Shown piece after piece: positions 1 through 64,000 of a stretch of DNA of 64,000 bases. Source of the DNA: Aurantiochytrium sp. KH105 (taxonomy: Eukaryota; Sar; Bigyra; Thraustochytrida; Thraustochytriidae); the NCBI GenBank assembly GCA_003116975.1, contig BGKB01000022.1:434001-498000 (forward strand), read 5' to 3'. Below the pieces are notes generated by a model, which was not told the DNA's origin, did no database searches, and was given only the letters and a program-made list of their open reading frames with translations. The translations under genes were made by a program, and so were the position numbers. The number at the start of each line of letters is the position of its first letter. Within the stretch, counting starts at the first letter, position 1.

Positions 1-1365
1 GTATTCCTAAATACCGGGTGGCAAGACGTCGGAACATCCGAGGCGAAGAAATGAACAAAGATAATCCAGTTCGGGCGGCATCGATTGTATCATTCATGCG
101 TCAGTCACTGTCACTCCTCTTCGCCCCCCTTGGGCCCCCTCGCAACGTCCCGCCCTCTTCAGAACATCCTCGTCCCGCCGCGCCGCGTCTGCGTCGTGGC
201 GCTCTCTCGCGCCATCACAGCCATGCCGCCCGTACTTTGCGCACAACATCGGACCGACCCTCCATCAACCATGGCAAGCGCGGTCCTCGGCCCCGCGCGC
301 CGCTCGCCGCTCGCTGCACGTACCTGCTCGTCGAAGCCCATCTTGCCTGCTGCTGCTGCTGCTGCTCGCTCTGCTCTTGCTCTCGCTCTCGAAAGGGGTC
401 CCGCCGCGCGTCCAGGTTGCGGCTTTGCCTCCGAGGCCGAGTCGAGGCCGCGCCTTTGTTAGCTGCCTTCTTTCTTTCTACGTCCTACTACGTCTACAAT
501 CAGCAACATCTACATCTGCATCGTGGTGCTGGTGTACGCACTGTCTTTTACAAGCGACCAGGGCCGGCCAGCGACTGCGAGTGACGGACGAAGGCACAGA
601 CGGCGCCTCGGATAAGCTCTCCTTCGACACAATGTTTATCTGTAGGCTACCGATCTGGCTGCTGTACTCGGCGATTGTTGCGTGCCGTGGACATTGATTG
701 GGATCTGGAGATGGAGAAATGGTGCACTCGTGCGAGCGAGGTCGGGCGTCGAGGAAAAGGACGCGTGGGCGAGGTTGAGCGTCGGATCTGCAAAGTTGGA
801 GGTGGGAGAAGAGTCGGGTGAAGGAGGCGGGGCTGGCCCGCACGGGAGCGTGCTGCGCTGCACGCTTTTTTTCTGATGGATGAACATGGTGTACGAGAAT
901 GCTGAGAGCGTCGTCGCGTCACTAGGCGAAGCAGCTGCTGCAGATGACTGCGCTATCAGCAGTAGCAGCAGCGGCTGTATTCGCTCGCATCGAGCTACAT
1001 GTGGACCCGCCTGATGATGCCATCCACAGCACTTGCTTATGAAACATATTCTTCTACAGCTGCTGCTGCTGCTGCTGCTGCTGCTAAAAAAAACGCTTCT
1101 CCGCTGCCTCGCCCCGGCCCCCGATCTCATCGCGTGCTGGCACAGCCCAACCCACCCACGTCCACGAAGTCGTGGACCGCGTCCATCCTTGCTGGGGCTG
1201 GGGCCTGCCTGCCTGACCTTGGATGCGGCCTGACCTGTACAAGGGTCGCGCGTGAGTGGCTCTGGCTGGCTGCTTCGACTCCTCGACGGCCACGCCGGCT
1301 GCCACCGAGCGGGCGGGCAGAGCGCCGCTGCAGAACCGTGACCAGGCTTGGCTGGGCGGGAGAAG
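1..1365. other. Left-edge non-coding region, upstream of RRN3
   Basis: No open frame here looks like protein: all are low in complexity, overlap each other on both strands and match no family I know. The stretch holds two CTG/GCT triplet tracts (about 347-366 and 1059-1085) and a pyrimidine-rich segment. The right part is presumably the promoter and 5' leader of the RRN3 gene. The end of a gene lying left of the window cannot be excluded. Confidence 0.5.
1059..1085. repeat. (GCT)n trinucleotide tract
   Basis: About nine uninterrupted GCT units followed by an A-run, roughly 280 bp upstream of the RRN3 start. A simple microsatellite. Confidence 0.9.
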
Positions 1366-2551
1366 ATGGAGACAGGGACCGTGGCGCAGGTGCAGCTCGC
1401 GCTGCGGGCGCGAGCAACGCAGGGGCCGCGGCAGGACGCCTACCAGGGGCTGCTCACCGAGCTGAGGACCAACGAAGACCCGGCAAGGCTGCAAGAGCTC
1501 TTTGCGGCGCTGGCGCAGAACGCGGCAGAGATCGCGAGGCACCACGCCGCCTTTGAAGACCTGCTCGCGCTCACCTTTGTCTTCAACTGGGCCTGCGACG
1601 ATGCTCTGTGCGCCACTTTTGAGGACTTTCTGCGCAAGCTCGTCTCGGCGCACGCCGGGTTCCTCAATCCGGTTCTCGAGCTGCTCGTCAAGAACTTTTT
1701 CCCGCCAAACATAGGGCTCGACGACAACGCCAATGCCCCTGCCGACGATATGGACGATCTGGATGATGATGACGATGATGACGATGATGACGCTGCGAGC
1801 AAGGCAAGCGCCGTGGCAAAAGCTGCCCGTGAGGCGGCCGAGGCCCACCGAGCAGAGCGAGTCCACAACACGATTCGTTCTATCTTGCGCATCCTCCCGC
1901 TTGGCTGCACCACGCTCATTCAAGTTCTGCTGGCAAATTTCCCCCGACAACATCACCCACTCGAGTTGCACTGTGCTTTCTTCAAGCAGGTTCTTCGGGT
2001 TTGCGATTACGTGCCAATCTTGCGGGATCGAATCATTGCGGCCACCGTGGAGCGCATCTTGAGAATCGACGCTCTTGTCCGTGTTGATGACCTCGATGAG
2101 GCGGCGGCGACCACGTCCATGCAGACAGGCCTGGATAGCGCCTCTGCATCTGAACCTGGGGCGATCTCGCAAGAGGCCACGACAGTCTTTGCCATGGAGG
2201 AAGACAACGAAAACGACCAGCAAGAGGCAGTCGATAGTAAAGAGGAACGAAAGCGGAAGATCGCGCGTGAAAAGGAACAGCGGCGCGCCACGCAGCTGCT
2301 CGAGCTTGCGGACAAGCTCGATGTGTTGCTTGAAGTATTCTTCAAATACTCGGACGCCCAACTCGAGGCGCGCGGGCGCACCACCGATGTCTTTGTGAGC
2401 TTGCTGTTCAATATCTTTTATCGAATGATTCTGCCACGGCGGAGCGTCTCAAATACGCAGTTCATCGTCTTTTACATTTGCCGGAAACGCTCAGAGTGGG
2501 TGGAGCGCTTTGTCGCGGGGCTATTGGACCGCGCGCTGACCCAGATTTTAG

Positions 2552-2584
<33 letters not shown>

Positions 2585-3834
2585 CGAACCTCACGCCTGC
2601 ACCTGTGCGCCTCAACGCCATCAACTATCTCGCTAGCTTTCTTGCCCGCGCGCTCTATGTGAGCCAAGAAATGTGTGAGCGGTCGGTCGCCCGAATGGTG
2701 CAATGGCTTGGTGTGTATAACAACGCGTTTGTTGTGAAGAACGAAGAGGCCATAGCCAGCGGTGGCTTTGTGCTCAACCCGGCGGAGCACGTTCACTTTC
2801 TGGCGGTGGCTCAGGCCGTTGTTTACATTCTCACTTTCAAGGGGAATGACTTTTCTCAGGACGCCCTGCGTTCCTACGAGCTTCCTCGCCTGATTGCGTC
2901 TCCTCTCTGCCCGCAAGCCTACATTTCACAAGATACGGTCGACGAGTTCGCACGCTTCGCCAGAGCGCACAATTTGTTTTCAAGTAGCGAATTGGATTCG
3001 CTTACGAACGGTCTGGCCGAAGCCTGCTCGCGTACGCGCATGCAGCATGGTGTGGAACGGCACGAAGTTGTTGCAGCGCTCGCCACGGAGTATCCTTTTG
3101 ACCCTTGCAATCTTAAACGGACCGCCACTCGCATCAGTCCGTATTATCAGGACTGGTACTCGCGTCAGGGCGAGCTGCACGCACAAGAATACGAGACTGC
3201 GCAAGCAGGTATTGACACGTCTGCGCCAGCGGTCGATGAAAGCGCATTCACTTCGGACGGGGAGAGCGACATTGACGCCCCGGTTCTCGGGGACGACCAG
3301 ATTCGTGATGCACAGGCCCGTCTGCCACCAGCGATCCACGTTCCGGGCATTTCGGAGCGCGCTGCACGCATTTTGAGCCAACTTGGTGCAGTGTCCGAAG
3401 GTGGCCATGCTCGTCAGAGCAGTAGCGGGGTGAGAGGCATGTCTACTACCTCGCCCCGAGCCGTGCCCATTAATCTTGAACCAGGCGCTTTCTGGGGGTT
3501 TTCCGCGGCAGCATCTGCGTCCCTTGCGTCATCCCATGACGATGCCATGTCCTTTGATGACAGCAACAGCTACTCGTCCCCAGTCTTGACGGCATCAAAT
3601 TTTGCGGGTCCAAGTTCTTTTCTTTCGGGAGGACGGTCTCTTTCTTCACTTGAGTCTGGCTCACTCAGCACGCCCCCAAAGATCACTCCAAAGACTTTAC
3701 CGATTGCAGTTCCGGGAGCTGATGGAAATGCGAAATCTAAACCGAAATTACACCGCGGTAATGACGACGACGTCGACGACGATGACGATGATGACGATGA
3801 CGACGATGACCAAGAGCTGGCCGGCTCTTGGTAA
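1366..3834 (+). CDS. RRN3: RRN3 / TIF-IA, RNA polymerase I transcription initiation factor
   Basis: An 822-residue protein of the RRN3 family, which bridges RNA polymerase I to the rDNA promoter factors in the nucleolus. The family shows in the HEAT-like helical N-terminal half, in the central block around VFVSLLFNIFYRMILP, and in the C-terminal signature YPFDPCNLKRT (about residue 576) followed by ISPYYQDW. The start is the ATG at 1366; the frame opens 18 nt earlier only through TTG. Three low-complexity insertions are visible: a poly-Asp run (about residues 130-143), a ten-Gln tract encoded by pure CAG (2554-2583), and a poly-Asp tail just before the stop. An acidic loop in the same region is typical of RRN3. 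It is single-exon and convergent with the VWA gene 383 bp downstream. Confidence 0.93.
2554..2583 (+). repeat. (CAG)10 tract coding polyglutamine in RRN3
   Basis: Ten consecutive CAG codons encode ten Gln in a loop of the HEAT-like region. A pure-codon run suggests recent slippage and likely length polymorphism. Confidence 0.9.
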
Positions 3835-4217
3835 CTTGGCTGTGCACGTGCCAGGCCTACTTGTACATGAACGCTTTTTTTTGTTTTCGTTCGATCGGAA
3901 CATGTAGTCGAGCTTCTGGCTTTGTAGTGGCGGCGGACGGTTGATGAATGCGAAACTGCGACAAAATACTGAGACAAGATTATAAGAAGAGAAATGAAGA
4001 CGTGTTTGCAAATTTTCCCCTGTCGTCCTATTTGGACTTTTCTGCCGCTCGCAAGGCGCCAATGCTTTGATTTTAAAAGAACCGCGACGCTTTCGCTTTC
4101 CTCTGTGACAATTGCTTGGAAACCTCTCTTCCTAGCCTAATCTAGATAAATCGCCTGAATGACTGAGCCATTTCGTTGCCCCAGCAAAGTCTTCATCAAC
4201 AAAGAAAAATAATCGGA
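3835..4217. other. Convergent 3' spacer, RRN3 / VWA protein
   Basis: A 383-bp AT-richer spacer between two convergent stop codons. It should hold both 3' UTRs and polyadenylation regions. No ORF, RNA gene or repeat is evident. Confidence 0.6.
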
Positions 4218-6449
4218 TCAGCAAGTAGGCAGGCCAGCTACATCAGACACGGAAGTTGGATCGGAAAGAGGCGAGAGGTCGAGTACAGCACTGTACAAGT
4301 CGCACCAGTGATCATCGTCGAAGACCGCAAAGACGCAATCTTCACGGTCGCGGCAAGCAACCTGGCAATCAATTGCTGTCATATCCGCTCCATTTGCGAA
4401 GGACCTTATCAATGCTGAAGTGTAATCGCCAAATTGATACTGCACGAACGTCCAGCATGAGGGAACAGTGTCTGGCAAGGGAACATTAGTTGGCGCGTTC
4501 GTCGGAGTATTTGTTGGCGCAGGTGTAGGTGCATTCGTTGGGGTATTCGTTGGAGCATCCGTCGGCGCCTCTGTCGGTGCATCCGTCGGCGCCTCTGTCG
4601 GTGCATCCGTCGGAGCGACCGTACACAATCTCGACCCCGAGGTCCACCTCTCAGATGAAGTAGAAACAGCTTCCCGCAGCTCGCTCATAAGGTTGCACTG
4701 CGCAGCGGCATTTTCGCCTTCCCAGGAGCTCTGCGCGCGAAAGCTCCAGTAGTTGCAGCCCTCGGTCTCCGCACACTTGGAGTGGCACTGCTCGGGGAGC
4801 TGGATGCCTGCCTCATCTTCAAAGGTACCAAGCCTGTGTTGCGCCCTGGCTTTGTTGACAACGTACGGCTCGTAGCACCCTTCGATAAAATCCACAGGGC
4901 TCAGCGTTGGCGCCTCGGTTGGTGCGTCTGTGGGGGCGACCGTAGGAGCCTCCGTCGGCGCATCCGTTGGAGCAGAAGTAGGCGCATCTGTGGGCGCTTC
5001 CGTTGGCGCATCAGTCGGAGCAGAAGTAGGGCTCGGGGTGATGCCAAGCAGACTGGTCTCGCACTGATCATCAACAAATTGATCCGCAAGAGCATTCCAG
5101 CTTGCATAGTCTCCGACCTTGTACACATCCACAACGAATCCAAGGTTTCTGTAAAGCGATGCACTGCCTTGCGCGTTTCCGGCACGCACGGAAACGTAGT
5201 CAGCCACCTGGCGGATCTGCTTGACGAGCCATCTCGTGCATGCCCTGGCCGCCTTCGTCGGGTACTTTCTCTCGTTGTCGTCATTCGCGCAAGCAACGGG
5301 CAGACGGCCGTACTCCCACTCAACATTCGGGGCATCATCGCCAACATGGACGACAAGAGTAGACCGGGTCGACACCGCATCGATTTCCTTCGTTTCCTCG
5401 ATCATGTTGAGCGCAGTCAGGAGACCCAGGGGCATATTCGTGTTCTCCCGCTGCTCAGGCGTCCGGTTAATGCCTTCCAGGGCAGCTTCGAGTTCCGCAG
5501 AGGAGCCAAAGTAGGTACTACCGTCACTATTGACAAGTGGGAAGATCTCGTTAATGGCCGTCGAGTACTCGATCAGGCCAAAGCGAGCATCACCTGCCCA
5601 GCGAGAAGCAAAGTCGAGAACGAAGTCGTGCGCTTCATCGAGTTCCTCGTCATCAACGGTGAAAGAGGCATCGACGACGAAAAGGATATCGATGGGGTCC
5701 CCGCAACCAATGGGCGTGGCTGCTGCGCCAACGTCGCAAGCAAGCTCGGCGACACCTGAGGCGATTGTCGACTCATCAGTAAGATCGGAGGGAATATTAA
5801 TGTAGGCGTCGAGAGGCGCGGAAGGAAGAGCGGGGCTGTCACCAATCGGGACATAAATGACCTTCATGCCGTCTTCATCGACAACGTCAACGAGCTGAGT
5901 GTAAACGCACTCGCGAATTGCCTCTGGAGAGAGGTCGTCGACCCCGCCAATGTTGGAACACACATTGCCAACAAACTTCTTGCTAAAGTGTTTGACGCCG
6001 ACATTCCCGTCAGAGATGAGAATAATGATCTCGGTAGCACCCCGGGGTCGCTTGTTGAGCATTTCTCTGGCAACATCAATGGCAAAAGGCAAATTAGTCT
6101 CGGTGGACCTGGTGGTGGACATGGACTTGATGAGGCTTTGGAGATTACCGATGTTCTTGACCTGCCATAGTTGTTTCCTCTTGTACGCTTTGTCGCTAAA
6201 GCTCAAGGCCGTGACGCGGTCCTTCGATGATGCGAAGCCGATGTCGAATTCGTCGCCAATGGTGAGCGCAATGCGCTTTGCGAGGCTAAACTTGTCCCTG
6301 CTAGCCGATGCGTCGAGCATCATGACTACATCATAGGGGGCGCAGGTGGAGCTCGGGCCGACGCCGACTGCTTCAGACGCGCCGTCAGAAAAGGCTGCGA
6401 GCCCTACTGCTACGAGGAGCATCGCAGCGGCTCGGAGCATGGTCTTCAT
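4218..6449 (-). CDS. Secreted VWA-PAN protein with Thr/Pro-rich spacer repeats
   Basis: A 743-residue predicted extracellular protein. The order is a signal peptide (about 1-25, MKTMLRAAAMLLVAVGLAAF), VWA domain 1 (about 40-215, MIDAS-like DASAS), VWA domain 2 (about 250-450, MIDAS-like DASFT), APTDAPTEAPT-type repeats (about 473-518), a Cys-rich PAN/apple-like domain, a second repeat block (about 610-655), and a second PAN-like domain at the C-terminus. Such stalk repeats are common in stramenopile surface and matrix proteins and are probably heavily O-glycosylated. VWA plus PAN suggests adhesion or matrix binding. The start is set at the ATG at 6449 because a clean signal peptide begins there. 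The frame has upstream ATGs at 6533 and 6500 that would bury it. Confidence 0.8.
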   Translation of the reverse strand: MKTMLRAAAMLLVAVGLAAFSDGASEAVGVGPSSTCAPYDVVMMLDASASRDKFSLAKRIALTIGDEFDIGFASSKDRVTALSFSDKAYKRKQLWQVKNIGNLQSLIKSMSTTRSTETNLPFAIDVAREMLNKRPRGATEIIILISDGNVGVKHFSKKFVGNVCSNIGGVDDLSPEAIRECVYTQLVDVVDEDGMKVIYVPIGDSPALPSAPLDAYINIPSDLTDESTIASGVAELACDVGAAATPIGCGDPIDILFVVDASFTVDDEELDEAHDFVLDFASRWAGDARFGLIEYSTAINEIFPLVNSDGSTYFGSSAELEAALEGINRTPEQRENTNMPLGLLTALNMIEETKEIDAVSTRSTLVVHVGDDAPNVEWEYGRLPVACANDDNERKYPTKAARACTRWLVKQIRQVADYVSVRAGNAQGSASLYRNLGFVVDVYKVGDYASWNALADQFVDDQCETSLLGITPSPTSAPTDAPTEAPTDAPTSAPTDAPTEAPTVAPTDAPTEAPTLSPVDFIEGCYEPYVVNKARAQHRLGTFEDEAGIQLPEQCHSKCAETEGCNYWSFRAQSSWEGENAAAQCNLMSELREAVSTSSERWTSGSRLCTVAPTDAPTEAPTDAPTEAPTDAPTNTPTNAPTPAPTNTPTNAPTNVPLPDTVPSCWTFVQYQFGDYTSALIRSFANGADMTAIDCQVACRDREDCVFAVFDDDHWCDLYSAVLDLSPLSDPTSVSDVAGLPTC
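4468..4620 (-). repeat. APT[DEN] repeat block 2 in the VWA-PAN gene
   Basis: A tandem degenerate 12/24-nt repeat coding Ala-Pro-Thr-Asp/Glu/Asn units between the two PAN-like domains. A second block of the same kind lies at about 4895-5035. Confidence 0.85.
4895..5035 (-). repeat. APT[DE] repeat block 1 in the VWA-PAN gene
   Basis: A tandem degenerate 12-nt unit repeat coding Ala-Pro-Thr-Asp/Glu between the second VWA domain and the first PAN-like domain. Confidence 0.85.
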
Positions 6450-8155
6450 GGCTATATATCTGCTTTTTCGAAGGATGGAGAATCGAGTTTTGCTCGCCAT
6501 CTGCGCAGGATCGTAGCTCAGAATCCACTTCATTCAGTCTTGAGCACGCGACTGCAGCGAGAGCACGTTTTTTTCAGCTTCCCTCAAGTGTCGCGATGGA
6601 AGACCGATCCTAGACGTTGTGTTAACTTCTTACTTCTGTGGTATTCCTCTAGCATGGAAGAACGACTGGACTGCAAAAGTCCAGCTCGGTGTAAGGCCCA
6701 GCAATGCAACAATAGTTATTGCCAGAGATTGAGACCGTCTTTTGTTGCTCAGAGCAGCTGTCATGAGCCAGCCAGGCCCGGAGCTCGGTCGGCCGGGCCT
6801 CCATTTCGTCGAATTCCAATCGAGGGCGCTGTCCGGCGACAGCCTCGAGATTCTTACTTGTCATGTCAGCGAGGCATGCCTCACATTAGGAGATCTTCCT
6901 CCCATGTCCCACTTCTTTTTCCACCTTTTCGCCTTCGCACGATACACACCTCGCACTTTGTCCATTTCTTTCTTCCTTTCTTCCACCAAGAAGAAGTTGG
7001 ACACCTCCGCGGCCGGAGTCCAGCGCTCGCGACTCGGATGCACTCCCGCGCGTGCGAGAAAGTAAAAGCCAAGCTGCTTGCGCGAATAATGTTGAAGTCA
7101 TGCGCGGGCCTGACCGCACGTACGTACCGCGCGTAGTCCAGAGGAGCGAAGCAGCCGAACTGGCTGGCCGGCTGTCAGCACTTTTTTCTGGCTTCGAGTT
7201 GCTTTGGCTCCAACTCGAATGCAAGTGGGCACGCTGAAAAGAAAGACAGAGTAGGCCGAGCGCGCGCCTCGCGGAGCATAGCTGGTTGTAGGATACTTCA
7301 AGCTGCCGCGGGGCGTTCTTGGATGCATGACCACACGCAAAGACGGATCTTTGGATGAAAACAAGATGGATACGCGAAAGCCTATAATCAGTCCGATGGC
7401 CGTAAGGGCGCACACCGTGACCGCGCACGCGCAAGTGTCACTGGCCGTAGTGGCTGAGTGAGTGAGGCGTCTGCACGAGACTGCGAGTCCCGCGCAAATG
7501 CTTGCCTTGTCAAGTCGCGTGGAGGCGAAGTCCATTGTGGAAATGAGGCTAGATTTCCTAGGGACTGTTGCCAAAAGCTGTAAACGCCCGCTAACAAGGA
7601 CCTATCACTTATTTTTGAAGGCCTAGCGAAGGTTCTTACGGGCTGTAGCGTGAGCGTAGAAATGTGATCTCGTTGAGATTGATGTGATACTACCACGTCC
7701 GTCCGAAGACGCATGCTTGCACAGGTGCAAAAAAGTACGCGAATTAGCGCGCTTGCAGCTTTTTATGCTTTTGTCGCCATCCGGTTCGCACTGCACGTAC
7801 TCGTGTGCCGTACAGATCGACTCGCGTTTTATTCTTCTACATTAATTTTAAAATCGAAACATGTCGGAGAGGTCACATCCGCAGTGCAACGTCTCGTAGT
7901 GGATGAAAGTTTCTTACTTATTCTATTTCTTCTTTTGCAAACTAGGTTCAGGTTGGCCCTTGTCAAACCCGTTGATGTGTCCATGCTTCTTCTCGAGTGC
8001 GGGTATATTTGATCTTCTCGATGAGAGAGAGAGAGAGAGAGAGGAAAAGGAAAAAAAGCAATGCCGCGTCGAATTCCATGCAAGACCGAACTTCCTGCAG
8101 GATTCATTGTTTCTTGAGAAGGTGAAGAATCGTCCGCTAAGACACGACCGACAGC
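6450..8155. other. Intergenic, upstream of VWA-PAN and downstream of carboxypeptidase
   Basis: 1.7 kb without a convincing gene; the open frames are short, overlap and have no recognisable domains. A TATATA-like element (about 6451-6459) lies immediately before the chosen VWA-PAN start, which is too close for a core promoter of that ATG. A (GA)n tract sits at about 8022-8043, just past the carboxypeptidase stop. I see no tRNA or other RNA gene. Confidence 0.5.
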
Positions 8156-9646
8156 TCAGAAAGAGTCCCCGTCAATGAGGCGGCGAATCATTTCGAAGGC
8201 CTGCTGCGGAGCTGTCTCAGGCACCTCATGGCGACCACCCTTGACGGTAGTAACAACGAAGCTGTTCCCCTTCACCGGTGTTTTGTAGTTAATCGCGTAG
8301 CCGGCGACCTGAGGGCCGAGCCCATCCTTGGGAGTGTACGTCCACGGATGCCATGCCGAGGTCATATCAAATCCAAGTCCCTTGGTCCACCCAAAGGCGT
8401 CGGTCCAAGGCACGCAGCTGTCCCAGTCGCCATTGTAAATAATGATCCTATCGAGGTATTCAACGAGGGCAGGGTAGAGATCGCGGGGCAGGTTCTCGCG
8501 ATTGCTGGTGTAGTTCTTTAGCTGGTTGCTGCAAGTACCCCAAATGAAGGGCTGTTCTTTGACATGGAGAGCCTTGACAACCTCGGCCTGGGTCAGATAC
8601 GCCGTCGCCGCACGCGAATCAATGCAAGCTACCGGACCATCCCATGCACCAAGCTTGCGCGCCATCTCAGCCACTTCCAGAGGCGGTAGTTCGCGGGGAA
8701 AAGGAGCGTGTACCCCTCCCATTGGCGCTTTAAGCGCCACAGATGAGCCATTGTAGCACTCGCCATAAATATTGTACAGGTTCACATTGCCAACTTCAGC
8801 GTGCATCTTCTCGAGTGCCTTACTGCACGCGTCAGTGGGCTCTGGAAGCTGATTCGCAAAGTCGCCGCAGCTCTGTACCAGATCAGCCTTGACTGTCGGA
8901 GAAATAAGCGCCGTCTGGCTGAGAAAGGGTGCCACATATTGCTCACGCTGAATACCGTCCGCACAGGCGCCCACCTCATTGCCAGAGCACCCATTACCCA
9001 CTGCCATACCAATAAGCTTTGCGCCCTCATACTCGCCAGCCTTGTCAGCTTTCATGATGGCCTCTGCGAGCGTCGGGACATAGACTCCAGCATACGACTC
9101 GCCTGCGAGGAAGAAGGGGGATGATTTGAGCTCTGGGTAGAGCGAGAAGAACACCTGGATGGCCTCGAGGTTATCAGCTGCAGTCTTGTCGTCGTCCGTG
9201 TAATAGTCCTGGTCGGGATCCTCCGAATAGCTGAAACCCACGCCAACGGGCGCCTCGAGGTAGAGCATATGGCCCAGCTTGGTCCATGCGAACTCGAAAG
9301 GTGTCAGTTTGCCGGGATCCTCCACCGACACCCGAAAGGGTCCGTTCTCGTAGAGAAGACCGTCAAGAGAAGAGCATCCGGGGCCGCCGTTGAACCATGC
9401 CACAAGCGGCGTCGTCTCCGAGGTGGACGCCTGTTGCGTCTCAATGAAAACGTAGTGCACGTGCTTGCGCCCGTCGGCAATGTCCAGGTACCCAGAGTAC
9501 ATCTTGAGCGGCGCTCCATCATACCCCGGAATCGTCTCGACGCGATCCGCCTCTACCCTCGCCTGCGTCTGCGTTGTCAGCGCCAGCAGGACCAGCCCGA
9601 CGAGCACGGAGCAAACCGCCACTCTCAGCGCCGCCATGGCCGCCAT
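8156..9646 (-). CDS. Serine carboxypeptidase (peptidase family S10)
   Basis: A 496-residue secreted or lysosomal/vacuolar serine carboxypeptidase that removes C-terminal residues at acid pH. A hydrophobic signal peptide spans about residues 1-25. The substrate-binding block WFNGGPGCSSLDG and the nucleophile motif GESYAG (Ser184) are intact. The Asp in NGDWDSCVPWTD and the His in GGRHEVPETAP complete the triad. Length fits the carboxypeptidase Y/cathepsin A family. The frame stays open upstream to 9853, but that part is low-complexity Arg/Ala sequence that would precede the signal peptide, so I start at 9646. It diverges from the dual-kinase gene across a 464-bp GC-rich spacer. Confidence 0.93.
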   Translation of the reverse strand: MAAMAALRVAVCSVLVGLVLLALTTQTQARVEADRVETIPGYDGAPLKMYSGYLDIADGRKHVHYVFIETQQASTSETTPLVAWFNGGPGCSSLDGLLYENGPFRVSVEDPGKLTPFEFAWTKLGHMLYLEAPVGVGFSYSEDPDQDYYTDDDKTAADNLEAIQVFFSLYPELKSSPFFLAGESYAGVYVPTLAEAIMKADKAGEYEGAKLIGMAVGNGCSGNEVGACADGIQREQYVAPFLSQTALISPTVKADLVQSCGDFANQLPEPTDACSKALEKMHAEVGNVNLYNIYGECYNGSSVALKAPMGGVHAPFPRELPPLEVAEMARKLGAWDGPVACIDSRAATAYLTQAEVVKALHVKEQPFIWGTCSNQLKNYTSNRENLPRDLYPALVEYLDRIIIYNGDWDSCVPWTDAFGWTKGLGFDMTSAWHPWTYTPKDGLGPQVAGYAINYKTPVKGNSFVVTTVKGGRHEVPETAPQQAFEMIRRLIDGDSF

Positions 9647-10110
9647 CCTCCTCCGCAAGTCAATCGCGCCGAGATCACTCTCCGTCCCAGCTTCTCGCCG
9701 GCCAGCTCGCGGCCTTCTCCCCGGTCCCCGGCCTGGCCGCGCCCGCTCGCCGTGCCCTCCGCGCCGCGCCGCCGCGCCGCGTCGCCTGCAAGGATCGCGC
9801 TCTGCCCTGGGATTTTGGATTTTGAACAAGCGGAGTCGAGCAACGTCGAGCAAAGTTTTGAATTTGAATTCCTTCCTCCCTCCCTCCCTGCCGAAGATCC
9901 GGACCCGGCATACCGTACCGAGGGGCGCACGGTATCGGCAACGCGACGCGGCTCGGACCCGGCAGAGCGCGCTCGCGCCCAGGCCCGCGCGAGCGAGCGA
10001 GCGCGAGCGCGAGCGCGAGCGCGAGCGCAGGGCGGCGGCGGCGACCCGCGCGCGCGACTTCGCCGCTGCCTCGTGCCGCGCGCGCTGGCGGCGGGAGCGG
10101 CCGCGGGGCC
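9647..10110. promoter_or_regulatory. Bidirectional promoter region, carboxypeptidase / dual kinase
   Basis: A 464-bp very GC-rich spacer between divergent starts. It includes a GCGAGC repeat run (about 9985-10030). No defined promoter element could be assigned. Confidence 0.4.
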
Positions 10111-13100
10111 ATGATGGAGCTGGAGCAGGAGCTCAGGCTCGAGCCGGAGCTGAGCGCGCTCCAGGAGCTCGCGGAGGAGGAGCGCGCCCTCGCGAGGAGA
10201 GCGCTGGCAGGAGACACGGACGCCGGGACGGTGGCGGCAATCGTGCTTGCGGTCCTCCTTGCGGCGGCGCTGTGTGTGATCGCCACGCTCTGGCTCCGCA
10301 AAACCACGCCGTCACGCAGACACTTCAAGTACGCGTTTAACGACGAAGACGAAGAGGAGGACGAGGACGAGGACGAGGAGGAGGACAGTGGCAATGGCGA
10401 GGACTATGGCACAAAGGAAAGTCAGAACGACTTTCCCAACGAAGCAACGATGCACAAACAAGGGCTCGCAGGTCCTGGTGAGCACCAATTCGAAGGCCCT
10501 GGCGGGGAGTACGAGGGAGACACCGAGGGCGACGATGCGCGACTGTCGGCCAGCGGGGACACACCGGGCCGACGGGTGTTTAGAAAACGCAAGTCGCCTG
10601 CGGCGCGCTCGGCAACGTCCCCTGCAGACGCGAGGACGCCCCCCGGGGGCTCGCCCGGATCGACCTCGTCGTCTTCGTCAGCGGCTGCACGACGCGCTCA
10701 GAGACGGGCTAAACGCTCCCCAGCAGTAGCGTCGACACCAGAAGAGGAACTTATCGGCCGAGTCAAAGGTCTCAACGCTGCGTCAGTTCTTGGCATCGAC
10801 CTTTCGAAGCTGAGACTCGGCCCAAGCATTGGTGAGGGAGCCAATGGTCGCGTCTTTCGCGGAACATACATGGGCTCGAATGTTGCCATCAAGGAAATCA
10901 TGTCGCTGGCTCCTGTCGATGACGTCGAGCATCACTTTGTGACTGAACTGGAGGCACTGCGACGACTGCGCCATCCGCACGTTGTGGAGCTCTATGGAGC
11001 TGCAGTCACCCGCAGCCTCGTGTCGGCTGACCGCCTCCGGTACTTGCTGGTCACGGAGCTAGCGCCCTGCAGTCTCCGCGACCTGCTCGATTCGGACGAG
11101 GTCATTACCTTCAAACAGGCTCTTCGTCTTGCTACAGAGCTCAGCAAAGGTTGCGCATACTTGCACGCCATGAAGGTCGTGCACTTTGACATCAAACCTG
11201 CTAACGTGCTGCTCTCGGACTCGGGAAGGGTGAAAATCTGTGATCTTGGAGTCTCTCGACTGGGAAGCAATGCCGCGCAGGGCAAAGGCAGTGGCGAGGC
11301 CGCGATTAGGGGCACTCCCACGTATGCAGCCCCAGAGATCATGCGCGGCAAGACCGCCCTTCTTTCCTACGGAGTCGACGTGTACAGCTTTAGCATCCTC
11401 TTTTGGGAGCTCTTGCACCGACGAAACCCGTTTCCCAAGTCGTGGACGCTGGCTGTGCTGTTTAACCGTGTGCTCGACGGCCATCGCCCCGCCATTGGCC
11501 CGCTCGTGCCAGCCCGTCTCCGTCGACTCATAATGCAATGTTGGGACCCGATCTCGATCCGGCGGCCCGAATTCGAAAACATTCTTGTAGAGCTGGCGTG
11601 GTCCGAAACAGAAATGCGCCACCCCGAGCGTGCTTTCCTGTCGACGCACTTGGTCGAGGTTTGGTTCGAAGGCAAATTCCGCAACGGCCGCATCAGCCGC
11701 AACGTGGGTCAGGGCAATTACGAGGTTGTGATGCAAGGCGAAATCCAGGAACGGACATTTCCCGCAAGCGAAATCGTGCTCACGGATGGTGGCGGAGGTG
11801 TGACGACAACACTCGCCGTGGCCAACGAAGTCGAGGGCAAACGAAACACCGGCGAAGACGGCATTGTTTTTCATGTGGTCAATGATGAAGGTCCGCGTGG
11901 TCGAACGGGCGCTGGGCGGGGCGTCTCGGATCCCACGGGGCGAAGAGATCGAAGAGGCGGTCCTGTGCACGGAAGCTCCACGGGCGCTGGGTCCGGCGCG
12001 GGGGCAAGCGGGGATGCCGACAGCAGTGAGTCCTGGCAAGGGACCACTGCGAGCACGGGGTTCACTAACACCCCAACACCGACATCACGAGTGAGCGGGT
12101 CGTCTGGAACCGAAGATTTACTGAGCGACGACGCCTCGTGGGACAGGGACACCTTTTCTGTGGACATTGAAGGTATTCGAATCGGCGAATACGGCATCAT
12201 CACACCCCAAGGCGATCTGGACGATGATAACTCACCGTCCCTGGCCAGTACGCATCGTGGTAATTTCCGGGCTGATCTTGTCGTCCTAAACGAGGTTGGG
12301 CGAGGTGCTTCGGGTGTGGTGCATCGCGCGCTGCAACTGAAAAACTTTCAGCTGGTGGCTATTAAATCAATCCGTGTCAAGGACAGTCTGAGCCGGTACC
12401 AAATTGCCAAGGAGATTCGTGCGCTGGATGCCGTCGTAAAGTCATCGCCCACAAGTCAGCTCGCCGTGAACTTGACGCAAATGTATGGCGCATACTGGGA
12501 GCCTGAAGATGCCTCGGTTCGTATCGTGCTCGAGTACATGGACGGCGGAAGTTGCGACGACATGCTCATCAATTGGCGGCCGCCCTCAGAGCACCTTTTG
12601 GCCGCAATCGCCATCGGGACACTCAAGGGCATGCAACAGCTGCACTCTTCGTTTCGGCTGCACCGGGACATCAAGCCGGCAAATGTTCTCATTGACAAAC
12701 GCAAGGGCGCCAAATTGTCAGACTTGGGCCTTGCTCGTGACATGATGGCGCAAGAAGGAGCCAAAGATCACATTAACGATGCTTTGGCGGAAACTTTTGT
12801 CGGGACAATCTCGTACATGAGCCCCGAACGGCTCGAGGGCAAGTCGTACAGCTATGCTGCCGACGTATGGGCGCTAGGTGTGACGCTAACGTCGCTAGCG
12901 ATAGGCAAGAACCCGTTCCGCAACTACAGCTTTTTCCAGCTCCTCGAGTACTTTCAACAATCCGCGGTGCCAACTGTTCCTGACACTTACACTGAGGATC
13001 TGCGTGATTTTTTGGCTCAGTGCTTACAAAAGTTGCCTCAAGACCGCGCCACCACAGAGCAACTCCTCTCACATCCGTGGATTACCGCGTATGAGCGTGG

Positions 13101-13350
13101 CGAGCTTCCCGATCCTCTTGGTATCCTCCGCCAGTACATTAGCGACGCATCGGAAGGTTCTCGTTACAAGCGCAACGATCTCAACTACATTTCATCGCGG
13201 GTCAATGAACACCTTCGCCAGTACTTGGGCAGCCAAAATGGCGAGGAGCCCACGCAGGTGGTTGTCCCGGTGTCCAAGGTCCGCAACCTCGCCGCTCAGT
13301 TGGGCTTGCCAACGCGGCACGTTGTCAAGGGCTTCAAATCACGTAAATAG
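10111..13350 (+). CDS. Membrane-anchored tandem kinase: Raf/TKL-like domain plus MEK-like domain
   Basis: A 1079-residue protein. In order: a short acidic N-terminus, one transmembrane segment (about 41-62), an acidic and disordered linker, kinase domain 1 (about 231-500), an SH3/Tudor-like beta-rich segment (about 513-555), a Gly/Ser-rich linker, kinase domain 2 (about 720-991) and a basic tail. Domain 1 has VAIK (Lys261), HFDIKPAN (358-365) and DLG (378). The HFD form of the catalytic loop is typical of Raf-like TKL kinases of plants and protists. Domain 2 has VAIK (Lys752), HRDIKPAN (851-858), DLG (871) and FVGTISYMSPERL, the hallmark of MAP2K/STE7 kinases. Both domains keep the catalytic residues, so both are probably active. 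The order resembles a MAP3K fused to a MAP2K on a membrane anchor; that role is inference. Single exon. Confidence 0.85.
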   Translation: MMELEQELRLEPELSALQELAEEERALARRALAGDTDAGTVAAIVLAVLLAAALCVIATLWLRKTTPSRRHFKYAFNDEDEEEDEDEDEEEDSGNGEDYGTKESQNDFPNEATMHKQGLAGPGEHQFEGPGGEYEGDTEGDDARLSASGDTPGRRVFRKRKSPAARSATSPADARTPPGGSPGSTSSSSSAAARRAQRRAKRSPAVASTPEEELIGRVKGLNAASVLGIDLSKLRLGPSIGEGANGRVFRGTYMGSNVAIKEIMSLAPVDDVEHHFVTELEALRRLRHPHVVELYGAAVTRSLVSADRLRYLLVTELAPCSLRDLLDSDEVITFKQALRLATELSKGCAYLHAMKVVHFDIKPANVLLSDSGRVKICDLGVSRLGSNAAQGKGSGEAAIRGTPTYAAPEIMRGKTALLSYGVDVYSFSILFWELLHRRNPFPKSWTLAVLFNRVLDGHRPAIGPLVPARLRRLIMQCWDPISIRRPEFENILVELAWSETEMRHPERAFLSTHLVEVWFEGKFRNGRISRNVGQGNYEVVMQGEIQERTFPASEIVLTDGGGGVTTTLAVANEVEGKRNTGEDGIVFHVVNDEGPRGRTGAGRGVSDPTGRRDRRGGPVHGSSTGAGSGAGASGDADSSESWQGTTASTGFTNTPTPTSRVSGSSGTEDLLSDDASWDRDTFSVDIEGIRIGEYGIITPQGDLDDDNSPSLASTHRGNFRADLVVLNEVGRGASGVVHRALQLKNFQLVAIKSIRVKDSLSRYQIAKEIRALDAVVKSSPTSQLAVNLTQMYGAYWEPEDASVRIVLEYMDGGSCDDMLINWRPPSEHLLAAIAIGTLKGMQQLHSSFRLHRDIKPANVLIDKRKGAKLSDLGLARDMMAQEGAKDHINDALAETFVGTISYMSPERLEGKSYSYAADVWALGVTLTSLAIGKNPFRNYSFFQLLEYFQQSAVPTVPDTYTEDLRDFLAQCLQKLPQDRATTEQLLSHPWITAYERGELPDPLGILRQYISDASEGSRYKRNDLNYISSRVNEHLRQYLGSQNGEEPTQVVVPVSKVRNLAAQLGLPTRHVVKGFKSRK

Positions 13351-13664
13351 TGCTCGGCCAGCTTTTGGCCCTGCGAGGCCTCGCAAAGTTGCGACATGAA
13401 TTGTTTGAACGCAACTAGACGAGACCGGCCGAAACAGGAAGAAACCCAAAGGAAGGGAGGAAGGAGGGAAAGAAGGAATGGAAACGAAACGAATAATGTT
13501 TTTATTTTATTTTCGCAGCAGGCAGCCAGGCAGGTGAGAAGACACGGATTTCTTTCTCTCGTTCGCTCACTGCGTGTGGTGGATTTTTGATTCAACGAGG
13601 TCAGTCACCACAAATATTAAGCGAACGAACGCGAACGATGCTGACGTATAATGTACGCAAGAGT
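13351..13664. other. Convergent 3' spacer, dual kinase / F-box LRR
   Basis: A 314-bp spacer with purine-rich GGAGG/GAAAG runs and an AT-rich patch, between two convergent stops. No gene is seen. Confidence 0.6.
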
Positions 13665-15737
13665 TCATCCATAAACACCGTCCGCAAGCGCTGCGCCAAC
13701 AAGAACCTGTTTGGGTAGATGAGCCCTTTGCAGTCGATCTGCAGTGGCCTTGTCAAGAGCGGTGCCACGAATGTTTATAGACAAAAGACTTGGAAGCTGG
13801 AGGACACGCTCAATGCCAGTGAGCGTGACCTGCTTACATCCATAAAGGTTCAGGTTCTCAAGCCGCTTGCAGCCTTGAAAGACAAGCTCCAGAAACTCGT
13901 CGGTGACTTGCGTAGCGGCGACATTGAGATGAGTAATTCGTGCAAGCATGCCGATGCGCTTGAATGCAGCATCAGAGAGCCGTCGGCAGCCACCGAGTGC
14001 AAGTCTGCGCAAAAAAAGGCATTCCATAATCTGCTCTGAAACTTCCTCATCGAGAAGGTCGTCGAGATTGCGCAGCGTGAGACTGGTGAGGTGTTTGCAG
14101 CGCAGCACAAAGTTGAGAAGGGTGCGACGCTCCTCTAGTGTGGCGACGCCGGCGTACTCGCCATTGACGCGAATACCAAAAACATGCTGCTCTGCAGCGC
14201 GGCTCCAGTCCCTGGAAACGAGACGCGCAGTCCGCACCCACCGACCTTTGAATTGAAGAATTCGATACACCAAGTCATGAGGGAGACGCTGTAGTAGACG
14301 AAGCCAGGCAGCATCCTCTTTGGAAACCTTTTTGGGTGCATCAAGGCGTGTCAAGCGCTCCGGGGGCTGCGCGTTGCCACTGAGCCGCACAAGGTGCTTG
14401 AGCTGTGGAGGCGCAATGACAAAGAGGCCTTCTTCAATGGAGCTCAATTGCAGGTGCACGTGACCCGGCTTGGCTACGAGAAAGCAGCCGGGTCGGCTCA
14501 CGCTTTCCAGCGTCACAATGTCCCCAAACCGAAGCGTCCGTTCGTTGACCTTGGACGAGAGCAGGATTTGGCCCTCGTCCACGCTGCGGGCATCGTCCAA
14601 GGATGAACGCTCAGAGGCCGCTGTGGACGGTCTGCTTGGAGGAAACGCCTCGGCGCCTTGTGACAATGCGGACGACATAAGCGATGACAGGTTTCTCGGC
14701 ATGGTTGGCGCGTTTGCAGAAGAAGTGGAACCAGCAGCAGGAGCGTTTGCGGCATAACCAGCAGCACCGCCCAGACCTCGCGAAGCTTGAAGGGAAGAGG
14801 GCGGTGAAGAGGACGAAGACAGCGCAGAGGAGAGAAGATTAGCGCCTGCACCTACTCCGTCCTGCTCACGATCACCCGAGGTTTTGCTTCGGCGCAACGA
14901 TCGAAGATCGCCTTGGGAGTGACGTCTTCGCAGGCCCAGTCCGCTGGAAGGGGACGGAGCCGAAACTTTGGAAAGAATTGATTCATCGAGAGAAGGCCTG
15001 CGGAGTCCGAAGGAAGGAAGCATTTTCAAGGTGCGCCGAAAGTAGCTGGGAGAACGGAGATTAGACAAGGTGTCTTGCTCATCAATGTGTTGGCCTTGGC
15101 CATGGCGACGCACGCGCCATTCGCAAAGAGGGGGCTGCTGATCCATGAGATGTACATTGGATTTCCAGGACATGCGGCGGGTGCTTTGCGGTCCTGGACA
15201 CAGATACTTGCCAGCCTCGATGTTGGCATAAATGGTAACAATGTGATCATCCTCGACATTGATGAGATCTGTGTCACCACGGAAGTTAATCTGCTCCGCG
15301 CCCTGCGAGTGGAACGTGATGAGGCTGCTTGCCTCCACGGTCGGGCTCTGGCCGGCATCCTTTCCATCAGCAGAAAAGACGTAGCTCTCGGATTCGAGGC
15401 CCTTGAGGAAAAACGTTGACGCGTATGCGACGGGACTTCCGTACCCACGTTCCTCGTCGAATCTGGCAGCCAGCGCGCCTCCTGCCGTCTCCGTTGCGCC
15501 TCTGTCACGACCTGGTGTCCGAGGATGCTGGAGCTGGTGCAGGTGCTGCTGAAGATACACGAAGGAGTCAACCTCTTGCTCGTCGTCGATGGCGTTTTGT
15601 CTGAACTGGCCGCTGTCCGAGTCGGATTCGAAGTTCGTGCTGGTGTCCGGCAGCAGCACGGGCTCCGGGCCACAGTCCACGGTGCCGCCCACAAAGGACG
15701 GCAGTGGCAGCGAACTCAGGCTCAGGCGGTTGCCCAT
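13665..15737 (-). CDS. F-box / leucine-rich-repeat protein with N-terminal beta-rich region
   Basis: A 690-residue protein. An F-box-like helix set begins around residue 480 (LPHDLVYRILQFKG, then TARLVSRDW). It is followed by AMN1/FBXL-type cysteine-containing LRRs to the C-terminus, with repeats such as LENLNLYGCKQVTLTGIE. F-box/LRR proteins are substrate receptors of SCF ubiquitin ligases, which is the likely role. The N-terminal two thirds are unusual. There are two beta-rich blocks, one around ANIEAGKYLCPG and one around RFGDIVTLESVSRPGCFLVA, that look like halves of a beta-trefoil/MIR-like fold, separated by Ser-rich disorder. The MGNRLS start is a possible N-myristoylation site. The fold assignment of the N-terminal half is tentative. 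Confidence 0.75.
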   Translation of the reverse strand: MGNRLSLSSLPLPSFVGGTVDCGPEPVLLPDTSTNFESDSDSGQFRQNAIDDEQEVDSFVYLQQHLHQLQHPRTPGRDRGATETAGGALAARFDEERGYGSPVAYASTFFLKGLESESYVFSADGKDAGQSPTVEASSLITFHSQGAEQINFRGDTDLINVEDDHIVTIYANIEAGKYLCPGPQSTRRMSWKSNVHLMDQQPPLCEWRVRRHGQGQHIDEQDTLSNLRSPSYFRRTLKMLPSFGLRRPSLDESILSKVSAPSPSSGLGLRRRHSQGDLRSLRRSKTSGDREQDGVGAGANLLSSALSSSSSPPSSLQASRGLGGAAGYAANAPAAGSTSSANAPTMPRNLSSLMSSALSQGAEAFPPSRPSTAASERSSLDDARSVDEGQILLSSKVNERTLRFGDIVTLESVSRPGCFLVAKPGHVHLQLSSIEEGLFVIAPPQLKHLVRLSGNAQPPERLTRLDAPKKVSKEDAAWLRLLQRLPHDLVYRILQFKGRWVRTARLVSRDWSRAAEQHVFGIRVNGEYAGVATLEERRTLLNFVLRCKHLTSLTLRNLDDLLDEEVSEQIMECLFLRRLALGGCRRLSDAAFKRIGMLARITHLNVAATQVTDEFLELVFQGCKRLENLNLYGCKQVTLTGIERVLQLPSLLSINIRGTALDKATADRLQRAHLPKQVLVGAALADGVYG

Positions 15738-16390
15738 GATCTTTCAGCGGCTCGTTACTGTGCGAGCGCAGCCGGCGGCGCTCGCGCTCGCGCCTGCCCG
15801 TCACGGAGACGGCGCGGTGCAGAGGCGCTCCAGACCTTGCGGCTTTCTTTCCCCTGGCCTTGCCGCGCCGGCTCCGGCTGCGAAGGAAAGGTCGCCCGCC
15901 GCCTCGCCGCGCCGCGGGTACTGCGCCGCGGTCCCTGGCGCGCTCGCCTTTCGCCGCCCCCGAGCCGCCGCGCCCCGAGCCCGGGCAGAAGGCCGCGCCC
16001 GGGCGGCGGACGCTCGGCGCGCGAGGCACGCGGCGCGCGGGAGGCCGCCGGCCGGCTGGTCGGGCGGGGTCTTGCGCGCGCGCCGGCAGCGGCCTCGCGC
16101 GCTCCAAGTTGGGTCTTTGCAAATCGGGAGCGGGTCCTCCGGGAAGAGTCGAGGACGAGATGTCACGCGAGCGCGACGAGCGCGACGACGGCGACGGTGA
16201 TGACTGCACAAGCCTTGCCATGGCGTGAAAGAGGATCGTCCGTAGAAAACCGAGCTGGCGGCAAAAAGAAGACGCGCGCGCACTCACACACGCGACTACG
16301 AATGCTCGCGAGACGGGCACGATCAACGGGGCGGGGGAATCGTTTTTGTGGAGGAAGGGGGTGTGGATATATGGATGGATATTAGAAGGG
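15738..16390. other. Spacer between F-box/LRR and homoserine O-acetyltransferase genes
   Basis: 653 bp, extremely GC-rich. Long open frames on both strands here are composition artefacts rich in Arg, Ala and Pro. It should contain the F-box gene's promoter and the 3' end of the acetyltransferase gene. Confidence 0.5.
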
Positions 16391-17755
16391 TCATGATGAG
16401 GCGGTTTGCGCCAGGTTCAAGGGGCCATAGACGTGCTTGTCCAGGAAGGCCCGAGCCACAGGAATGATCTCCTCCTGACAGAGAAGGAAACCGTCATGGC
16501 CGTGGTCAGTATCGATGGTGAAAAGCTCGGAGTTCGGGAGGTGCTCGTGCAGGTATTGCTGCTCCTCGGGCGGATAGAGCGCGTCGGTGGTCGCAGAAAC
16601 AATAAGAGTAGGCTGGGTCATACGATGCAGTGCACCCTCGACACCACCCTCGCGGTTGCGGCCGAGATCATGCGTGTCCATCATGCGCGTGAGCTTGACG
16701 TAACTGAGCGCGTCGAAGCGGCTGACGAACTTGGCGCCCTGGTGCCGCAGATAGCTCTCGACTTGAAAGAATCGCTCCTGGTCCTGGCCCGCGGCGCGGT
16801 CCTTCACTTGGCGGCGGCCGAACTTACGTCCATACCCAGCATGCGTACGATATGAAATCATCGCCATGGCCCGCGCAACGCTGAGCCCCTGCGCCGGATA
16901 TGTGCCGTGCGCGTGGTAGTCGCCGCCATGCCAGTTTGAGTCAGCATAAATTGCCTGGCGTTGCGCCTCAGAGATGGCGATTTGCCAGGGGTGATGGTAG
17001 GCGCCACAGCTCATGGGCAGGATGGCCTTGACAAAGTCGCCGCCGAGCGCAGCCCATTCAAGCGTCTGCATGCCGCCAAGCGAACCGCCCACGACGCACG
17101 CCACGCTCTTGGCACCGAGGTGCTCCTTGACTAGACGGAGGTGCAGACTCACGCTGTCGCGCACGGTGACATCGGGGAAGGCGCGGCCGTAGGGTTTTCC
17201 CGTCTTGGGGTTGATCGAGACCGGGCTGGTGGTCCCATAGCAGGATCCGAGCACGTTAATACACACCACAAACATTTTCGAGTCGTCAAAGAGCTTGCCG
17301 GGTCCCAGCATGGACCCCCACCAGTCGTCGAGGGCCGCATTGCCCGTGAGCGCGTGGCAGACGACGAGGACGTTGGTCCGGTCCTCGTTCATGGTCCCAA
17401 AGGTACGATATCTGCACTCCACGTCTTGGAGCTCGAGGCCATTCTCCAGCTTGTGCGAGCCCGCCAGGAATGTCTCGCCCGTCGCGTCGACCCGTTTATA
17501 CTCGTCCTCATCGTCGGCGTCCCCATCGTCGTCGCCGTCGTTTTGGTGCAAGGCGGGCGCCGCCAGGCGCGCCTCCTCGAGCTCGGGCAGCGCATCGTCG
17601 CCCTTGGCCGCCGCCGCGGGCACAGACGCGCGCGACGAGAGCGCGCGGGCGCAGACGCGCGGGGGCTCCGCGGCGAGCAGGCCCGGCCTCGCCGTCCCCC
17701 GCGCCGCCNGCCGCGAGCGAGTGGTGGTGCATGCGCGCCTCGCGCGCATGCGCAT
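16391..17755 (-). CDS. Homoserine O-acetyltransferase (MetX type)
   Basis: An alpha/beta-hydrolase-fold enzyme that transfers acetyl from acetyl-CoA to L-homoserine, the entry step to methionine by sulfhydrylation in fungi, bacteria and many protists. The core starts around ENGLELQDVECRYRTFG. It has the oxyanion/DWW segment (CHALTGNAALDDWW), the nucleophile elbow GGSLGGMQ (Ser225 from this start), Asp in SATTDALYPPEEQ and His in DTDHGHDGFL. The N-terminal 60 or so residues are Arg/Ala/Ser-rich and acid-free, like a mitochondrial presequence, followed by an acidic linker. A single undetermined base at 17709 lies in this leader, so the exact N-terminus and even its frame upstream of 17709 are uncertain. 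Succinyl versus acetyl specificity cannot be told here. Confidence 0.9.
   Translation of the reverse strand: MRMRARRACTTTRSRXAARGTARPGLLAAEPPRVCARALSSRASVPAAAAKGDDALPELEEARLAAPALHQNDGDDDGDADDEDEYKRVDATGETFLAGSHKLENGLELQDVECRYRTFGTMNEDRTNVLVVCHALTGNAALDDWWGSMLGPGKLFDDSKMFVVCINVLGSCYGTTSPVSINPKTGKPYGRAFPDVTVRDSVSLHLRLVKEHLGAKSVACVVGGSLGGMQTLEWAALGGDFVKAILPMSCGAYHHPWQIAISEAQRQAIYADSNWHGGDYHAHGTYPAQGLSVARAMAMISYRTHAGYGRKFGRRQVKDRAAGQDQERFFQVESYLRHQGAKFVSRFDALSYVKLTRMMDTHDLGRNREGGVEGALHRMTQPTLIVSATTDALYPPEEQQYLHEHLPNSELFTIDTDHGHDGFLLCQEEIIPVARAFLDKHVYGPLNLAQTASS
17709..17709. other. Undetermined base (N) inside the MetX leader
   Basis: One N in the putative targeting-peptide region, in very GC-rich sequence. 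It may stand for a gap of unknown length or a base-call failure. Confidence 0.95.
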
Positions 17756-19142
17756 GCAGCAGGCCGCCCGCGCCGCCCGCGCCGGCCGAGGCCGCGCGGC
17801 TCCGCGCCGCCGCCAGCATGCTGCCGCGCACGCCGCGCACGCCGCCGCTCCAACGGGTCTGCCGCTGCGCCGCGCACGCCGCGCCGCGCAGCGCAGCGCG
17901 AAAGCGAGAGAGCGAGAAAGCAGGGCAGAAAGCAGGGCAGAATAGGGCAGAAAGCAGGGGAAAGCAGCGCGGAACTGGGGCCGCGCGGGCCCCCGATTCG
18001 CCGCTGTGTCTGCCTGCCTGCCTGCCTCAGTAGAGGGAGGGAGGGAGGGAGGGAGGGCGGGGAGGAGATGGAGATGGGCGGCGAGGAGGAGGAGCTCGGC
18101 TTGGGCGGGAAGAAGCGAGCGACGAGAGATGAAAGATGAAGGAGGGAGGGACGGAGCTGCAGCTGCACGGAAGACGAAGACGGGATTTGTGGCCGACGGG
18201 GTGGAAAAGGGCGAGTGAAGGAAGGAAGGAAGGAAAGAAGAAAGTACCTATGGGTTCGGGGGTCTCGAAGAATTCGTGTGGTGGTGGTGGTGGTGGTGGT
18301 GGTGCTGCTACTGCTGCTGATGCTGCTGAGATAAGGCGGGATGGATGGGGAGTGAAAAATGAAGGCGTCTTTCTGGGGTGGAATCTGGGTTGATCCATGT
18401 GAATTGGGAAAAAAGGAGGGAGTTTTGGGTGCCCATTTTGATCGTAGGGCGCGTGGAAGACGCGAAGCTCTTCATCGTCGATTGTTTGCACAGGTCGGTC
18501 GGTCGACGTGGTAAAAGATTCTTTTTGTCTTGCAGCAACATTTTTTGTAAAATGGCTTTTGCGGTGTCTGTCTATGGCATCTTGTATCGCCAACGCGGAA
18601 GCTTGATTTCCCCTGACTTCGTTTGCTCGAACCATCGCGAACCGAGAGCGCTTCGATACATACATACAGTGAGGTGAAAAACCGATGGCGAAAGGGCTGG
18701 TTCCCAACTTATGATCAATATGTACGCCGTGCGTCGGGTCACAGCAGAGCAAACTCCCTTACCTGATCAAATTAGCCAGCAGGAAGGCAGGCATGAAGGG
18801 AAGGCAGGCATGAATGCATGCTGGGCCTAGGCTATTCAAGATGGATGGCATGTTACTTACGATGACATTCACTGTCAATGGTCTTCGCCGCGGCGTGAAC
18901 AACGCAAAAGACACCCCAAGCTAAAAAAGAAAGAAAAAAAGAAAGAAAAAAAGGTGAGGAGCATCGAGCATCCTGCGAATCGGTATCGGCAAGGCGCGAC
19001 GCGTCGGTTGCGCGCAAGGAACCCAGCAGCGCGGAGGTACCGCGGCAGTTCTCTCGCCCTCGTCACACCGCCGCAAAGCTCCTCTTTACCCATATCTTAG
19101 CCTCGAGGCAAGAAGAGCGAAGACAGAAAAGAAGAAGAGACG
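17756..19142. other. Divergent promoter region, MetX / VAMP7-like, with simple repeats
   Basis: 1.39 kb with no supportable gene. It holds a (GAGG)n run (18033-18062), a (GTG)n run followed by CTG/GCT triplets (about 18277-18330), GGAAGGAA tracts, and an A/G-rich AAAGAAAGAAA stretch (about 18920-18955) about 190 bp before the VAMP7 start. Apparent ORFs are repeat-driven. Confidence 0.5.
18033..18062. repeat. (GAGG)n G-rich tract
   Basis: Seven or so GGG blocks spaced by single A on the plus strand, about 280 bp upstream of the MetX start (template side). The sequence could fold as a G-quadruplex; this is not demonstrated. Confidence 0.8.
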
Positions 19143-19811
19143 ATGTCGGCCATCCTCTACTCTGTCGTCTCGCACGGGCCTCTCGTGTTGTGCGAGTACA
19201 GCGGTGCGGTCGGAGGAAACTACGCGCAGGTGACCCAGGAGCTACTCGAAAAGATTAAGATTGAAAAGGACGCGCGCATGAGCTACGTGGCAGAAGGGAA
19301 ATACTCCTTCAATTACCTTGTTCGTAAGGAACTTGTGTATCTCTGCCTTGCAGAGATTTCTGCGGGCAAAGCGGTCCCCTTTGCATATCTGGACAAGATT
19401 GCGCGGATGTTTGAGCAGCAGCATGGAGTCGCTGCGCGCGACACCAGCGCACGATACGCCTTCAACGCCGACTTTGCGCCCGTGCTGCGCGCGCAAATGG
19501 AATTCTTCTCGGCGCAGGGCAGCTCCAAGCTGCAGGAAGTTCAAGAGAGTCTTGACAACGTCAAGAACGTTATGCAAGAGAACATTAGCCTCGTATTGGA
19601 GCGCGGCGACAAGCTGGACGACCTCGTCGTTCAAAGCGAGGGTCTCATGGATACCTCTGCCAACTTTCGATCGGGTGCAAGCCGCCTCCAGCAAAAGCTT
19701 TGGTGGAACGACCTCAAAACCAAGATCATTATCGCCGCCATTGTCGTCTTTGTGCTCCTTTTATTGCTTGCCAACGCCTGCGGCGGACTCACCTTTCCCG
19801 AGTGCTCGTAA
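19143..19811 (+). CDS. VAMP7-like longin-domain R-SNARE
   Basis: A 222-residue tail-anchored SNARE for endosome/lysosome or vacuole fusion. The longin domain spans about 1-115 (MSAILYSVVSHGPLVLCEYS to the ADFAPVLRAQMEFF helix). The SNARE motif spans about 120-180 with the central Arg in NISLVLERGDKLDDL. A transmembrane anchor follows at about 190-210 (IIIAAIVVFVLLLLLANA), and then a ten-residue lumenal tail. Length and order match VAMP7 exactly. Single exon, start at the first ATG. Confidence 0.93.
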   Translation: MSAILYSVVSHGPLVLCEYSGAVGGNYAQVTQELLEKIKIEKDARMSYVAEGKYSFNYLVRKELVYLCLAEISAGKAVPFAYLDKIARMFEQQHGVAARDTSARYAFNADFAPVLRAQMEFFSAQGSSKLQEVQESLDNVKNVMQENISLVLERGDKLDDLVVQSEGLMDTSANFRSGASRLQQKLWWNDLKTKIIIAAIVVFVLLLLLANACGGLTFPECS

Positions 19812-20351
19812 ATCAAACTTATGCCTGGGCACCACAAATTCGCATTGGGGTCCATCTAAAACGCTTTGTTTCTTACGCAAAATAGGCCATTGTCTGCGTC
19901 CGCCTAAATCCTCGAATCACTACTACTATACGTGTAAACACATGTTCTCTGCATTACTTCTCTTGTCTCTTGTTGGCTTGGCCTGACTTGCTCGCGCGAC
20001 CATGTATGTATACACTACTATTAGGCCCTACTACTACTACTGAGAATGACCATGGGTTTTGTTGTGCACGCGTGTTCTCTCTCTCTCGGGACCGCACGCC
20101 GATCGGAGACCCAAAACAGAAGACGTCGCCGCGGTCACTTGCCTGCAGGTCTGGCTGCCTGCTCGCGAGTGCGTTTGTGGTGGACGCCGGCACGTGCTCG
20201 CGTGCTCGCGTGCTCGCGTGCTCGCGTGCTCGCGTGCTCGCGTGCGCACGTGCGTGCTCACGTGCGTGCGTGCAGGGAAAACTTGCCTGCATTACCTCAC
20301 CTCATTCTTGGTTGACGACGCTACTTCTGCACGTGCAGACGAGACGAGGCC
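19812..20351. other. Spacer between VAMP7-like and TPR genes
   Basis: 540 bp between two plus-strand genes. It holds short CTA triplets (about 20012-20042) and an 8-12-nt GC-rich repeat block at 20187-20270. No gene is seen. Confidence 0.55.
20187..20270. repeat. GTGCTCGC minisatellite
   Basis: Tandem copies of an 8-bp GTGCTCGC unit, degenerating at the right end to GTGCGTGCTCAC forms. It lies about 80-165 bp upstream of the TPR gene start and so may sit in its promoter or leader. Confidence 0.85.
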
Positions 20352-22220
20352 ATGGCGCTGGCAGCGCGGCTCCGCGCGGCGCAAAAGCGCACGGGGACGG
20401 CGCTAGAGAGTCTACGAGGATCGCGGGCCGAGCCCAAGGCCGAGTCCAAGACCGACAGCGCCGCGCAGGCGCCTGCTGGCCATGCCGCGACCGTGCTGAG
20501 CGCGGCAGGACTCCTCGCCGTACGTGAGGCCCTGGCCAAGGGCGACCTGGCGGGCGACGTGCAGCTCGCCACAGTGACGGATGCCGGCGGCGGAAAGGAA
20601 CTGGTCAAGGACGAAAGCGTGATTCTTACCGATGCATCGTCGTACCCAAACTTTAAGTGTGCCAAGAGGGCGCGGCCCAAGCGACGCATCAATGTACACG
20701 CCAGCGCCATTCGCACCAAGTCAAAGCAGGAGTGGACGCTCGAAGACGTGGCTGACTTTGCAAGGACGGACGCCAAGTGGGACGAAGTAGCACGCCCGAC
20801 CCCTCTCAACGAGTGTGCAAGTGAGTCCGTCGTCTTGCTGCTCGTGGGTCCAACCTGCGTGTTCAGCTCCCTGGTCGCCACCATGGAAGCCTACGCCGAT
20901 ACACGCGATGTCGCCAAGGAATCTCTCCTGGTCTATGTGCACATGCTCGACTGCAAATCGCGATCAGACGCGTCCTCGTTTTGGATGCAAGATGCTGCGG
21001 CGCTTTTGCGAGGCTCGAACGCCAAGTTTGGCGAGCTTGGGCTCGTCCTCGATCGATTTGCCGCCCCGCCAACGAGTGTCACCATGGCCCATGTGTGGGC
21101 CGCACACGTCGCGGAGCGAGAAGGCCGCGTCATCAAGGTTCTCGCGTCGAGCGGGCTCACGAAACGCATGCGTGCGCAACTTCCTGAACAGGGCCAGACA
21201 ATTTTTGCATGGATCAGCGCTGTTCGCGTGGAACTGTGTAGGTACCCATCGCTGTGCAGCAGCAACGAGACATCAGAGTCTATTTGCGAGACAAACGCCC
21301 AACTCGAGGCAGAAATCCTGCGCGCCGCACGAGCGACAGGTCTCGATCTCGTGAGTGGACCTTTGCGCTCCGCACTCATGGGCTGGGCAGTGCAGAGCTC
21401 CCGCGTGGTCTTGGAGCGATTCGGCAATCGTGTCTCAACCTCAGAGAACCCTGCAACTCAGCTTCAGGACGATGCTCTCGTCATGGCGCAGCGGGCTCGT
21501 ACGCTGGCCGAAACCACTGCGCACGCCCTCGTTCATAGCGAACGGTGGGCCGACGCCTGCGAGGTTCTCGATGCTGCGCTCCGCTTTGAAAGTACGCTTC
21601 GTCCAGATCCGAAATCTGTAGACTCACTCTCGACGAGTCAGCTCTTGTGTCACCGCGCCCGTTGTTGTGGAAAGCTCGGGCGCGCTGAAGCTGGCCTACA
21701 GGATGCGCTTCGTGCCGACGGCCTGCTCACTGCTGCTGCCGACGGGCAAATCGAAGAAGACGAATCTCGCGCTGCGCAAGACTTGTGTCACGTGGATGCT
21801 TTGCAGCTGCGCGCCGATCTCGAACGACAGCGGGATGCCAAGAATGCGGATTTCAAGCAGGAGGCATTGAACACCATGGTGCGACTGCTCGAAGTCAAGA
21901 CCAAGGTGTTTGGCCAGGAACATCCCGAAGTGTTGGCGACTTCGGAAGCAATCGTTGATCTTGAGCTCGAGTTGCGTCAAGGAAGCGCGGCAATTCTCAG
22001 CGCTGTCAAGGCGCTGCAACTGTCCAAGCAGCTCAATGGTGAGAAACACCCGCACACGGCGCGCTGCTACAACCTCATGGGTCGCGCGATGGCAATGCAA
22101 TTACAGACATCGGAAGCGACAAAGATGCTCAACAAGGCTATTGAGATTCACGCGAGCATTTTTGGTGAAAAGGATCCGCGTCTCGAAGATTTTCGTCGGG
22201 ACCTTGCAAATGTCCAATGA
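20352..22220 (+). CDS. Unrecognised protein with C-terminal tetratricopeptide repeats
   Basis: A 622-residue protein of unknown function. The first 130 residues are basic and disordered. Residues about 150-330 form a mixed alpha/beta region (SVVLLLVGPTCVFSSLVATM, then TMAHVWAAHVAEREGRVIKVL) that I cannot place. The second half is helical. The C-terminus has kinesin-light-chain-like TPR units, recognised by the spacing in KTKVFGQEHPEVL, NGEKHPHTARCYNLMG and ASIFGEKDPRLEDF, about 42 residues apart. Similar TPR tails occur in SMYD-type proteins, but no SET domain is present. Single exon, with a good ATG context (gccATGGCG). Convergent with the Zwilch-like gene. Confidence 0.75.
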   Translation: MALAARLRAAQKRTGTALESLRGSRAEPKAESKTDSAAQAPAGHAATVLSAAGLLAVREALAKGDLAGDVQLATVTDAGGGKELVKDESVILTDASSYPNFKCAKRARPKRRINVHASAIRTKSKQEWTLEDVADFARTDAKWDEVARPTPLNECASESVVLLLVGPTCVFSSLVATMEAYADTRDVAKESLLVYVHMLDCKSRSDASSFWMQDAAALLRGSNAKFGELGLVLDRFAAPPTSVTMAHVWAAHVAEREGRVIKVLASSGLTKRMRAQLPEQGQTIFAWISAVRVELCRYPSLCSSNETSESICETNAQLEAEILRAARATGLDLVSGPLRSALMGWAVQSSRVVLERFGNRVSTSENPATQLQDDALVMAQRARTLAETTAHALVHSERWADACEVLDAALRFESTLRPDPKSVDSLSTSQLLCHRARCCGKLGRAEAGLQDALRADGLLTAAADGQIEEDESRAAQDLCHVDALQLRADLERQRDAKNADFKQEALNTMVRLLEVKTKVFGQEHPEVLATSEAIVDLELELRQGSAAILSAVKALQLSKQLNGEKHPHTARCYNLMGRAMAMQLQTSEATKMLNKAIEIHASIFGEKDPRLEDFRRDLANVQ

Positions 22221-22414
22221 TACTAAGTTCGTTTCATAACAACAAAAACAAGAATGGATCAACTCGAGGGCTCAAACGTACATCTCACAAGGGAGTTTTC
22301 AACCTGAAAGAGCAAAGGAAAACGCTCTTGGTGAAAGCAGGCGTATTGGCGAGTCCTCGGGCGTGAACAAGACGTAGAAACCTATCATCACACGGAAAGC
22401 AAATTTCAATTCAT

Positions 22415-24655
22415 CTACACGAGGCAGAGTCTGCGCGTCTGAATGCACATGCACTTGTCGCGGACCTGAGAAGCGGAGGAGGAGGAGGAGGAAGAGGAAG
22501 AAGAAGAAGTAGCATCAGCGGGATAGGAGATCATGCTGCGAATAATACCATCTGGTTCAGCATCGAGCATGGCAACAGCCTTGGAGACCGCTTCACGTGA
22601 GAGTGAGAGATCCAAGCGCGGCAAATCCGTTGGCGCCAGCGGAGTGAGTCGGGTGGTCTGGATGAGATCCCCTCGTTTGTCTTGCTGCTCGAGCTGCCAT
22701 GATCGTGCCGTTGGAAGTCCAGCGTCACCTCCCTTGACCCAAGGCAGCTGAGAACGGAGTGCAACGAGGAGTGTGCGAGCATCAGGATGCGCGAGACAGA
22801 CTTGTGCCACCTGTTTGGCTTCTGCGAGCGGACATTGCACTGCAAGTGCCGTGGCAACCGTCTGGAGCGCGTTACGAAGACGGACGAGATCGGCAAGTGC
22901 ATCACTCGAGTCCGAAGGCATGACCATGCCGATCTCCGAGAACCAGCCTTCGAAATCGCGCTTCAGCTTGAACGTTCCAAGTCGCACGAGATGCTTCATT
23001 ACCACAGCTTGAACAGAGACTGGCATTTGCGATTGAGCAAACATTTTCGTAAAGGTCGCCAACGTCTGCGCCGCACTTTCCGATGAGGCAACGTCCTGCG
23101 TCGCGCTGTCTCCTTCTTTTGCTTCGGCCTGGCGTTGGACAACAAGTCTGCAGATCACACCGAGCATGCTCTTGTTCGACTTGTGAATGTACGGCAGCAA
23201 CTTGCCTCCCTCCAAGAGGCCGACCATCTCTCGCAAAGCATACAGGATATCCTCGAGCTTTTCAGCGCGGACAATGATAGACCGCCATAGATGCTCTGTG
23301 AAATCAAGATTCGTGCGCGCTCGCAGTACGCGATGTCCAGGTTCGAGCGTCCCCATGAGATCCGAGGTGTCGAGATCGAGGTCGTCGTGGTCATCAAAGA
23401 GCCCGGCGTCTTGACCACCCTGCTCAGGGGAGGAGACACCTTCTCTGGTGTGGCTCTCACCGCTAGCGCGCGTGCCGCGTGCACGGGAAAAGAGGGTTCC
23501 CGAGACAGCTGATCGGAAGAAGGCCTGAACGCGCCGTGCCCAGCTTGCCTCTGGTTGATAAGCGCCAAGGTTAATCGCGTCGTCGGGGTCGCAGGTTTGC
23601 AGCCGATTGAGAACAATGAGGTCCGGATCAGGCAAGAAGATAGAGCTTGAGCGAGCCTCGGGAAGTCTCTCAGCATCGAGAGGCGTGCCGCGTACCATGA
23701 GCAAAGCCTGGTCTGGAATTAAAGCAGGTGGGCCGAGCAGCCGGCAAGGCGAGGTTCGCGAACCGGTCCATCGCGCGAGAAGTGCCACGCAGCCCGTTGC
23801 ATCTGCAGCATTCCCCAAAAGTTCATAGGTGGCGCTGGCCTCCATCCGTGCAACGTCCTTGCCATCGTCAGAGAATGTCGATGACAGCGTCTGCGTCGTC
23901 AATTGCCCATCCGCGCGAAGCGATGGCGGAAGCTCTGAGGAGATGAGAGTGCATGCATCCTCGTCTCCGCAACGATCGGTCCACGCGCCCACGAGTGCTC
24001 CCTGGTCGGCCACAACGACAACGGGTTCGTCAAGGCCTGCCACAAGGTCTGCGAGCAAAGCGACGAGCTTTCGTGCTACGTTGAGGTCGCCTACGGGTCG
24101 TGCATTCCGTGTTACTACCTTTTGACGCGCGAGGACCTCGCGTCCAAGTTTGAGATCGTCTCGTTCGAGCGCTTCTGCGCGAGTCAAGGCCTCGCCAACA
24201 ATCTCCGACGTGCCGGGGGCAGCAGCGCCGGTTGTCGTGATGCTGGCACTGCCAACGACTACGATTTTGGCGTCGCCCGGGAGCATGTCGACGGGCTCGA
24301 TGAGAGCAAGCTCGCAGAGACGAGCAAGCGTTGGGGCGGGATCTCTTGCATCGTTGCACGCCTCGCGAAGGTTTGAATCAATGCCAAAGCAAAGCCAAAA
24401 GCCGAAGCCGGCATTTTGCGCGTGCCGAGATGCATTGTCATCCTCTGGCTTAACTTTGGCAAGCCCGCGTCGCGCCTTGGCAGCCTCGGCGGCTCTTGCG
24501 AGCGCCGCAGCCGCAGGATGAAAGGTGGTCGGTCCCACGCGCAGAAAACCTGCATTGTGCATCTCGTCTACGAAGACCCCGCCATCCCGAAGCGCCGTTA
24601 GCGCCTCGCGCAGGTTATCTCCTGCATCTGCAGCGTCTGCGTCGCGGCCACCCAT
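22415..24655 (-). CDS. Zwilch-like RZZ-complex kinetochore protein
   Basis: A 746-residue protein. The C-terminal half resembles Zwilch, the RZZ subunit that loads dynein and Mad1-Mad2 on unattached kinetochores. The signature LDFTEHLW (about residue 450) is followed at family spacing by a helix, LLEGGKLLPYIHKSNKSML, and after an insertion by LVRLGTFKLKRDFEGWF, matching the human order LDFTEKLW, LQRGDIQPWLHSGSNSLL and LLEIGLDKLKKDYISFF. A late RSWQLEQ...TTRLTPL segment also fits. The N-terminal half is weaker (GFWLCFGIDSNLREA). The C-terminus ends in a poly-Ser stretch. The frame extends to an ATG at 24835, but those 60 residues are hydrophobic and come from AT-richer DNA, so I start at 24655. 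Identification is from remembered family sequence, not a search. Confidence 0.72.
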   Translation of the reverse strand: MGGRDADAADAGDNLREALTALRDGGVFVDEMHNAGFLRVGPTTFHPAAAALARAAEAAKARRGLAKVKPEDDNASRHAQNAGFGFWLCFGIDSNLREACNDARDPAPTLARLCELALIEPVDMLPGDAKIVVVGSASITTTGAAAPGTSEIVGEALTRAEALERDDLKLGREVLARQKVVTRNARPVGDLNVARKLVALLADLVAGLDEPVVVVADQGALVGAWTDRCGDEDACTLISSELPPSLRADGQLTTQTLSSTFSDDGKDVARMEASATYELLGNAADATGCVALLARWTGSRTSPCRLLGPPALIPDQALLMVRGTPLDAERLPEARSSSIFLPDPDLIVLNRLQTCDPDDAINLGAYQPEASWARRVQAFFRSAVSGTLFSRARGTRASGESHTREGVSSPEQGGQDAGLFDDHDDLDLDTSDLMGTLEPGHRVLRARTNLDFTEHLWRSIIVRAEKLEDILYALREMVGLLEGGKLLPYIHKSNKSMLGVICRLVVQRQAEAKEGDSATQDVASSESAAQTLATFTKMFAQSQMPVSVQAVVMKHLVRLGTFKLKRDFEGWFSEIGMVMPSDSSDALADLVRLRNALQTVATALAVQCPLAEAKQVAQVCLAHPDARTLLVALRSQLPWVKGGDAGLPTARSWQLEQQDKRGDLIQTTRLTPLAPTDLPRLDLSLSREAVSKAVAMLDAEPDGIIRSMISYPADATSSSSSSSSSSSASQVRDKCMCIQTRRLCLV

Positions 24656-24948
24656 GATTGGCGTGTAAAGCAATCTGATCAGTTGTATACCAGCCTCAAG
24701 GCTACGGCCAGCAAGGCCGGCGAAGAAGCATAAATTGTGAATGATGAGAACCATGAGCCCGGGACTCGGGAAGGCGATAACCGCCAAAGGGCCCCTTTTA
24801 TTTATGACTGAAAAAACGGTTTCAAGCCGTTTCATAAACGTATCAGAACGTATATAACTTAACTTGCTTCGCGTGCGCGAGATGACGCAGAAGCATGGAA
24901 TGGAGTGGTTGGATTGTATAGGGCCTACTTGAAGACTTTTGGTTTGTT

Positions 24949-27900
24949 TTATTTCATTCGATCAAATTGCGACACGGCTGAATCATAGGCTCCTCCGTTT
25001 TTCTGCTGCTTGCCCTGGACGCAGCGTTTGATGAGCTCTTTCAGAAACGAATTCTCCTCGTACCATTTGCGTCGTACTGGGAGCGATTCTTCTTCCAGGA
25101 AAATACCACTGCAAAAGGAAGGCGTCGTAGCAATGTACTCGGAAAAAGTTGCATAGCTCAACCGATGTGTTTCATTTTCATGAACAGGCACAATGGGCTT
25201 GTTGGCCTCGAATGCACAGCGCAATTCATCTTTGACTGCTTCGCTCGCAAAGATACCTTTCGTGAGAACCAGAACATAGGTCCGAGCGCGACGGACGGCG
25301 GCAAGCATGGCGGCACGATTCAGATTGCCCTCGTGCGCTTGGTCAAACCACACTTTGAGGCCGCGATTCTCGAGCTTGCATCGTAATGCATCGCTTAGAT
25401 CTCCGCCCGTTGCCTGCACGTGGCTAATGAAAACGTGCGTATCTTCATCGGGGCCAAGCGGAGACACCGGCACAGGGCTCGACACTTGCTTTCCGTCTCC
25501 ATCTCCGTCGAGAGCGCCAAGATCTTCGCGAAAAAATGCATCAAAGTCGCTCACGTAGGCCGTCCGTCCGCCACTGGGGTCGCGCAGTCTCCTCTTCAGC
25601 TTACCTGCTTGATGAGCCTTTGCGAGCTTTCCGTGGGAAATGGATACTTGGGACGTTGGACTCACGAGGAGGAGCTCCCATGGAAGCTTGCGAAAGATGG
25701 TGTCCTTCTGCTCGCGGAACATGGACACCAAGAGCTTGATGACCAGTGCGGGCTGAACGGCCCTCTTGTCGATGCAAATGTGAATGACGTTGCCTCGAAC
25801 AGTAAGCAAAAAGTCATTGGCGCCGAAAGACATGATGGCTTGCGCGTTGTTTTGCCTCGGCGTCATGGGTTCATCATCACCTGCAACGTCGTCCCGTGAA
25901 GCGTACTCGGCACATTGCGCGACGAGACGATGGAAGACGCCGTTTGGAAGAAAAAATTTATCGAATGAAAGTATGCACGAAAGCCCAGGCTCAAAATGCG
26001 GCGTCTCGAGCGGCTCTGTCATTCCGGAAAGAAGTCCGGTCACAAGAAATTCGTCTTCTTCTGCGTCTTCGTCGAAACGCCACTCGGAAAGCAGCATGTT
26101 GGCAATCATAAAGTCGCGCAAAAATGTTACCTCTTGCTTGCGCCACAGCCATTCTAAAATGGAATGAGAAGCGATTGAGCTGCTGCGCATGCGCTCATAG
26201 GCTTCGATGTGTCCGCTAGCTCGAAGCTGCGGATCGTAAAACATTTTCTCTGCATGCAGATCATCGGCAATGACACAAGAGAGCTTGTCCAGAAGCCATT
26301 GTGGGTCCAGTACGACAATTCGTTCCAGTGCTGGCGAGGTGCGCAGATGCACAACAACACCAAGACCATGAAAATAGGCGATGAGGTCATCAGTCTCGTT
26401 GCGCGACTGCCCGTGGCTAGAAGCCCTTTGGATCAGGTCACTGTAGAGCCAGTAGGGCTCCGAACTTGCGACGAGCTCCTCGTAGATTTTGAGCCAGGCC
26501 AGTGGCACTCGCTCGCTCACATAGGGTTGCGCTGCAGCTGTGCTGACGATGGCCCTGCGAAGTTCCGCCGCGCGTTCGGGGTCCACGCTGCTGTTGTCAA
26601 CAGGAAAAAAGCGAAGCCCGTTTGGGGGAATGACGAGGGTTCCTGGTGCGCAGATTTTATGAGCCGCCAAATGTCGCTCTACTTTTAGCAGATCCTTGAC
26701 CTGATCAAGATAGGTTCCCACCAAAAGAATAGGCGCGTTCGGCGCGTGCAGCTTGATACTATTGAGCCAGAACCGCAGATAACCGATGGCATCTTCCCGC
26801 GAAGCAAGCAGCTCGAGCTCCTCTGGTTTGAGTTTTGTCTCGAACTCCGACTTGCCAATGATCTCGCGCATGTCGAAAACGACCAAATATAGGCCTTTCT
26901 CCGTCAGGAAGATGTGGTGAAGCGCATAGAAAACCTGTTGTCCGCCATAGTCCCAAATCGTAAAGCTCAATTCTCGCTCTGGGCCCTCTGGGGCAGACCT
27001 CTGCAGCAGGGCCTGATCCTCCTCGCTCATGGGAAATTTTTGAGCCACATCAGCTGGCTCAGGTAGATGATTTGTTGGAGTATGGCTTTCGCTTTCTTGA
27101 TCGTGGCGTACGTCCGAGCAAGCGGATAAAGCGGCGACGGCAAGCGTGTGGCTCGCAGGGGACGGTGCGGGCGCCTCAACTTTGGGTTCCTTTTCATCAG
27201 GGGGTTGGGACGTTTCGTCGGGGGCTGCATTGCCAGCTGCAGTGCGCGAAGCGTGAAGACGCTGTCTTGCTGCGTAACGCACTTGAGAGTCAAACTCTCC
27301 TTGGTCGGATTCCAGTGATTTCCAATCCATGGCTCGTGTCCTGTGAATGTCGGCCACCTCGGTGGAAAGATGAGCGGTATCGGGCATTTGTCCCAGCAAA
27401 GAACGAACGGTTGACGTCTTTCCTGCAGCGCCGCGACCCACTATCATGAGCTTGGCCCGTCCCCATGGATGGGAATCACCGTGCGCAATCGCCGTTTCCA
27501 CCGCGTCACGCCATTCTTCGTCGGTGACAGGGGCCAGGTCGGGCCCAGCAGAAGGAGAGCCTCCTTTATTGCGCGCAAGAGAGGCCCTGATCTGAGCAAG
27601 GATTCTTACGTCCTTAATATCGTGGCTGTGTGCGAGATTGCAATGCAAGTTTTTCCGGGCGTTAGATTCTGCGGAACTGCCGTGGTCGACCCGCTTTAAT
27701 TTCCAGTTCTTCTCTTGGGAAAATAATGAAACGTACTCGAGCTCTTGCAAGGTATGGTTACACTGCAACGCGGACGCTAGCGCTTGCGCGCTTTCTGCGG
27801 AAATGTTGTTGCTGAAAATACTGTGGAGATTGGCCAGACGAAGAAGCCTTTCGTTAGTGAAGAAGAGCTCAGAGACTGAGATTAAAGTCAGCAAATTCAA

Positions 27901-29040
27901 CCTACACTAGGGTCTGCAGACGACGGTTTTGCTTTAATGCGTTGGCTAGGGACGTGTGGCCTTCTGATCCAATGTTGTTGGTATTAAGGCTGTTTGTTGC
28001 AAGGAGAATTGTTCATACGATTAGCTCTCGGGTGCATCACAAAAAGCTGGCAAAAGATCCGATGCCCATCAAATGATACGTACTCGAGTAGACGGAGCGA
28101 AGTATTGGCCTCCAAAGCGATCGCCAGTGCTTTGGCGCCTGGACTTTGAATGTTGTTTCGCCGAAGACTGTGCGTGTTCGACAGCAAATCAAAGTGTCAG
28201 TTGCTCGAAGAGAAACAGTTGAGTTTAAGAAAAGCATAATGTGGTGAAAACGTACAAGAGCCACTCTAGCGAGGTACTTTGCCGCAAGGAGCAGGCGAGG
28301 GCCATGGCGCCCTCGTCACTAATGTTGTTGTTGCCAAGTCTGTTTGTTTGATTGCGCGAAGGTCAATACATGGACAGTGCAAAGAATTGACGGATCGACT
28401 CAGAATAAAAACGTACCCGAGAAGCTGAAGCGTTGTATTTGTTTCTAGCGCCTTGGCAAGGGCTTTGGCACCCTTGTCCCCAATTCCGTTGTCGCTAAGG
28501 CTGTTGCGCTTGTTCAGGTCAGCGAGACGATTGGTCTGGTCTGTCTCGGGCCAGGAACGAACGGGACACGTACTTGATTTTCTGCAGACTAGAGTTACGT
28601 CCAATCGCCACGGCAAGTGCCTCAGCACCGTCATCATCAATACTGTTGTACCGAAGGCTATAGTTTGAAGATAAAAATGTTTGTGAGAAAAGAGTTTTCT
28701 GAAAAAATCGTCTGAGAAAAACGTACTCGAGCCTTTCCAGAGTTGTATTCGTCGAAAGGACCTCTGCAACTGCCTTTGTGCCCTCGTTGCCAAGATGGTT
28801 CCCGAACAGGCTGTTACGTAGACGCATATACCGTAGTCGCAGGTCGCCAACCCCACCCCGCGGTCGGCCCCGTTTTCGCGCGTGAGTTCTCCTCGTCGTC
28901 ATCACCCATCGTTTCGCCACGCTGCGTGCGCCCTGCTTGCTCTTCGCGACTTACTCGACGTCCGAAAGCCCCTGCGCGATGCTGTGCAAGGCCGCGGCGG
29001 CCCCCCCTTGCCCAGCCGCGTCCGCGGCCCTCGTCGTCAT
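24949..29040 (-). CDS. LRR-Roc-COR-TIR protein (ROCO family), nine exons
   Basis: Proposed model, minus strand, 5' to 3': 29040-28955 (first exon, start uncertain), seven 84-nt exons 28810-28727, 28657-28574, 28500-28417, 28339-28256, 28167-28084, 27989-27906, 27820-27737, then 27676-24949. All introns are 60-144 nt, GT..AG and phase 2; six of the eight donors are GTACGT. The join is open throughout and gives 1133 residues. Seven 28-residue NLR/RNase-inhibitor-type LRRs (pattern LxLxxNxIxxxGAxALAxAL) precede a Roc GTPase (P-loop GRGAAGKTS near residue 305, switch II WDYGGQQ), a COR region, and a C-terminal TIR-like domain (about 968-1110) beginning DTHVFISHVQ with a Glu in AVKDELRCAF at the usual catalytic place. 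There is no kinase domain. A signalling or innate-immune role is inference. Upstream exons may be missing. Confidence 0.8.
27737..28810 (-). repeat. Array of seven single-LRR 84-nt exons
   Basis: Seven exons of exactly 84 nt, separated by introns of 85, 94, 88, 77, 73 and 69 nt (right-hand side of the gene last). Each starts after CAG or TAG and ends in front of GTACGT (GTAGGT once). Each codes one 28-residue LRR displaced by the same phase. DNA identity between exons is moderate, so the duplications are not recent. Confidence 0.88.
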
Positions 29041-29427
29041 CAGCGCTGCGCCCAGCTCTTCCAGCGCCGTGCCCTCGAACAGGATTTGCTTCTCGGCATC
29101 AACTTAATTAACTCAACTCTGATGCACAAACACGAACTGCGATAGGGACCTGGTCGGCGACGGCTACGAAAACTCCCTGGACGCCATGGCGACGATCGTG
29201 TGTGGTCTTCAGCGTGGCGCGCAGCGCCAACGACGATAGAGTTCCACGGTCGCGGCGATGGCGGTGAGCGAGAAGGATGAGGACGACGAGGACGATGATG
29301 ACGATGATGACTGATTGAGTGAGTGAGTGAGTGATGATGCGAGCGCGAATGATTCGTCCCGATCGTTGGATGATGTGGTGGAAAGAGCAATCAATACCTT
29401 GACCAACCACCACGGGGACGAGACACA
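29041..29427. promoter_or_regulatory. Divergent spacer, ROCO-TIR / topoisomerase II
   Basis: 387 bp between divergent genes, with a GAT/GAC-rich stretch and a GAGT repeat (about 29318-29334). The minus strand just upstream of the proposed ROCO start may hold another 5' exon: an acceptor-like AG precedes an open stretch in the same frame. I could not define it. Confidence 0.4.
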
Positions 29428-32400
29428 ATGCATGTGGCGCGAGCGCGGGCCGCCGGCGGGGCGGGCTGGCGATGGCTCGCGCGCGCAGGCGCAGGGCCAG
29501 CGCGGAAGACCTCGCCGGCGAGGTCGCAGCCGCTCGCGACGACTGGCCTGGCCCGGACAAGGACGGTTGACATCATGGTGGGCTCCGAGTCGGCGCGGGC
29601 GTGGAGACCACTCAGCAGCGACGCCAAGGTGAACGACCTGTACGAGCGCAAGACGCCCGAGGAACACGTGCTGCTACGGCCCGGCATGTACGTAGGGAGC
29701 GTAGACAAAATCACCGAGGAACTCTTTGTGTATGACAAAAAGTCCCGTCGCATGCAGCTCGAAGAAGTCTCGTACTCTCCGGGCCTCGTCAAGCTTTTTG
29801 ACGAAATTCTCGTGAACGCAGCGGACAATCTTGACCGGTCAGCAGGCAAGATGAATGCCATAGACATCTCCCTCGATCGCAGCACTCAGCGAATCACTGT
29901 ACGCAACAACGGCGCGGGTATTCCTGTGGTCATGCACGAAAAGGAAAAGGTGTACATTCCCGAGCTCGTCCTCGGCAACTTGCTGACCGGGTCAAACTTT
30001 GACGACACCGTGGAGCGCTTCACGGGTGGGCGCCACGGATACGGCGCCAAGCTCACCAACATTTTGTCAAACTCGTTCCGGGTGGAAACTCTCGACGCAG
30101 AGCGCAATCTGCTCTTTGAAATGGAATGGCATGATCATATGAAACCGGTCGGCGAGGGCGCCAAGGTGACCGAGCTTTCTGCAAAAGAAGTCGAGGCGCG
30201 AGGCGGGGGCTACACGGAGATATCTTTCGTGCCTGACCTCAAGGTATTTAAGATGGCCCGAATGGACAAGGGCACATTGCAAGTAATTGACCGCCGCGTG
30301 CGCGACATTGCGGGCCTGCTTGCGCCTTCAATCCAGGTGACCTGGAATGGGGTGCAAATAAAGGTTGCGTCCTTTGAAGAGTTCGCGAGTCAGTTTTTCG
30401 TTGGTGCTACGAAAACGCACGCGAGGCAAAACGGTGCCCTCTTCGAAAAGGGCAAGTGGCGCGTGATTGTGCTCCAGTCTCCGCTAGACAACGACCCGCT
30501 CATGCAAAGTTTTGTGAATCGCATGGCGACTCCTCGGGGCGGTCAACACGTGGACCACATTTTGAAGCAGCTTGAGCCCGCGCTGTTGGAAGCAGCAACG
30601 AAAAAGTTGCCAAAATCAAACGAGACGAAGATCACGCGCAAAATGGTGCAGCAAAAACTTGCCCTCTTCGTGGACTGCCGTCTCCCGAACCCTTCCTTCG
30701 ACACACAGGTCAAGGACAAGCTCACTTCCAAAGTGACGGCGCAAAATGGCTGTGAACTGCCTGCATCCTTTCTCACCTCCGTTGTGAAAAAGACTGGAAT
30801 TGTGGAGAGCATCGTTGCAGAAGCACAGGCGCGAGACAACGCTGTGCTGACGCGTGCGCCCCGGAGAACGTCGCGTAAGAGCCTACTTAGCATCCCCAAG
30901 CTCGAGGATGCTAACTGGGCAGGAACGTCGCGCTCGAGCGAGGCGACCCTCATTCTCACTGAAGGTGACTCCGCCAAGGCACTTGCCGTTGCAGGTTTGC
31001 CCGTCGTGGGCCGCGACGGCTACGGTGTGTTCCCGCTCCGCGGCAAACCACTCAACGTGCGCGACGCAACGGCGCGTACTGTGGTTAAGAACGAGGAGAT
31101 CAAAAACTTGTGCACGATCCTTGGGCTTGACTTTAAGAAGAAATACGCATCGCAAAAGGAGAAGGCTACGCTTCGGTACGGTCGCGTCATGCTCATGACG
31201 GATCAGGATTTTGACGGTTCGCACATCAAAGGACTTCTCATCAATCTTTTTCACTTCTTTTGGCCGGAACTACTCAAAACGCCAGGATTCCTCTGCGAAT
31301 TCGTGACGCCGCTCATCAAGGTGTCGTCGAACTCGAAAGGAAAGTCTGCTGCAAGCGGCGGCAAGCTCAGCTTCTTCACCATGCAAGATTACGAGAACTG
31401 GCTTGCGAGCAGTGGCATTGCGCCGCGTGCACACAGTGTAAAGTACTACAAAGGTCTGGGCACGAGCACATCCTCTGAGGCTCGCGAGTACTTTGGCAAT
31501 TTGCCCAAGCATGTGCTTGACTTCAAGTCGAATTCGCCCACTGAGGCGAGCGAGCTTATCGATATGGCCTTTAATAAAAAGCGCGCAAGCGACCGGCGGG
31601 ATTGGATTTCGCTGGCGCTCCAGCAGCAAGCTGACGGCAAGTTCAGCTACGTAGATCACAGCGCCAATTCGCTGCGCTTTGAGGAGTTTATCAATCAAGA
31701 GCTCGTTCTTTTCTCGCAGCATGATCTCGAGCGAAGCGTGCCCTCAGCCTTGGATGGCCTCAAACCGTCGCAGCGCAAGGTCCTTTTCGCTGCGTTGAAG
31801 CGAAACCTCACATCTTCAGAGCTCAAAGTCGCGCAGCTTGCCGGCTACGTCGGCGAGCAGACTGCTTACCATCACGGTGAGCAGTCATTGTATGCGACGA
31901 TCATCAACATGGCCCAGGACTTTGTCGGGAGCAACAACCTCCCGCTTCTGTTTCCCTCTGGTCAATTTGGCACCCGTCTGCAGGGCGGTAAAGACGCTGC
32001 AAGCCCGCGTTATATATTCACGCGTCTCCAAGAATATACGCGCGCAATTTTCCCGCCCGAGGACGATGCGTTGTTGGAACGAAACGAGGATGATGGCATG
32101 GTCGTGGAGCCTGTCGTGTACAAACCCATTATCCCAATGGCGCTCATCAACGGCGCCGAGGGGATTGGCACGGGCTGGTCTACCTTTGTGCCAGCGCACA
32201 ATCCTCTCGAGGTCATTGCCAATGTGCGGAGGCTTCTGCAGGGCGAACCTTTGGTGCCCATGATGCCATGGTATGAGGGCTTCAAGGGCACGATCGAGCC
32301 GCGAACCTGGATTTCCAAGAAGAAGGGGACCTTTACGTACGAGGATGGCTTTGTCTCGTCTGGAGTGATCGAGCGATTATCGAAGACCGAGGCGGTCGTT

Positions 32401-33162
32401 TCGGAACTACCAATCGGGCGCTGGACGGAGGATTTCAAGCTCGCGCTTCGCAATTTAGTCACCGAGGACAAGCTTGCGGACTTTTCCGAGCATCACGATG
32501 AGAGCTCTGTTCGATTTACCTTAAAGGGCACGGGCGCGACGCTTGATAAGCTCTGCGCAGACAGTGCCGCGCTGCGCATGTCAACCAAACTTTTGACGTC
32601 GAATATGCACTTTTTCGACCTTCAGGGCCGGGTCAAGCGCTACACGACACCCGAGGAAATCATCGAGGCATTCTATTCTGCGCGACTTGATTTGTACGCT
32701 AAACGCCGTCAGGTCATGCTTGACGACATGCGCTATCGCGTGAATCGTCTTCAAAACCAAGCGCGCTTTGCACTCGCTGTGAGTGAAGGAAGCTTTGCGA
32801 TTTTAGGCAAGTCCAAGGCCGACATTCTCGATCAACTTGTCGCAGAAGGCTTTGATAGAGAAGACTCACTTGGAAAGACTGGGGACGACGCTGATGACGA
32901 GGGTGGCGAGGCGGCGGCGGAGGCGGAGGCGGAGGCAGACGACGATGCGGCAGGGCACGGAAAGCGGGGCCGATCCCGGGGTCCTTTTGACTACCTCGTG
33001 AATACTCCCTTGTGGGACCTTACACAAGAGAACGTATTGCGAATTCGGAAAGAACTCTCGACTCTCGAGGACGAATTCAAGACTTTGCAGCAACTTCGCC
33101 CGGAGGATCTCTGGCTTCGTGACCTCGATCGGCTCGAAAAGATTATCGTTTCGTCAAAGTAA
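29428..33162 (+). CDS. TOP2: DNA topoisomerase II (type IIA)
   Basis: 1244 residues from the first ATG, or 1195 from the ATG at 29575 (MVGSES). ATP-dependent double-strand passage enzyme for chromosome segregation. The GHKL ATPase has DEILVNAADN and GRHGYGAKLTNILS. The TOPRIM domain starts with LTEGDSAKALAVAG (about residue 510 of the long form) and has DQDFDGSHIKGL. The catalytic Tyr is in ASPRYIFTRL (Tyr862 long form, Tyr813 short form). The winged helix, tower and C-gate follow. The protein stops right after the C-gate helices (LDRLEKIIVSSK), so it lacks the long variable C-terminal domain of animal and yeast enzymes. An acidic insert (about 1150-1175) sits in the coiled C-gate. The first 49 residues are Arg/Ala-rich and acid-free, so the long form could be mitochondrial and the short one nuclear; that is inference. 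Confidence 0.96.
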   Translation: MHVARARAAGGAGWRWLARAGAGPARKTSPARSQPLATTGLARTRTVDIMVGSESARAWRPLSSDAKVNDLYERKTPEEHVLLRPGMYVGSVDKITEELFVYDKKSRRMQLEEVSYSPGLVKLFDEILVNAADNLDRSAGKMNAIDISLDRSTQRITVRNNGAGIPVVMHEKEKVYIPELVLGNLLTGSNFDDTVERFTGGRHGYGAKLTNILSNSFRVETLDAERNLLFEMEWHDHMKPVGEGAKVTELSAKEVEARGGGYTEISFVPDLKVFKMARMDKGTLQVIDRRVRDIAGLLAPSIQVTWNGVQIKVASFEEFASQFFVGATKTHARQNGALFEKGKWRVIVLQSPLDNDPLMQSFVNRMATPRGGQHVDHILKQLEPALLEAATKKLPKSNETKITRKMVQQKLALFVDCRLPNPSFDTQVKDKLTSKVTAQNGCELPASFLTSVVKKTGIVESIVAEAQARDNAVLTRAPRRTSRKSLLSIPKLEDANWAGTSRSSEATLILTEGDSAKALAVAGLPVVGRDGYGVFPLRGKPLNVRDATARTVVKNEEIKNLCTILGLDFKKKYASQKEKATLRYGRVMLMTDQDFDGSHIKGLLINLFHFFWPELLKTPGFLCEFVTPLIKVSSNSKGKSAASGGKLSFFTMQDYENWLASSGIAPRAHSVKYYKGLGTSTSSEAREYFGNLPKHVLDFKSNSPTEASELIDMAFNKKRASDRRDWISLALQQQADGKFSYVDHSANSLRFEEFINQELVLFSQHDLERSVPSALDGLKPSQRKVLFAALKRNLTSSELKVAQLAGYVGEQTAYHHGEQSLYATIINMAQDFVGSNNLPLLFPSGQFGTRLQGGKDAASPRYIFTRLQEYTRAIFPPEDDALLERNEDDGMVVEPVVYKPIIPMALINGAEGIGTGWSTFVPAHNPLEVIANVRRLLQGEPLVPMMPWYEGFKGTIEPRTWISKKKGTFTYEDGFVSSGVIERLSKTEAVVSELPIGRWTEDFKLALRNLVTEDKLADFSEHHDESSVRFTLKGTGATLDKLCADSAALRMSTKLLTSNMHFFDLQGRVKRYTTPEEIIEAFYSARLDLYAKRRQVMLDDMRYRVNRLQNQARFALAVSEGSFAILGKSKADILDQLVAEGFDREDSLGKTGDDADDEGGEAAAEAEAEADDDAAGHGKRGRSRGPFDYLVNTPLWDLTQENVLRIRKELSTLEDEFKTLQQLRPEDLWLRDLDRLEKIIVSSK

Positions 33163-33374
33163 AATAGGCCAACAGGAGGTAGTTAAGAAGATTTGCCGGC
33201 GGCGAAAGGATGAGATATGAACGACCGTGTGATTGGCAGGCAACTCAGGTGTAGCATGAAAATCAAGGGATGAGAGCAAAATGGGAGAAAACCCGAAAAA
33301 AAAACAGACAGATAGGCCAGACACGTAAAAAACAGAAAAGAGTAAAATGTTCACTGAGAGTCTCGCGCTCGCTT

Positions 33375-34739
33375 TCATGTGGCAGCTGCCGGAGGAGGAG
33401 CCGTAAGAGGCGCAGTAGGAGGCCCCGGCCCAGATCCAGGATCTGCTGAGGGTGGGGAATTGGACGGCGCAGACGGCGTCGCCAGCTGTTGCTCAGGGTC
33501 CGGTACTGCAGTTTGCGGATGATCAAGCTCCTCAACAATGCCTGGTATTGAAATACGTGAAGCCGCATTGGACACCATCATTCGGTTAACCAGATTCATG
33601 AGCCGCTGATTCTGGAAAATGACACCCGCATTGAGCTTTCTGTGTCGCAAGATCGCTTTCCTGGCTCCATGCGAATGAATTCGACGAAAACCATTGTCGA
33701 GCATGTTGGGGATTCTGTACGGTTGGGCGCCACAGCCTAGTGCGAAGAAGCAGGCGCCAAGGCTCCAAACCTCTGCGGCGAGCGCGTCGTATGTATAAGG
33801 CCCGCCAGCAAAGACTTCGGGGGCCATAAAAGCAACAGTGCCAGCGCGGCCCTTCTTGACGCGGTAGCTGGCCATCTCTTGCTCGGGGTCCACCAAGCGA
33901 AGCGTCGTGGTCCAACCAAAGTCAATCATCTGCACACGAACGTTCTGGTCCCCTTCATGGTAGACCACAAAGTTTTCGAGCTTAAGGTCCCGGTGCACAA
34001 AGCCGATTCCTGCGAGAAAAGACACAGCAGCCGTCATCTGAGCAAAGACGCTGTGCAGAACGCGAACTTCGCGGATCACGGCCACGGCCAGGTCGAAGAG
34101 GCTCTCGTCGGCACGCGGGAAAACGGCAAAGATGTCACTCTGGTTCTCAAAGTACTTTTCCAAACAGAGGACGTTTGCGTGGTCGAATTTGCGCAGAGCG
34201 ATCTGCGAAGCAAACTCTCGTCGCATCTTGAAGATCTCATGCGACTGTTGGTGCGCGTTGAGGCCCTGGAGGTGCGTTTTGGGGACCTTCTTGATCACCA
34301 CGAGGCGCCCCCCGTTGACGTGAAAGGCGTCCCAAATCTCCCGTCCGTCGCCATCGTTTCGGTGAATTCTACGTTCCAGCTCATACTTGTCAGCACCGTT
34401 TGGTCCTGGCTCACCGGTATCCTGCAAATATGTAGTTTGCAAAGGCCCAGTGTAAATAGCGAACGGTCGATTAATGTTCAACAGCTCCCCGATGTAGTAG
34501 CGGAGCGGGTGTGCAATGTGTCCCGAAAATGTGTCTATGTGGACGCAGCAGACCTCCTGGCACGCTTTGAGAATGCCGATCTGTAGCTCGAGCAAACGGC
34601 GCTCGTTCGCTAGAAGAACGCCTGTCAGCAGTAGCTGTTCTGCCTCTTCAATCTTGGCGTCGAGCATTTCGAGCGTCGCCCGGACCGGGCCGCGCCGCAG
34701 CGCTTCCTGGACCACGATCATGCTGCTCGTCGAGAGCAT
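33375..34739 (-). CDS. Divergent serine/threonine protein kinase
   Basis: 454 residues. A helical N-terminal segment of about 110 residues precedes a kinase domain (about 130-400). The catalytic residues are present: VIKK in the N-lobe, HRDLKLENF (His249, Asp251), DFG at 273 (IDFGWTT) and the GTVAFMAPEV activation-segment end. The Gly-rich loop is poor (around RNDGDGREIWDAFHVNGG) with a likely insertion. The C-terminus is a Pro/Ala/Ser-rich disordered tail. Kinase group is unclear; the RDLKLEN motif and tail resemble CAMK/AGC-like protist kinases. Convergent with TOP2 at 212 bp. Confidence 0.82.
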   Translation of the reverse strand: MLSTSSMIVVQEALRRGPVRATLEMLDAKIEEAEQLLLTGVLLANERRLLELQIGILKACQEVCCVHIDTFSGHIAHPLRYYIGELLNINRPFAIYTGPLQTTYLQDTGEPGPNGADKYELERRIHRNDGDGREIWDAFHVNGGRLVVIKKVPKTHLQGLNAHQQSHEIFKMRREFASQIALRKFDHANVLCLEKYFENQSDIFAVFPRADESLFDLAVAVIREVRVLHSVFAQMTAAVSFLAGIGFVHRDLKLENFVVYHEGDQNVRVQMIDFGWTTTLRLVDPEQEMASYRVKKGRAGTVAFMAPEVFAGGPYTYDALAAEVWSLGACFFALGCGAQPYRIPNMLDNGFRRIHSHGARKAILRHRKLNAGVIFQNQRLMNLVNRMMVSNAASRISIPGIVEELDHPQTAVPDPEQQLATPSAPSNSPPSADPGSGPGPPTAPLTAPPPAAAT

Positions 34740-36098
34740 GAGGCCTTGCGGCTACGCTGCTCACCCCTACGCGTCCAGACCGTGCCCAACGCACGGCCGC
34801 CACGGCAGTCAAGGTCTCTTGGAACGCAGGCGATCCCGACCCGTTCCAGGGCGGTGACGCAGGCTCCTGCGGTCCGATCGAGGTCGCGAGCAAGACGAAT
34901 CAAGCACGCGAAAGACCGGGGCGACAAGTTCTCGTCTTGCTCGCGCTGCTCTCGCGCGGGCGTGACTTCACGCTGCGCAGGGTCTGCGTCTTTTCGTCCG
35001 CGCGCAGCGACGCAAGCGTACTAGCTGAGCTTGTCAGTTTACGCCTGCGTTCTCCCCTGCAGTGTTGGTTCGCGCGCTGGCGGGGGCCGTCTTCCGGCTG
35101 CGACGAGGCCGTCGCCGCGTCCGCCGCGGCCTCGTACCCGCGCAGCGCGCGAGAGGCCGTCGGCGGCACGAGGCTCGTGCACCGGCGTCGCCGCAGCAGG
35201 AGACGAGGTACCGCGCGGCGTCCTTCGTGCTCGTGCTTCGATCCCCGATCCCGCCTCGCCTCCCCCCGCGGGCGCGGGCGGCGCGGCCGGACGGGGCCGG
35301 GCGAGACCAGGCCGGCGGCGGCGGCGGGCGCTCGGCGCGTCTGCGCGGCGCGGAGAGCTCTGCGCGGCGGCGCTGCGCTGCTGCGCTCTGTGCTGCGACG
35401 TGTGATGCGCTCTGCTCCTCGTTCGCTTTCTGCTTCTGCTTCTGCTTCTGCTTCTGCTCTGCTCGGATCTCTTTGATGATCGTTCTCCGGGCCCCCAAAC
35501 GAGGCCCCCGATTGGACGGGCGCGAAGGCGAAGTGGAGAACGAACACCGGGACCACGTCAGTGCCACTGCAGTGGGCGACACGCGGCGCGGCGTCTCGGG
35601 TGCGGAATGCGTCGAGCTGTGGCCCGCGAGCTGAGGGTGCAAAAGGGGAGATTGTTTTGGAGGGTTTCCGAAGCGAACGTCAAGGTCCGGCTCCGTGACA
35701 GACAGTGAAGATGTGTATTCTTGGGCCTTCGTGGAAAGCGTGCTGGCGGGCATTTGGAAAAAGGCTTCATCAATCAATCAATCAATCGATCATCATCATC
35801 TGCTTCTTCTTCCTGGGGCCTATCTCTGAGCGACCAACGTGGCAAGTCAAGACGAAAAGGCAAGGCTCGGCTTGGAGTCTGCTCTGCGATGCATTTCGTG
35901 CTAGCCCACACGATCAGTTGTGATGTCGGTTGGGTGCCCGAAAGACCCCAGAAATAAAAGTCAACGTCGGGGTTCGTTTGTCCGAGAGGCAGCTAGCTAC
36001 TAGAAGGTGAAGCAGGCAGAGAGAGAGAAGCAGAGCGCGAACCCGGAGGAGGGCTTCTAGAAGTTGGGGCCGAGCGCGCGCGCGGGGTGCAGGAGACG
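34740..36098. other. Divergent promoter region, kinase / CDC37
   Basis: 1.36 kb with no supportable gene. The first 750 bp are very GC-rich and open in several frames at once. Microsatellites: a TTCTGC hexamer run (35425-35458) and an AATC/ATC run (about 35770-35802). Confidence 0.5.
35425..35458. repeat. (TTCTGC)n hexanucleotide tract
   Basis: About five to six TTCTGC units in tandem in the spacer between the kinase and CDC37 genes. Confidence 0.85.
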
Positions 36099-37787
36099 AT
36101 GGCGCCGGCGATGAAGGTGACGCTGAAGTGGGAGGAGGGCGCGGAGGCCACGCACGCCGTGCTAAAGCTGACGCTGCCGCGAAAGTGGCGCGAGGGCGCC
36201 ACGAAGCAGCTGAAGGAGACCTTCGTGGACCAGTACAACAAGAAACACGAGGACACCAAGCTCGAGCTGGACGAGGTGCATCTGGTGAACACGAAAGGAC
36301 AGGCACTCGCCGATGCTGATCTCGTCGCGCGCGTGATCGAACATGGCGAGCACGTGCGCGTCAAGCCGGGTCCCTCGCCGACCAAGCTGGCGGCCCCGTT
36401 GCCGGCCAAGGGATCCGACGCCAGCGCTGCCAAATCAGACGCCAAGGCGAGCAAGGGCGCCAACGTGCCAACGCCCATGCCAGCCTCCGGTTCGAACCTC
36501 GTTGGCGACAAGGCCGCCCTTGACAAGGCGCGAAAGATCGACTTTGATTACTCCAAGTGGGACCGTCTGGATCTGAGCGACGACGACGCAGAGGATTGCC
36601 ACCCAAACATTGACAAGGAGAGCTGGAAGCGACTCATGGCGCAGAAGCGTCAAGACCGACGCCAAAAGGAGGAGGAGAAGATTGCGGCCTTCAAGGCCAA
36701 GATCGAAAAATACAAGAAGAAATATGAGGACCTCCAGGGCAAAATCGACGGAGCCGGGGCTGACGACGACGACGCTGCGCAATGGATGGTCGACCGCGAT
36801 GATGCCAAGGACTCGATGGACAAGTACCAAGCCCGCCTCGATCACTTTCTGGCTACGCGCAAGCTCACTGCCGATGATCTCTGCGATGTTAAGGACGACA
36901 AAACCACGGTCGCCTCCTCGGCAGATATGACGCCCCTCGACACAGGCTTGCCGCAGCCTGCCAAGTCGCCTGCTGCATCCTCTTCTGCATCTTCCTCTTC
37001 CTCTTCCGAACCATCAAAGGCCATTGTGAGGCCCGAGGCGCCCGTGGACGAGGGTCTCGAATACGATGCATACATTAAGCTTCATCGCGTCAAGGTGGAC
37101 AAGTTTGCGGACCTTCGCTCCGACGAAGCGTCAGAGCATTTTCTTCTCGAGAACCCAGTTATCCTTCACAAGCACGCGGAAGGCTACCTCTTGTTGCGGA
37201 CCCTGGACACGTGCATGCGCCATCTCGGCGAGGAGGAGGATCGTGGCGGGTTGTCTGCTAAACTCAAGAAGGCATACGCCGAGGAAGAACTGGCCATTGC
37301 GCGACAACACATGATCATCCAGTTCGTCTTGGCTCTAGCAGAGGGGAAGCATCGTGATCCGCGCGACTTTGTGCGCGCTTTCTTCCTCAAGGCCGGAAAG
37401 AACTCCACGCAGCGTGTCGACGGCTTCGAGCAAGACCTCGAGAGCTTTGTAGATCGAATTCGGAACCGCGCAAAGGAAAAGCGCAGCAAGGGTGAGGAGT
37501 CTCCTCTGGCCTATCACAATCGCGACGATGTTGTGCAGCTCGATGACGGCGAGTACGAGATGGCACCTCTCGGCCCTGGTGGCCTTGACCCGAACGAGGT
37601 TTTGGGCACGCTCCCGCGCGCCATGCAGGAGGCTTTCATCTCGCAGGACACTGACAAGCTTCGCGAAGCTGTATCGAGTCTCACTGCAGAGGAGGCTCAA
37701 TATCACATGCAGCGCTGCGTTGACTCTGGACTATGGAACCCAGGCCCGGATGAGGTGGAAGCCGACGACGAGGCCGAAGACAACTAG
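36099..37787 (+). CDS. CDC37: CDC37 Hsp90 co-chaperone with extra N-terminal domain
   Basis: 562 residues. CDC37 recruits client kinases to Hsp90. The canonical CDC37 N-terminus appears only at about residue 147 (DYSKWDRLDLSDDDAED, then HPNIDKESWKRL), including the Ser followed by acidic residues that CK2 phosphorylates in other species. The coiled coil, the Hsp90-binding middle domain (AEGYLLLRTLDTCMRHL) and the helical C-domain follow at normal spacing. Ahead of this are about 90 residues (MKVTLKWEEGAE to EHVRVKPG) with the length and strand-helix-strand pattern of a ubiquitin-like fold, plus a Lys/Ala/Ser linker. In animals and fungi the DYSxW motif is at the extreme N-terminus. The frame opens at a GTG 12 nt upstream; ATG at 36099 is the start. 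Convergent with the acyltransferase gene. Confidence 0.92.
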   Translation: MAPAMKVTLKWEEGAEATHAVLKLTLPRKWREGATKQLKETFVDQYNKKHEDTKLELDEVHLVNTKGQALADADLVARVIEHGEHVRVKPGPSPTKLAAPLPAKGSDASAAKSDAKASKGANVPTPMPASGSNLVGDKAALDKARKIDFDYSKWDRLDLSDDDAEDCHPNIDKESWKRLMAQKRQDRRQKEEEKIAAFKAKIEKYKKKYEDLQGKIDGAGADDDDAAQWMVDRDDAKDSMDKYQARLDHFLATRKLTADDLCDVKDDKTTVASSADMTPLDTGLPQPAKSPAASSSASSSSSSEPSKAIVRPEAPVDEGLEYDAYIKLHRVKVDKFADLRSDEASEHFLLENPVILHKHAEGYLLLRTLDTCMRHLGEEEDRGGLSAKLKKAYAEEELAIARQHMIIQFVLALAEGKHRDPRDFVRAFFLKAGKNSTQRVDGFEQDLESFVDRIRNRAKEKRSKGEESPLAYHNRDDVVQLDDGEYEMAPLGPGGLDPNEVLGTLPRAMQEAFISQDTDKLREAVSSLTAEEAQYHMQRCVDSGLWNPGPDEVEADDEAEDN

Positions 37788-38032
37788 GCGCTTAAAAAAA
37801 TTGCTTTTCACTCTTTATCTTTTCGCTGCTCATCGGATTGATTGTAGGGCCGCTCGCAGCAGCGCCTCAAATAATTCATGTTATGAGCCACAAAGAAAAA
37901 GTAAAGAAATGCAAAGAAAAGAAAAGAAGAAAGTAAAATTCCTTTGTTGCGTGCTGCTTCACCTCAAGGTGCAGGACCTAGATACACTTGGGTGCTCGCC
38001 TCGGCCTCAGCGTTGGCCCGCGGGTTTCGGTC

Positions 38033-39583
38033 CTAAGTCTCATCGTGTGGCTTACGAAAGGGAAGTTCGGCAGAAGCCACATAGTCCCAAAAGGCAGCGA
38101 CCTTGGACTTGGGCAAGACCACATAAATTGCCTGGTCTCCATTCGGAGCACGCGGCATGATAATGTTGAGACCCGGCGCGGAGACAGGCGGCGGTACCAT
38201 GTACGCCGAGGCGCCTTTGCCTGCAGGAGCGCCCATGTCCACGAGCCAATTGTATCCTGACCACGTGTTGGTAAATGTCTGCTTGCCCGCGACGCAGTCT
38301 CCAACAATGTGAAAGACCCCCGTCTCTTCGCGCATGCCCAGCACGCGCGAGTGCTCGAGCCAATTTTTGCGGCAGGCAAGATTCTCACCATCCTTGTCAA
38401 GCTCTGCGCGGATAGCACGATGCAAACTCAAGGCGGATGATGACAGGGAGTTTGGATCCATCTCGACCTGCAGCGGCACGTCAAAGACCGCGTTGCCAAC
38501 GTAGTTTTCTGGGTAGCGGGCAAGCTTGCCGCGCACGTTAAATGACTGCACAACAGGGCGCGTGTCTTTGGCGCGAGAACCCGATTTCGCGGCGCTCTGG
38601 GCGCAAAGCACGGCACTCATCGCCAGTTCATACGATGAAACCCATTCATCCCCTGAAAGCTCCTTCTTCACGTTTGCCTTGAGAGCGTCGAGTCCCTTCC
38701 TGTCGATGCACACTTCAACCGTCTCGCACGTTTTACTTGCCCAGATAAAGTTGGCAATGAGCTTGAACCAGTACCAGCGCGTAGCAAGAGGTGGCGACCC
38801 GCCAATTTCATTGCGCCATTTAGCCAAGAGGGCAGAACGAGTTGATGGGGTCTCGCCTACCGGCTTTGTCACGCGAGGCGGCAGTTCCGCGGGCCGTAGC
38901 GATGCTGGCGCAGCACTGGAGGAGCATGCCTCGGACCACTTTTGCATGAGGAGAACGTACGTCTGAGCGTCGCCAAGACAATGGTTCAATTGGACACTTA
39001 TGTAAGAGACACCCTCATCTTCAAAGCGAACGAGACGTGTCATGAGCAGAGTTTCCTCGGGAGACGGCCGGGCACCCTTTGGGGCAAAAAAAATTCCTGC
39101 GGCCGACCAAGCTGAGCTCGGGGAGTCCACGTCGGGAAGTTTGGCATTCGCTTCACGACGAATTCCTCGAGCGGTCTCAAAGATGACGCCGTTGGCGCTC
39201 TGATCATCGAGCTTGAGGCCGTAGCGGAGAGGATCCGAGGTAGTGTCAAGGCGCGAGGCCACAAAGGGAAATTCAGCCAGCACGCGTTCTAGCGCCGTGC
39301 GGAGCGTATCCGCATCAAGGAGACTCTCGATGCGAACGGCAAAGCGAATCCACGTCACGCTCGTCATTTCGTCCACCTCGCTCAACGTCCAGCGCTGTCC
39401 GTCCTTGGTGGCGTGAGGGCAACGGATGATATCCTCCTTTTCAACCTCGATCTCAAACGCCGGAGGCGGGGCCTCCTTCTCCGGGCTCGCCGACATTTTC
39501 CTCACGACCATCGCGATACCTACAATGGCACCCACCGCCGCAGCAGCGCCGACGAGGCCGCCAACATTGTTGCCTTTACTCAT
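38033..39583 (-). CDS. BAHD-type (HxxxD) acyltransferase with N-terminal membrane anchor
   Basis: 516 residues. Acyl-CoA-dependent transferase of the condensation/BAHD superfamily. The catalytic HxxxD is HCLGD (His201, Asp205), preceded by a condensation-type N-lobe. The late structural motif is altered to NTWSGYNWLVDMGAPAGKG, in the place of plant DFGWG. A Gly/Ala/Val-rich transmembrane segment lies at about residues 7-28, so the enzyme is probably ER- or membrane-tethered, which is not usual for plant BAHD proteins. The substrate is unknown. The frame opens up to 39898, but that leader is low-complexity; ATG at 39583 (MSKGNN) fits the anchor. Divergent from an ABCG transporter with 801 bp between. 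Confidence 0.78.
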   Translation of the reverse strand: MSKGNNVGGLVGAAAAVGAIVGIAMVVRKMSASPEKEAPPPAFEIEVEKEDIIRCPHATKDGQRWTLSEVDEMTSVTWIRFAVRIESLLDADTLRTALERVLAEFPFVASRLDTTSDPLRYGLKLDDQSANGVIFETARGIRREANAKLPDVDSPSSAWSAAGIFFAPKGARPSPEETLLMTRLVRFEDEGVSYISVQLNHCLGDAQTYVLLMQKWSEACSSSAAPASLRPAELPPRVTKPVGETPSTRSALLAKWRNEIGGSPPLATRWYWFKLIANFIWASKTCETVEVCIDRKGLDALKANVKKELSGDEWVSSYELAMSAVLCAQSAAKSGSRAKDTRPVVQSFNVRGKLARYPENYVGNAVFDVPLQVEMDPNSLSSSALSLHRAIRAELDKDGENLACRKNWLEHSRVLGMREETGVFHIVGDCVAGKQTFTNTWSGYNWLVDMGAPAGKGASAYMVPPPVSAPGLNIIMPRAPNGDQAIYVVLPKSKVAAFWDYVASAELPFRKPHDET

Positions 39584-40384
39584 CCTCGTAGTACTCGTGA
39601 CCACCGATGTCGTCTTAGTTCTTCGCACGTGCCGCGTCCAGGAAGCCCAGTCCGCTTCTCGATATCCTCGCGCAGCGACGACGCTCCCGAGCCGCGCGAG
39701 CTGCGCCTTTTTCCCGCCCGCAAAGCCGAGGTCGCGCTGTCCCCGCGTCTCCTCCGCAACGCCTCGCCTCGCGTCGCCTCGCCTCGCCGCGTCTCGTTCG
39801 TGCACGCGCACGTCTCGTCGCGCGAGCCCTTGCACGTTCGAGATCTGCGCCGCTGCGGATCGCGCGCTGCGCGCAAGTGGGCTATGGCGCGGCCCCAAGT
39901 GGCGAAACCGCCGCTTCTCAGTGGGGTATATCTGCGCGCAAGTAGGCTATGCGCGGCCCTCACTCTGTAGCGTCGCGGCACCTTTGCTGCACGATCTCCG
40001 CGCGTTCCGAAGCTCGTATACTTCGTTCTTCGAGTGATGCTTCTGCTGCTGCAACAACTGGGTCGCGCCTTCCGACGGCCGAGGCCTGACCGCACGAGCT
40101 GCCCTGCCAGGTCGGCGCTTTCTCAGCCTCGTGCATCGCAGGATGCGCCCGGGACCGAGGACCAGCTCGCGCCGCCTTCGAGGGTCTCTCATAAGCTTGG
40201 TTGATGACGACCCAGTCAGGCATCGTCGCCGGCCGAGACACCGCGCCTGACCGGACCCGCGGCGGCGCAGCTTGGTCGCGACGCGAGGTCCCTCTCGTCC
40301 CCGTCGTCTGCGCGTCTCGCCCTCGTCCGCGAGCGCGGCTCGGGCCTGAACGGCGAGTGGTCTCGTCCGAGGAAGAACAAGAAG
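39584..40384. promoter_or_regulatory. Divergent promoter region, BAHD acyltransferase / ABCG
   Basis: 801 bp, GC-rich, with a near-direct repeat (a GCGCAAGTGGGCTATG-like string at about 39870 and GCGCAAGTAGGCTATG at about 39936). No gene is supported. Confidence 0.45.
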
Positions 40385-42346
40385 ATGACGCTCGAGTCGC
40401 ACCTGCTCGAGGAGCAGGACACGGCTCTCCAGGACTTTGCAGCGGCAGCAGACCAAGGCGACGTGGAGGCCAACGCGGAGGCGGTGCGCGCGGCAGTATC
40501 GCCAGACCGATCAGCAGCAGGAGGAGTCCATGTGTGCGTGGAGACGCGGAACCTGAGCTACTTTGTCGGTTCCGGCACGTCGCGCAAGCAAATCTTGCAC
40601 GACGTTAACGTGTGCTTCCGGCCGGGCGAGCTGACTGCCATCATCGGGCCCAGTGGCAGCGGCAAGACGACAACCATTTTGATCCTCTTGGGCAATGCAG
40701 CAGGCGAGACGCGCGGCCGCGTTCTGGTCAACGGCATTGACGGTCCACCGCCGCATTTCAAGAGCGTGGCCAAACTGGTCCCGCAAGAAGATGTCCTTCT
40801 CGCCTCGCTCACAGTTCGCGAGACGTTGTACTACCAAAGTGAGCTCGTGCTTCCAGAAGTATGGTCACAGGAGATGCGCCAGGCTCGCGTGAACGAGGTT
40901 GTTGAGGCACTTTCGCTCCAAGAGTGTCTTGATGTACGCATTGGCACCGTTGACGAGCGAGGCGTTTCGGGCGGGCAGCGTAAGCGCGTATCCATCGCTA
41001 TGGACTTGCTGTCCAATCCAGCAACACTTTTTGTCGACGAACCCACGAGCGGTCTCGACAGCAAGACTGCCGAAGACGTGGTGCGCATTCTCTCTGGGCT
41101 GGCCAAGGAGGGCGGCCGGCGCACGATTGTCTGCACAATTCATCAGCCAAGCTATCGGATCTTTTCACTCTTTGACCAGCTCGTACTGCTCGCGAGCGGC
41201 CGTGTCGCATACCGCGGTCCCATCAAAGATGTCGAGGCTTTCTTTGAGCACATGGGTCTCCCAACGCCCGCACGAGAGAACCCCGCGGATCACTACATGC
41301 GTATCTTGCAAGATGAGACGCACCAGACATCTCTGACGACCGAGTTTGCCAAGCGAGACAAAACCAACGAGAGCGAGCCGGCACTTCCGCCCATGACGAC
41401 GGCAACTGCTGAAGCTCTGCTCGTTGCGTCGGCGTCATCTTCAGAAGGCGACGAACCCGGCATCGCACTCCGCGGTATCGCACGGTACCCGACCTCATTC
41501 CGTAAACAGCTTTGGGTGCTCTTTCGCCGCGCTGCCTATGACTCGCTCAAGGACCGCAACAAGTTCGCGCGCACAGTAACCCTCAAAACTGCAGTGGGCC
41601 TCCTCGTTGGTTGGGTTTGGTGGCAAGCAGGCAATCCTGCACGTGTGGACAAGATCTTTCCACTCGAGGGTGCCTGCCTCATGCTGGTTCTCAACAGCAC
41701 GATCGACACGATTGCTTCGACAATTATTGTTTTCCCCACGCAGCGTAGCCTGATGAATCGCGAGTACAAGAATGGAGTGTATCGTCTCATGTCCTTTTAC
41801 CTCGGTCTCATCATGTCCATGTGCGTGCTTTCCATTGTGCATGTTACAGTCATGACTGTCCCGATTTACTTTATGGTGGGGCTTCAGCCCAAGGTCGACA
41901 AATTCTTCATCTTCGCAACGATTTTACTTCTCATGACAATGATGGGCAATGTGCTCGGCGTCATTGTTGGTGCAATTAGCAAGGACTTGGTGGAAGCTCA
42001 GAACGCCCTGGCTCCGATGTTAGCTCCCATGGTGATCAGTGCAGGATATGTGATTCCGTACAAGCAGCTCAACAAGCCGCTTCGTGCAGTGTATCACATT
42101 AGTTTTTTTCAGTTTGGTCTGTCGGCGCTGCAACTGAACGAGTTCAAAGATTTGCCCATCGAATTCAAGGTCTATGGATACGATATTCCGCTCACAGGCA
42201 ACTTCATTCTCAAGAACTTTCTCAGTCTCGACCCCGAAACGCATCATGTCCAGGACTACCTTTTGCGTTTGGTCGCTGCTAACATTGTCATCATGACGAT
42301 AGGATATTTTGTTGTGCGTCGTCGTCTCAAGCAGCGGACAGGATGA
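40385..42346 (+). CDS. ABCG-family half transporter
   Basis: 653 residues with the ABCG order, nucleotide-binding domain first and membrane domain second. Walker A is GPSGSGKT (88-95), the signature VSGGQRKR, Walker B LFVDEPTSGLD, and the H-loop IHQP; all are intact. Six hydrophobic segments lie between about 400 and 650 (for example TVKTAVGLLVGWVWW-like and ILLLMTMMGNVLGVIVGAI regions), ending in a short basic tail. As a half transporter it must dimerise. Lipid, sterol or secondary-metabolite export is usual for the family; the substrate is unknown. Start at the ATG at 40385. Confidence 0.93.
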   Translation: MTLESHLLEEQDTALQDFAAAADQGDVEANAEAVRAAVSPDRSAAGGVHVCVETRNLSYFVGSGTSRKQILHDVNVCFRPGELTAIIGPSGSGKTTTILILLGNAAGETRGRVLVNGIDGPPPHFKSVAKLVPQEDVLLASLTVRETLYYQSELVLPEVWSQEMRQARVNEVVEALSLQECLDVRIGTVDERGVSGGQRKRVSIAMDLLSNPATLFVDEPTSGLDSKTAEDVVRILSGLAKEGGRRTIVCTIHQPSYRIFSLFDQLVLLASGRVAYRGPIKDVEAFFEHMGLPTPARENPADHYMRILQDETHQTSLTTEFAKRDKTNESEPALPPMTTATAEALLVASASSSEGDEPGIALRGIARYPTSFRKQLWVLFRRAAYDSLKDRNKFARTVTLKTAVGLLVGWVWWQAGNPARVDKIFPLEGACLMLVLNSTIDTIASTIIVFPTQRSLMNREYKNGVYRLMSFYLGLIMSMCVLSIVHVTVMTVPIYFMVGLQPKVDKFFIFATILLLMTMMGNVLGVIVGAISKDLVEAQNALAPMLAPMVISAGYVIPYKQLNKPLRAVYHISFFQFGLSALQLNEFKDLPIEFKVYGYDIPLTGNFILKNFLSLDPETHHVQDYLLRLVAANIVIMTIGYFVVRRRLKQRTG

Positions 42347-43237
42347 TAATGTTGCATTGATGCAATGTCATCGTCTCTGTTCTCAAAGGGGAAGTCATTT
42401 TGTTTTACCTAGGCCTGGTCTTGAACTCAGATTTATACCATGATTGTAGCTAATAAATGAACAAAGCGTAGCTTGATTTTGGGTGCCGCGAAACAGAAGA
42501 AACCGTGTTCCATCAAAGAACGGTCTTCCTTCCTCCTGTTTGTCCCCAAAGATCGTGTGTTATCTTTTCGAGCATTTTGCAGGCAAGCAACAGCAAATCG
42601 AACCGGTCCTTTCGTCATTCTTCACAAGTTGAAAATCATTAGCAATAAAATGAAATCTCGAAATTTCCGTTCTTTGCGACAGGACTGACAGTCAACCTCC
42701 TCGGACGTTTGACAGCAAACAAGTCTACTGTCAATCAGTTCCCCGCGCTTCATGAAGAAAGAATCAGCAACAAAACAGAATTAGGCCTACAATATCCTAT
42801 ACATACGCCCATGATGACAAGGCAACCAAACTCTCTCTCACAACGACGATCCTGCTTCAAGGCCCCAGATCCCGCAACTCTTTCTTTCTCTTTTCCTCTT
42901 CTGCGCAACCCTTTTTCCACGGGCAGTGCCACTAAGCATCGTAACGGTCATGTGCCCTTTTTTGTCCTTTTCTCCCTGGGAGTCATTCCACGGATGGCGC
43001 AGTCCGAGTCCGAGTCTACCGAGGCAGGAGGCAGGCAGTTAGACAGACATCAAAGCAGTGCGAAGCAGCGTGAAGGTGGAGAGCGCGAGTGGGTAAAGAA
43101 GTAGTAGTGCTCGCGCTCGCGGCTCGAGGCACCGGCGGGAGCTCGCTTACTCGCTCGCTTGCTTCCTCGCCCACTTGCAAGCAAACGAGCAAGCAAGCAA
43201 GAAGGGAAACACGCTCGCAAGTAACTAAACAACCACG
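42347..43237. other. Spacer between ABCG and IFT81
   Basis: 891 bp between two plus-strand genes. The left half is AT-richer 3' flank. The right half contains CTCGCTTGCTTCCTCG and a partly complementary GAGCAAGCAAGCAAG (about 43150-43200) just before the IFT81 start, which could form a hairpin in the 5' leader. No gene is seen. Confidence 0.5.
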
Positions 43238-45310
43238 ATGAGCGAAATTAGGTTCATCGTCGAGCGGCTCAACCAGAAGCCGTTCAATCGCGATTTGACG
43301 CTCGTGAGCTTTGACGAGCTTGGCCCTTTTGAGCTGCTCCAGCTGCTCAACAATGTGCTCGAATACCTTGACCCGCATTTGCACAAGGTCGATCTGCGCG
43401 AGGAGAACCAGTCGCGCGAAGGCGCCACTGCATCGCGCATGACTGACTTCTTGCGCATTCTCAAGTACAAGATCCCGGACAGCAACGTGGAACGCTTCAA
43501 GACTTCTCTTGGCAATGGTGAGCGTAGCACTGTGTACCCAATTTTGCACTACTTGCTCTCGCGTCTGGAACCCATGAAGACGCGTGCCTATCTCGCGCGC
43601 TACCTGGTAAACGTGGAGATTCCTTCCGCATTTCTGCACGATGAGGCAATCCAGGACGTCTATCAACACTATAAACAGTGCCAGCGCGAGTTCAAGGAGA
43701 CGCACAAAGCCGTGGAAAACCTGCGGCACAGCACAATGCAGCCTGGCGAGCTCAAGCGTGAGATTGCGCAGCTTGAGGAGGAAAAAGGTCAGCTCATCGA
43801 AAAGATTGCCCAGCTCAAGCGCAAGACAGAGGATATGCCTGGTTTCCAGGAGCTGTACGACGTAACGAGCGCGCTGCGACGTGAACAAGAGGACGAGACA
43901 AAGCTGCAGGACCAGGGCCGCGAGCAACAGGCTGCGCTCGAGGCGAGTGAGCGACGACTTGCAGAGCTCCGCCGACGATACGACGAGCTCAGCGCCGCGC
44001 AGCGCGACGACGACCCGGACGAACTGCTCAGCCGTCTCGAACGCGAGGTTCACGAGCAGCGCGAGGCACTCGAGTCCGAACTTCCACGCCAACTTCAAGA
44101 TGCATACGACCGTCTTGGCGATGTCGAGCGTGGGCTGAGCGAGCCCATTAAGACGCAGAGCGATGTCGATGATATGGAATCTCGTGTCATCAAGGCTCGG
44201 CGGGAGATTGACTCGCTTCAGGAACAAGTCGATCGCTCGCGAAGACTCAATGGCGGTGATGACAAACTCAAGATGTTCCGACAGCAGGGCGCCATGATCC
44301 AAAAGAAGCTCCAACAAAAGGACAGCGAGCTTGAGGAAGTGCGCGACGAGGCGCAACGTCTCGACAAGGAGCTCGCCGATAAGGAAAGGGCTCTTGCCGC
44401 GTCTGCAGGTGCCCATCCTGGACGACGCGGCGATTTTCGCCAGTACGCCAACGAGCTCCGACAAAAGACGCAGGAATACCGTCGCAAGAAGCAGGAACTG
44501 GCTGCCCTTCGTGCCGAGACTGTCATTCTAACGCGCACGGAAACAATCTTGCGATCGCGGGGAGAGAACGTCGAGGAGTTCCTCAAGGCGATGGAGCGCG
44601 GCAAAGGCGTCGAGGGCGCCGCGCAGATGGAGCAAGAGCTCGAGGATGTGTCAAAGCGGGCTGCAGACCTGAACAAGAATAAGAAGATGACACTCGAGGA
44701 AATTTCGGAGATTGTGCGCCAGCTCAAGGACACTCTTGCCAAGCGCAAGGCGAAGTTAAACCCGCAAATCACCAAGCTGCGCGCTGTTCGTGAAAAATTC
44801 AAAGACCTTGAGCATGACTATCTCGACAAAAAAGCTGTTTATGAAAACACGGCTGTCGGCCTCGAAAGCGAGCGTATCAAGCTCGAAAGTAATTGCAATG
44901 CCTTGCAGAGTGAGGCCATTCGCGAAGAGTCTCGCTTTCACTACCTGCACTGCCTCACGGATATTGCCAATGTACAGCTGAATCGTGTGCAAGACGAGCT
45001 TGCCTTCCAGCGAGGAGAAGGACGTTTGTTGCGTGATTTCAAGTCGTACAAAGACTTGTATCAGCAAAAGATCCAGCAGCAGGAGCAGCTTTCGAAAGAG
45101 CTCCGGAAAAAGCAAAAAGGTCTCAAGGAGAACGCCCCCGTCAACACGGAGCAGCGGCAAATGTTTGTGGATCTCAAGCGGCTCCTGCACGCAAAGCTTG
45201 GTGTCGCCCAGCAGAGTCAGATTCCTGGCGGCTACAGCGACGGTGGAAGTAACGTCCTTGATCTCAATAACGACTCGGGTGGCGCTAATATCATGACAAT
45301 CGATCAATAA
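43238..45310 (+). CDS. IFT81: IFT81, intraflagellar transport complex B protein
   Basis: 690 residues, the usual size. The N-terminal calponin-homology-like domain (about 1-125: RFIVERLNQKPFNRDLTLVSFDEL-type opening, then LPHLHKVDLREE-type segment) binds tubulin together with IFT74. The rest is continuous coiled coil to about 660, with a short disordered tail. The family opening (LN-x-KPFN, then SFDEL-x-P-x-x-LLQ-x-LN) is unmistakable. It carries tubulin along flagellar microtubules. Its presence says the organism builds a flagellum, for example on zoospores. The TAA stop overlaps an AATAAA hexamer (45306-45311). Convergent with EI24 at 141 bp. Confidence 0.95.
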   Translation: MSEIRFIVERLNQKPFNRDLTLVSFDELGPFELLQLLNNVLEYLDPHLHKVDLREENQSREGATASRMTDFLRILKYKIPDSNVERFKTSLGNGERSTVYPILHYLLSRLEPMKTRAYLARYLVNVEIPSAFLHDEAIQDVYQHYKQCQREFKETHKAVENLRHSTMQPGELKREIAQLEEEKGQLIEKIAQLKRKTEDMPGFQELYDVTSALRREQEDETKLQDQGREQQAALEASERRLAELRRRYDELSAAQRDDDPDELLSRLEREVHEQREALESELPRQLQDAYDRLGDVERGLSEPIKTQSDVDDMESRVIKARREIDSLQEQVDRSRRLNGGDDKLKMFRQQGAMIQKKLQQKDSELEEVRDEAQRLDKELADKERALAASAGAHPGRRGDFRQYANELRQKTQEYRRKKQELAALRAETVILTRTETILRSRGENVEEFLKAMERGKGVEGAAQMEQELEDVSKRAADLNKNKKMTLEEISEIVRQLKDTLAKRKAKLNPQITKLRAVREKFKDLEHDYLDKKAVYENTAVGLESERIKLESNCNALQSEAIREESRFHYLHCLTDIANVQLNRVQDELAFQRGEGRLLRDFKSYKDLYQQKIQQQEQLSKELRKKQKGLKENAPVNTEQRQMFVDLKRLLHAKLGVAQQSQIPGGYSDGGSNVLDLNNDSGGANIMTIDQ

Positions 45311-45451
45311 AAGAACATGTTTGATGCCCCCCCTGTTTGTTGCGCATGTCGCTTGTGAGCGGTTCTGTTTGAGCGCGACTTTCGTTCACATTTGACCTCG
45401 TGTGCTTTTGTTTGCTTTGCTCGATTGAGCCATGACGCTCCACATTATACG

Positions 45452-46477
45452 TTATCGTCCACGGCCTGACTCCAATCCCGCCCCGCTGGCGCCTTCGACG
45501 CGCTCGGTCGGCACCGCGGTAGAAATGGACGTACTGGCACCAGCAAAAGCATCAGGTCGAGCGCGGCCCAAGCGGCGATCAAAGCCAATGGTGCGTAAGA
45601 CCGCCAGCGTCAGCCATTCGGCAAAGACGAAGATCTGCAATGATCGAGGCAAAAATGTTGTTGGCGCGTGCTGAACGGGGGCTGTCACGATGGAAAGTAC
45701 CAAGCATACAGGAAAGGTGACGCAGTAGATTCCGTAGCCGAGATAGGCAGGAATGAAGGTGACGAGGAGGGCGCATGGTAAACCAAAGCCCGCCATGAAT
45801 GGCCAGCAAGATTGGAACATGCGAAGACGCTTGCGGAAATCCCACCCTTGATGCTTCCATTTGAGATCATAACAGTAGAACGAAGCTGTCCATGCCGTGT
45901 ACACGAGCGAGGTGGGAAGACCAATGACCGGAACGTAGTAGACTAAGAAACTAAAGAGTGTAACCCACGCCATGAGAATGTAGTTGTAGATGCTGTCGCG
46001 CAGGTTCTCGGCCATGCTTTCGCCACCCTTGATTTTGCCAAACTCCAGCAGGAAAACTTGCTTGCCAATGTCGAGATTCCATGCCGCATTAAGAAGCAGA
46101 GAGAGTGCGTACATGGGAATGAGCCAGAGGAATTGAAAGGCATGTTCCGAGGTCTGTGTTACAATTTCTTGGGCAGATTTCCAGACATCCTCATTTGCTT
46201 CGCTACCCTCGAGCAGGTCGCGCAAGGTATCGCGCAGATTGACGAGGAGTGGTGTCAGGACAAAGTTGTACGCCAAAAGACTGCCCAAGAAAATTGTCCC
46301 ATTCATGACGAAGCACTGCTGCGTCGAGATGCTCGTGGTTTGGATTGTTGCGATATAGTGTAACGACCGTGGCCAGTTCACTGCGGATTTAAAGCCCAGC
46401 ACGAGCGCGCCCCAGGCCGAGGGCCGTGTTTTGGTCGTGCGGCTTGTGCTTGGTGCCTCGGTCTCTGTCGTAGCCAT
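45452..46477 (-). CDS. EI24: EI24-family ER membrane protein
   Basis: 341 residues, multi-pass ER protein. EI24/EPG-4 acts in autophagosome maturation and ER stress in animals and plants. The family core is visible: WGALVLGFKSAVNW near the start, FLWLIPMYALSLLLNAAW, and the best match YTAWTASFYCYDLKWKHQG followed by RLRMFQSCWPFMAGFGLP. About six hydrophobic segments are present. The tail is basic and disordered. The frame opens at 46567, but ATG at 46477 (MATTETEAP) puts a short hydrophilic head before the first helix and is preferred. Confidence 0.87.
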   Translation of the reverse strand: MATTETEAPSTSRTTKTRPSAWGALVLGFKSAVNWPRSLHYIATIQTTSISTQQCFVMNGTIFLGSLLAYNFVLTPLLVNLRDTLRDLLEGSEANEDVWKSAQEIVTQTSEHAFQFLWLIPMYALSLLLNAAWNLDIGKQVFLLEFGKIKGGESMAENLRDSIYNYILMAWVTLFSFLVYYVPVIGLPTSLVYTAWTASFYCYDLKWKHQGWDFRKRLRMFQSCWPFMAGFGLPCALLVTFIPAYLGYGIYCVTFPVCLVLSIVTAPVQHAPTTFLPRSLQIFVFAEWLTLAVLRTIGFDRRLGRARPDAFAGASTSISTAVPTERVEGASGAGLESGRGR

Positions 46478-47008
46478 CTTGACGGGTTGCTGCTCTTCTG
46501 CGTTTCTGGTGACGATGGGCCAAAGCGCCACGAGAAAGGTGCGAGAGCACGTCCCCGGGGCTAGCACCAGCTGTTGGCGGGCGTAACTGGAGGCGCGTGC
46601 GAGGCCGCAGGCTGGCTCGCTTGCTCTCGCAAAGCATTTTTGATGAAATTTCCCTTTTCACTGCTTGCTGCTGATGTTAGGATTAGTCCTGCTTGTTAGC
46701 AACAAAAACACGTTGAAAAAAAGTACGAGCTACATACAATCTTGCAAGCGCGCGCGCACGCGTGCGTGCCGTGTATGCGTACGTGGTAGAGGAAGATAAG
46801 GTAAAGGAGAGGATAGAAGAAAGCAATAAATTGAATGTATAAGACTTGAGCAAAGAAGAATACGATGAAAAAGTGAGAATGAAGAAATCTTCATGCAAAG
46901 ATGGCTCGGTAGGCTGATGACGCCAAAACGTAAGGCTTTCCCGCCGACGGTGTACAACGACGTTGTGGCGAAGCGTCTCGCGCTCGGAGTCAATGCCATC
47001 GTGCGATT
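46478..47008. other. Spacer between EI24 and hotdog thioesterase
   Basis: 531 bp holding the EI24 promoter and the 3' flank of the thioesterase gene. AT-rich pyrimidine-biased sequence at about 46780-46880 and an alternating CGCG/TGTG stretch (46746-46785). No gene is seen. Confidence 0.5.
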
Positions 47009-47539
47009 TTACATCTTGGCCTTGGAGGCCTTCTTCTTGTCGGCCTTGGAGGGAAGCTTAACAAGCGAGATGGTGGTGGAGCTCGTGACGAGCAGTGTAC
47101 CTGTCTCGGAGCCGAGGCGAAGCTCGGCTTCGAGAAATGCAATCGATCGGCCGAACTTGATGACTTTGGCAATACCGATAAGATCCTTGTTCGGAGGCAC
47201 GGGTTTAAGGAAGGTAGTTTTTTGCTCGAGACTTGCGACGGTATTCGTGAGTTGCGAATAGATGACAACCATTTGCGCTGTCACTGCATCGAGCATGGCC
47301 GAGGCAAATCCTCCTTGGATCTGTGCGTGCGGACCAGGCTTGCCATTGCACATGGCGTCGGACCCACGGAACTTCATAATGAGGCGTCCGTTCTCGCGAT
47401 CAAAGCTGATGATCTTGTCGTCGCCATCGCCTCCGCTCAGCGTGGAGACAGAAGGGTTCTTGCCCTTGCCAAAGGAGGAGTTGAGAAGCTGCACGATGCG
47501 CTCGTCCGACGGCGGCGCGTCGTTCTGGCTGCTCGCCAT
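47009..47539 (-). CDS. Hotdog-fold acyl-CoA thioesterase (PaaI/ACOT13-like)
   Basis: 176 residues, one 4HBT domain. The hotdog helix motif HAQIQGGFASAMLDAVTAQM carries the Gly-Gly and Asp typical of PaaI/ACOT13 enzymes, and EQKTTFLKPVPPNKDLIGIAKV is the following strand pair. It probably hydrolyses acyl-CoA esters. It ends in a Lys-rich tail (KADKKKASKAKM). The frame runs open to 47875, but the extra 112 residues are low-complexity and overlap the 3' flank of the oxygenase gene, so ATG at 47539 is used. Confidence 0.85.
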   Translation of the reverse strand: MASSQNDAPPSDERIVQLLNSSFGKGKNPSVSTLSGGDGDDKIISFDRENGRLIMKFRGSDAMCNGKPGPHAQIQGGFASAMLDAVTAQMVVIYSQLTNTVASLEQKTTFLKPVPPNKDLIGIAKVIKFGRSIAFLEAELRLGSETGTLLVTSSTTISLVKLPSKADKKKASKAKM

Positions 47540-47790
47540 CTTGTCTCGACTTGACCCGACTCGATGTACTCCCGCTGCAATCTCACGCTCGGTGCGCGTG
47601 CTTCGCGACGAACGCGCGCGCGCGAGGGGAGAGCGAGGGTACAGGAGAGGGAAGCGAGGACGCAATGGCGAGTGCTCCTGCCTCGGCGCCGTTGCCACGA
47701 TCGCACCGACCCTTGGCGTGCGTGTATCGCGTTTGCTTTGGAGTTTGATAGTTCTTCTCGCTGGTCGGACGGAGAGAAAGTAGGGGACAT

Positions 47791-49149
47791 TCAGCTTGAC
47801 TTGACGAGCCACAAAGAGGCGATAGTAGTGACGACTATGGCAAGAAGCGAGATTGCCCAGGGTGAAGAACTCCACGGCTCATTCTCGACCAACTTTGAGC
47901 GCTGGACTTGAGCCCATTTTCGCATGATGAGTTCGCCAAAGGTTGAAGCTTGAAGTAGGGCGTTCTTTTGACCAGGTTGACTTTGGTCCTGCAGCAGCGA
48001 AACGCGACCACGCATTTCATCGTATGATGCATGCCTGCCGACGCCATCGTGCTCAGGAACAGGAGCGTCGAAATTCGGAAAGGCGAAAAATACAAAGGAA
48101 TACCGTTCGCGCTCGCTCAATGCCACTCGATGTAGAGGTGAACGAATGGCAAAGCGCGATGAGAGCGCCAGGAAATCGCCAACGTTGAGCAGAAACGTCA
48201 GAGATGCGGTGTCTTGTTCGTCCTGATCGTTCGGCTTGATGCCATCTTGTTCCTTGTCACGTTGATCTTCTGGACGCACGCGAACCCATTCCTCGCCACT
48301 GTAAAAGTGTAGCGCATCGAGTGCATGCTGGTCTTCAATGAGGATAAGCGTGAGCAGACCCCAGTCGGTGTGAGGAGAGCTCCCAATGCATTGAGCGCTT
48401 TCATTGCAACCAAGTTCTCCATACGAGCTAGAAGCGTTGCCAAAATAGTGAAAGATGCGGAGCAGGGAGATGGTCTCGGCGCGAGCGCAATTTTGTGCAA
48501 GGTCCTCGAGACCTGGGAGATGCACCAGCGTACTTTTTACAAATGCATGCGTAGCATCAACAAAAACGGAGAAAAGTTCTTGAAGCACATGGCGATCCTC
48601 GTGCTGCGCGGATAGCGTACTTGGCCAGAGATTGTGGCCTTCCAGCCCATTTTCAGGTTGAATATTGGTTGCGTTTTCCCAAGCGTAGCCCATCGAGAAC
48701 GCTTCCTTGACCTCGGTGGCATGGCTTCCAGACTCACCGCCAAGCGGAACGAATCCACGAGTGAAACCTTGCTTGTTTACCTGTAGACTGGCCTTTTCCT
48801 GCGCGGAGACCTGGCCAAAAAGTCGCGTTGCAGCAGCAAAGCTACGCGGTCCGAGTCCACGTGGCACACCGTGTACACGAACAAAGGTTGCGCCGACATC
48901 TGCGAGAGCTTCGCGAACTTTGCGCCCCACTTGCCGCTGGTGCTCCGAGTTAGGCTGCTGGTGCGCATCGTCGTCGTTCTCGCCTGCGGGACTTTGCGCG
49001 GCACTTGCATCTTGGTGCAAGAAGATCTCTACCGTCGGAAGCGTCTCTTGCACGGGCTGGCTCGCTTGCAGCGTCTGGGCGCCTTCGGGTAGCAGAATTG
49101 CTGCAAGCGTCGCCAGCACCGTCAGCACTCCGCGCAGAACTCTCGCCAT
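47791..49149 (-). CDS. Membrane-tethered 2-oxoglutarate/Fe(II) oxygenase (isopenicillin-N-synthase-like)
   Basis: 452 residues. DIOX_N-like segment (about 55-170) then the 2OG-Fe(II) domain. The iron ligands are HTD (His260, Asp262 in SSPHTDWGLLTL) and His340 in SPLHRVAL; the 2-oxoglutarate site is RYSFVFFAFPNF, with Ser of the usual RxS. A signal peptide (about 1-28) and a C-terminal transmembrane helix (ISLLAIVVTTIASLWLV) suggest a lumenal or extracellular enzyme held to the membrane by its tail; most relatives are soluble and cytosolic. The substrate is unknown. Start at 49149 for the signal peptide; the frame opens at 49242. Confidence 0.86.
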   Translation of the reverse strand: MARVLRGVLTVLATLAAILLPEGAQTLQASQPVQETLPTVEIFLHQDASAAQSPAGENDDDAHQQPNSEHQRQVGRKVREALADVGATFVRVHGVPRGLGPRSFAAATRLFGQVSAQEKASLQVNKQGFTRGFVPLGGESGSHATEVKEAFSMGYAWENATNIQPENGLEGHNLWPSTLSAQHEDRHVLQELFSVFVDATHAFVKSTLVHLPGLEDLAQNCARAETISLLRIFHYFGNASSSYGELGCNESAQCIGSSPHTDWGLLTLILIEDQHALDALHFYSGEEWVRVRPEDQRDKEQDGIKPNDQDEQDTASLTFLLNVGDFLALSSRFAIRSPLHRVALSERERYSFVFFAFPNFDAPVPEHDGVGRHASYDEMRGRVSLLQDQSQPGQKNALLQASTFGELIMRKWAQVQRSKLVENEPWSSSPWAISLLAIVVTTIASLWLVKSS

Positions 49150-49184
49150 CGTGCAAAGTTGTTCTGCCGCTCCGCACGGCTCAG

Positions 49185-49193
49185 CTTTTATAA
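49185..49193 (-). promoter_or_regulatory. TATA-like box of the oxygenase gene
   Basis: TTATAAAAG on the minus strand, 36-44 bp upstream of the ATG at 49149. The distance would give a very short 5' leader. Pattern only. Confidence 0.35.
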
Positions 49194-49382
49194 CACGGAG
49201 TCCACGAGAGAAATACATGATTTTGCGAAGGCCAATCGGCACCTAGACCCCTCCGGCTTTGATTTTTTTTTCGAATCGGTTGGTCGACCGTTCGCCCACC
49301 GGCGAGAAACGTCGATTGCCGCAGTCTTGGTCTGCAAAGTCAACTCGTTGCAAAGTTAGACCGCGGGCGCCCCGGGGCGCCC

Positions 49383-49394
49383 TATATAATATAT
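49383..49394 (+). promoter_or_regulatory. TATATAATATAT element
   Basis: A sharp AT-only island in GC-rich sequence, nearly palindromic, about 260 bp upstream of the start at 49654. It could serve either direction. Confidence 0.3.
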
Positions 49395-49653
49395 GGGCAG
49401 GCGGGCGCGTGAAGGGCGGAGCAGAAGGGGGAGGGCGGCGCGCCTAACGGCGGGAGCAGACGGGGATCGCAGGGGTGCGGCGGGCTCGCGGTGCCGCCGC
49501 GGGTGTACGGGCCTTGCTGCCCAGGAAAACCTGTGAGAGGGCGCGCGGTCAAGGGTAGCCTGTGCGCGTGGTTCACGCACGGGCTTGCGCAGGAACAGGG
49601 CCATATGGAGGCAGCTGAAGAGGCGCCGCCGCCGGTTCTGCCGTGTGGATGAT

Positions 49654-50517
49654 ATGATGCGCAGCGACCAACCTGAGTACGAAGACGCGAGGGGTTTTGT
49701 CACCCCCATTGCAGACCGCAACCAGCCAGGCTGGGCGCACCGTCCCTCACACGGGAAGCTCTACGGCGAGAAGATCGACATGGAGCCGTGGCGAGCAACT
49801 ATCCGCGAGATCTTCGAGCGAGGTATCCGAGACCAAGGCGCCAAACAGTCCGCTTCACTTATTCTCGAGAGCTTGGAGAAGCACTATCCCTTCAGGATGG
49901 ACATACCGGGGGAAGCCGACATCAACACGGAGATCCAACGTCTTTTCAGACTTCAGAAGGAGGGTCGTCCTCTCGACACTCCAGCGGGCCGAGGCATGGA
50001 CAAGCGCTACGTCGCCACCCTTCGAGAAGCTATCGACCAGAATCTGACAAAGGACGAGACCCTCGACTACTTTCGGAGCAAATGGGGCGCCACTGAGGCC
50101 GCGTTGACCGCGCTCGGAGGGCCAAAGCCAAGCAAGTTCCTCCAGGACAAGACCATCATCAACAAGTGGGCACAGATGCGAAGAGCTCGGCAATCCGCTG
50201 GCCATGGGCAAGCAACGCAAAACACGCAAAGCAGCACGCAGAGCAGCACGCAAGGCAGCACGCAAGCAGAGCGTGCTCCCAAGCGGAAGCGCCACCGGCT
50301 GGACCCGCGCTACATCGCAACGCTCCAAGAAGCACTCGAGCAATCCTTGACCACGATGGATGCCCTCCACTTCTTCCGCGAAAAGTGGGGCCAGACCGAG
50401 GCAGACTGGAATGCGATGCCAGGTGACAAGCCGGCGTTGTTTCCGGAAGACAAGCAGCTCAAGACCAAGCTCGCCAACATGAAGCATGCCCTCAAGAAGC
50501 AGAGGTCGGAGGTTTGA
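49654..50517 (+). CDS. Unrecognised protein with three related helical repeats
   Basis: 287 residues. I do not recognise the family. Two clear copies of a 60-65-residue unit are present: MDKRYVATLREAIDQNLTKD with FRSKWGATEAAL (about residues 115-180), and LDPRYIATLQEALEQSLTTM with FREKWGQTEADW (about 208-275). A weaker first copy begins MEPWRATIREIFERGIRDQG (about residue 42). The linker between copies 2 and 3 is Gln/Ser/Thr-rich and ends in a basic PKRKRHR that could be a nuclear localisation signal. A nucleic-acid-binding role is possible but not shown. The frame opens at TTG (49585); the first ATG is 49654. Confidence 0.65.
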   Translation: MMRSDQPEYEDARGFVTPIADRNQPGWAHRPSHGKLYGEKIDMEPWRATIREIFERGIRDQGAKQSASLILESLEKHYPFRMDIPGEADINTEIQRLFRLQKEGRPLDTPAGRGMDKRYVATLREAIDQNLTKDETLDYFRSKWGATEAALTALGGPKPSKFLQDKTIINKWAQMRRARQSAGHGQATQNTQSSTQSSTQGSTQAERAPKRKRHRLDPRYIATLQEALEQSLTTMDALHFFREKWGQTEADWNAMPGDKPALFPEDKQLKTKLANMKHALKKQRSEV

Positions 50518-51357
50518 CGACTTGCTGACCCCAGACGTAACGATAAACAAAGATAATTCCGATGCATTTGCGCCAATCTCACTTCTACTCCGCTCATGCG
50601 GCTCGCCCACCGGCCTTGTCGCGCCTTCTACGCCCCCGCAAGGCCCGCACGGACGCTCAGGGGCTCGCAGGTCCCGGTTCTGCCTGCTTGTTCCCTAAGA
50701 TGCTTCCTGATGATTAGCTGCTGATTAGGTCTTTGCCGGGCCGAAGCAATTTTGCAGGGACACCCCGCACGCCCGCGCGCTCCCGGCCGGCGTCCTCCCC
50801 CGGGGTCGCGCGCACGCTGCCGCGGCCGCGCGCCGATCGAGGCAAAGCCGGATGGGTCTGATGCCCAGGAGGCCTTCGATTATGAGGAGACGATCACGTA
50901 CTTTACTCGCGAACTCCGTGATAAGTTAGCACTAGGCCTGGACCTGGTAGTATTACGATGAACCAATGACGAATGTGCTCCGACGGACGTGATGACTTGG
51001 ACGCACGGTACGAGGCGGACTTGAAGATGGGCAGCTCGGCATAAGGCTCATGAAATGATGAAGTCCCTTGGAGTCCAAAATCAGCAATTGTAAGGTCAGA
51101 CGAGATCAAGTTGAGCGCGAATTCCTCAACAATGAGAAAGGAAACCAAGGTCCAAACGATCTTGCATTACGAACATTTCGAAGTAAGGAAAAGATGAATG
51201 AGAATGATCATACAGTATAAGACGCATCATCAGCACGCAATCCACTTCAGATATCGTTGCTGCCAAGGAAGAAAGGAAATTTGAAAAAAAGAAAAAGAAG
51301 AAACGGAAAACAAGTAAGTCATAGCATAGCATTCACTTCAGATGTTTGATAGAAAAC
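50518..51357. other. Convergent spacer, three-repeat protein / GT61
   Basis: 840 bp between convergent stops, longer than other 3' spacers here. The middle (50750-50960) is GC-rich and open for 69 codons with a plausible-looking segment, but without a start context or family match. The right part is AT-rich with A/G runs (51280-51310). Confidence 0.5.
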
Positions 51358-52950
51358 TCAGATGGCAACTTCGACCTGAACGGCGTCAGATATAGCCGTG
51401 GTTAATTTTGCAGGAGGGAGCTGGTGCAAGCTGTCTTCCTCAGGCGGAGGCAAAGACACGACGCGATGCGCAGCCCCTACGAACTGCGAAAGACGATCGT
51501 AGTACGAGAGGCCCTTGTACTCGGGCATCTGAAGCTCGACGAGCGTGGTGCCGGGAAGACCAAATAAAATAAAACTCAGCGCAGCGTCGTGAATGCCCAC
51601 AATGACCTGGGCACCGCGCACAAGAGCAACACACTCCCGAAAAGAGAGACCGTCGAATGGCTCGAGACGCACGTCTGCAAAATTGAGGCCACGCAACGAA
51701 GCAATCACCTCCTTTTCGTTCTTGAGCACCTGCGCATGTCGAAAGGGATTGCGTAGAAAGACAAGGACCAGGGGCTTGGTTCGCTTTGACGCGTCTGCGA
51801 GCTGGGTGAGCGCCTTATCGTCGGCGATGATACGATCCACAAAGGCGTTGGCAAAGTTGCGCACTTGCGGAACGCGCTTGCATGACGCAACGTCATGAAA
51901 ATTGGTGACGGAAAGCGCGCCTCGGGCTCCAACGGGAACGAAGATGGCTTTGCGAAAGCAGGTTGGTGACGAAAAACTCTTGACGTGGCGAACGCGTTTG
52001 CCGACCAAGGACGACCAGGCCTCGTCGAGCGGGCCTTGCGAATGGCCGTCGAGAAACACCAGATTGACGTCCTCGCCGTCCGCCAATTGCTGCTGAGCCT
52101 GGTACGTGTTGTACCAGTCTGCCACAGCTGAATAGACATCCGCATGCTCATAGCGCGTGACGAAGAGAGTGGGCTTTTCTTCCCAAGAGGTGCACTGCGC
52201 TGTTGCTGCGCCCTTGATGTCGCTTGCCACTGAGCTCATGACTAGCTTAAGATGCGGTGCCAGCATTTCAGGATCCCATGCCTCTTTGGGTAGGTCGCAG
52301 TCCATCTTAAGTGCCCCCTTCTTGTACACGGGAATCTCGGCAGCCTCGTCTCGCCCCGATACACTCGAGGCCGGCTCGCCGCCTGGGGCGACGGCAATGA
52401 GCGAGGGCTCAAGCACGAGATTGCTACCTTCGCAAACAGCACCTCGGCTTGTTGGGCTGTACCAGCAGTCCATGCTGGCCTTTTCGCCGTTGCAGATCTG
52501 GACAATGTTTGTGTATCCGTTTCCGAACATGCGCTTGCAGACTTCGTCGACGTTGAGCCTTTTTGGCTCCACCCAAAGGTCATGACGTTTGGCAAGCTCG
52601 AGCTCGCGCATTTCTCGTTCGTCCTCCTCTTCCTCTTCTTGGGCACGGTCGAGCGAGGCTTCGTGGACCTCAATTTGAACGGAGGCGCCATTTTCCGTAT
52701 TGACGTCGTCAACGCCAACTTCGCTCGTGTCTTGAAAGGCCCAAGATGACCCGCTACGAAGGAAACTTGGAAGCGCCTTTTCAACGTCCACCGCAGACAT
52801 AGTGTTGTCACCGCTCTGCCAAGCGGTGCCCGCGCGGACAAGGCTCCCGAGCGTGACGATTCCCAAGAGTACGATCAGGCCCAACCGCACGAGAACCTTG
52901 AGATTTTGACGATCCTCTGTACGAGGAACCGACGAGAAGCGTGGCTCCAT
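51358..52950 (-). CDS. GT61-family (DUF563) glycosyltransferase, type II membrane protein
   Basis: 530 residues. A short cytosolic head, one transmembrane anchor (about 20-42, VLVRLGLIVLLGIVTLGSLV) and an acidic coiled stem lead to a lumenal catalytic domain. The C-terminal block GAQVIVGIHDAALSFILFGLPGTTLVEL matches the GT61/EOGT-type motif, and VLVFLRNP is the preceding strand. GT61 enzymes transfer xylose, GlcNAc or arabinose to glycans in the Golgi or ER; the specificity here cannot be told. The His of the motif (IHDAALS) replaces the common HGAGL form. Start at ATG 52950. Confidence 0.8.
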   Translation of the reverse strand: MEPRFSSVPRTEDRQNLKVLVRLGLIVLLGIVTLGSLVRAGTAWQSGDNTMSAVDVEKALPSFLRSGSSWAFQDTSEVGVDDVNTENGASVQIEVHEASLDRAQEEEEEDEREMRELELAKRHDLWVEPKRLNVDEVCKRMFGNGYTNIVQICNGEKASMDCWYSPTSRGAVCEGSNLVLEPSLIAVAPGGEPASSVSGRDEAAEIPVYKKGALKMDCDLPKEAWDPEMLAPHLKLVMSSVASDIKGAATAQCTSWEEKPTLFVTRYEHADVYSAVADWYNTYQAQQQLADGEDVNLVFLDGHSQGPLDEAWSSLVGKRVRHVKSFSSPTCFRKAIFVPVGARGALSVTNFHDVASCKRVPQVRNFANAFVDRIIADDKALTQLADASKRTKPLVLVFLRNPFRHAQVLKNEKEVIASLRGLNFADVRLEPFDGLSFRECVALVRGAQVIVGIHDAALSFILFGLPGTTLVELQMPEYKGLSYYDRLSQFVGAAHRVVSLPPPEEDSLHQLPPAKLTTAISDAVQVEVAI

Positions 52951-53439
52951 CGTGCGTGCGTAGCTCAGTTCTCTGCCTGCCGCACCGCCCGTCGCGCTCG
53001 CCCTTGGCCGGCAGCGCCTGCGTGTTTCACAGTATGCTTGCTGTCGTGTGAGAGTCGGTCCTCCTCACCGCTATTGGGTCAAGCAAGGCCTAGTAGGCCT
53101 ACTTGCACTAGCTTTTTACGTCTACCGACCAACGGCAAAAAGGATGATGATTCTGGCCGCAAGCTCTCAGTTTTTCTGGGCGATATAGCAGCTTGCTGAG
53201 TAACAAGACATGGGTGCCTCAGAGAGTGAGTGTCCAAGTTGCAAGGAAGAGCAGCGGCATGAATTCGAGAAAAAAAAAAAAACATAAAATGATGACAGAT
53301 TGTTCTATCCATTTGCTATGATATCTATCACGTATACCGTTCTCGCAAAACATTCTCGATGAGCCGCCTTTCACGCACACTCGCGACGCAGCGATCGAAA
53401 GATTGACTCACGTGCACACGCATCGAGAGAGAGCAGGCG
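52951..53439. other. Divergent spacer, GT61 / unknown two-exon gene
   Basis: 489 bp with a 14-base A-run (about 53268-53284). No gene is seen. Confidence 0.5.
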
Positions 53440-54236
53440 ATGGAGGAGACAAGGATCCATTCTCGGCTTTTTGGTGAGAGTCCAATTTCAACCTATTGGC
53501 CTTCCTTAAAGGTTTGGCTTGGTCAAGCGTGACAGATTGCGTGCGAGCGGCAGAGCGATTAGACGGGGGGAAACGAATCGAGGGCAAAACCAAAATTAAA
53601 GCAAACGTGTTGGCCATCATGCAAGGACAGCGGACCTGGACACAGGAAGAATGGCGAGAGTTTGAGAAGACCGGGCTTCGGGCTGGAGTTGCAGGGAGAC
53701 AAAGTCAAGTTAGAGGAAAGCCGATCAAGGAGGCCATCGTGAAGAACGATGCAGCTGCTGCAAAGACCATGAAAATCCCCAGAGTTGCTTCGCAGACGGC
53801 AGAAAACAGGTCGGCAGAACGCGTCAAGGCTCTCAAAACGTCGAATGAAAAGACACAAGAGGAAAGCGTAAAGACCGCGATGGCTTCTCGCGCTTCGAAT
53901 GTCGAGCAGAAAAAGGACGAACGCTGGCAGAACTACGCTTGTCTTGGACTGTTTCCAACCGCAAATGGCGTCGCGAACGCTCCATCATCAGATGCCGCTC
54001 GAACGACGAATGTTTCGCGAGAAAAGACTACACGTTCACGTAATGACTTTTCCAAGACTACATTCGCGGAATCGACGCAGCCGGTGGATCGAATGTTCTC
54101 GACGCCTCTTGCGGGTCAAAACTCGTCTGCGCGCGTCCAAGCCACAATCCAGGAGAGGACGAAAGAGCAATTCGGGCTGCGTATTGCTAACTCCGGCAGC
54201 GAGAATCGGACACAGGTGTCATCATTTCGTTCGTGA
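53440..54236 (+). CDS. Unknown basic protein, probably two exons (tentative)
   Basis: The frame 53496-54236 has no ATG until 53619. A better start is ATG 53440 (MEETRIHSRLF), joined by a 38-nt GT..AG intron (53474-53511, donor GTGAGA) to 53512, which keeps the frame. That gives 252 residues. Without splicing the ATG frame stops at once. The protein is disordered, Lys/Arg/Thr/Ser-rich, with no known domain. A segment DERWQNYACLGLFP resembles the W-x6-GLFP repeats of the next gene downstream. Short introns of this size are rare, so transcript data would be decisive. If the intron is wrong, the product would start at 53619. Confidence 0.5.
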
Positions 54237-55296
54237 ACTCAGGGACGATTCAGTTTCGTCCCAGAGCGACGACTGCTTACAAAGCAGTAGACTTTCATTA
54301 CAAAGATAAAGGTTTCGAGTTCGTGAATGTCTTCTTCTTCGCAAATTTGTTTTTTATCGAATGTCTCTCCGTCTGTGCTGGACGAAAGGAAAGAGACACT
54401 GTCTACCATCTCCTGCCCCGCTTGTGCTGCTTCGCTGTCAGTAAAAACCTCACCACGCGCTGCATAACACACCCCCTCCTGCTCCTCCCCACGTCCCTAC
54501 TCCCCTCCCCCCCCCCCCCCTCTTGCTCTCCGAGTAAAACTTTCGCTGTTACCGTTCACCTCGAGGCACGTGCTCCATCCCGCCGCACACCCGCAACTAA
54601 TAACACACCTCATCCAGCCAGCCAGCCATTCAGCCCGTCTCGCAGTAAATGAAACCAGCCCGGCCAAGTAAAGACAAGATCCGGCCCTGCGCAGCTCGCG
54701 CTGGCCGCGCGGCGCAGCCTCCGCGCGGCGCCGTCCCCGGCCTGCTCGGCCTCGACCTGCACGCCTCGCAAAAGTCGTCCTCGCCTCACAGCCCTGCGGC
54801 GCCCGGAGCTGCTTGGTCTCTCTGGACCAGCCGCCGGCATCAGCACAGCAACAATAAGAGGGAGAGCGCAGACACGGGCCGAGCACGGGCAGCGCAGACT
54901 CGCTGCGCGCCCCCCGGGGCAGCGCGCGCGCCGCGTCAGGCCGGGGCGGGCGGCGGGCAGAGGGGGGCAGCGGGGGCGGCCGCGAGGTACAGCACGTGCC
55001 GCCTTTGGACGCGGCAGAGCGGCCTCGTGCACCTGTCACGGCCGCGCGCGGCGGCGAGGCGCGCACGGGCGGCCGCGCGACGGGCGGCGAGACGCGGGCG
55101 GAGGGCCGTCCGCTGCGCCCTGCGCCCTCCCCGCGCTCGCCCGGGCCGCGCTGCGGCGCGCAGGGCGGGCGGGGCCGGCAGCGGAAATTGAGTTTGATTG
55201 AAGCGGGGCACCTACCNAGCGGAAATTGAGTTTGATTGAAGCGGGGCACCTACCTGCCTGCTTGACGTGCGTGCGTGCACGGGAGAGACGCCAGGC
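54237..55296. other. Spacer upstream of the large LRR protein, with assembly join
   Basis: 1.06 kb with no supported gene. A C-run (about 54507-54521), then 600 bp of very high GC where several frames are open at once. A 37-bp exact repeat flanks an N at 55217. Confidence 0.55.
55180..55254. repeat. 37-bp direct repeat around an N (probable contig join)
   Basis: The 37 bases at 55180-55216 are repeated exactly at 55218-55254, with a single N between. This is what two overlapping contig ends look like when joined without merging. The duplication is probably not real. Confidence 0.9.
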
Positions 55297-58200
55297 ATGG
55301 CCAAGTGGGGAGGCACGCGCAGAGGCCAATTGCTCCGGCGCGGACGCCGCGAGGAGGACCGCGGCCAGACGGAGAATGCTTACCGACCGTCGGACTTCAA
55401 CGCCGAGGAGCACAGGGAAGTGGACGAAGTCCTGGCGGCGCAGAACGCGCGCATGTCGCCCATTCGACGATTTGGCACCTTTCTCGCGGGGCTATGGCCT
55501 GGCAGCCGATGGTCGTCGTCCAACGCCTCGAGAGCGTCGATAAACGAGACGAACGATATACCACGCTCACGTTCTGTACCTTTTGGAGCAAGGGGTGATC
55601 GCTCTCAGGGCGGCGCAAGATCGGGCGCGGGGGTCACGAGCACAAGAGACGACGACGATACACGGGCCGACATTCTCGAGGACGCTGATGTGGGTGTTCA
55701 CAGCATTTTTGCCACTGGTCGCAGTCATGGTCTTCCTCCTGCTCACGATCTCGAGGAGGTTAATGACGTTTCCCGGGACGAGCATGAAGGCCTCGCAAAT
55801 GAACAGAGTTTTGCGACGGCTATGGAAACTGCGCACGCATATCATGCTCGGGATCACGAAGCTGAGGAGGATGAGGACGAGGACGATGATGAGGACGAGG
55901 AGAGTCACAACGATTCCGGCGAAAGAATTTCAAGTGTTTTCCCATCTGCTCAGCCTCATGGCGATATTGATGCAGCTGACAGTGATGGCTGGGACGAGCA
56001 CGAGAGCGCGGATGATCGTTCTGAGACTGATCTCCTTTGTCAGGATGACAGCAAGAGCGAGCGCGACGATGCCTCCAGACAAACAGGTGGCAAATTTTCG
56101 GTTTCCAGAAGACTGAGCGGAGATAGTAAAAATTCCTCCATTTCGGGAAAGTTATCTGCAATGCTATCGACACGAATTAACCTCTCACGGCCGAAACGGC
56201 CGTCGAATATACCGGAGCATGACGTGGAAAGCGTGCGCTACGATGACGGAAGTGAAGGCTCGCCAATATTTGAAGATGGTGAGGTACTTTGCTCCTACTA
56301 CGAAACAGACTCTGATTGTGAGGAAGGTGAGAGTGAATTTACGGACAGTCACGTCTTCAATGAAAGTGCAGACGACATCGACAATGACGATAATGATGAT
56401 GGTGACGTCTCCGAAGATGACACTCTTTCCGTGCTGTCCCTCATTCCAGCGACACCTCCTGCTTCGCACAAGACATCGGACCCCCTGATGCGGGAGCTTT
56501 CTGATGCCTTGAGCAAGCGAAGGCAACTCATCATTCCTAAAGAGGAACGAGACTCCATCGAGAATCTAACAAGGGACGGCAAGCAAGTTCGTGGTTATAC
56601 TTACCTCCAACAACACAGGGATCGAACGGGTCAGGAGCATGGAGACGACGAAAATACGTCCTATGCGTCATCGGTTGCGAGTGAGGTGGACAGCTTTGCC
56701 GATGAGATTCCTGAAAGTGAATCGTCTTCAAGTGACAAAGACGATGACACTAATTCCTTGAAGAGTAGCTTGCTTGCTTCAGCGCTCTTTGCTACCTCGA
56801 GGGTGGTTTTGAGAAGGCCCTCGACGGGTGTCCAGTCTCGGTCATCCCTGGCTTCGATTCCTGAGGACTCGCCGCAAGTCCTGCCGCAGCGCACGCTGCA
56901 GTCTCCAACCGCGTCGTCGAGCACGCCTGTGGTGACTCCAGCAGAGGCAGCGTCATCCCCTGGACCGGTGTCCTCCCGGGTCGTGGCGCATCGTAGGCCC
57001 GAGTCCGTGGCCACGACGCCCGTTTCACCACAGCCGGCGTCGGTACAAAGCGCGCGACCTCAATTTCGTGTTACGAAATCTGAGACCGTGCCAAGATCTT
57101 GGCCGACTGAGAGAGAGCGTCAAACTGCGGAAGCAGGCTTGCTTCCTGGTGTCCCCGCGGGCCGACCTCTACAACCGGCGTCGGTACGAAGCGCGCGACC
57201 TCAATTTCGTGTTTCGAAACCTGAGACCGTGCCAAGATCTTGGCCGACAGAGAGAGAGCGTCAAACTGCGGAAGCAGGCTTGCTTCCTGGTGTCCCCGCA
57301 GGCCGACGTTTTCATACAACCGTGGCAGAGTCGTCGCGCGGATCGGCAACTCGCGTCAGACCATTTGCAAGAACCGCCAGTGAAGACACGCCAGAGACCA
57401 AGGCTCCTCGTGTGCGGCGGCCCTCATTCATGTCACTCATGCGAGGAGGAGGAGGAGGAGGAGGAGGAGGAGGAGGAGGAGGAGGGATAGGAAGAGCAAG
57501 ACGCGTTTCGCAGTCTGCGGCTGCAAAGCGCCCGAGTCTTGTAACTCGCAGAGACACGAAGAACGACGCTGCGCACACGACCACACGTCCGGACGCTGCG
57601 TTTACGAGAAGTGTTCGTGCGTCTGCTCTCCCGAAACGTGCATCTGGCAAGATGGGCCGTGCATCGTCAACACGAATGGACGGTGCATCAAGAAAGAGGT
57701 GGGAAGATAGTGCGAGCTCAGGATTATTTCCTGGCATTCCTGCAGGACAGCCCCTCCCGAAACGTGCATCTGGCAGGATGGGCCGTGCATCGTCACCACG
57801 AATGGACGATGCATCAAGAAAGAGGTGGGAAGAAAGTGCGAGCGCAGGGTTACTTCCTGGCATTCCTGCAGGACAGCCCCGTCCGCAAAAGAGTGGCAGA
57901 CAAGGTGCATCGGTAAGCAAATCAACATGGCGTTCGGAACTGAAAGATACGCGCACGTCTTTTACGAGAGCTAGCGCTGCACGGCGTGCGAGCCAGGCAC
58001 ACCGCTATACGGGAATGGTGGGACCTGGTTCGGATCCATTAAAAGCCATGGGTGACTTTAATGATTCGCGGCTCCAAGACGCCATGCGCGACACGGAAGA
58101 AGGGAAACCCTTCGTCGAGCTTACTGACTCGGCATATGTGGACCCGGACAAGTTTTCAGAGCTCTGCGACAAACTTTCGGAAGCAAGAGACGTGCGACGC

Positions 58201-58632
58201 ATTTCATTTGTCGGTCTCGACATTGGGGGAGATCCTGCCAAACTGGAGGCCGTGTGCCGCTTGTTGGAGTCCCAGGATCACATTGCGGGGCTTGATCTTT
58301 CATACAATCATTTACACGACGAGCACATGGCTTTGCTCGCAAGCAGCCTTGCATCAGATCCTGCGCGCAGCCTGCAGCGCTTGAATCTTTGCAAGAACGC
58401 GCTATCTGACGAGGGATTATATCTTCTCTTGGAGGCGATCCAAGATCGAGAGTCCATGGAGGAGCTCGATCTCGGTCGCAACAGCTCGATTACGAGGCAA
58501 GGCCTCGGTCAATTTGCCCAGTTCCTCCTCGAGGTTCCTGTCGAGATCGTGAACGTGGAGGGTTGCGGCAAGAAGAACGACCAGATGGCTCGCGATCTCG
58601 TGCACTCTCGTGCAGGGAGCGCTGGCGTTTAG
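55297..58632 (+). CDS. Large disordered protein with internal repeats and C-terminal LRRs
   Basis: 1111 residues from ATG 55297 (MAKWGGTR). The first 900 residues are mostly disordered, with Asp/Glu-rich, Ser-rich and Arg-rich stretches. Two tandem repeats occur: two copies of a 47-residue unit (57034-57315) and two of a 42-residue unit (57628-57879). Both share a core of Trp then GL[LF]PG[VI]PAG. A 14-residue poly-Gly run (about 57445-57486) precedes the second pair. The last 190 residues hold three to four RNase-inhibitor-type LRRs (HIAGLDLSYNHLHDEHMALL, RSLQRLNLCKNALSDEG and SMEELDLGRNSSIT). No catalytic domain is seen. A scaffold or cytoskeletal role is a guess. Confidence 0.78.
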   Translation: MAKWGGTRRGQLLRRGRREEDRGQTENAYRPSDFNAEEHREVDEVLAAQNARMSPIRRFGTFLAGLWPGSRWSSSNASRASINETNDIPRSRSVPFGARGDRSQGGARSGAGVTSTRDDDDTRADILEDADVGVHSIFATGRSHGLPPAHDLEEVNDVSRDEHEGLANEQSFATAMETAHAYHARDHEAEEDEDEDDDEDEESHNDSGERISSVFPSAQPHGDIDAADSDGWDEHESADDRSETDLLCQDDSKSERDDASRQTGGKFSVSRRLSGDSKNSSISGKLSAMLSTRINLSRPKRPSNIPEHDVESVRYDDGSEGSPIFEDGEVLCSYYETDSDCEEGESEFTDSHVFNESADDIDNDDNDDGDVSEDDTLSVLSLIPATPPASHKTSDPLMRELSDALSKRRQLIIPKEERDSIENLTRDGKQVRGYTYLQQHRDRTGQEHGDDENTSYASSVASEVDSFADEIPESESSSSDKDDDTNSLKSSLLASALFATSRVVLRRPSTGVQSRSSLASIPEDSPQVLPQRTLQSPTASSSTPVVTPAEAASSPGPVSSRVVAHRRPESVATTPVSPQPASVQSARPQFRVTKSETVPRSWPTERERQTAEAGLLPGVPAGRPLQPASVRSARPQFRVSKPETVPRSWPTERERQTAEAGLLPGVPAGRRFHTTVAESSRGSATRVRPFARTASEDTPETKAPRVRRPSFMSLMRGGGGGGGGGGGGGGIGRARRVSQSAAAKRPSLVTRRDTKNDAAHTTTRPDAAFTRSVRASALPKRASGKMGRASSTRMDGASRKRWEDSASSGLFPGIPAGQPLPKRASGRMGRASSPRMDDASRKRWEESASAGLLPGIPAGQPRPQKSGRQGASVSKSTWRSELKDTRTSFTRASAARRASQAHRYTGMVGPGSDPLKAMGDFNDSRLQDAMRDTEEGKPFVELTDSAYVDPDKFSELCDKLSEARDVRRISFVGLDIGGDPAKLEAVCRLLESQDHIAGLDLSYNHLHDEHMALLASSLASDPARSLQRLNLCKNALSDEGLYLLLEAIQDRESMEELDLGRNSSITRQGLGQFAQFLLEVPVEIVNVEGCGKKNDQMARDLVHSRAGSAGV
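57034..57315 (+). repeat. Tandem 141-nt coding repeat, two copies
   Basis: Copies at 57034-57174 and 57175-57315 differ at few positions. Each codes 47 residues (PASVxSARPQFRV... to PGVPAGRP). High identity means a recent duplication or gene conversion. Confidence 0.9.
57628..57879 (+). repeat. Tandem 126-nt coding repeat, two copies
   Basis: Copies at 57628-57753 and 57754-57879, about 90 percent alike by eye. Each codes 42 residues (LPKRASGxMGRASS... to PGIPAGQP). Confidence 0.9.
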
Positions 58633-59378
58633 CCCTGACTATACAAGTTGTGATGTTATACAATTTTGATTCGTGTTGTTTGTGGTCCTATCGTACATGA
58701 ATATGTGATGAGGCTGTGATTGAAGACGCACATAAAACCACTTCCACGTGCCTGGGCGGCGCATCCGCCACACTCTGGCCAATCTTTTCACAAAACGCCT
58801 TCTCTGCCAGGCGGTTCTACCACAGAACCAAGCGGGTCACGGCGGGTTCTCCGAGCGAAGGACAAGCGGCTGGCAGCTTGTGTGCAGTCATAGCACCACT
58901 GCAAGCAGTCTGCTTGCACGCACCGCACGGAGCCGAGGCGGAAAGCCCGGACGCCCCCGAACCTTGCGCCACTCTCGAGGCTGGCTGGCTGCCTGGCCGG
59001 CTGGTGTGGCTGGATCGGATCATCAGTGGCAGCTCCTCGCCCGCCGCGAGGCTCTCGCCCTCGCCCGCCCGCGTCTTCCCTCCCTGCGCCGCCGGAGTCC
59101 GCGTCGGGATCCGAGCGCGCCCCGTCCCGTCCCGGCCGTCCGGGACTGCCGGCAGTATCCTAACCGTGAGGCGAGGGGCGCTGCCTCCGAAGCCAGGAAG
59201 GGTCGCGATCGACGCGGCGATCTTCGCGAAGATCCATCCATCCGTCCCGCCATCTCGTCATCGCCGGCGAGATCCTCCGGCAGACCAAGAGCAGTCGCGG
59301 CGCAGCAGAACCGAAACGCGGCGACGCAGCGCGAGCGGCAGCGAGAGCGAGAGCGGCAGCGAGAGCGAGAGCGGCAGG
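58633..59378. other. Spacer upstream of ClpB
   Basis: 746 bp between two plus-strand genes. The frame of ClpB stays open through most of it, but the sequence is low in complexity and lacks family similarity. A GAGAGCGAGAGCGGCAGC repeat (about 59335-59378) abuts the start and may lie in the 5' leader. Confidence 0.55.
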
Positions 59379-61871
59379 ATGCTGCGCGCGGGCGCGGCGG
59401 CGAGGCTGGCCGCGCGGACGCGAGCGGCGGCGGCGACGCGGAGCGCGGCGACCTCCCGGGGCTTGGCGACGACGACCACGACGACGACGGCGGCAGCGGC
59501 GACGCGGAGGAGCGCGCTGGAGGGGGTCGCGGCGCGGAGAACAGGCGTGCTGGGCGCGAGCGAGGCGCTGCTGAGGCACGGAGGCGGCGTGCAGCAGGGC
59601 GGGCTGGGCCAGCACAAGCGCTGGCAGCACGGAGGACCCCCGGGACAGCCCTGGGTCGCGCCCGGCGCGACGCGCAAGGGCGAGAGCCTGAAAAAGTATG
59701 GCGTGGACCTGACGGAGCGCGCCAAGGAGGGCAAGCTGGACCCGGTCATCGGACGCGAGGCCGAGCTGCGCCGCGTCATCCAGGTCATTTCGAGGCGAAC
59801 CAAGAACAACCCCGTGCTCATCGGCAACCCTGGCACAGGCAAGACCGCTGTGGCCGAGCTCGTCGCGCAGCGCATCTGGTCGGGCGAGGTGCCCGACTCG
59901 CTCAAGGACAAGCAGGTCATCTCGCTGGATCTTGCCGCACTCGTAGCAGGCGCCAAGTTCCGCGGAGAGTTCGAGGAGCGTCTCAAGGCTGTCCTCAAGG
60001 ACGTCGAGGAGAGTGACGGCAAGGTTATCCTCTTTATTGATGAGCTGCACATGCTCATGGGTGCTGGCGGCGGCGACGGCTCGGTGAGCGCCGCGAACAT
60101 TCTCAAGCCCGCTCTGGCGCGCGGCGAGCTCCGCTGCATCGGTGCCACCACCCTCGATGAGTACCGGCAGTACGTCGAGAAGGACGCGGCTCTGGCGCGT
60201 CGCTTCCAGCCCGTGCTCGTCGACGAGCCTAGTGTCGAAGACACGATCAGCATTCTTCGTGGCCTCAAGGAAAAGTATGAGATCCATCATGGCGTGACCA
60301 TCAAGGATGAGGCGCTCGTGGCTGCGGCCACGCTCGCTGACCGATACCTCACAGACCGTAAGATGCCTGACAAGGCAATCGATCTCGTCGACGAGGCCGC
60401 TAGTCGCCTTCGCATGCAGCAAGAGTCCAAGCCGGAGCCGATCTGGAAGCTGGAGCGCGACATTGTTACGCGGCGCATTGAGCTCGAGGCCCTCAAGAAG
60501 GAGACGGACCCTGGCTCGGTGGATCGGCGCAAGAAGATCCAGACGGACGTTGATAAGATGGAAGCAGAGTTGAAAAAGCTGAGCGACGAGTGGCAGTCCG
60601 AAAAGGATCGCCTCGAGGAGGTCAAGGGCGCCAAATCCCGTCTCGAAGAGGCCAAGCTCGAGCTCGAGCGCGCGCAAAAGGGCGGTAATTTTGAGCGAGC
60701 TGGTGAGCTGCGATTCAGCATCATCCCGGACCTTGAAGCCAAGGCCGCTCGCGAGGATGATGCCAAGCTCGAGGCTAAGCCCGCCTCCGGATCTCAAATG
60801 CTCGAGGACGCCGTCACGCGCGATCTCATTACCCAAGTTGTGGCCCATGCGACTGGTATTCCCGTGACCTCGCTCATGCATGGCGAGCGCGAGAAGCTTC
60901 TGCACCTCGATGAGACTTTGCGCGAGCGCATTGTGGGCCAGGACGAGGCCATTGACGCCGTCTCGGACTGCATCCGTCAAAGCCGCGCCGGCCTTCACGG
61001 CCACGACAGACCACAGGGTGTCTTTCTCTTTCTTGGACCCACGGGCGTGGGCAAGACGGAGTCCGTCAAGGCACTTGCGAACGCACTCTTTGACGATGAG
61101 TCGGCGATCTGCCGCATCGATATGTCCGAGTACATGGAGAAGCATTCGGTGTCGCGTCTCATTGGTGCGCCCCCTGGCTACGTGGGCTACGAGGAAGGCG
61201 GTACGCTCACCGAGGCGGTACGCCGTAAGCCGTACCAGATTATTCTGCTCGACGAGTTTGAAAAGGCGCATCGCGATGTCTCCAACATTCTTCTCCAACT
61301 CTTTGACGAGGGAAGGCTTACGGACTCGCACGGCCGCACGGTTGACTTTCGCAACACGATTGTCATCATGACTTCCAACTTGGGCAGCGACGTCTTGGCG
61401 ACGCACACTGCCACCGCCGAGGACGAGCAGGTCCGCGATTTGGTCATGGACCGTGTGCGATCCTTCTTCTCTCCGGAGCTCTTGAACCGCGTCGACGAAA
61501 TTTCCATCTTCAACCGCCTGCGCCGCCAGGACATGGACCGCATCGTTGAGATCCAGCTCAACGAGATCAAGCAGCGTCTGGCGGACGATCGCAACATCAC
61601 TCTTGATGTTGCGCCCGAGGCTGTCGAGTGGCTCGCCGAAGCTGCTTATGACCCTGCCTACGGCGCGCGGCCTCTTCGTCGCGTCATCCAGCGCAAGGTG
61701 CTTTCGCCCATGGCTACCAAGCTGCTCAAGGGTGACATTCTCGATGCTTCGCACATCTCGATTGCTCCCTCTGCTGACGGTGCGAGTCTCGACATTACTG
61801 TCGAGGCCAAGCCGCCTGCCGTTGGGGACGAAGATGACGCCCGTGCTGATTCGCCGGCGACCATGCCATGA
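59379..61871 (+). CDS. Mitochondrial ClpB/Hsp78-type AAA+ disaggregase
   Basis: 830 residues. Ring-forming unfoldase that rescues aggregated proteins with Hsp70. A presequence-like leader of about 90 residues (Arg/Ala/Thr-rich, acid-poor: [20 protein letters not shown]) leads straight into AAA-1 (Walker A GNPGTGKT at 149-156, DELHMLMG). A middle-domain coiled coil (about 410-510) and AAA-2 (GPTGVGKT at 553-560, LLDEFEKAH) follow, ending in the D2-small domain. The N-terminal Clp-N repeat domain is absent, as in yeast Hsp78, so the mitochondrial form is likely. No ClpP-binding IGF/L loop is apparent. Start at ATG 59379; the longer frame upstream is not used. Confidence 0.94.
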
Positions 61872-62187
61872 AATGCCTAGCCTCTGCCAAATTGTAGAAA
61901 AGAATGTTTTTGGATTAGAATCGATTACTGGTAGAACTCGGACTTTCAAGTTGGATTGATAGAAGAAGAAGAAGAAGAAGAAGAAGGAGAGGTCGCTTGT
62001 AGGTTTACTTCTCGTCCTTTTCGACTGCCAATGTTCTTGATTCCGAGGATGATAAGAGAAATGGTCAAGAATCGGCACATACTTCTTCATCAACCATGGC
62101 AAACAGCGAAAAGCGCTTTGGCATCGAAGCAAAGCTCGTGCGGGCTCGCGCGAAGGCTGGCCTTGCTGACAGAGACACGGCGACGCC
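61872..62187. other. Spacer between ClpB and the dehydrogenase
   Basis: 316 bp with a GAA triplet run (about 61962-61987). Holds the ClpB 3' flank and the dehydrogenase promoter. No gene is seen. Confidence 0.6.
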
Positions 62188-63054
62188 ATGGGCGGCCTGC
62201 TGAGCAGCAGCGTTGCTGCAGATGAGTTCTCCGGCAAGACGGTCTGGGTCGTCGGCGCGAGCTCGGGCATTGGAGAGGCCATGGCTGAGGCGTACTACCA
62301 ACGAGGTGCCAAGGTTATCGTCTCGGCGCGGCGCGAGCAGGCGCTCGAGGACCTCGTGCAGCGAATGAAAAGCAGTCCCGCCGCGCCTGGCGCTGACGCC
62401 AAGGCACTCGTCGTCGACACGGCGGATCTCGATAAAGCCAAGGCGAACGCGGAGGCCGCACTCGAGGCCTTTGGCCCTATTGACGTGGTCGTGCTGAGCG
62501 CAGGAATCAGCAATCGCGGATCCGTGGCGGACACTGACATCAGCGTGGAGCAGCGACTGTTTCAGGTCAACTTCTTTGGCACGGTGGCAATTACCAAGGC
62601 GATGTTGCCCCATTTCTTCGAGCATGGCAGCGGATGCTTTGTTGTCGTGAGCAGTGTACAGGGACTCATGGGGCTTCCGCAGCGCGCTCCGTACGCAGCC
62701 TCCAAGCATGCGCTGCACGGATACTTTGAGTCGCTGCGCGCCGAGGTCGCCCACAAAAATGTGGCAGTGCACATTGTTTGCCCTGGGTACGTCAAGACGG
62801 ACCTCTCCAACAGGGCGCTCACGACCAGTGCGTCGGCGGAGTACGCCAAGACGGATGAGACGACAGCGTCTGGATTCGAGCCCAAATATGTAGCGGAGCG
62901 CTCGCTGACCGAAATCAAGAACAAGAAGGAGTATATTGTCATTGCGCAGACTAAGGCCGTTCTCGCACTTTGGCTTCGCAAGCATTTCCCAAGTGTGCTG
63001 CGCAAAATTATGAACGCCCGAGGCAAGGCTGCAGACACTGCGCACGCTGCTTAG
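62188..63054 (+). CDS. Short-chain dehydrogenase/reductase (DHRS7-like)
   Basis: 288 residues, classical SDR. The cofactor motif is GASSGIG (24-30), followed by ARR in the place that favours NADP(H); SAGIS replaces NNAG. The catalytic Ser is in VVSSVQG and YAASK is the Tyr-x3-Lys motif. After the core comes PGYVKTDLS. The C-terminus resembles DHRS7-type membrane-associated enzymes (a hydrophobic TKAVLALWLRKHFPSVLRKIM helix). The MGG start is a possible myristoylation site. The substrate is unknown. The end of this gene is partly duplicated just downstream. Confidence 0.9.
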   Translation: MGGLLSSSVAADEFSGKTVWVVGASSGIGEAMAEAYYQRGAKVIVSARREQALEDLVQRMKSSPAAPGADAKALVVDTADLDKAKANAEAALEAFGPIDVVVLSAGISNRGSVADTDISVEQRLFQVNFFGTVAITKAMLPHFFEHGSGCFVVVSSVQGLMGLPQRAPYAASKHALHGYFESLRAEVAHKNVAVHIVCPGYVKTDLSNRALTTSASAEYAKTDETTASGFEPKYVAERSLTEIKNKKEYIVIAQTKAVLALWLRKHFPSVLRKIMNARGKAADTAHAA

Positions 63055-63312
63055 AGCTTGTCGTCATAAAAAAAGCCTTGCCCTGACTGGTCGAAGAGCG
63101 AATTTTGGATTTTGTAAGATTCTGTTGAGATTGAGCTTGAGATCCTGCGCAAAACTATATGAACGCCCAGGGCAAGGCCCAGAGCAAGGCCGCGGACATT
63201 GCGCACTCCAATTGGAGCTTCTCATCGTCGAGAGCCTTCCCCTGACTGGCTGATGAATAAATTTTGGCTTTTGTAATAGGCCTCGCTTTTTTGTTGAGAG
63301 CTTGAGAACCTC
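63000..63312 (+). repeat. Tandem partial duplication of the SDR 3' end
   Basis: Copy 1 (63000-63146) holds the last codons and 3' flank of the dehydrogenase gene. Copy 2 (63147-63312) repeats GCGCAAAA..TATGAACGCCC, AGGCAAGGC, GACA(C/T)TGCGCAC, CTTCCCCTGACTGG, ATTTTGG and the TTGAGAGCTTGAGA end with many substitutions and small insertions. Copy 2 has no open frame of its own and is a dead fragment. Confidence 0.85.
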
Positions 63313-63495
63313 ATGGCTGTTTTTGAAATATTCCTGGCATTGGTGCGCCGTCAACAGCAGTCGTACTCCACGGAGCATTCCTTCTTGCTTGTTTTATTTT
63401 CAGAATGGAGCGTGTATGCTTCGACGTTGAAAACCGATACTTGGTTTGTCTTCTGAATTGAAACGCTTCAATGATTATCCCTGGCTTGACGAGTC

Positions 63496-63565
<70 letters not shown>

Positions 63566-63909
63566 CTGGCTGGCCTACTGGCTGGCCTACGAGATCGGGA
63601 AGAAGGTAGGCACCTGCAAGCAACCAATCTCCTTCATTTGAGTGTCTCGTCTTTGCGAAATGTAAATTTCTATTCCTTCCCCTTCTTCTTATTCTTCGCG
63701 CACCCAACTTGTGCGAAAAATTGCGCTTCGTGCGTTTCTCTGCGCCTGTTGGGCGCCACTACTCGTGCGGAGGAAAGAAATGATTCGAATGGGAAAGATG
63801 ACTTTTTTTGGAGGTTAGAAGGAGGCAATCGAATGCGACCAAGTGCAACGAGGCGCAACGGAATGAGAAGGGCCTGGCGTTGTCGTTGTGGTGTGACAAC
63901 GAATGGTAC
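63055..63909. other. Convergent spacer at the right edge
   Basis: 855 bp between the dehydrogenase stop and the partial minus-strand gene. It holds the partial SDR duplication and a long (GGCT)n tract. Open frames over the tract are repeat-driven. Confidence 0.55.
63496..63561. repeat. (GGCT)n tetranucleotide tract
   Basis: About 16 tandem GGCT units, degenerating to GGCCGACTGGCTGGCC on the right. Highly unstable type of microsatellite. Confidence 0.95.
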
Positions 63910-64000
63910 TTAATTTTTGTCAAACGATTCTTCTGAGGATTCCGACCCGGAATCGTCGATATCCTCTGCCTTGGGCTCTTCGGAATTCTCTGCCGTGAGC
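63910..64000 (-). CDS. C-terminal end of a gene running off the right edge (partial)
   Basis: On the minus strand the last 29 codons are open to the window edge and end in TAA at 63910-63912. They code an acidic Ser/Glu/Asp tail (LTAENSEEPKAEDIDDSGSE, then SSEESFDKN). Composition is that of a real acidic tail, as in histone chaperones and many nuclear proteins; the family cannot be told from 29 residues. No alternative open frame competes in this stretch. Confidence 0.55.
   Translation of the reverse strand, partial: LTAENSEEPKAEDIDDSGSESSEESFDKN

Follow-up and report, generated by a model that had tools for sequence, protein, structure and literature searches.

The gene inferred at 29040-24949 on the minus strand of the window (the whole stretch of DNA analysed, 64,000 nucleotides) is a member of a large LRR-Roc-COR-TIR family. 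Our preferred reading, to which we assign a probability of about two in three, is that it is a stable member of a family of intracellular receptors whose symmetric LRR exons recombine and whose role may lie in defence. The predicted structure, read from splice signals, haplotype comparison and in-frame intron stops, has nine exons (LRR x7-Roc-COR-TIR) and a spliced frame of 1133 residues with no internal stop. Its parts are as follows.

28955..29040, minus strand: exon 0, putative start codon and N-terminal half-repeat; phase-2 end, donor GTAAGT
28727..28810, minus strand: LRR exon 1 (E1), 84 nt, phase 2
28574..28657, minus strand: LRR exon 2 (E2), 84 nt, phase 2
28417..28500, minus strand: LRR exon 3 (E3), 84 nt, phase 2
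28256..28339, minus strand: LRR exon 4 (E4), 84 nt, phase 2
28084..28167, minus strand: LRR exon 5 (E5), 84 nt, phase 2
27906..27989, minus strand: LRR exon 6 (E6), 84 nt, phase 2, donor GTAGGT
27737..27820, minus strand: LRR exon 7 (E7), 84 nt, phase 2
27677..27736, minus strand: last intron, 60 nt, a multiple of 3 with no in-frame stop
24949..27676, minus strand: last exon, which encodes Roc, COR-A and TIR and ends with the stop codon 24949-24951
26704..27462, minus strand: Roc GTPase domain, running from its P-loop (GRGAAGKTS) as far as the Pfam match extends
26029..26505, minus strand: COR-A domain, Pfam match
25174..25434, minus strand: TIR domain; residue 1042, the glutamate of KDEL, is aligned to the KEL glutamate of TIR-1

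The original prediction of seven 84-nt phase-2 exons at 27737-28810, each carrying one 28-codon LRR, was confirmed on the minus strand. The introns measure 144 nt before E1, 69, 73, 77, 88, 94, and 85 nt between the LRR exons, and 60 nt after E7, all within the predicted range of 60-144 nt, and four of the eight contain in-frame stops. The claim of a shared donor stood in part: GTACGT follows six of the seven LRR exons, but E6 is followed by GTAGGT, and GTAAGT is found at the upstream exon and at E3 of the second haplotype. The frame stays open, with no added stop, whichever of the seven exons is dropped. Because the last intron is divisible by 3 and free of stops, its retention would be tolerated; the acceptor at 27677 is preferred since the haplotypes diverge at 6/60 positions before it vs 2/51 after it. 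At exon 0, frame-changing indels between the alleles lie just 5' of the ATG, with near-identity 3' of it. An Rfam search over 24900-29500 gave no match. The comparison of the seven exons with LRR exons elsewhere, originally framed as a tree, was run as best matches and showed them to be about as distant from one another (13-17 of 27 residues) as from exons elsewhere (13-18 of 27).

The second haplotype, on contig C12, is 95% identical to the window gene and has the same seven LRR exons. Indels of 4, 5, 5, and 11 nt separate the haplotypes in four of the eight introns, and none was found in E1-E7 or in the last exon; identity is 87-97% in introns vs 94-99% in exons. Between these alleles, the variable codons (2, 3, 5, and 26, see below) have one nonsynonymous change among 67 sites and the other codons four among 360, with no excess of change at the former.

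In the last exon of the window gene, Roc (54.2 bits), COR-A (52.6 bits), and TIR_2 (42.9 bits) all scored above the Pfam cut-offs; at E 0.001, Roc, COR-A, TIR_2, and Ras were matched and NACHT was not. The gene thus encodes a ROCO protein, in which by definition COR follows the Roc GTPase in a single chain, and its Roc domain matches Roco proteins and LRRK2 in the PDB. Roc, COR-A, and TIR_2 were matched in 11/11 LRR-type last exons scanned, the TIR match of one (L024, 24.9 bits) lying under the cut-off of 28. Across 15 aligned sequences the P-loop and DYGGQ are invariant, and the TIR glutamate is present in 14 of the 15 proteins. In the alignment this glutamate corresponds to that of KEL in TIR-1, which we take to be the catalytic residue, so that a TIR domain with a glutamate at the catalytic position is found here and the domain is a putative NADase. 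An AlphaFold model of the last exon built on 15 sequences (mean pLDDT 57, pTM 0.32) was too weak to use. Among 66 candidate stretches in bacterial and archaeal contigs, one relative was found, in a Cytophagales MAG and 25% identical in its best segment; no origin was drawn from this relative.

A COR-A profile search of the genome returned 124 matches, 116 of them above the cut-off, with both haplotypes counted. Twenty-six loci were read: the window's, 20 from the top ranks, and C254, C16, C5, C21, and C201, picked by similarity. In this selected sample, which does not give the genome-wide share, 23 loci are LRR-type and three are WD40-type (L022, L026, and L027). The 23 LRR-type gene copies, with both alleles counted, hold 259 LRR units above a fixed scoring-matrix score, weaker repeats being uncounted, and 255 of these have AG...GT boundaries in phase 2. 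The length is 84 nt in 241 units, and the 255 standard units measure 84, 87, or 81 nt, every length divisible by 3. The standard boundary is missing from four units; in C16 and in C254, the acceptor of one unit is non-standard. At three intron-free LRR loci, two of which resemble alleles of each other, none of the 31 units has such boundaries. The figures of 255/259 in relatives vs 0/31 in intron-free loci indicate that the exon pattern of the window gene is not due to chance. C143:276500-279441, a separate stretch situated at the end of a contig, carries five LRR units.

Ten allelic pairs were compared: C22/C12, C17/C36, C13/C24, three genes of C138/C69, C97/C200, C5/C21, C20/C254, and C41/C16. 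Allelism was judged by flank search for C20/C254 and C41/C16 and by alignment over about 7-10 kb for the others, C13/C24 (90% identity across 7 kb and 80% elsewhere) and C97/C200 (89% identity) being less certain; C6, C201, and C265 are unpaired, the flank of C265 matching a short piece close to the beginning of contig C123 and its array holding a 937-N gap. Exon number is equal in eight of the ten pairs and differs in two, near-identical array units being open to misassembly: the C20/C254 pair has 30 vs 24 units, and C41 has 15 at the standard score and 16 at a lower score vs 12 in C16 at both. The prediction that repeat number varies therefore holds for two sister genes but not for the window gene, which has seven LRR exons in each haplotype. 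Unequal crossing-over would account for the differences in exon number. In three of the four array-type pairs, the arrays are 82, 89, and 81% identical, vs 93, 95, and 97% for whichever flank or 3' part is best conserved; C20/C254 also diverges outside the array (81% in the 700 nt just upstream, 70% in the linker). The C5/C21 arrays are collinear and 95.5% identical, and their alleles show no excess of change at variable codons (2/72 nt vs 16/432 at framework codons). Some units sit closer to another locus than to their own allele: C41_13 is nearer C5_6 (90%) than C16_10 (77%), and C200_5 is nearer C265_10 (92%) than C97_5 (87%).

Variation among array exons peaks at codons 2, 3, 5, and 26, which are expected to lie on the concave, exposed face of the beta strand. 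The ratios that follow come from variable codons chosen from the very data tested and from non-independent unit pairs. At these codons, pN over all-codon pS is 1.74 (1.54-1.98) and 1.77 (1.60-1.95) in the two array groups. Over their own pS, it is 1.61 (1.28-2.17; 45 units) in group A and 1.17 (0.99-1.41; 43 units) in group B, the latter not clear of 1, and in the closest group B pairs pS exceeds pN. The framework codons have a pN/pS of 0.39 in both groups, and in a conserved 14-exon block codons 2, 3, 5, and 26 are constrained (pN 0.066 vs pS 0.278). The pattern of diversifying selection is thus clear in group A, borderline in group B, and absent between the window-gene alleles. The proposed change of recognition surface finds partial support, from array exons that are most variable at predicted concave-face codons but not from the window gene.

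We propose that symmetric phase-2 exons, nearly all contributing one 28-codon repeat each, make up the LRR solenoid, and that recombination within introns could add, remove, or swap repeats with the frame intact. Some sister genes carry an additional distal array, whose unit is an 84-nt exon plus an intron of about 180 nt. Such arrays appear to turn over fast: two loci have haplotypes with unequal unit numbers, and variation is greatest at residues expected on the exposed face. Conservation is higher in the Roc-proximal exons and in the Roc-COR-TIR exon. In the most likely mode of action, the solenoid would bind a ligand, Roc-COR would act as a GTP-dependent switch, and TIR would signal or kill through NAD+ cleavage, for self-defence. 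The window gene itself would be a stable member of the family.

A competing possibility, somewhat unlikely in our estimate, is that the window gene encodes a conserved ROCO signalling protein of the ordinary kind, its seven exons being left over from an old exon duplication, and that only the array-type sisters diversify. The equal exon number of its haplotypes (7 vs 7), the allele counts (1/67 at variable codons, 4/360 elsewhere), and the similar distances of its exons from each other and from exons elsewhere all favour this; against it, the architecture, exon phase, and TIR domain are common to the window gene and its diversifying sisters. It can hold together with the receptor-family explanation. 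We consider it unlikely that alternative splicing is the main source of variety, with cells skipping or selecting LRR exons. The 255 standard units divisible by 3 and the frame that stays open after loss of any one window LRR exon would permit it, and the available text of the sources reports LRR splice variants for brown-algal ROCO genes (PMC11378527) and a human NLRP3 variant without exon 5 (PMC6642158), yet splicing leaves the haplotype differences in exon number unexplained.

Somatic array assembly or mutation, or a mutator aimed at exposed codons, is highly improbable. Exposed codons do differ at 45% of nonsynonymous sites in eight group A unit pairs whose introns are about 3% apart, and at 35% in 11 close-intron pairs of group B, as such a process might produce. 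However, exon synonymous sites of those pairs also show differences, 23% in A and 16% in B; the exon and intron histories thus look decoupled, and recombination suffices without a mutator. The idea of a mutator at exposed codons was dropped for lack of an excess between the C5/C21 alleles. Less credible still are mis-called introns, or exon series made up of pseudogene debris. Four of the 259 units do have no standard boundary, but no allele indel falls in the window LRR exons, the intron indels are not divisible by 3, framework codons are constrained (pN/pS 0.39), and the window frame is intact. A broader picture is tentative and rather doubtful: a probably unicellular stramenopile would have many tens of Roc-COR-TIR immune receptors whose sensors are of two types, LRR exon arrays or single-exon WD40 propellers, its labile LRR cassettes possibly leaving alleles without clearly matching units and variety perhaps arising within clones.

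Among known systems, the variable lymphocyte receptors of lampreys consist of LRR modules with variable concave residues and are somatically assembled and extracellular. They resemble the window family in these variable residues, whereas somatic assembly is a lamprey feature. In animal NLRs, the LRRs lie C-terminal of the switch. That switch is a NACHT domain, in contrast to Roc-COR in the window family. Separate LRR exons, large families, and intracellular sensors with a nucleotide switch are found in animal NLRs likewise: according to the available text, NLRP3 has LRRs on separate exons with in-frame skipping (PMC6642158), and zebrafish NLRs form a large family with exon shuffling (PMC4852459). 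The likeness to animal NLRs that had been pointed out thus holds as an analogy, but the GTPase here is Roc-COR, and the closest case found is that of the brown-algal ROCO genes (PMC11378527, available text). In the red alga Chondrus crispus, which has five ROCOs, the same text describes TPR-ROCO-TIR, a ROCO with TIR as here but with a TPR sensor (PMC11378527).

The words LRR, leucine-rich, WD40, and GTPase are absent from the available part of PMC12258536. A search of the available thraustochytrid literature for LRR, ROCO, and TIR domain found no report of such genes among the papers listed, one of which (PMC8917795) mentions LRR once; this is not proof of absence. Brown-algal LRR-ROCO genes were reportedly the subject of earlier work by Zambounis et al. 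(2012). The brown-algal and window families both combine N-terminal LRRs with Roc, have an LRR per phase-2 exon, and occur in stramenopiles; in the available text of Teng et al. (2024, PMC11378527), LRR-ROCO groups 1 and 2 have one LRR per phase-2 exon with exon shuffling, and positively selected concave-face sites are reported. The brown-algal exon is 72 bp and encodes a 23-residue LRR, in contrast to 84 nt and 28 codons here, and the same text describes LRR-ROC-COR with no TIR reported, whereas the window family adds a C-terminal TIR (PMC11378527). Large exon-shuffled ROCO repertoires are tied there to brown-algal multicellularity, on the ground that other SAR species, including Schizochytrium aggregatum, have at most four; that count was made by Roc profile, and ours of 124, with both haplotypes included, by COR-A profile (PMC11378527, available text). 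PUFA-synthase-like genes in this genome (930 bits, under the family cut-off of 1010) point to a thraustochytrid but do not prove one. If the organism is a thraustochytrid, the link to multicellularity fails, modular LRR receptors can be tested for independent origin vs deep ancestry, and receptor-exon turnover could be measured in clones grown from a unicellular species. The modular phase-2 LRR exon principle is already known from brown algae, as the available text of PMC11378527 describes; relative to them, the 84-nt units, the TIR effector, the repertoire size, and the allelic differences in exon number are new here.

The window gene, on the minus strand at 29040-24949, is predicted to comprise nine exons encoding seven LRR units followed by Roc, COR and TIR domains.

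29040-28955, minus strand, first exon, 86 nt
28810-28727, minus strand, LRR exon 1, 84 nt, phase 2
28657-28574, minus strand, LRR exon 2, 84 nt, phase 2
28500-28417, minus strand, LRR exon 3, 84 nt, phase 2
28339-28256, minus strand, LRR exon 4, 84 nt, phase 2
28167-28084, minus strand, LRR exon 5, 84 nt, phase 2
27989-27906, minus strand, LRR exon 6, 84 nt, phase 2
27820-27737, minus strand, LRR exon 7, 84 nt, phase 2
27676-24949, minus strand, last exon, 2728 nt

Each LRR exon encodes a single repeat of 28 codons that fits LxxNxIxxxGAxxLAxALxxNxxLxxL or comes close to it, and at the junctions the split codon rebuilds the repeat. The introns measure 69-94 nt between the seven exons, 144 nt before them and 60 nt after, bearing out at 28810-27737 the original prediction of seven 84-nt phase-2 LRR exons with 60-144-nt introns. 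The spliced exons gave a 1133-residue frame with no internal stops, which by computation stays open when any single LRR exon is dropped; the proposed skipping of exons would be safe as far as the frame is concerned. The start ATG probably lies at 29040, because haplotype indels just 5' of it shift the frame and the haplotypes nearly agree 3' of it. Two introns, 27677-27736 (60 nt) and 28658-28726 (69 nt), could be retained without disturbing the frame, as their lengths are divisible by 3 and they contain no stops. An ORF at 29428-33162, which we take to be DNA topoisomerase II-like, lies a few hundred bases away from the gene start and is encoded on the other strand. The C-terminal part of another single-exon ORF in the window (55267-58632) reads as unbroken LRR-like repeats; Pfam at E 0.001 gave no match for this ORF.

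To judge whether the introns are real, the window contig (C22) was compared with C12, the second-haplotype contig. The seven LRR exons showed 18 substitutions in 588 nt and no indels; indels of 4, 5, 5 and 11 nt were found in four of the eight introns, and four of the eight contain in-frame stops. Units were also scored with an LRR matrix in the LRR-ROCO genes of ten allelic pairs and of C265, C6 and C201, 23 copies in all. The results showed that 255 of 259 units had an AG acceptor before them and a phase-2 GT donor after them (84 nt in 241, 87 in 12, 81 in 2), with GTAAGT (136), GTACGT (76) and GTAGGT (21) among the donors. AG...GT occurred at equivalent places in 0 of 31 units of three intron-free LRR loci of the same genome, two of which look allelic. 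In the gene pair L006/L007 (C117/C54), one-repeat exons are mixed with two- or three-repeat exons, as if introns had been lost.

The assembly comprises 76 Mb in 367 contigs, with the window at C22:434001-498000. Both haplotypes seem to be assembled, since profile matches frequently occur as contig pairs and C12 is 95% identical to the window region across 9 kb. PfaA-like PUFA synthase pieces also lie in contig pairs (C72/C155, C290/C61) and suggest a thraustochytrid. No piece reaches the family cut-off of 1010 (two contigs score 930 bits each), and the profile matches something in 11 of 14 control genomes too. The COR-A profile gave 124 matches (116 above cut-off), and TIR_2 gave 150 scored matches among 258 candidates. 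Twenty-six of the 124 COR-A matches were read, and the LRR/WD40 split concerns these. A second family, seen at three of the loci fetched (L022, L026 and L027, on C44, C154 and C115), encodes WD40-Roc-COR-TIR in a single open frame of 1143-1339 codons; a search of these loci found no LRR units or LRR exons. Therefore, the Roc-COR-TIR chassis carries at least two sensor kinds.

In the last exon of the window gene, Roc (54.2 bits), COR-A (52.6) and TIR_2 (42.9) each exceeded the Pfam cut-off. Last exons of the LRR type were scanned at ten further loci, and every one matched all three profiles, with the TIR_2 score of L024 (24.9 bits) under its cut-off of 28. In the PDB, the Roc-COR part came closest to Roco-type proteins and LRRK2, and the TIR part to TIR-1/SARM1. 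The glutamate of the TIR motif KDEL, presumably the NADase glutamate, falls opposite the E of the TIR-1 KEL motif in the alignment. Of 15 family members aligned, 14 keep it; the other, L024, has Q.

The original prediction also held that repeat number may vary and proposed comparing exon numbers. Between the haplotypes of this one assembly, two of the ten allelic pairs differ: variation was found at the sister pairs C20/C254 (30/24 units) and C41/C16 (15/12, or 16/12 at lower score), but not at the window gene (7/7). Numbers were equal in C17/C36 (10/10), C13/C24 (5/5), C97/C200 (19/19), C5/C21 (8/8) and the three C138/C69 genes (7/7, 6/6 and 5/5; in the third, a gap of 242/236 nt may hide one more unit). 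A 2.5-kb flank upstream of the C20 gene has C254 (91%) as its sole other full-length genome match, and a 2.45-kb flank at C41 has only C16 (92%). In both C20 and C254 the array, the extra distal LRR series, starts ~8.6 kb from the flank anchor, and the order is conserved: 16 versus 10 array units, linker, then 14 Roc-proximal exons. The two LRR blocks (C20, C254, C97, C200, C265) are linked by a coiled-coil-like exon and a short one that measures 66 nt in C20, recognised by eye from the alignment; an insertion in C254 resembles a partial duplication of the coiled-coil-like exon.

C20/C254 identity was 93% in Roc-COR-TIR and the 3' flank, 90% in the 14-exon block and 82% in the array (1613 gap columns), and was low beyond the array too (81% in the 700 nt directly upstream, 70% in the linker). 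C97/C200 showed 97% in the 5' flank, 92% in the Roc part, 88% in the 14-exon block and 81% in the array. For C41/C16 the values were 95% (5' flank), 90% (Roc part), 81% (directly upstream of the array) and 89% (array, 2045 gap columns), and for C5/C21 they were 95.5% (array) and 95% (Roc part). No C254 unit had a partner above 85% among C20 units, and some units (C41_13, C16_9, C200_5) were nearest to a unit at another locus, not in the allele. The correlation between exon-framework and intron distances was weak in array group A (0.14-0.16) and moderate in array group B (0.42-0.56), a looseness expected if recombination unites exons and introns of differing history. Within the C265 array (L018:853-1932), a gap with 937 N among units often 90-96% alike is a sign of difficult assembly.

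Array codons 2, 3, 5 and 26, which LRR structure in general would place on the concave beta-strand, had pN of 0.36-0.72; other codons were mostly below 0.3, apart from codon 22 (0.42, group A) and codon 8 (0.34, group B). For the four codons, pN over all-codon pS was 1.74 (95% interval 1.54-1.98) and 1.77 (1.60-1.95) in the arrays; relative to their own pS, pN came to 1.61 in the 45 units of group A (1.28-2.17) and to 1.17 in the 43 units of group B (0.99-1.41). All these intervals are only descriptive, since the codons were selected once the data had been inspected and the pairs of units are not statistically independent. Framework codons gave 0.39 in both groups. In the 14 conserved exons the four codons are constrained (pN 0.066, pS 0.278). 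None of this variation is seen in the window gene, whose alleles differ by one nonsynonymous change in 67 sites at these codons and whose LRR exons are about as distant from one another as from exons elsewhere in the genome; the original idea fits the family rather than the gene that prompted it.

The family combines modular exons, an allelic number difference at two loci, codon-specific excess variation and a TIR domain. Unequal crossing-over and conversion within introns would cause the array changes; the LRR would act as sensor, Roc-COR as switch and TIR as signalling NADase, possibly in defence against microbes or viruses. In human gene families, PMC6642158 describes exon-modular LRR domains and an NLRP3 variant without exon 5. 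Teng et al. (2024, PMC11378527) describe brown-algal ROCO genes with splice variants and positive selection, and report that other SAR species, Schizochytrium aggregatum among them, have at most four ROCOs. One-LRR phase-2 exons are common to the brown-algal genes and those described here, but the exons are 72 bp there and 84 nt here. Different repeat length, the TIR effector, the WD40 branch and exon-number differences between alleles are what is new relative to these known cases.
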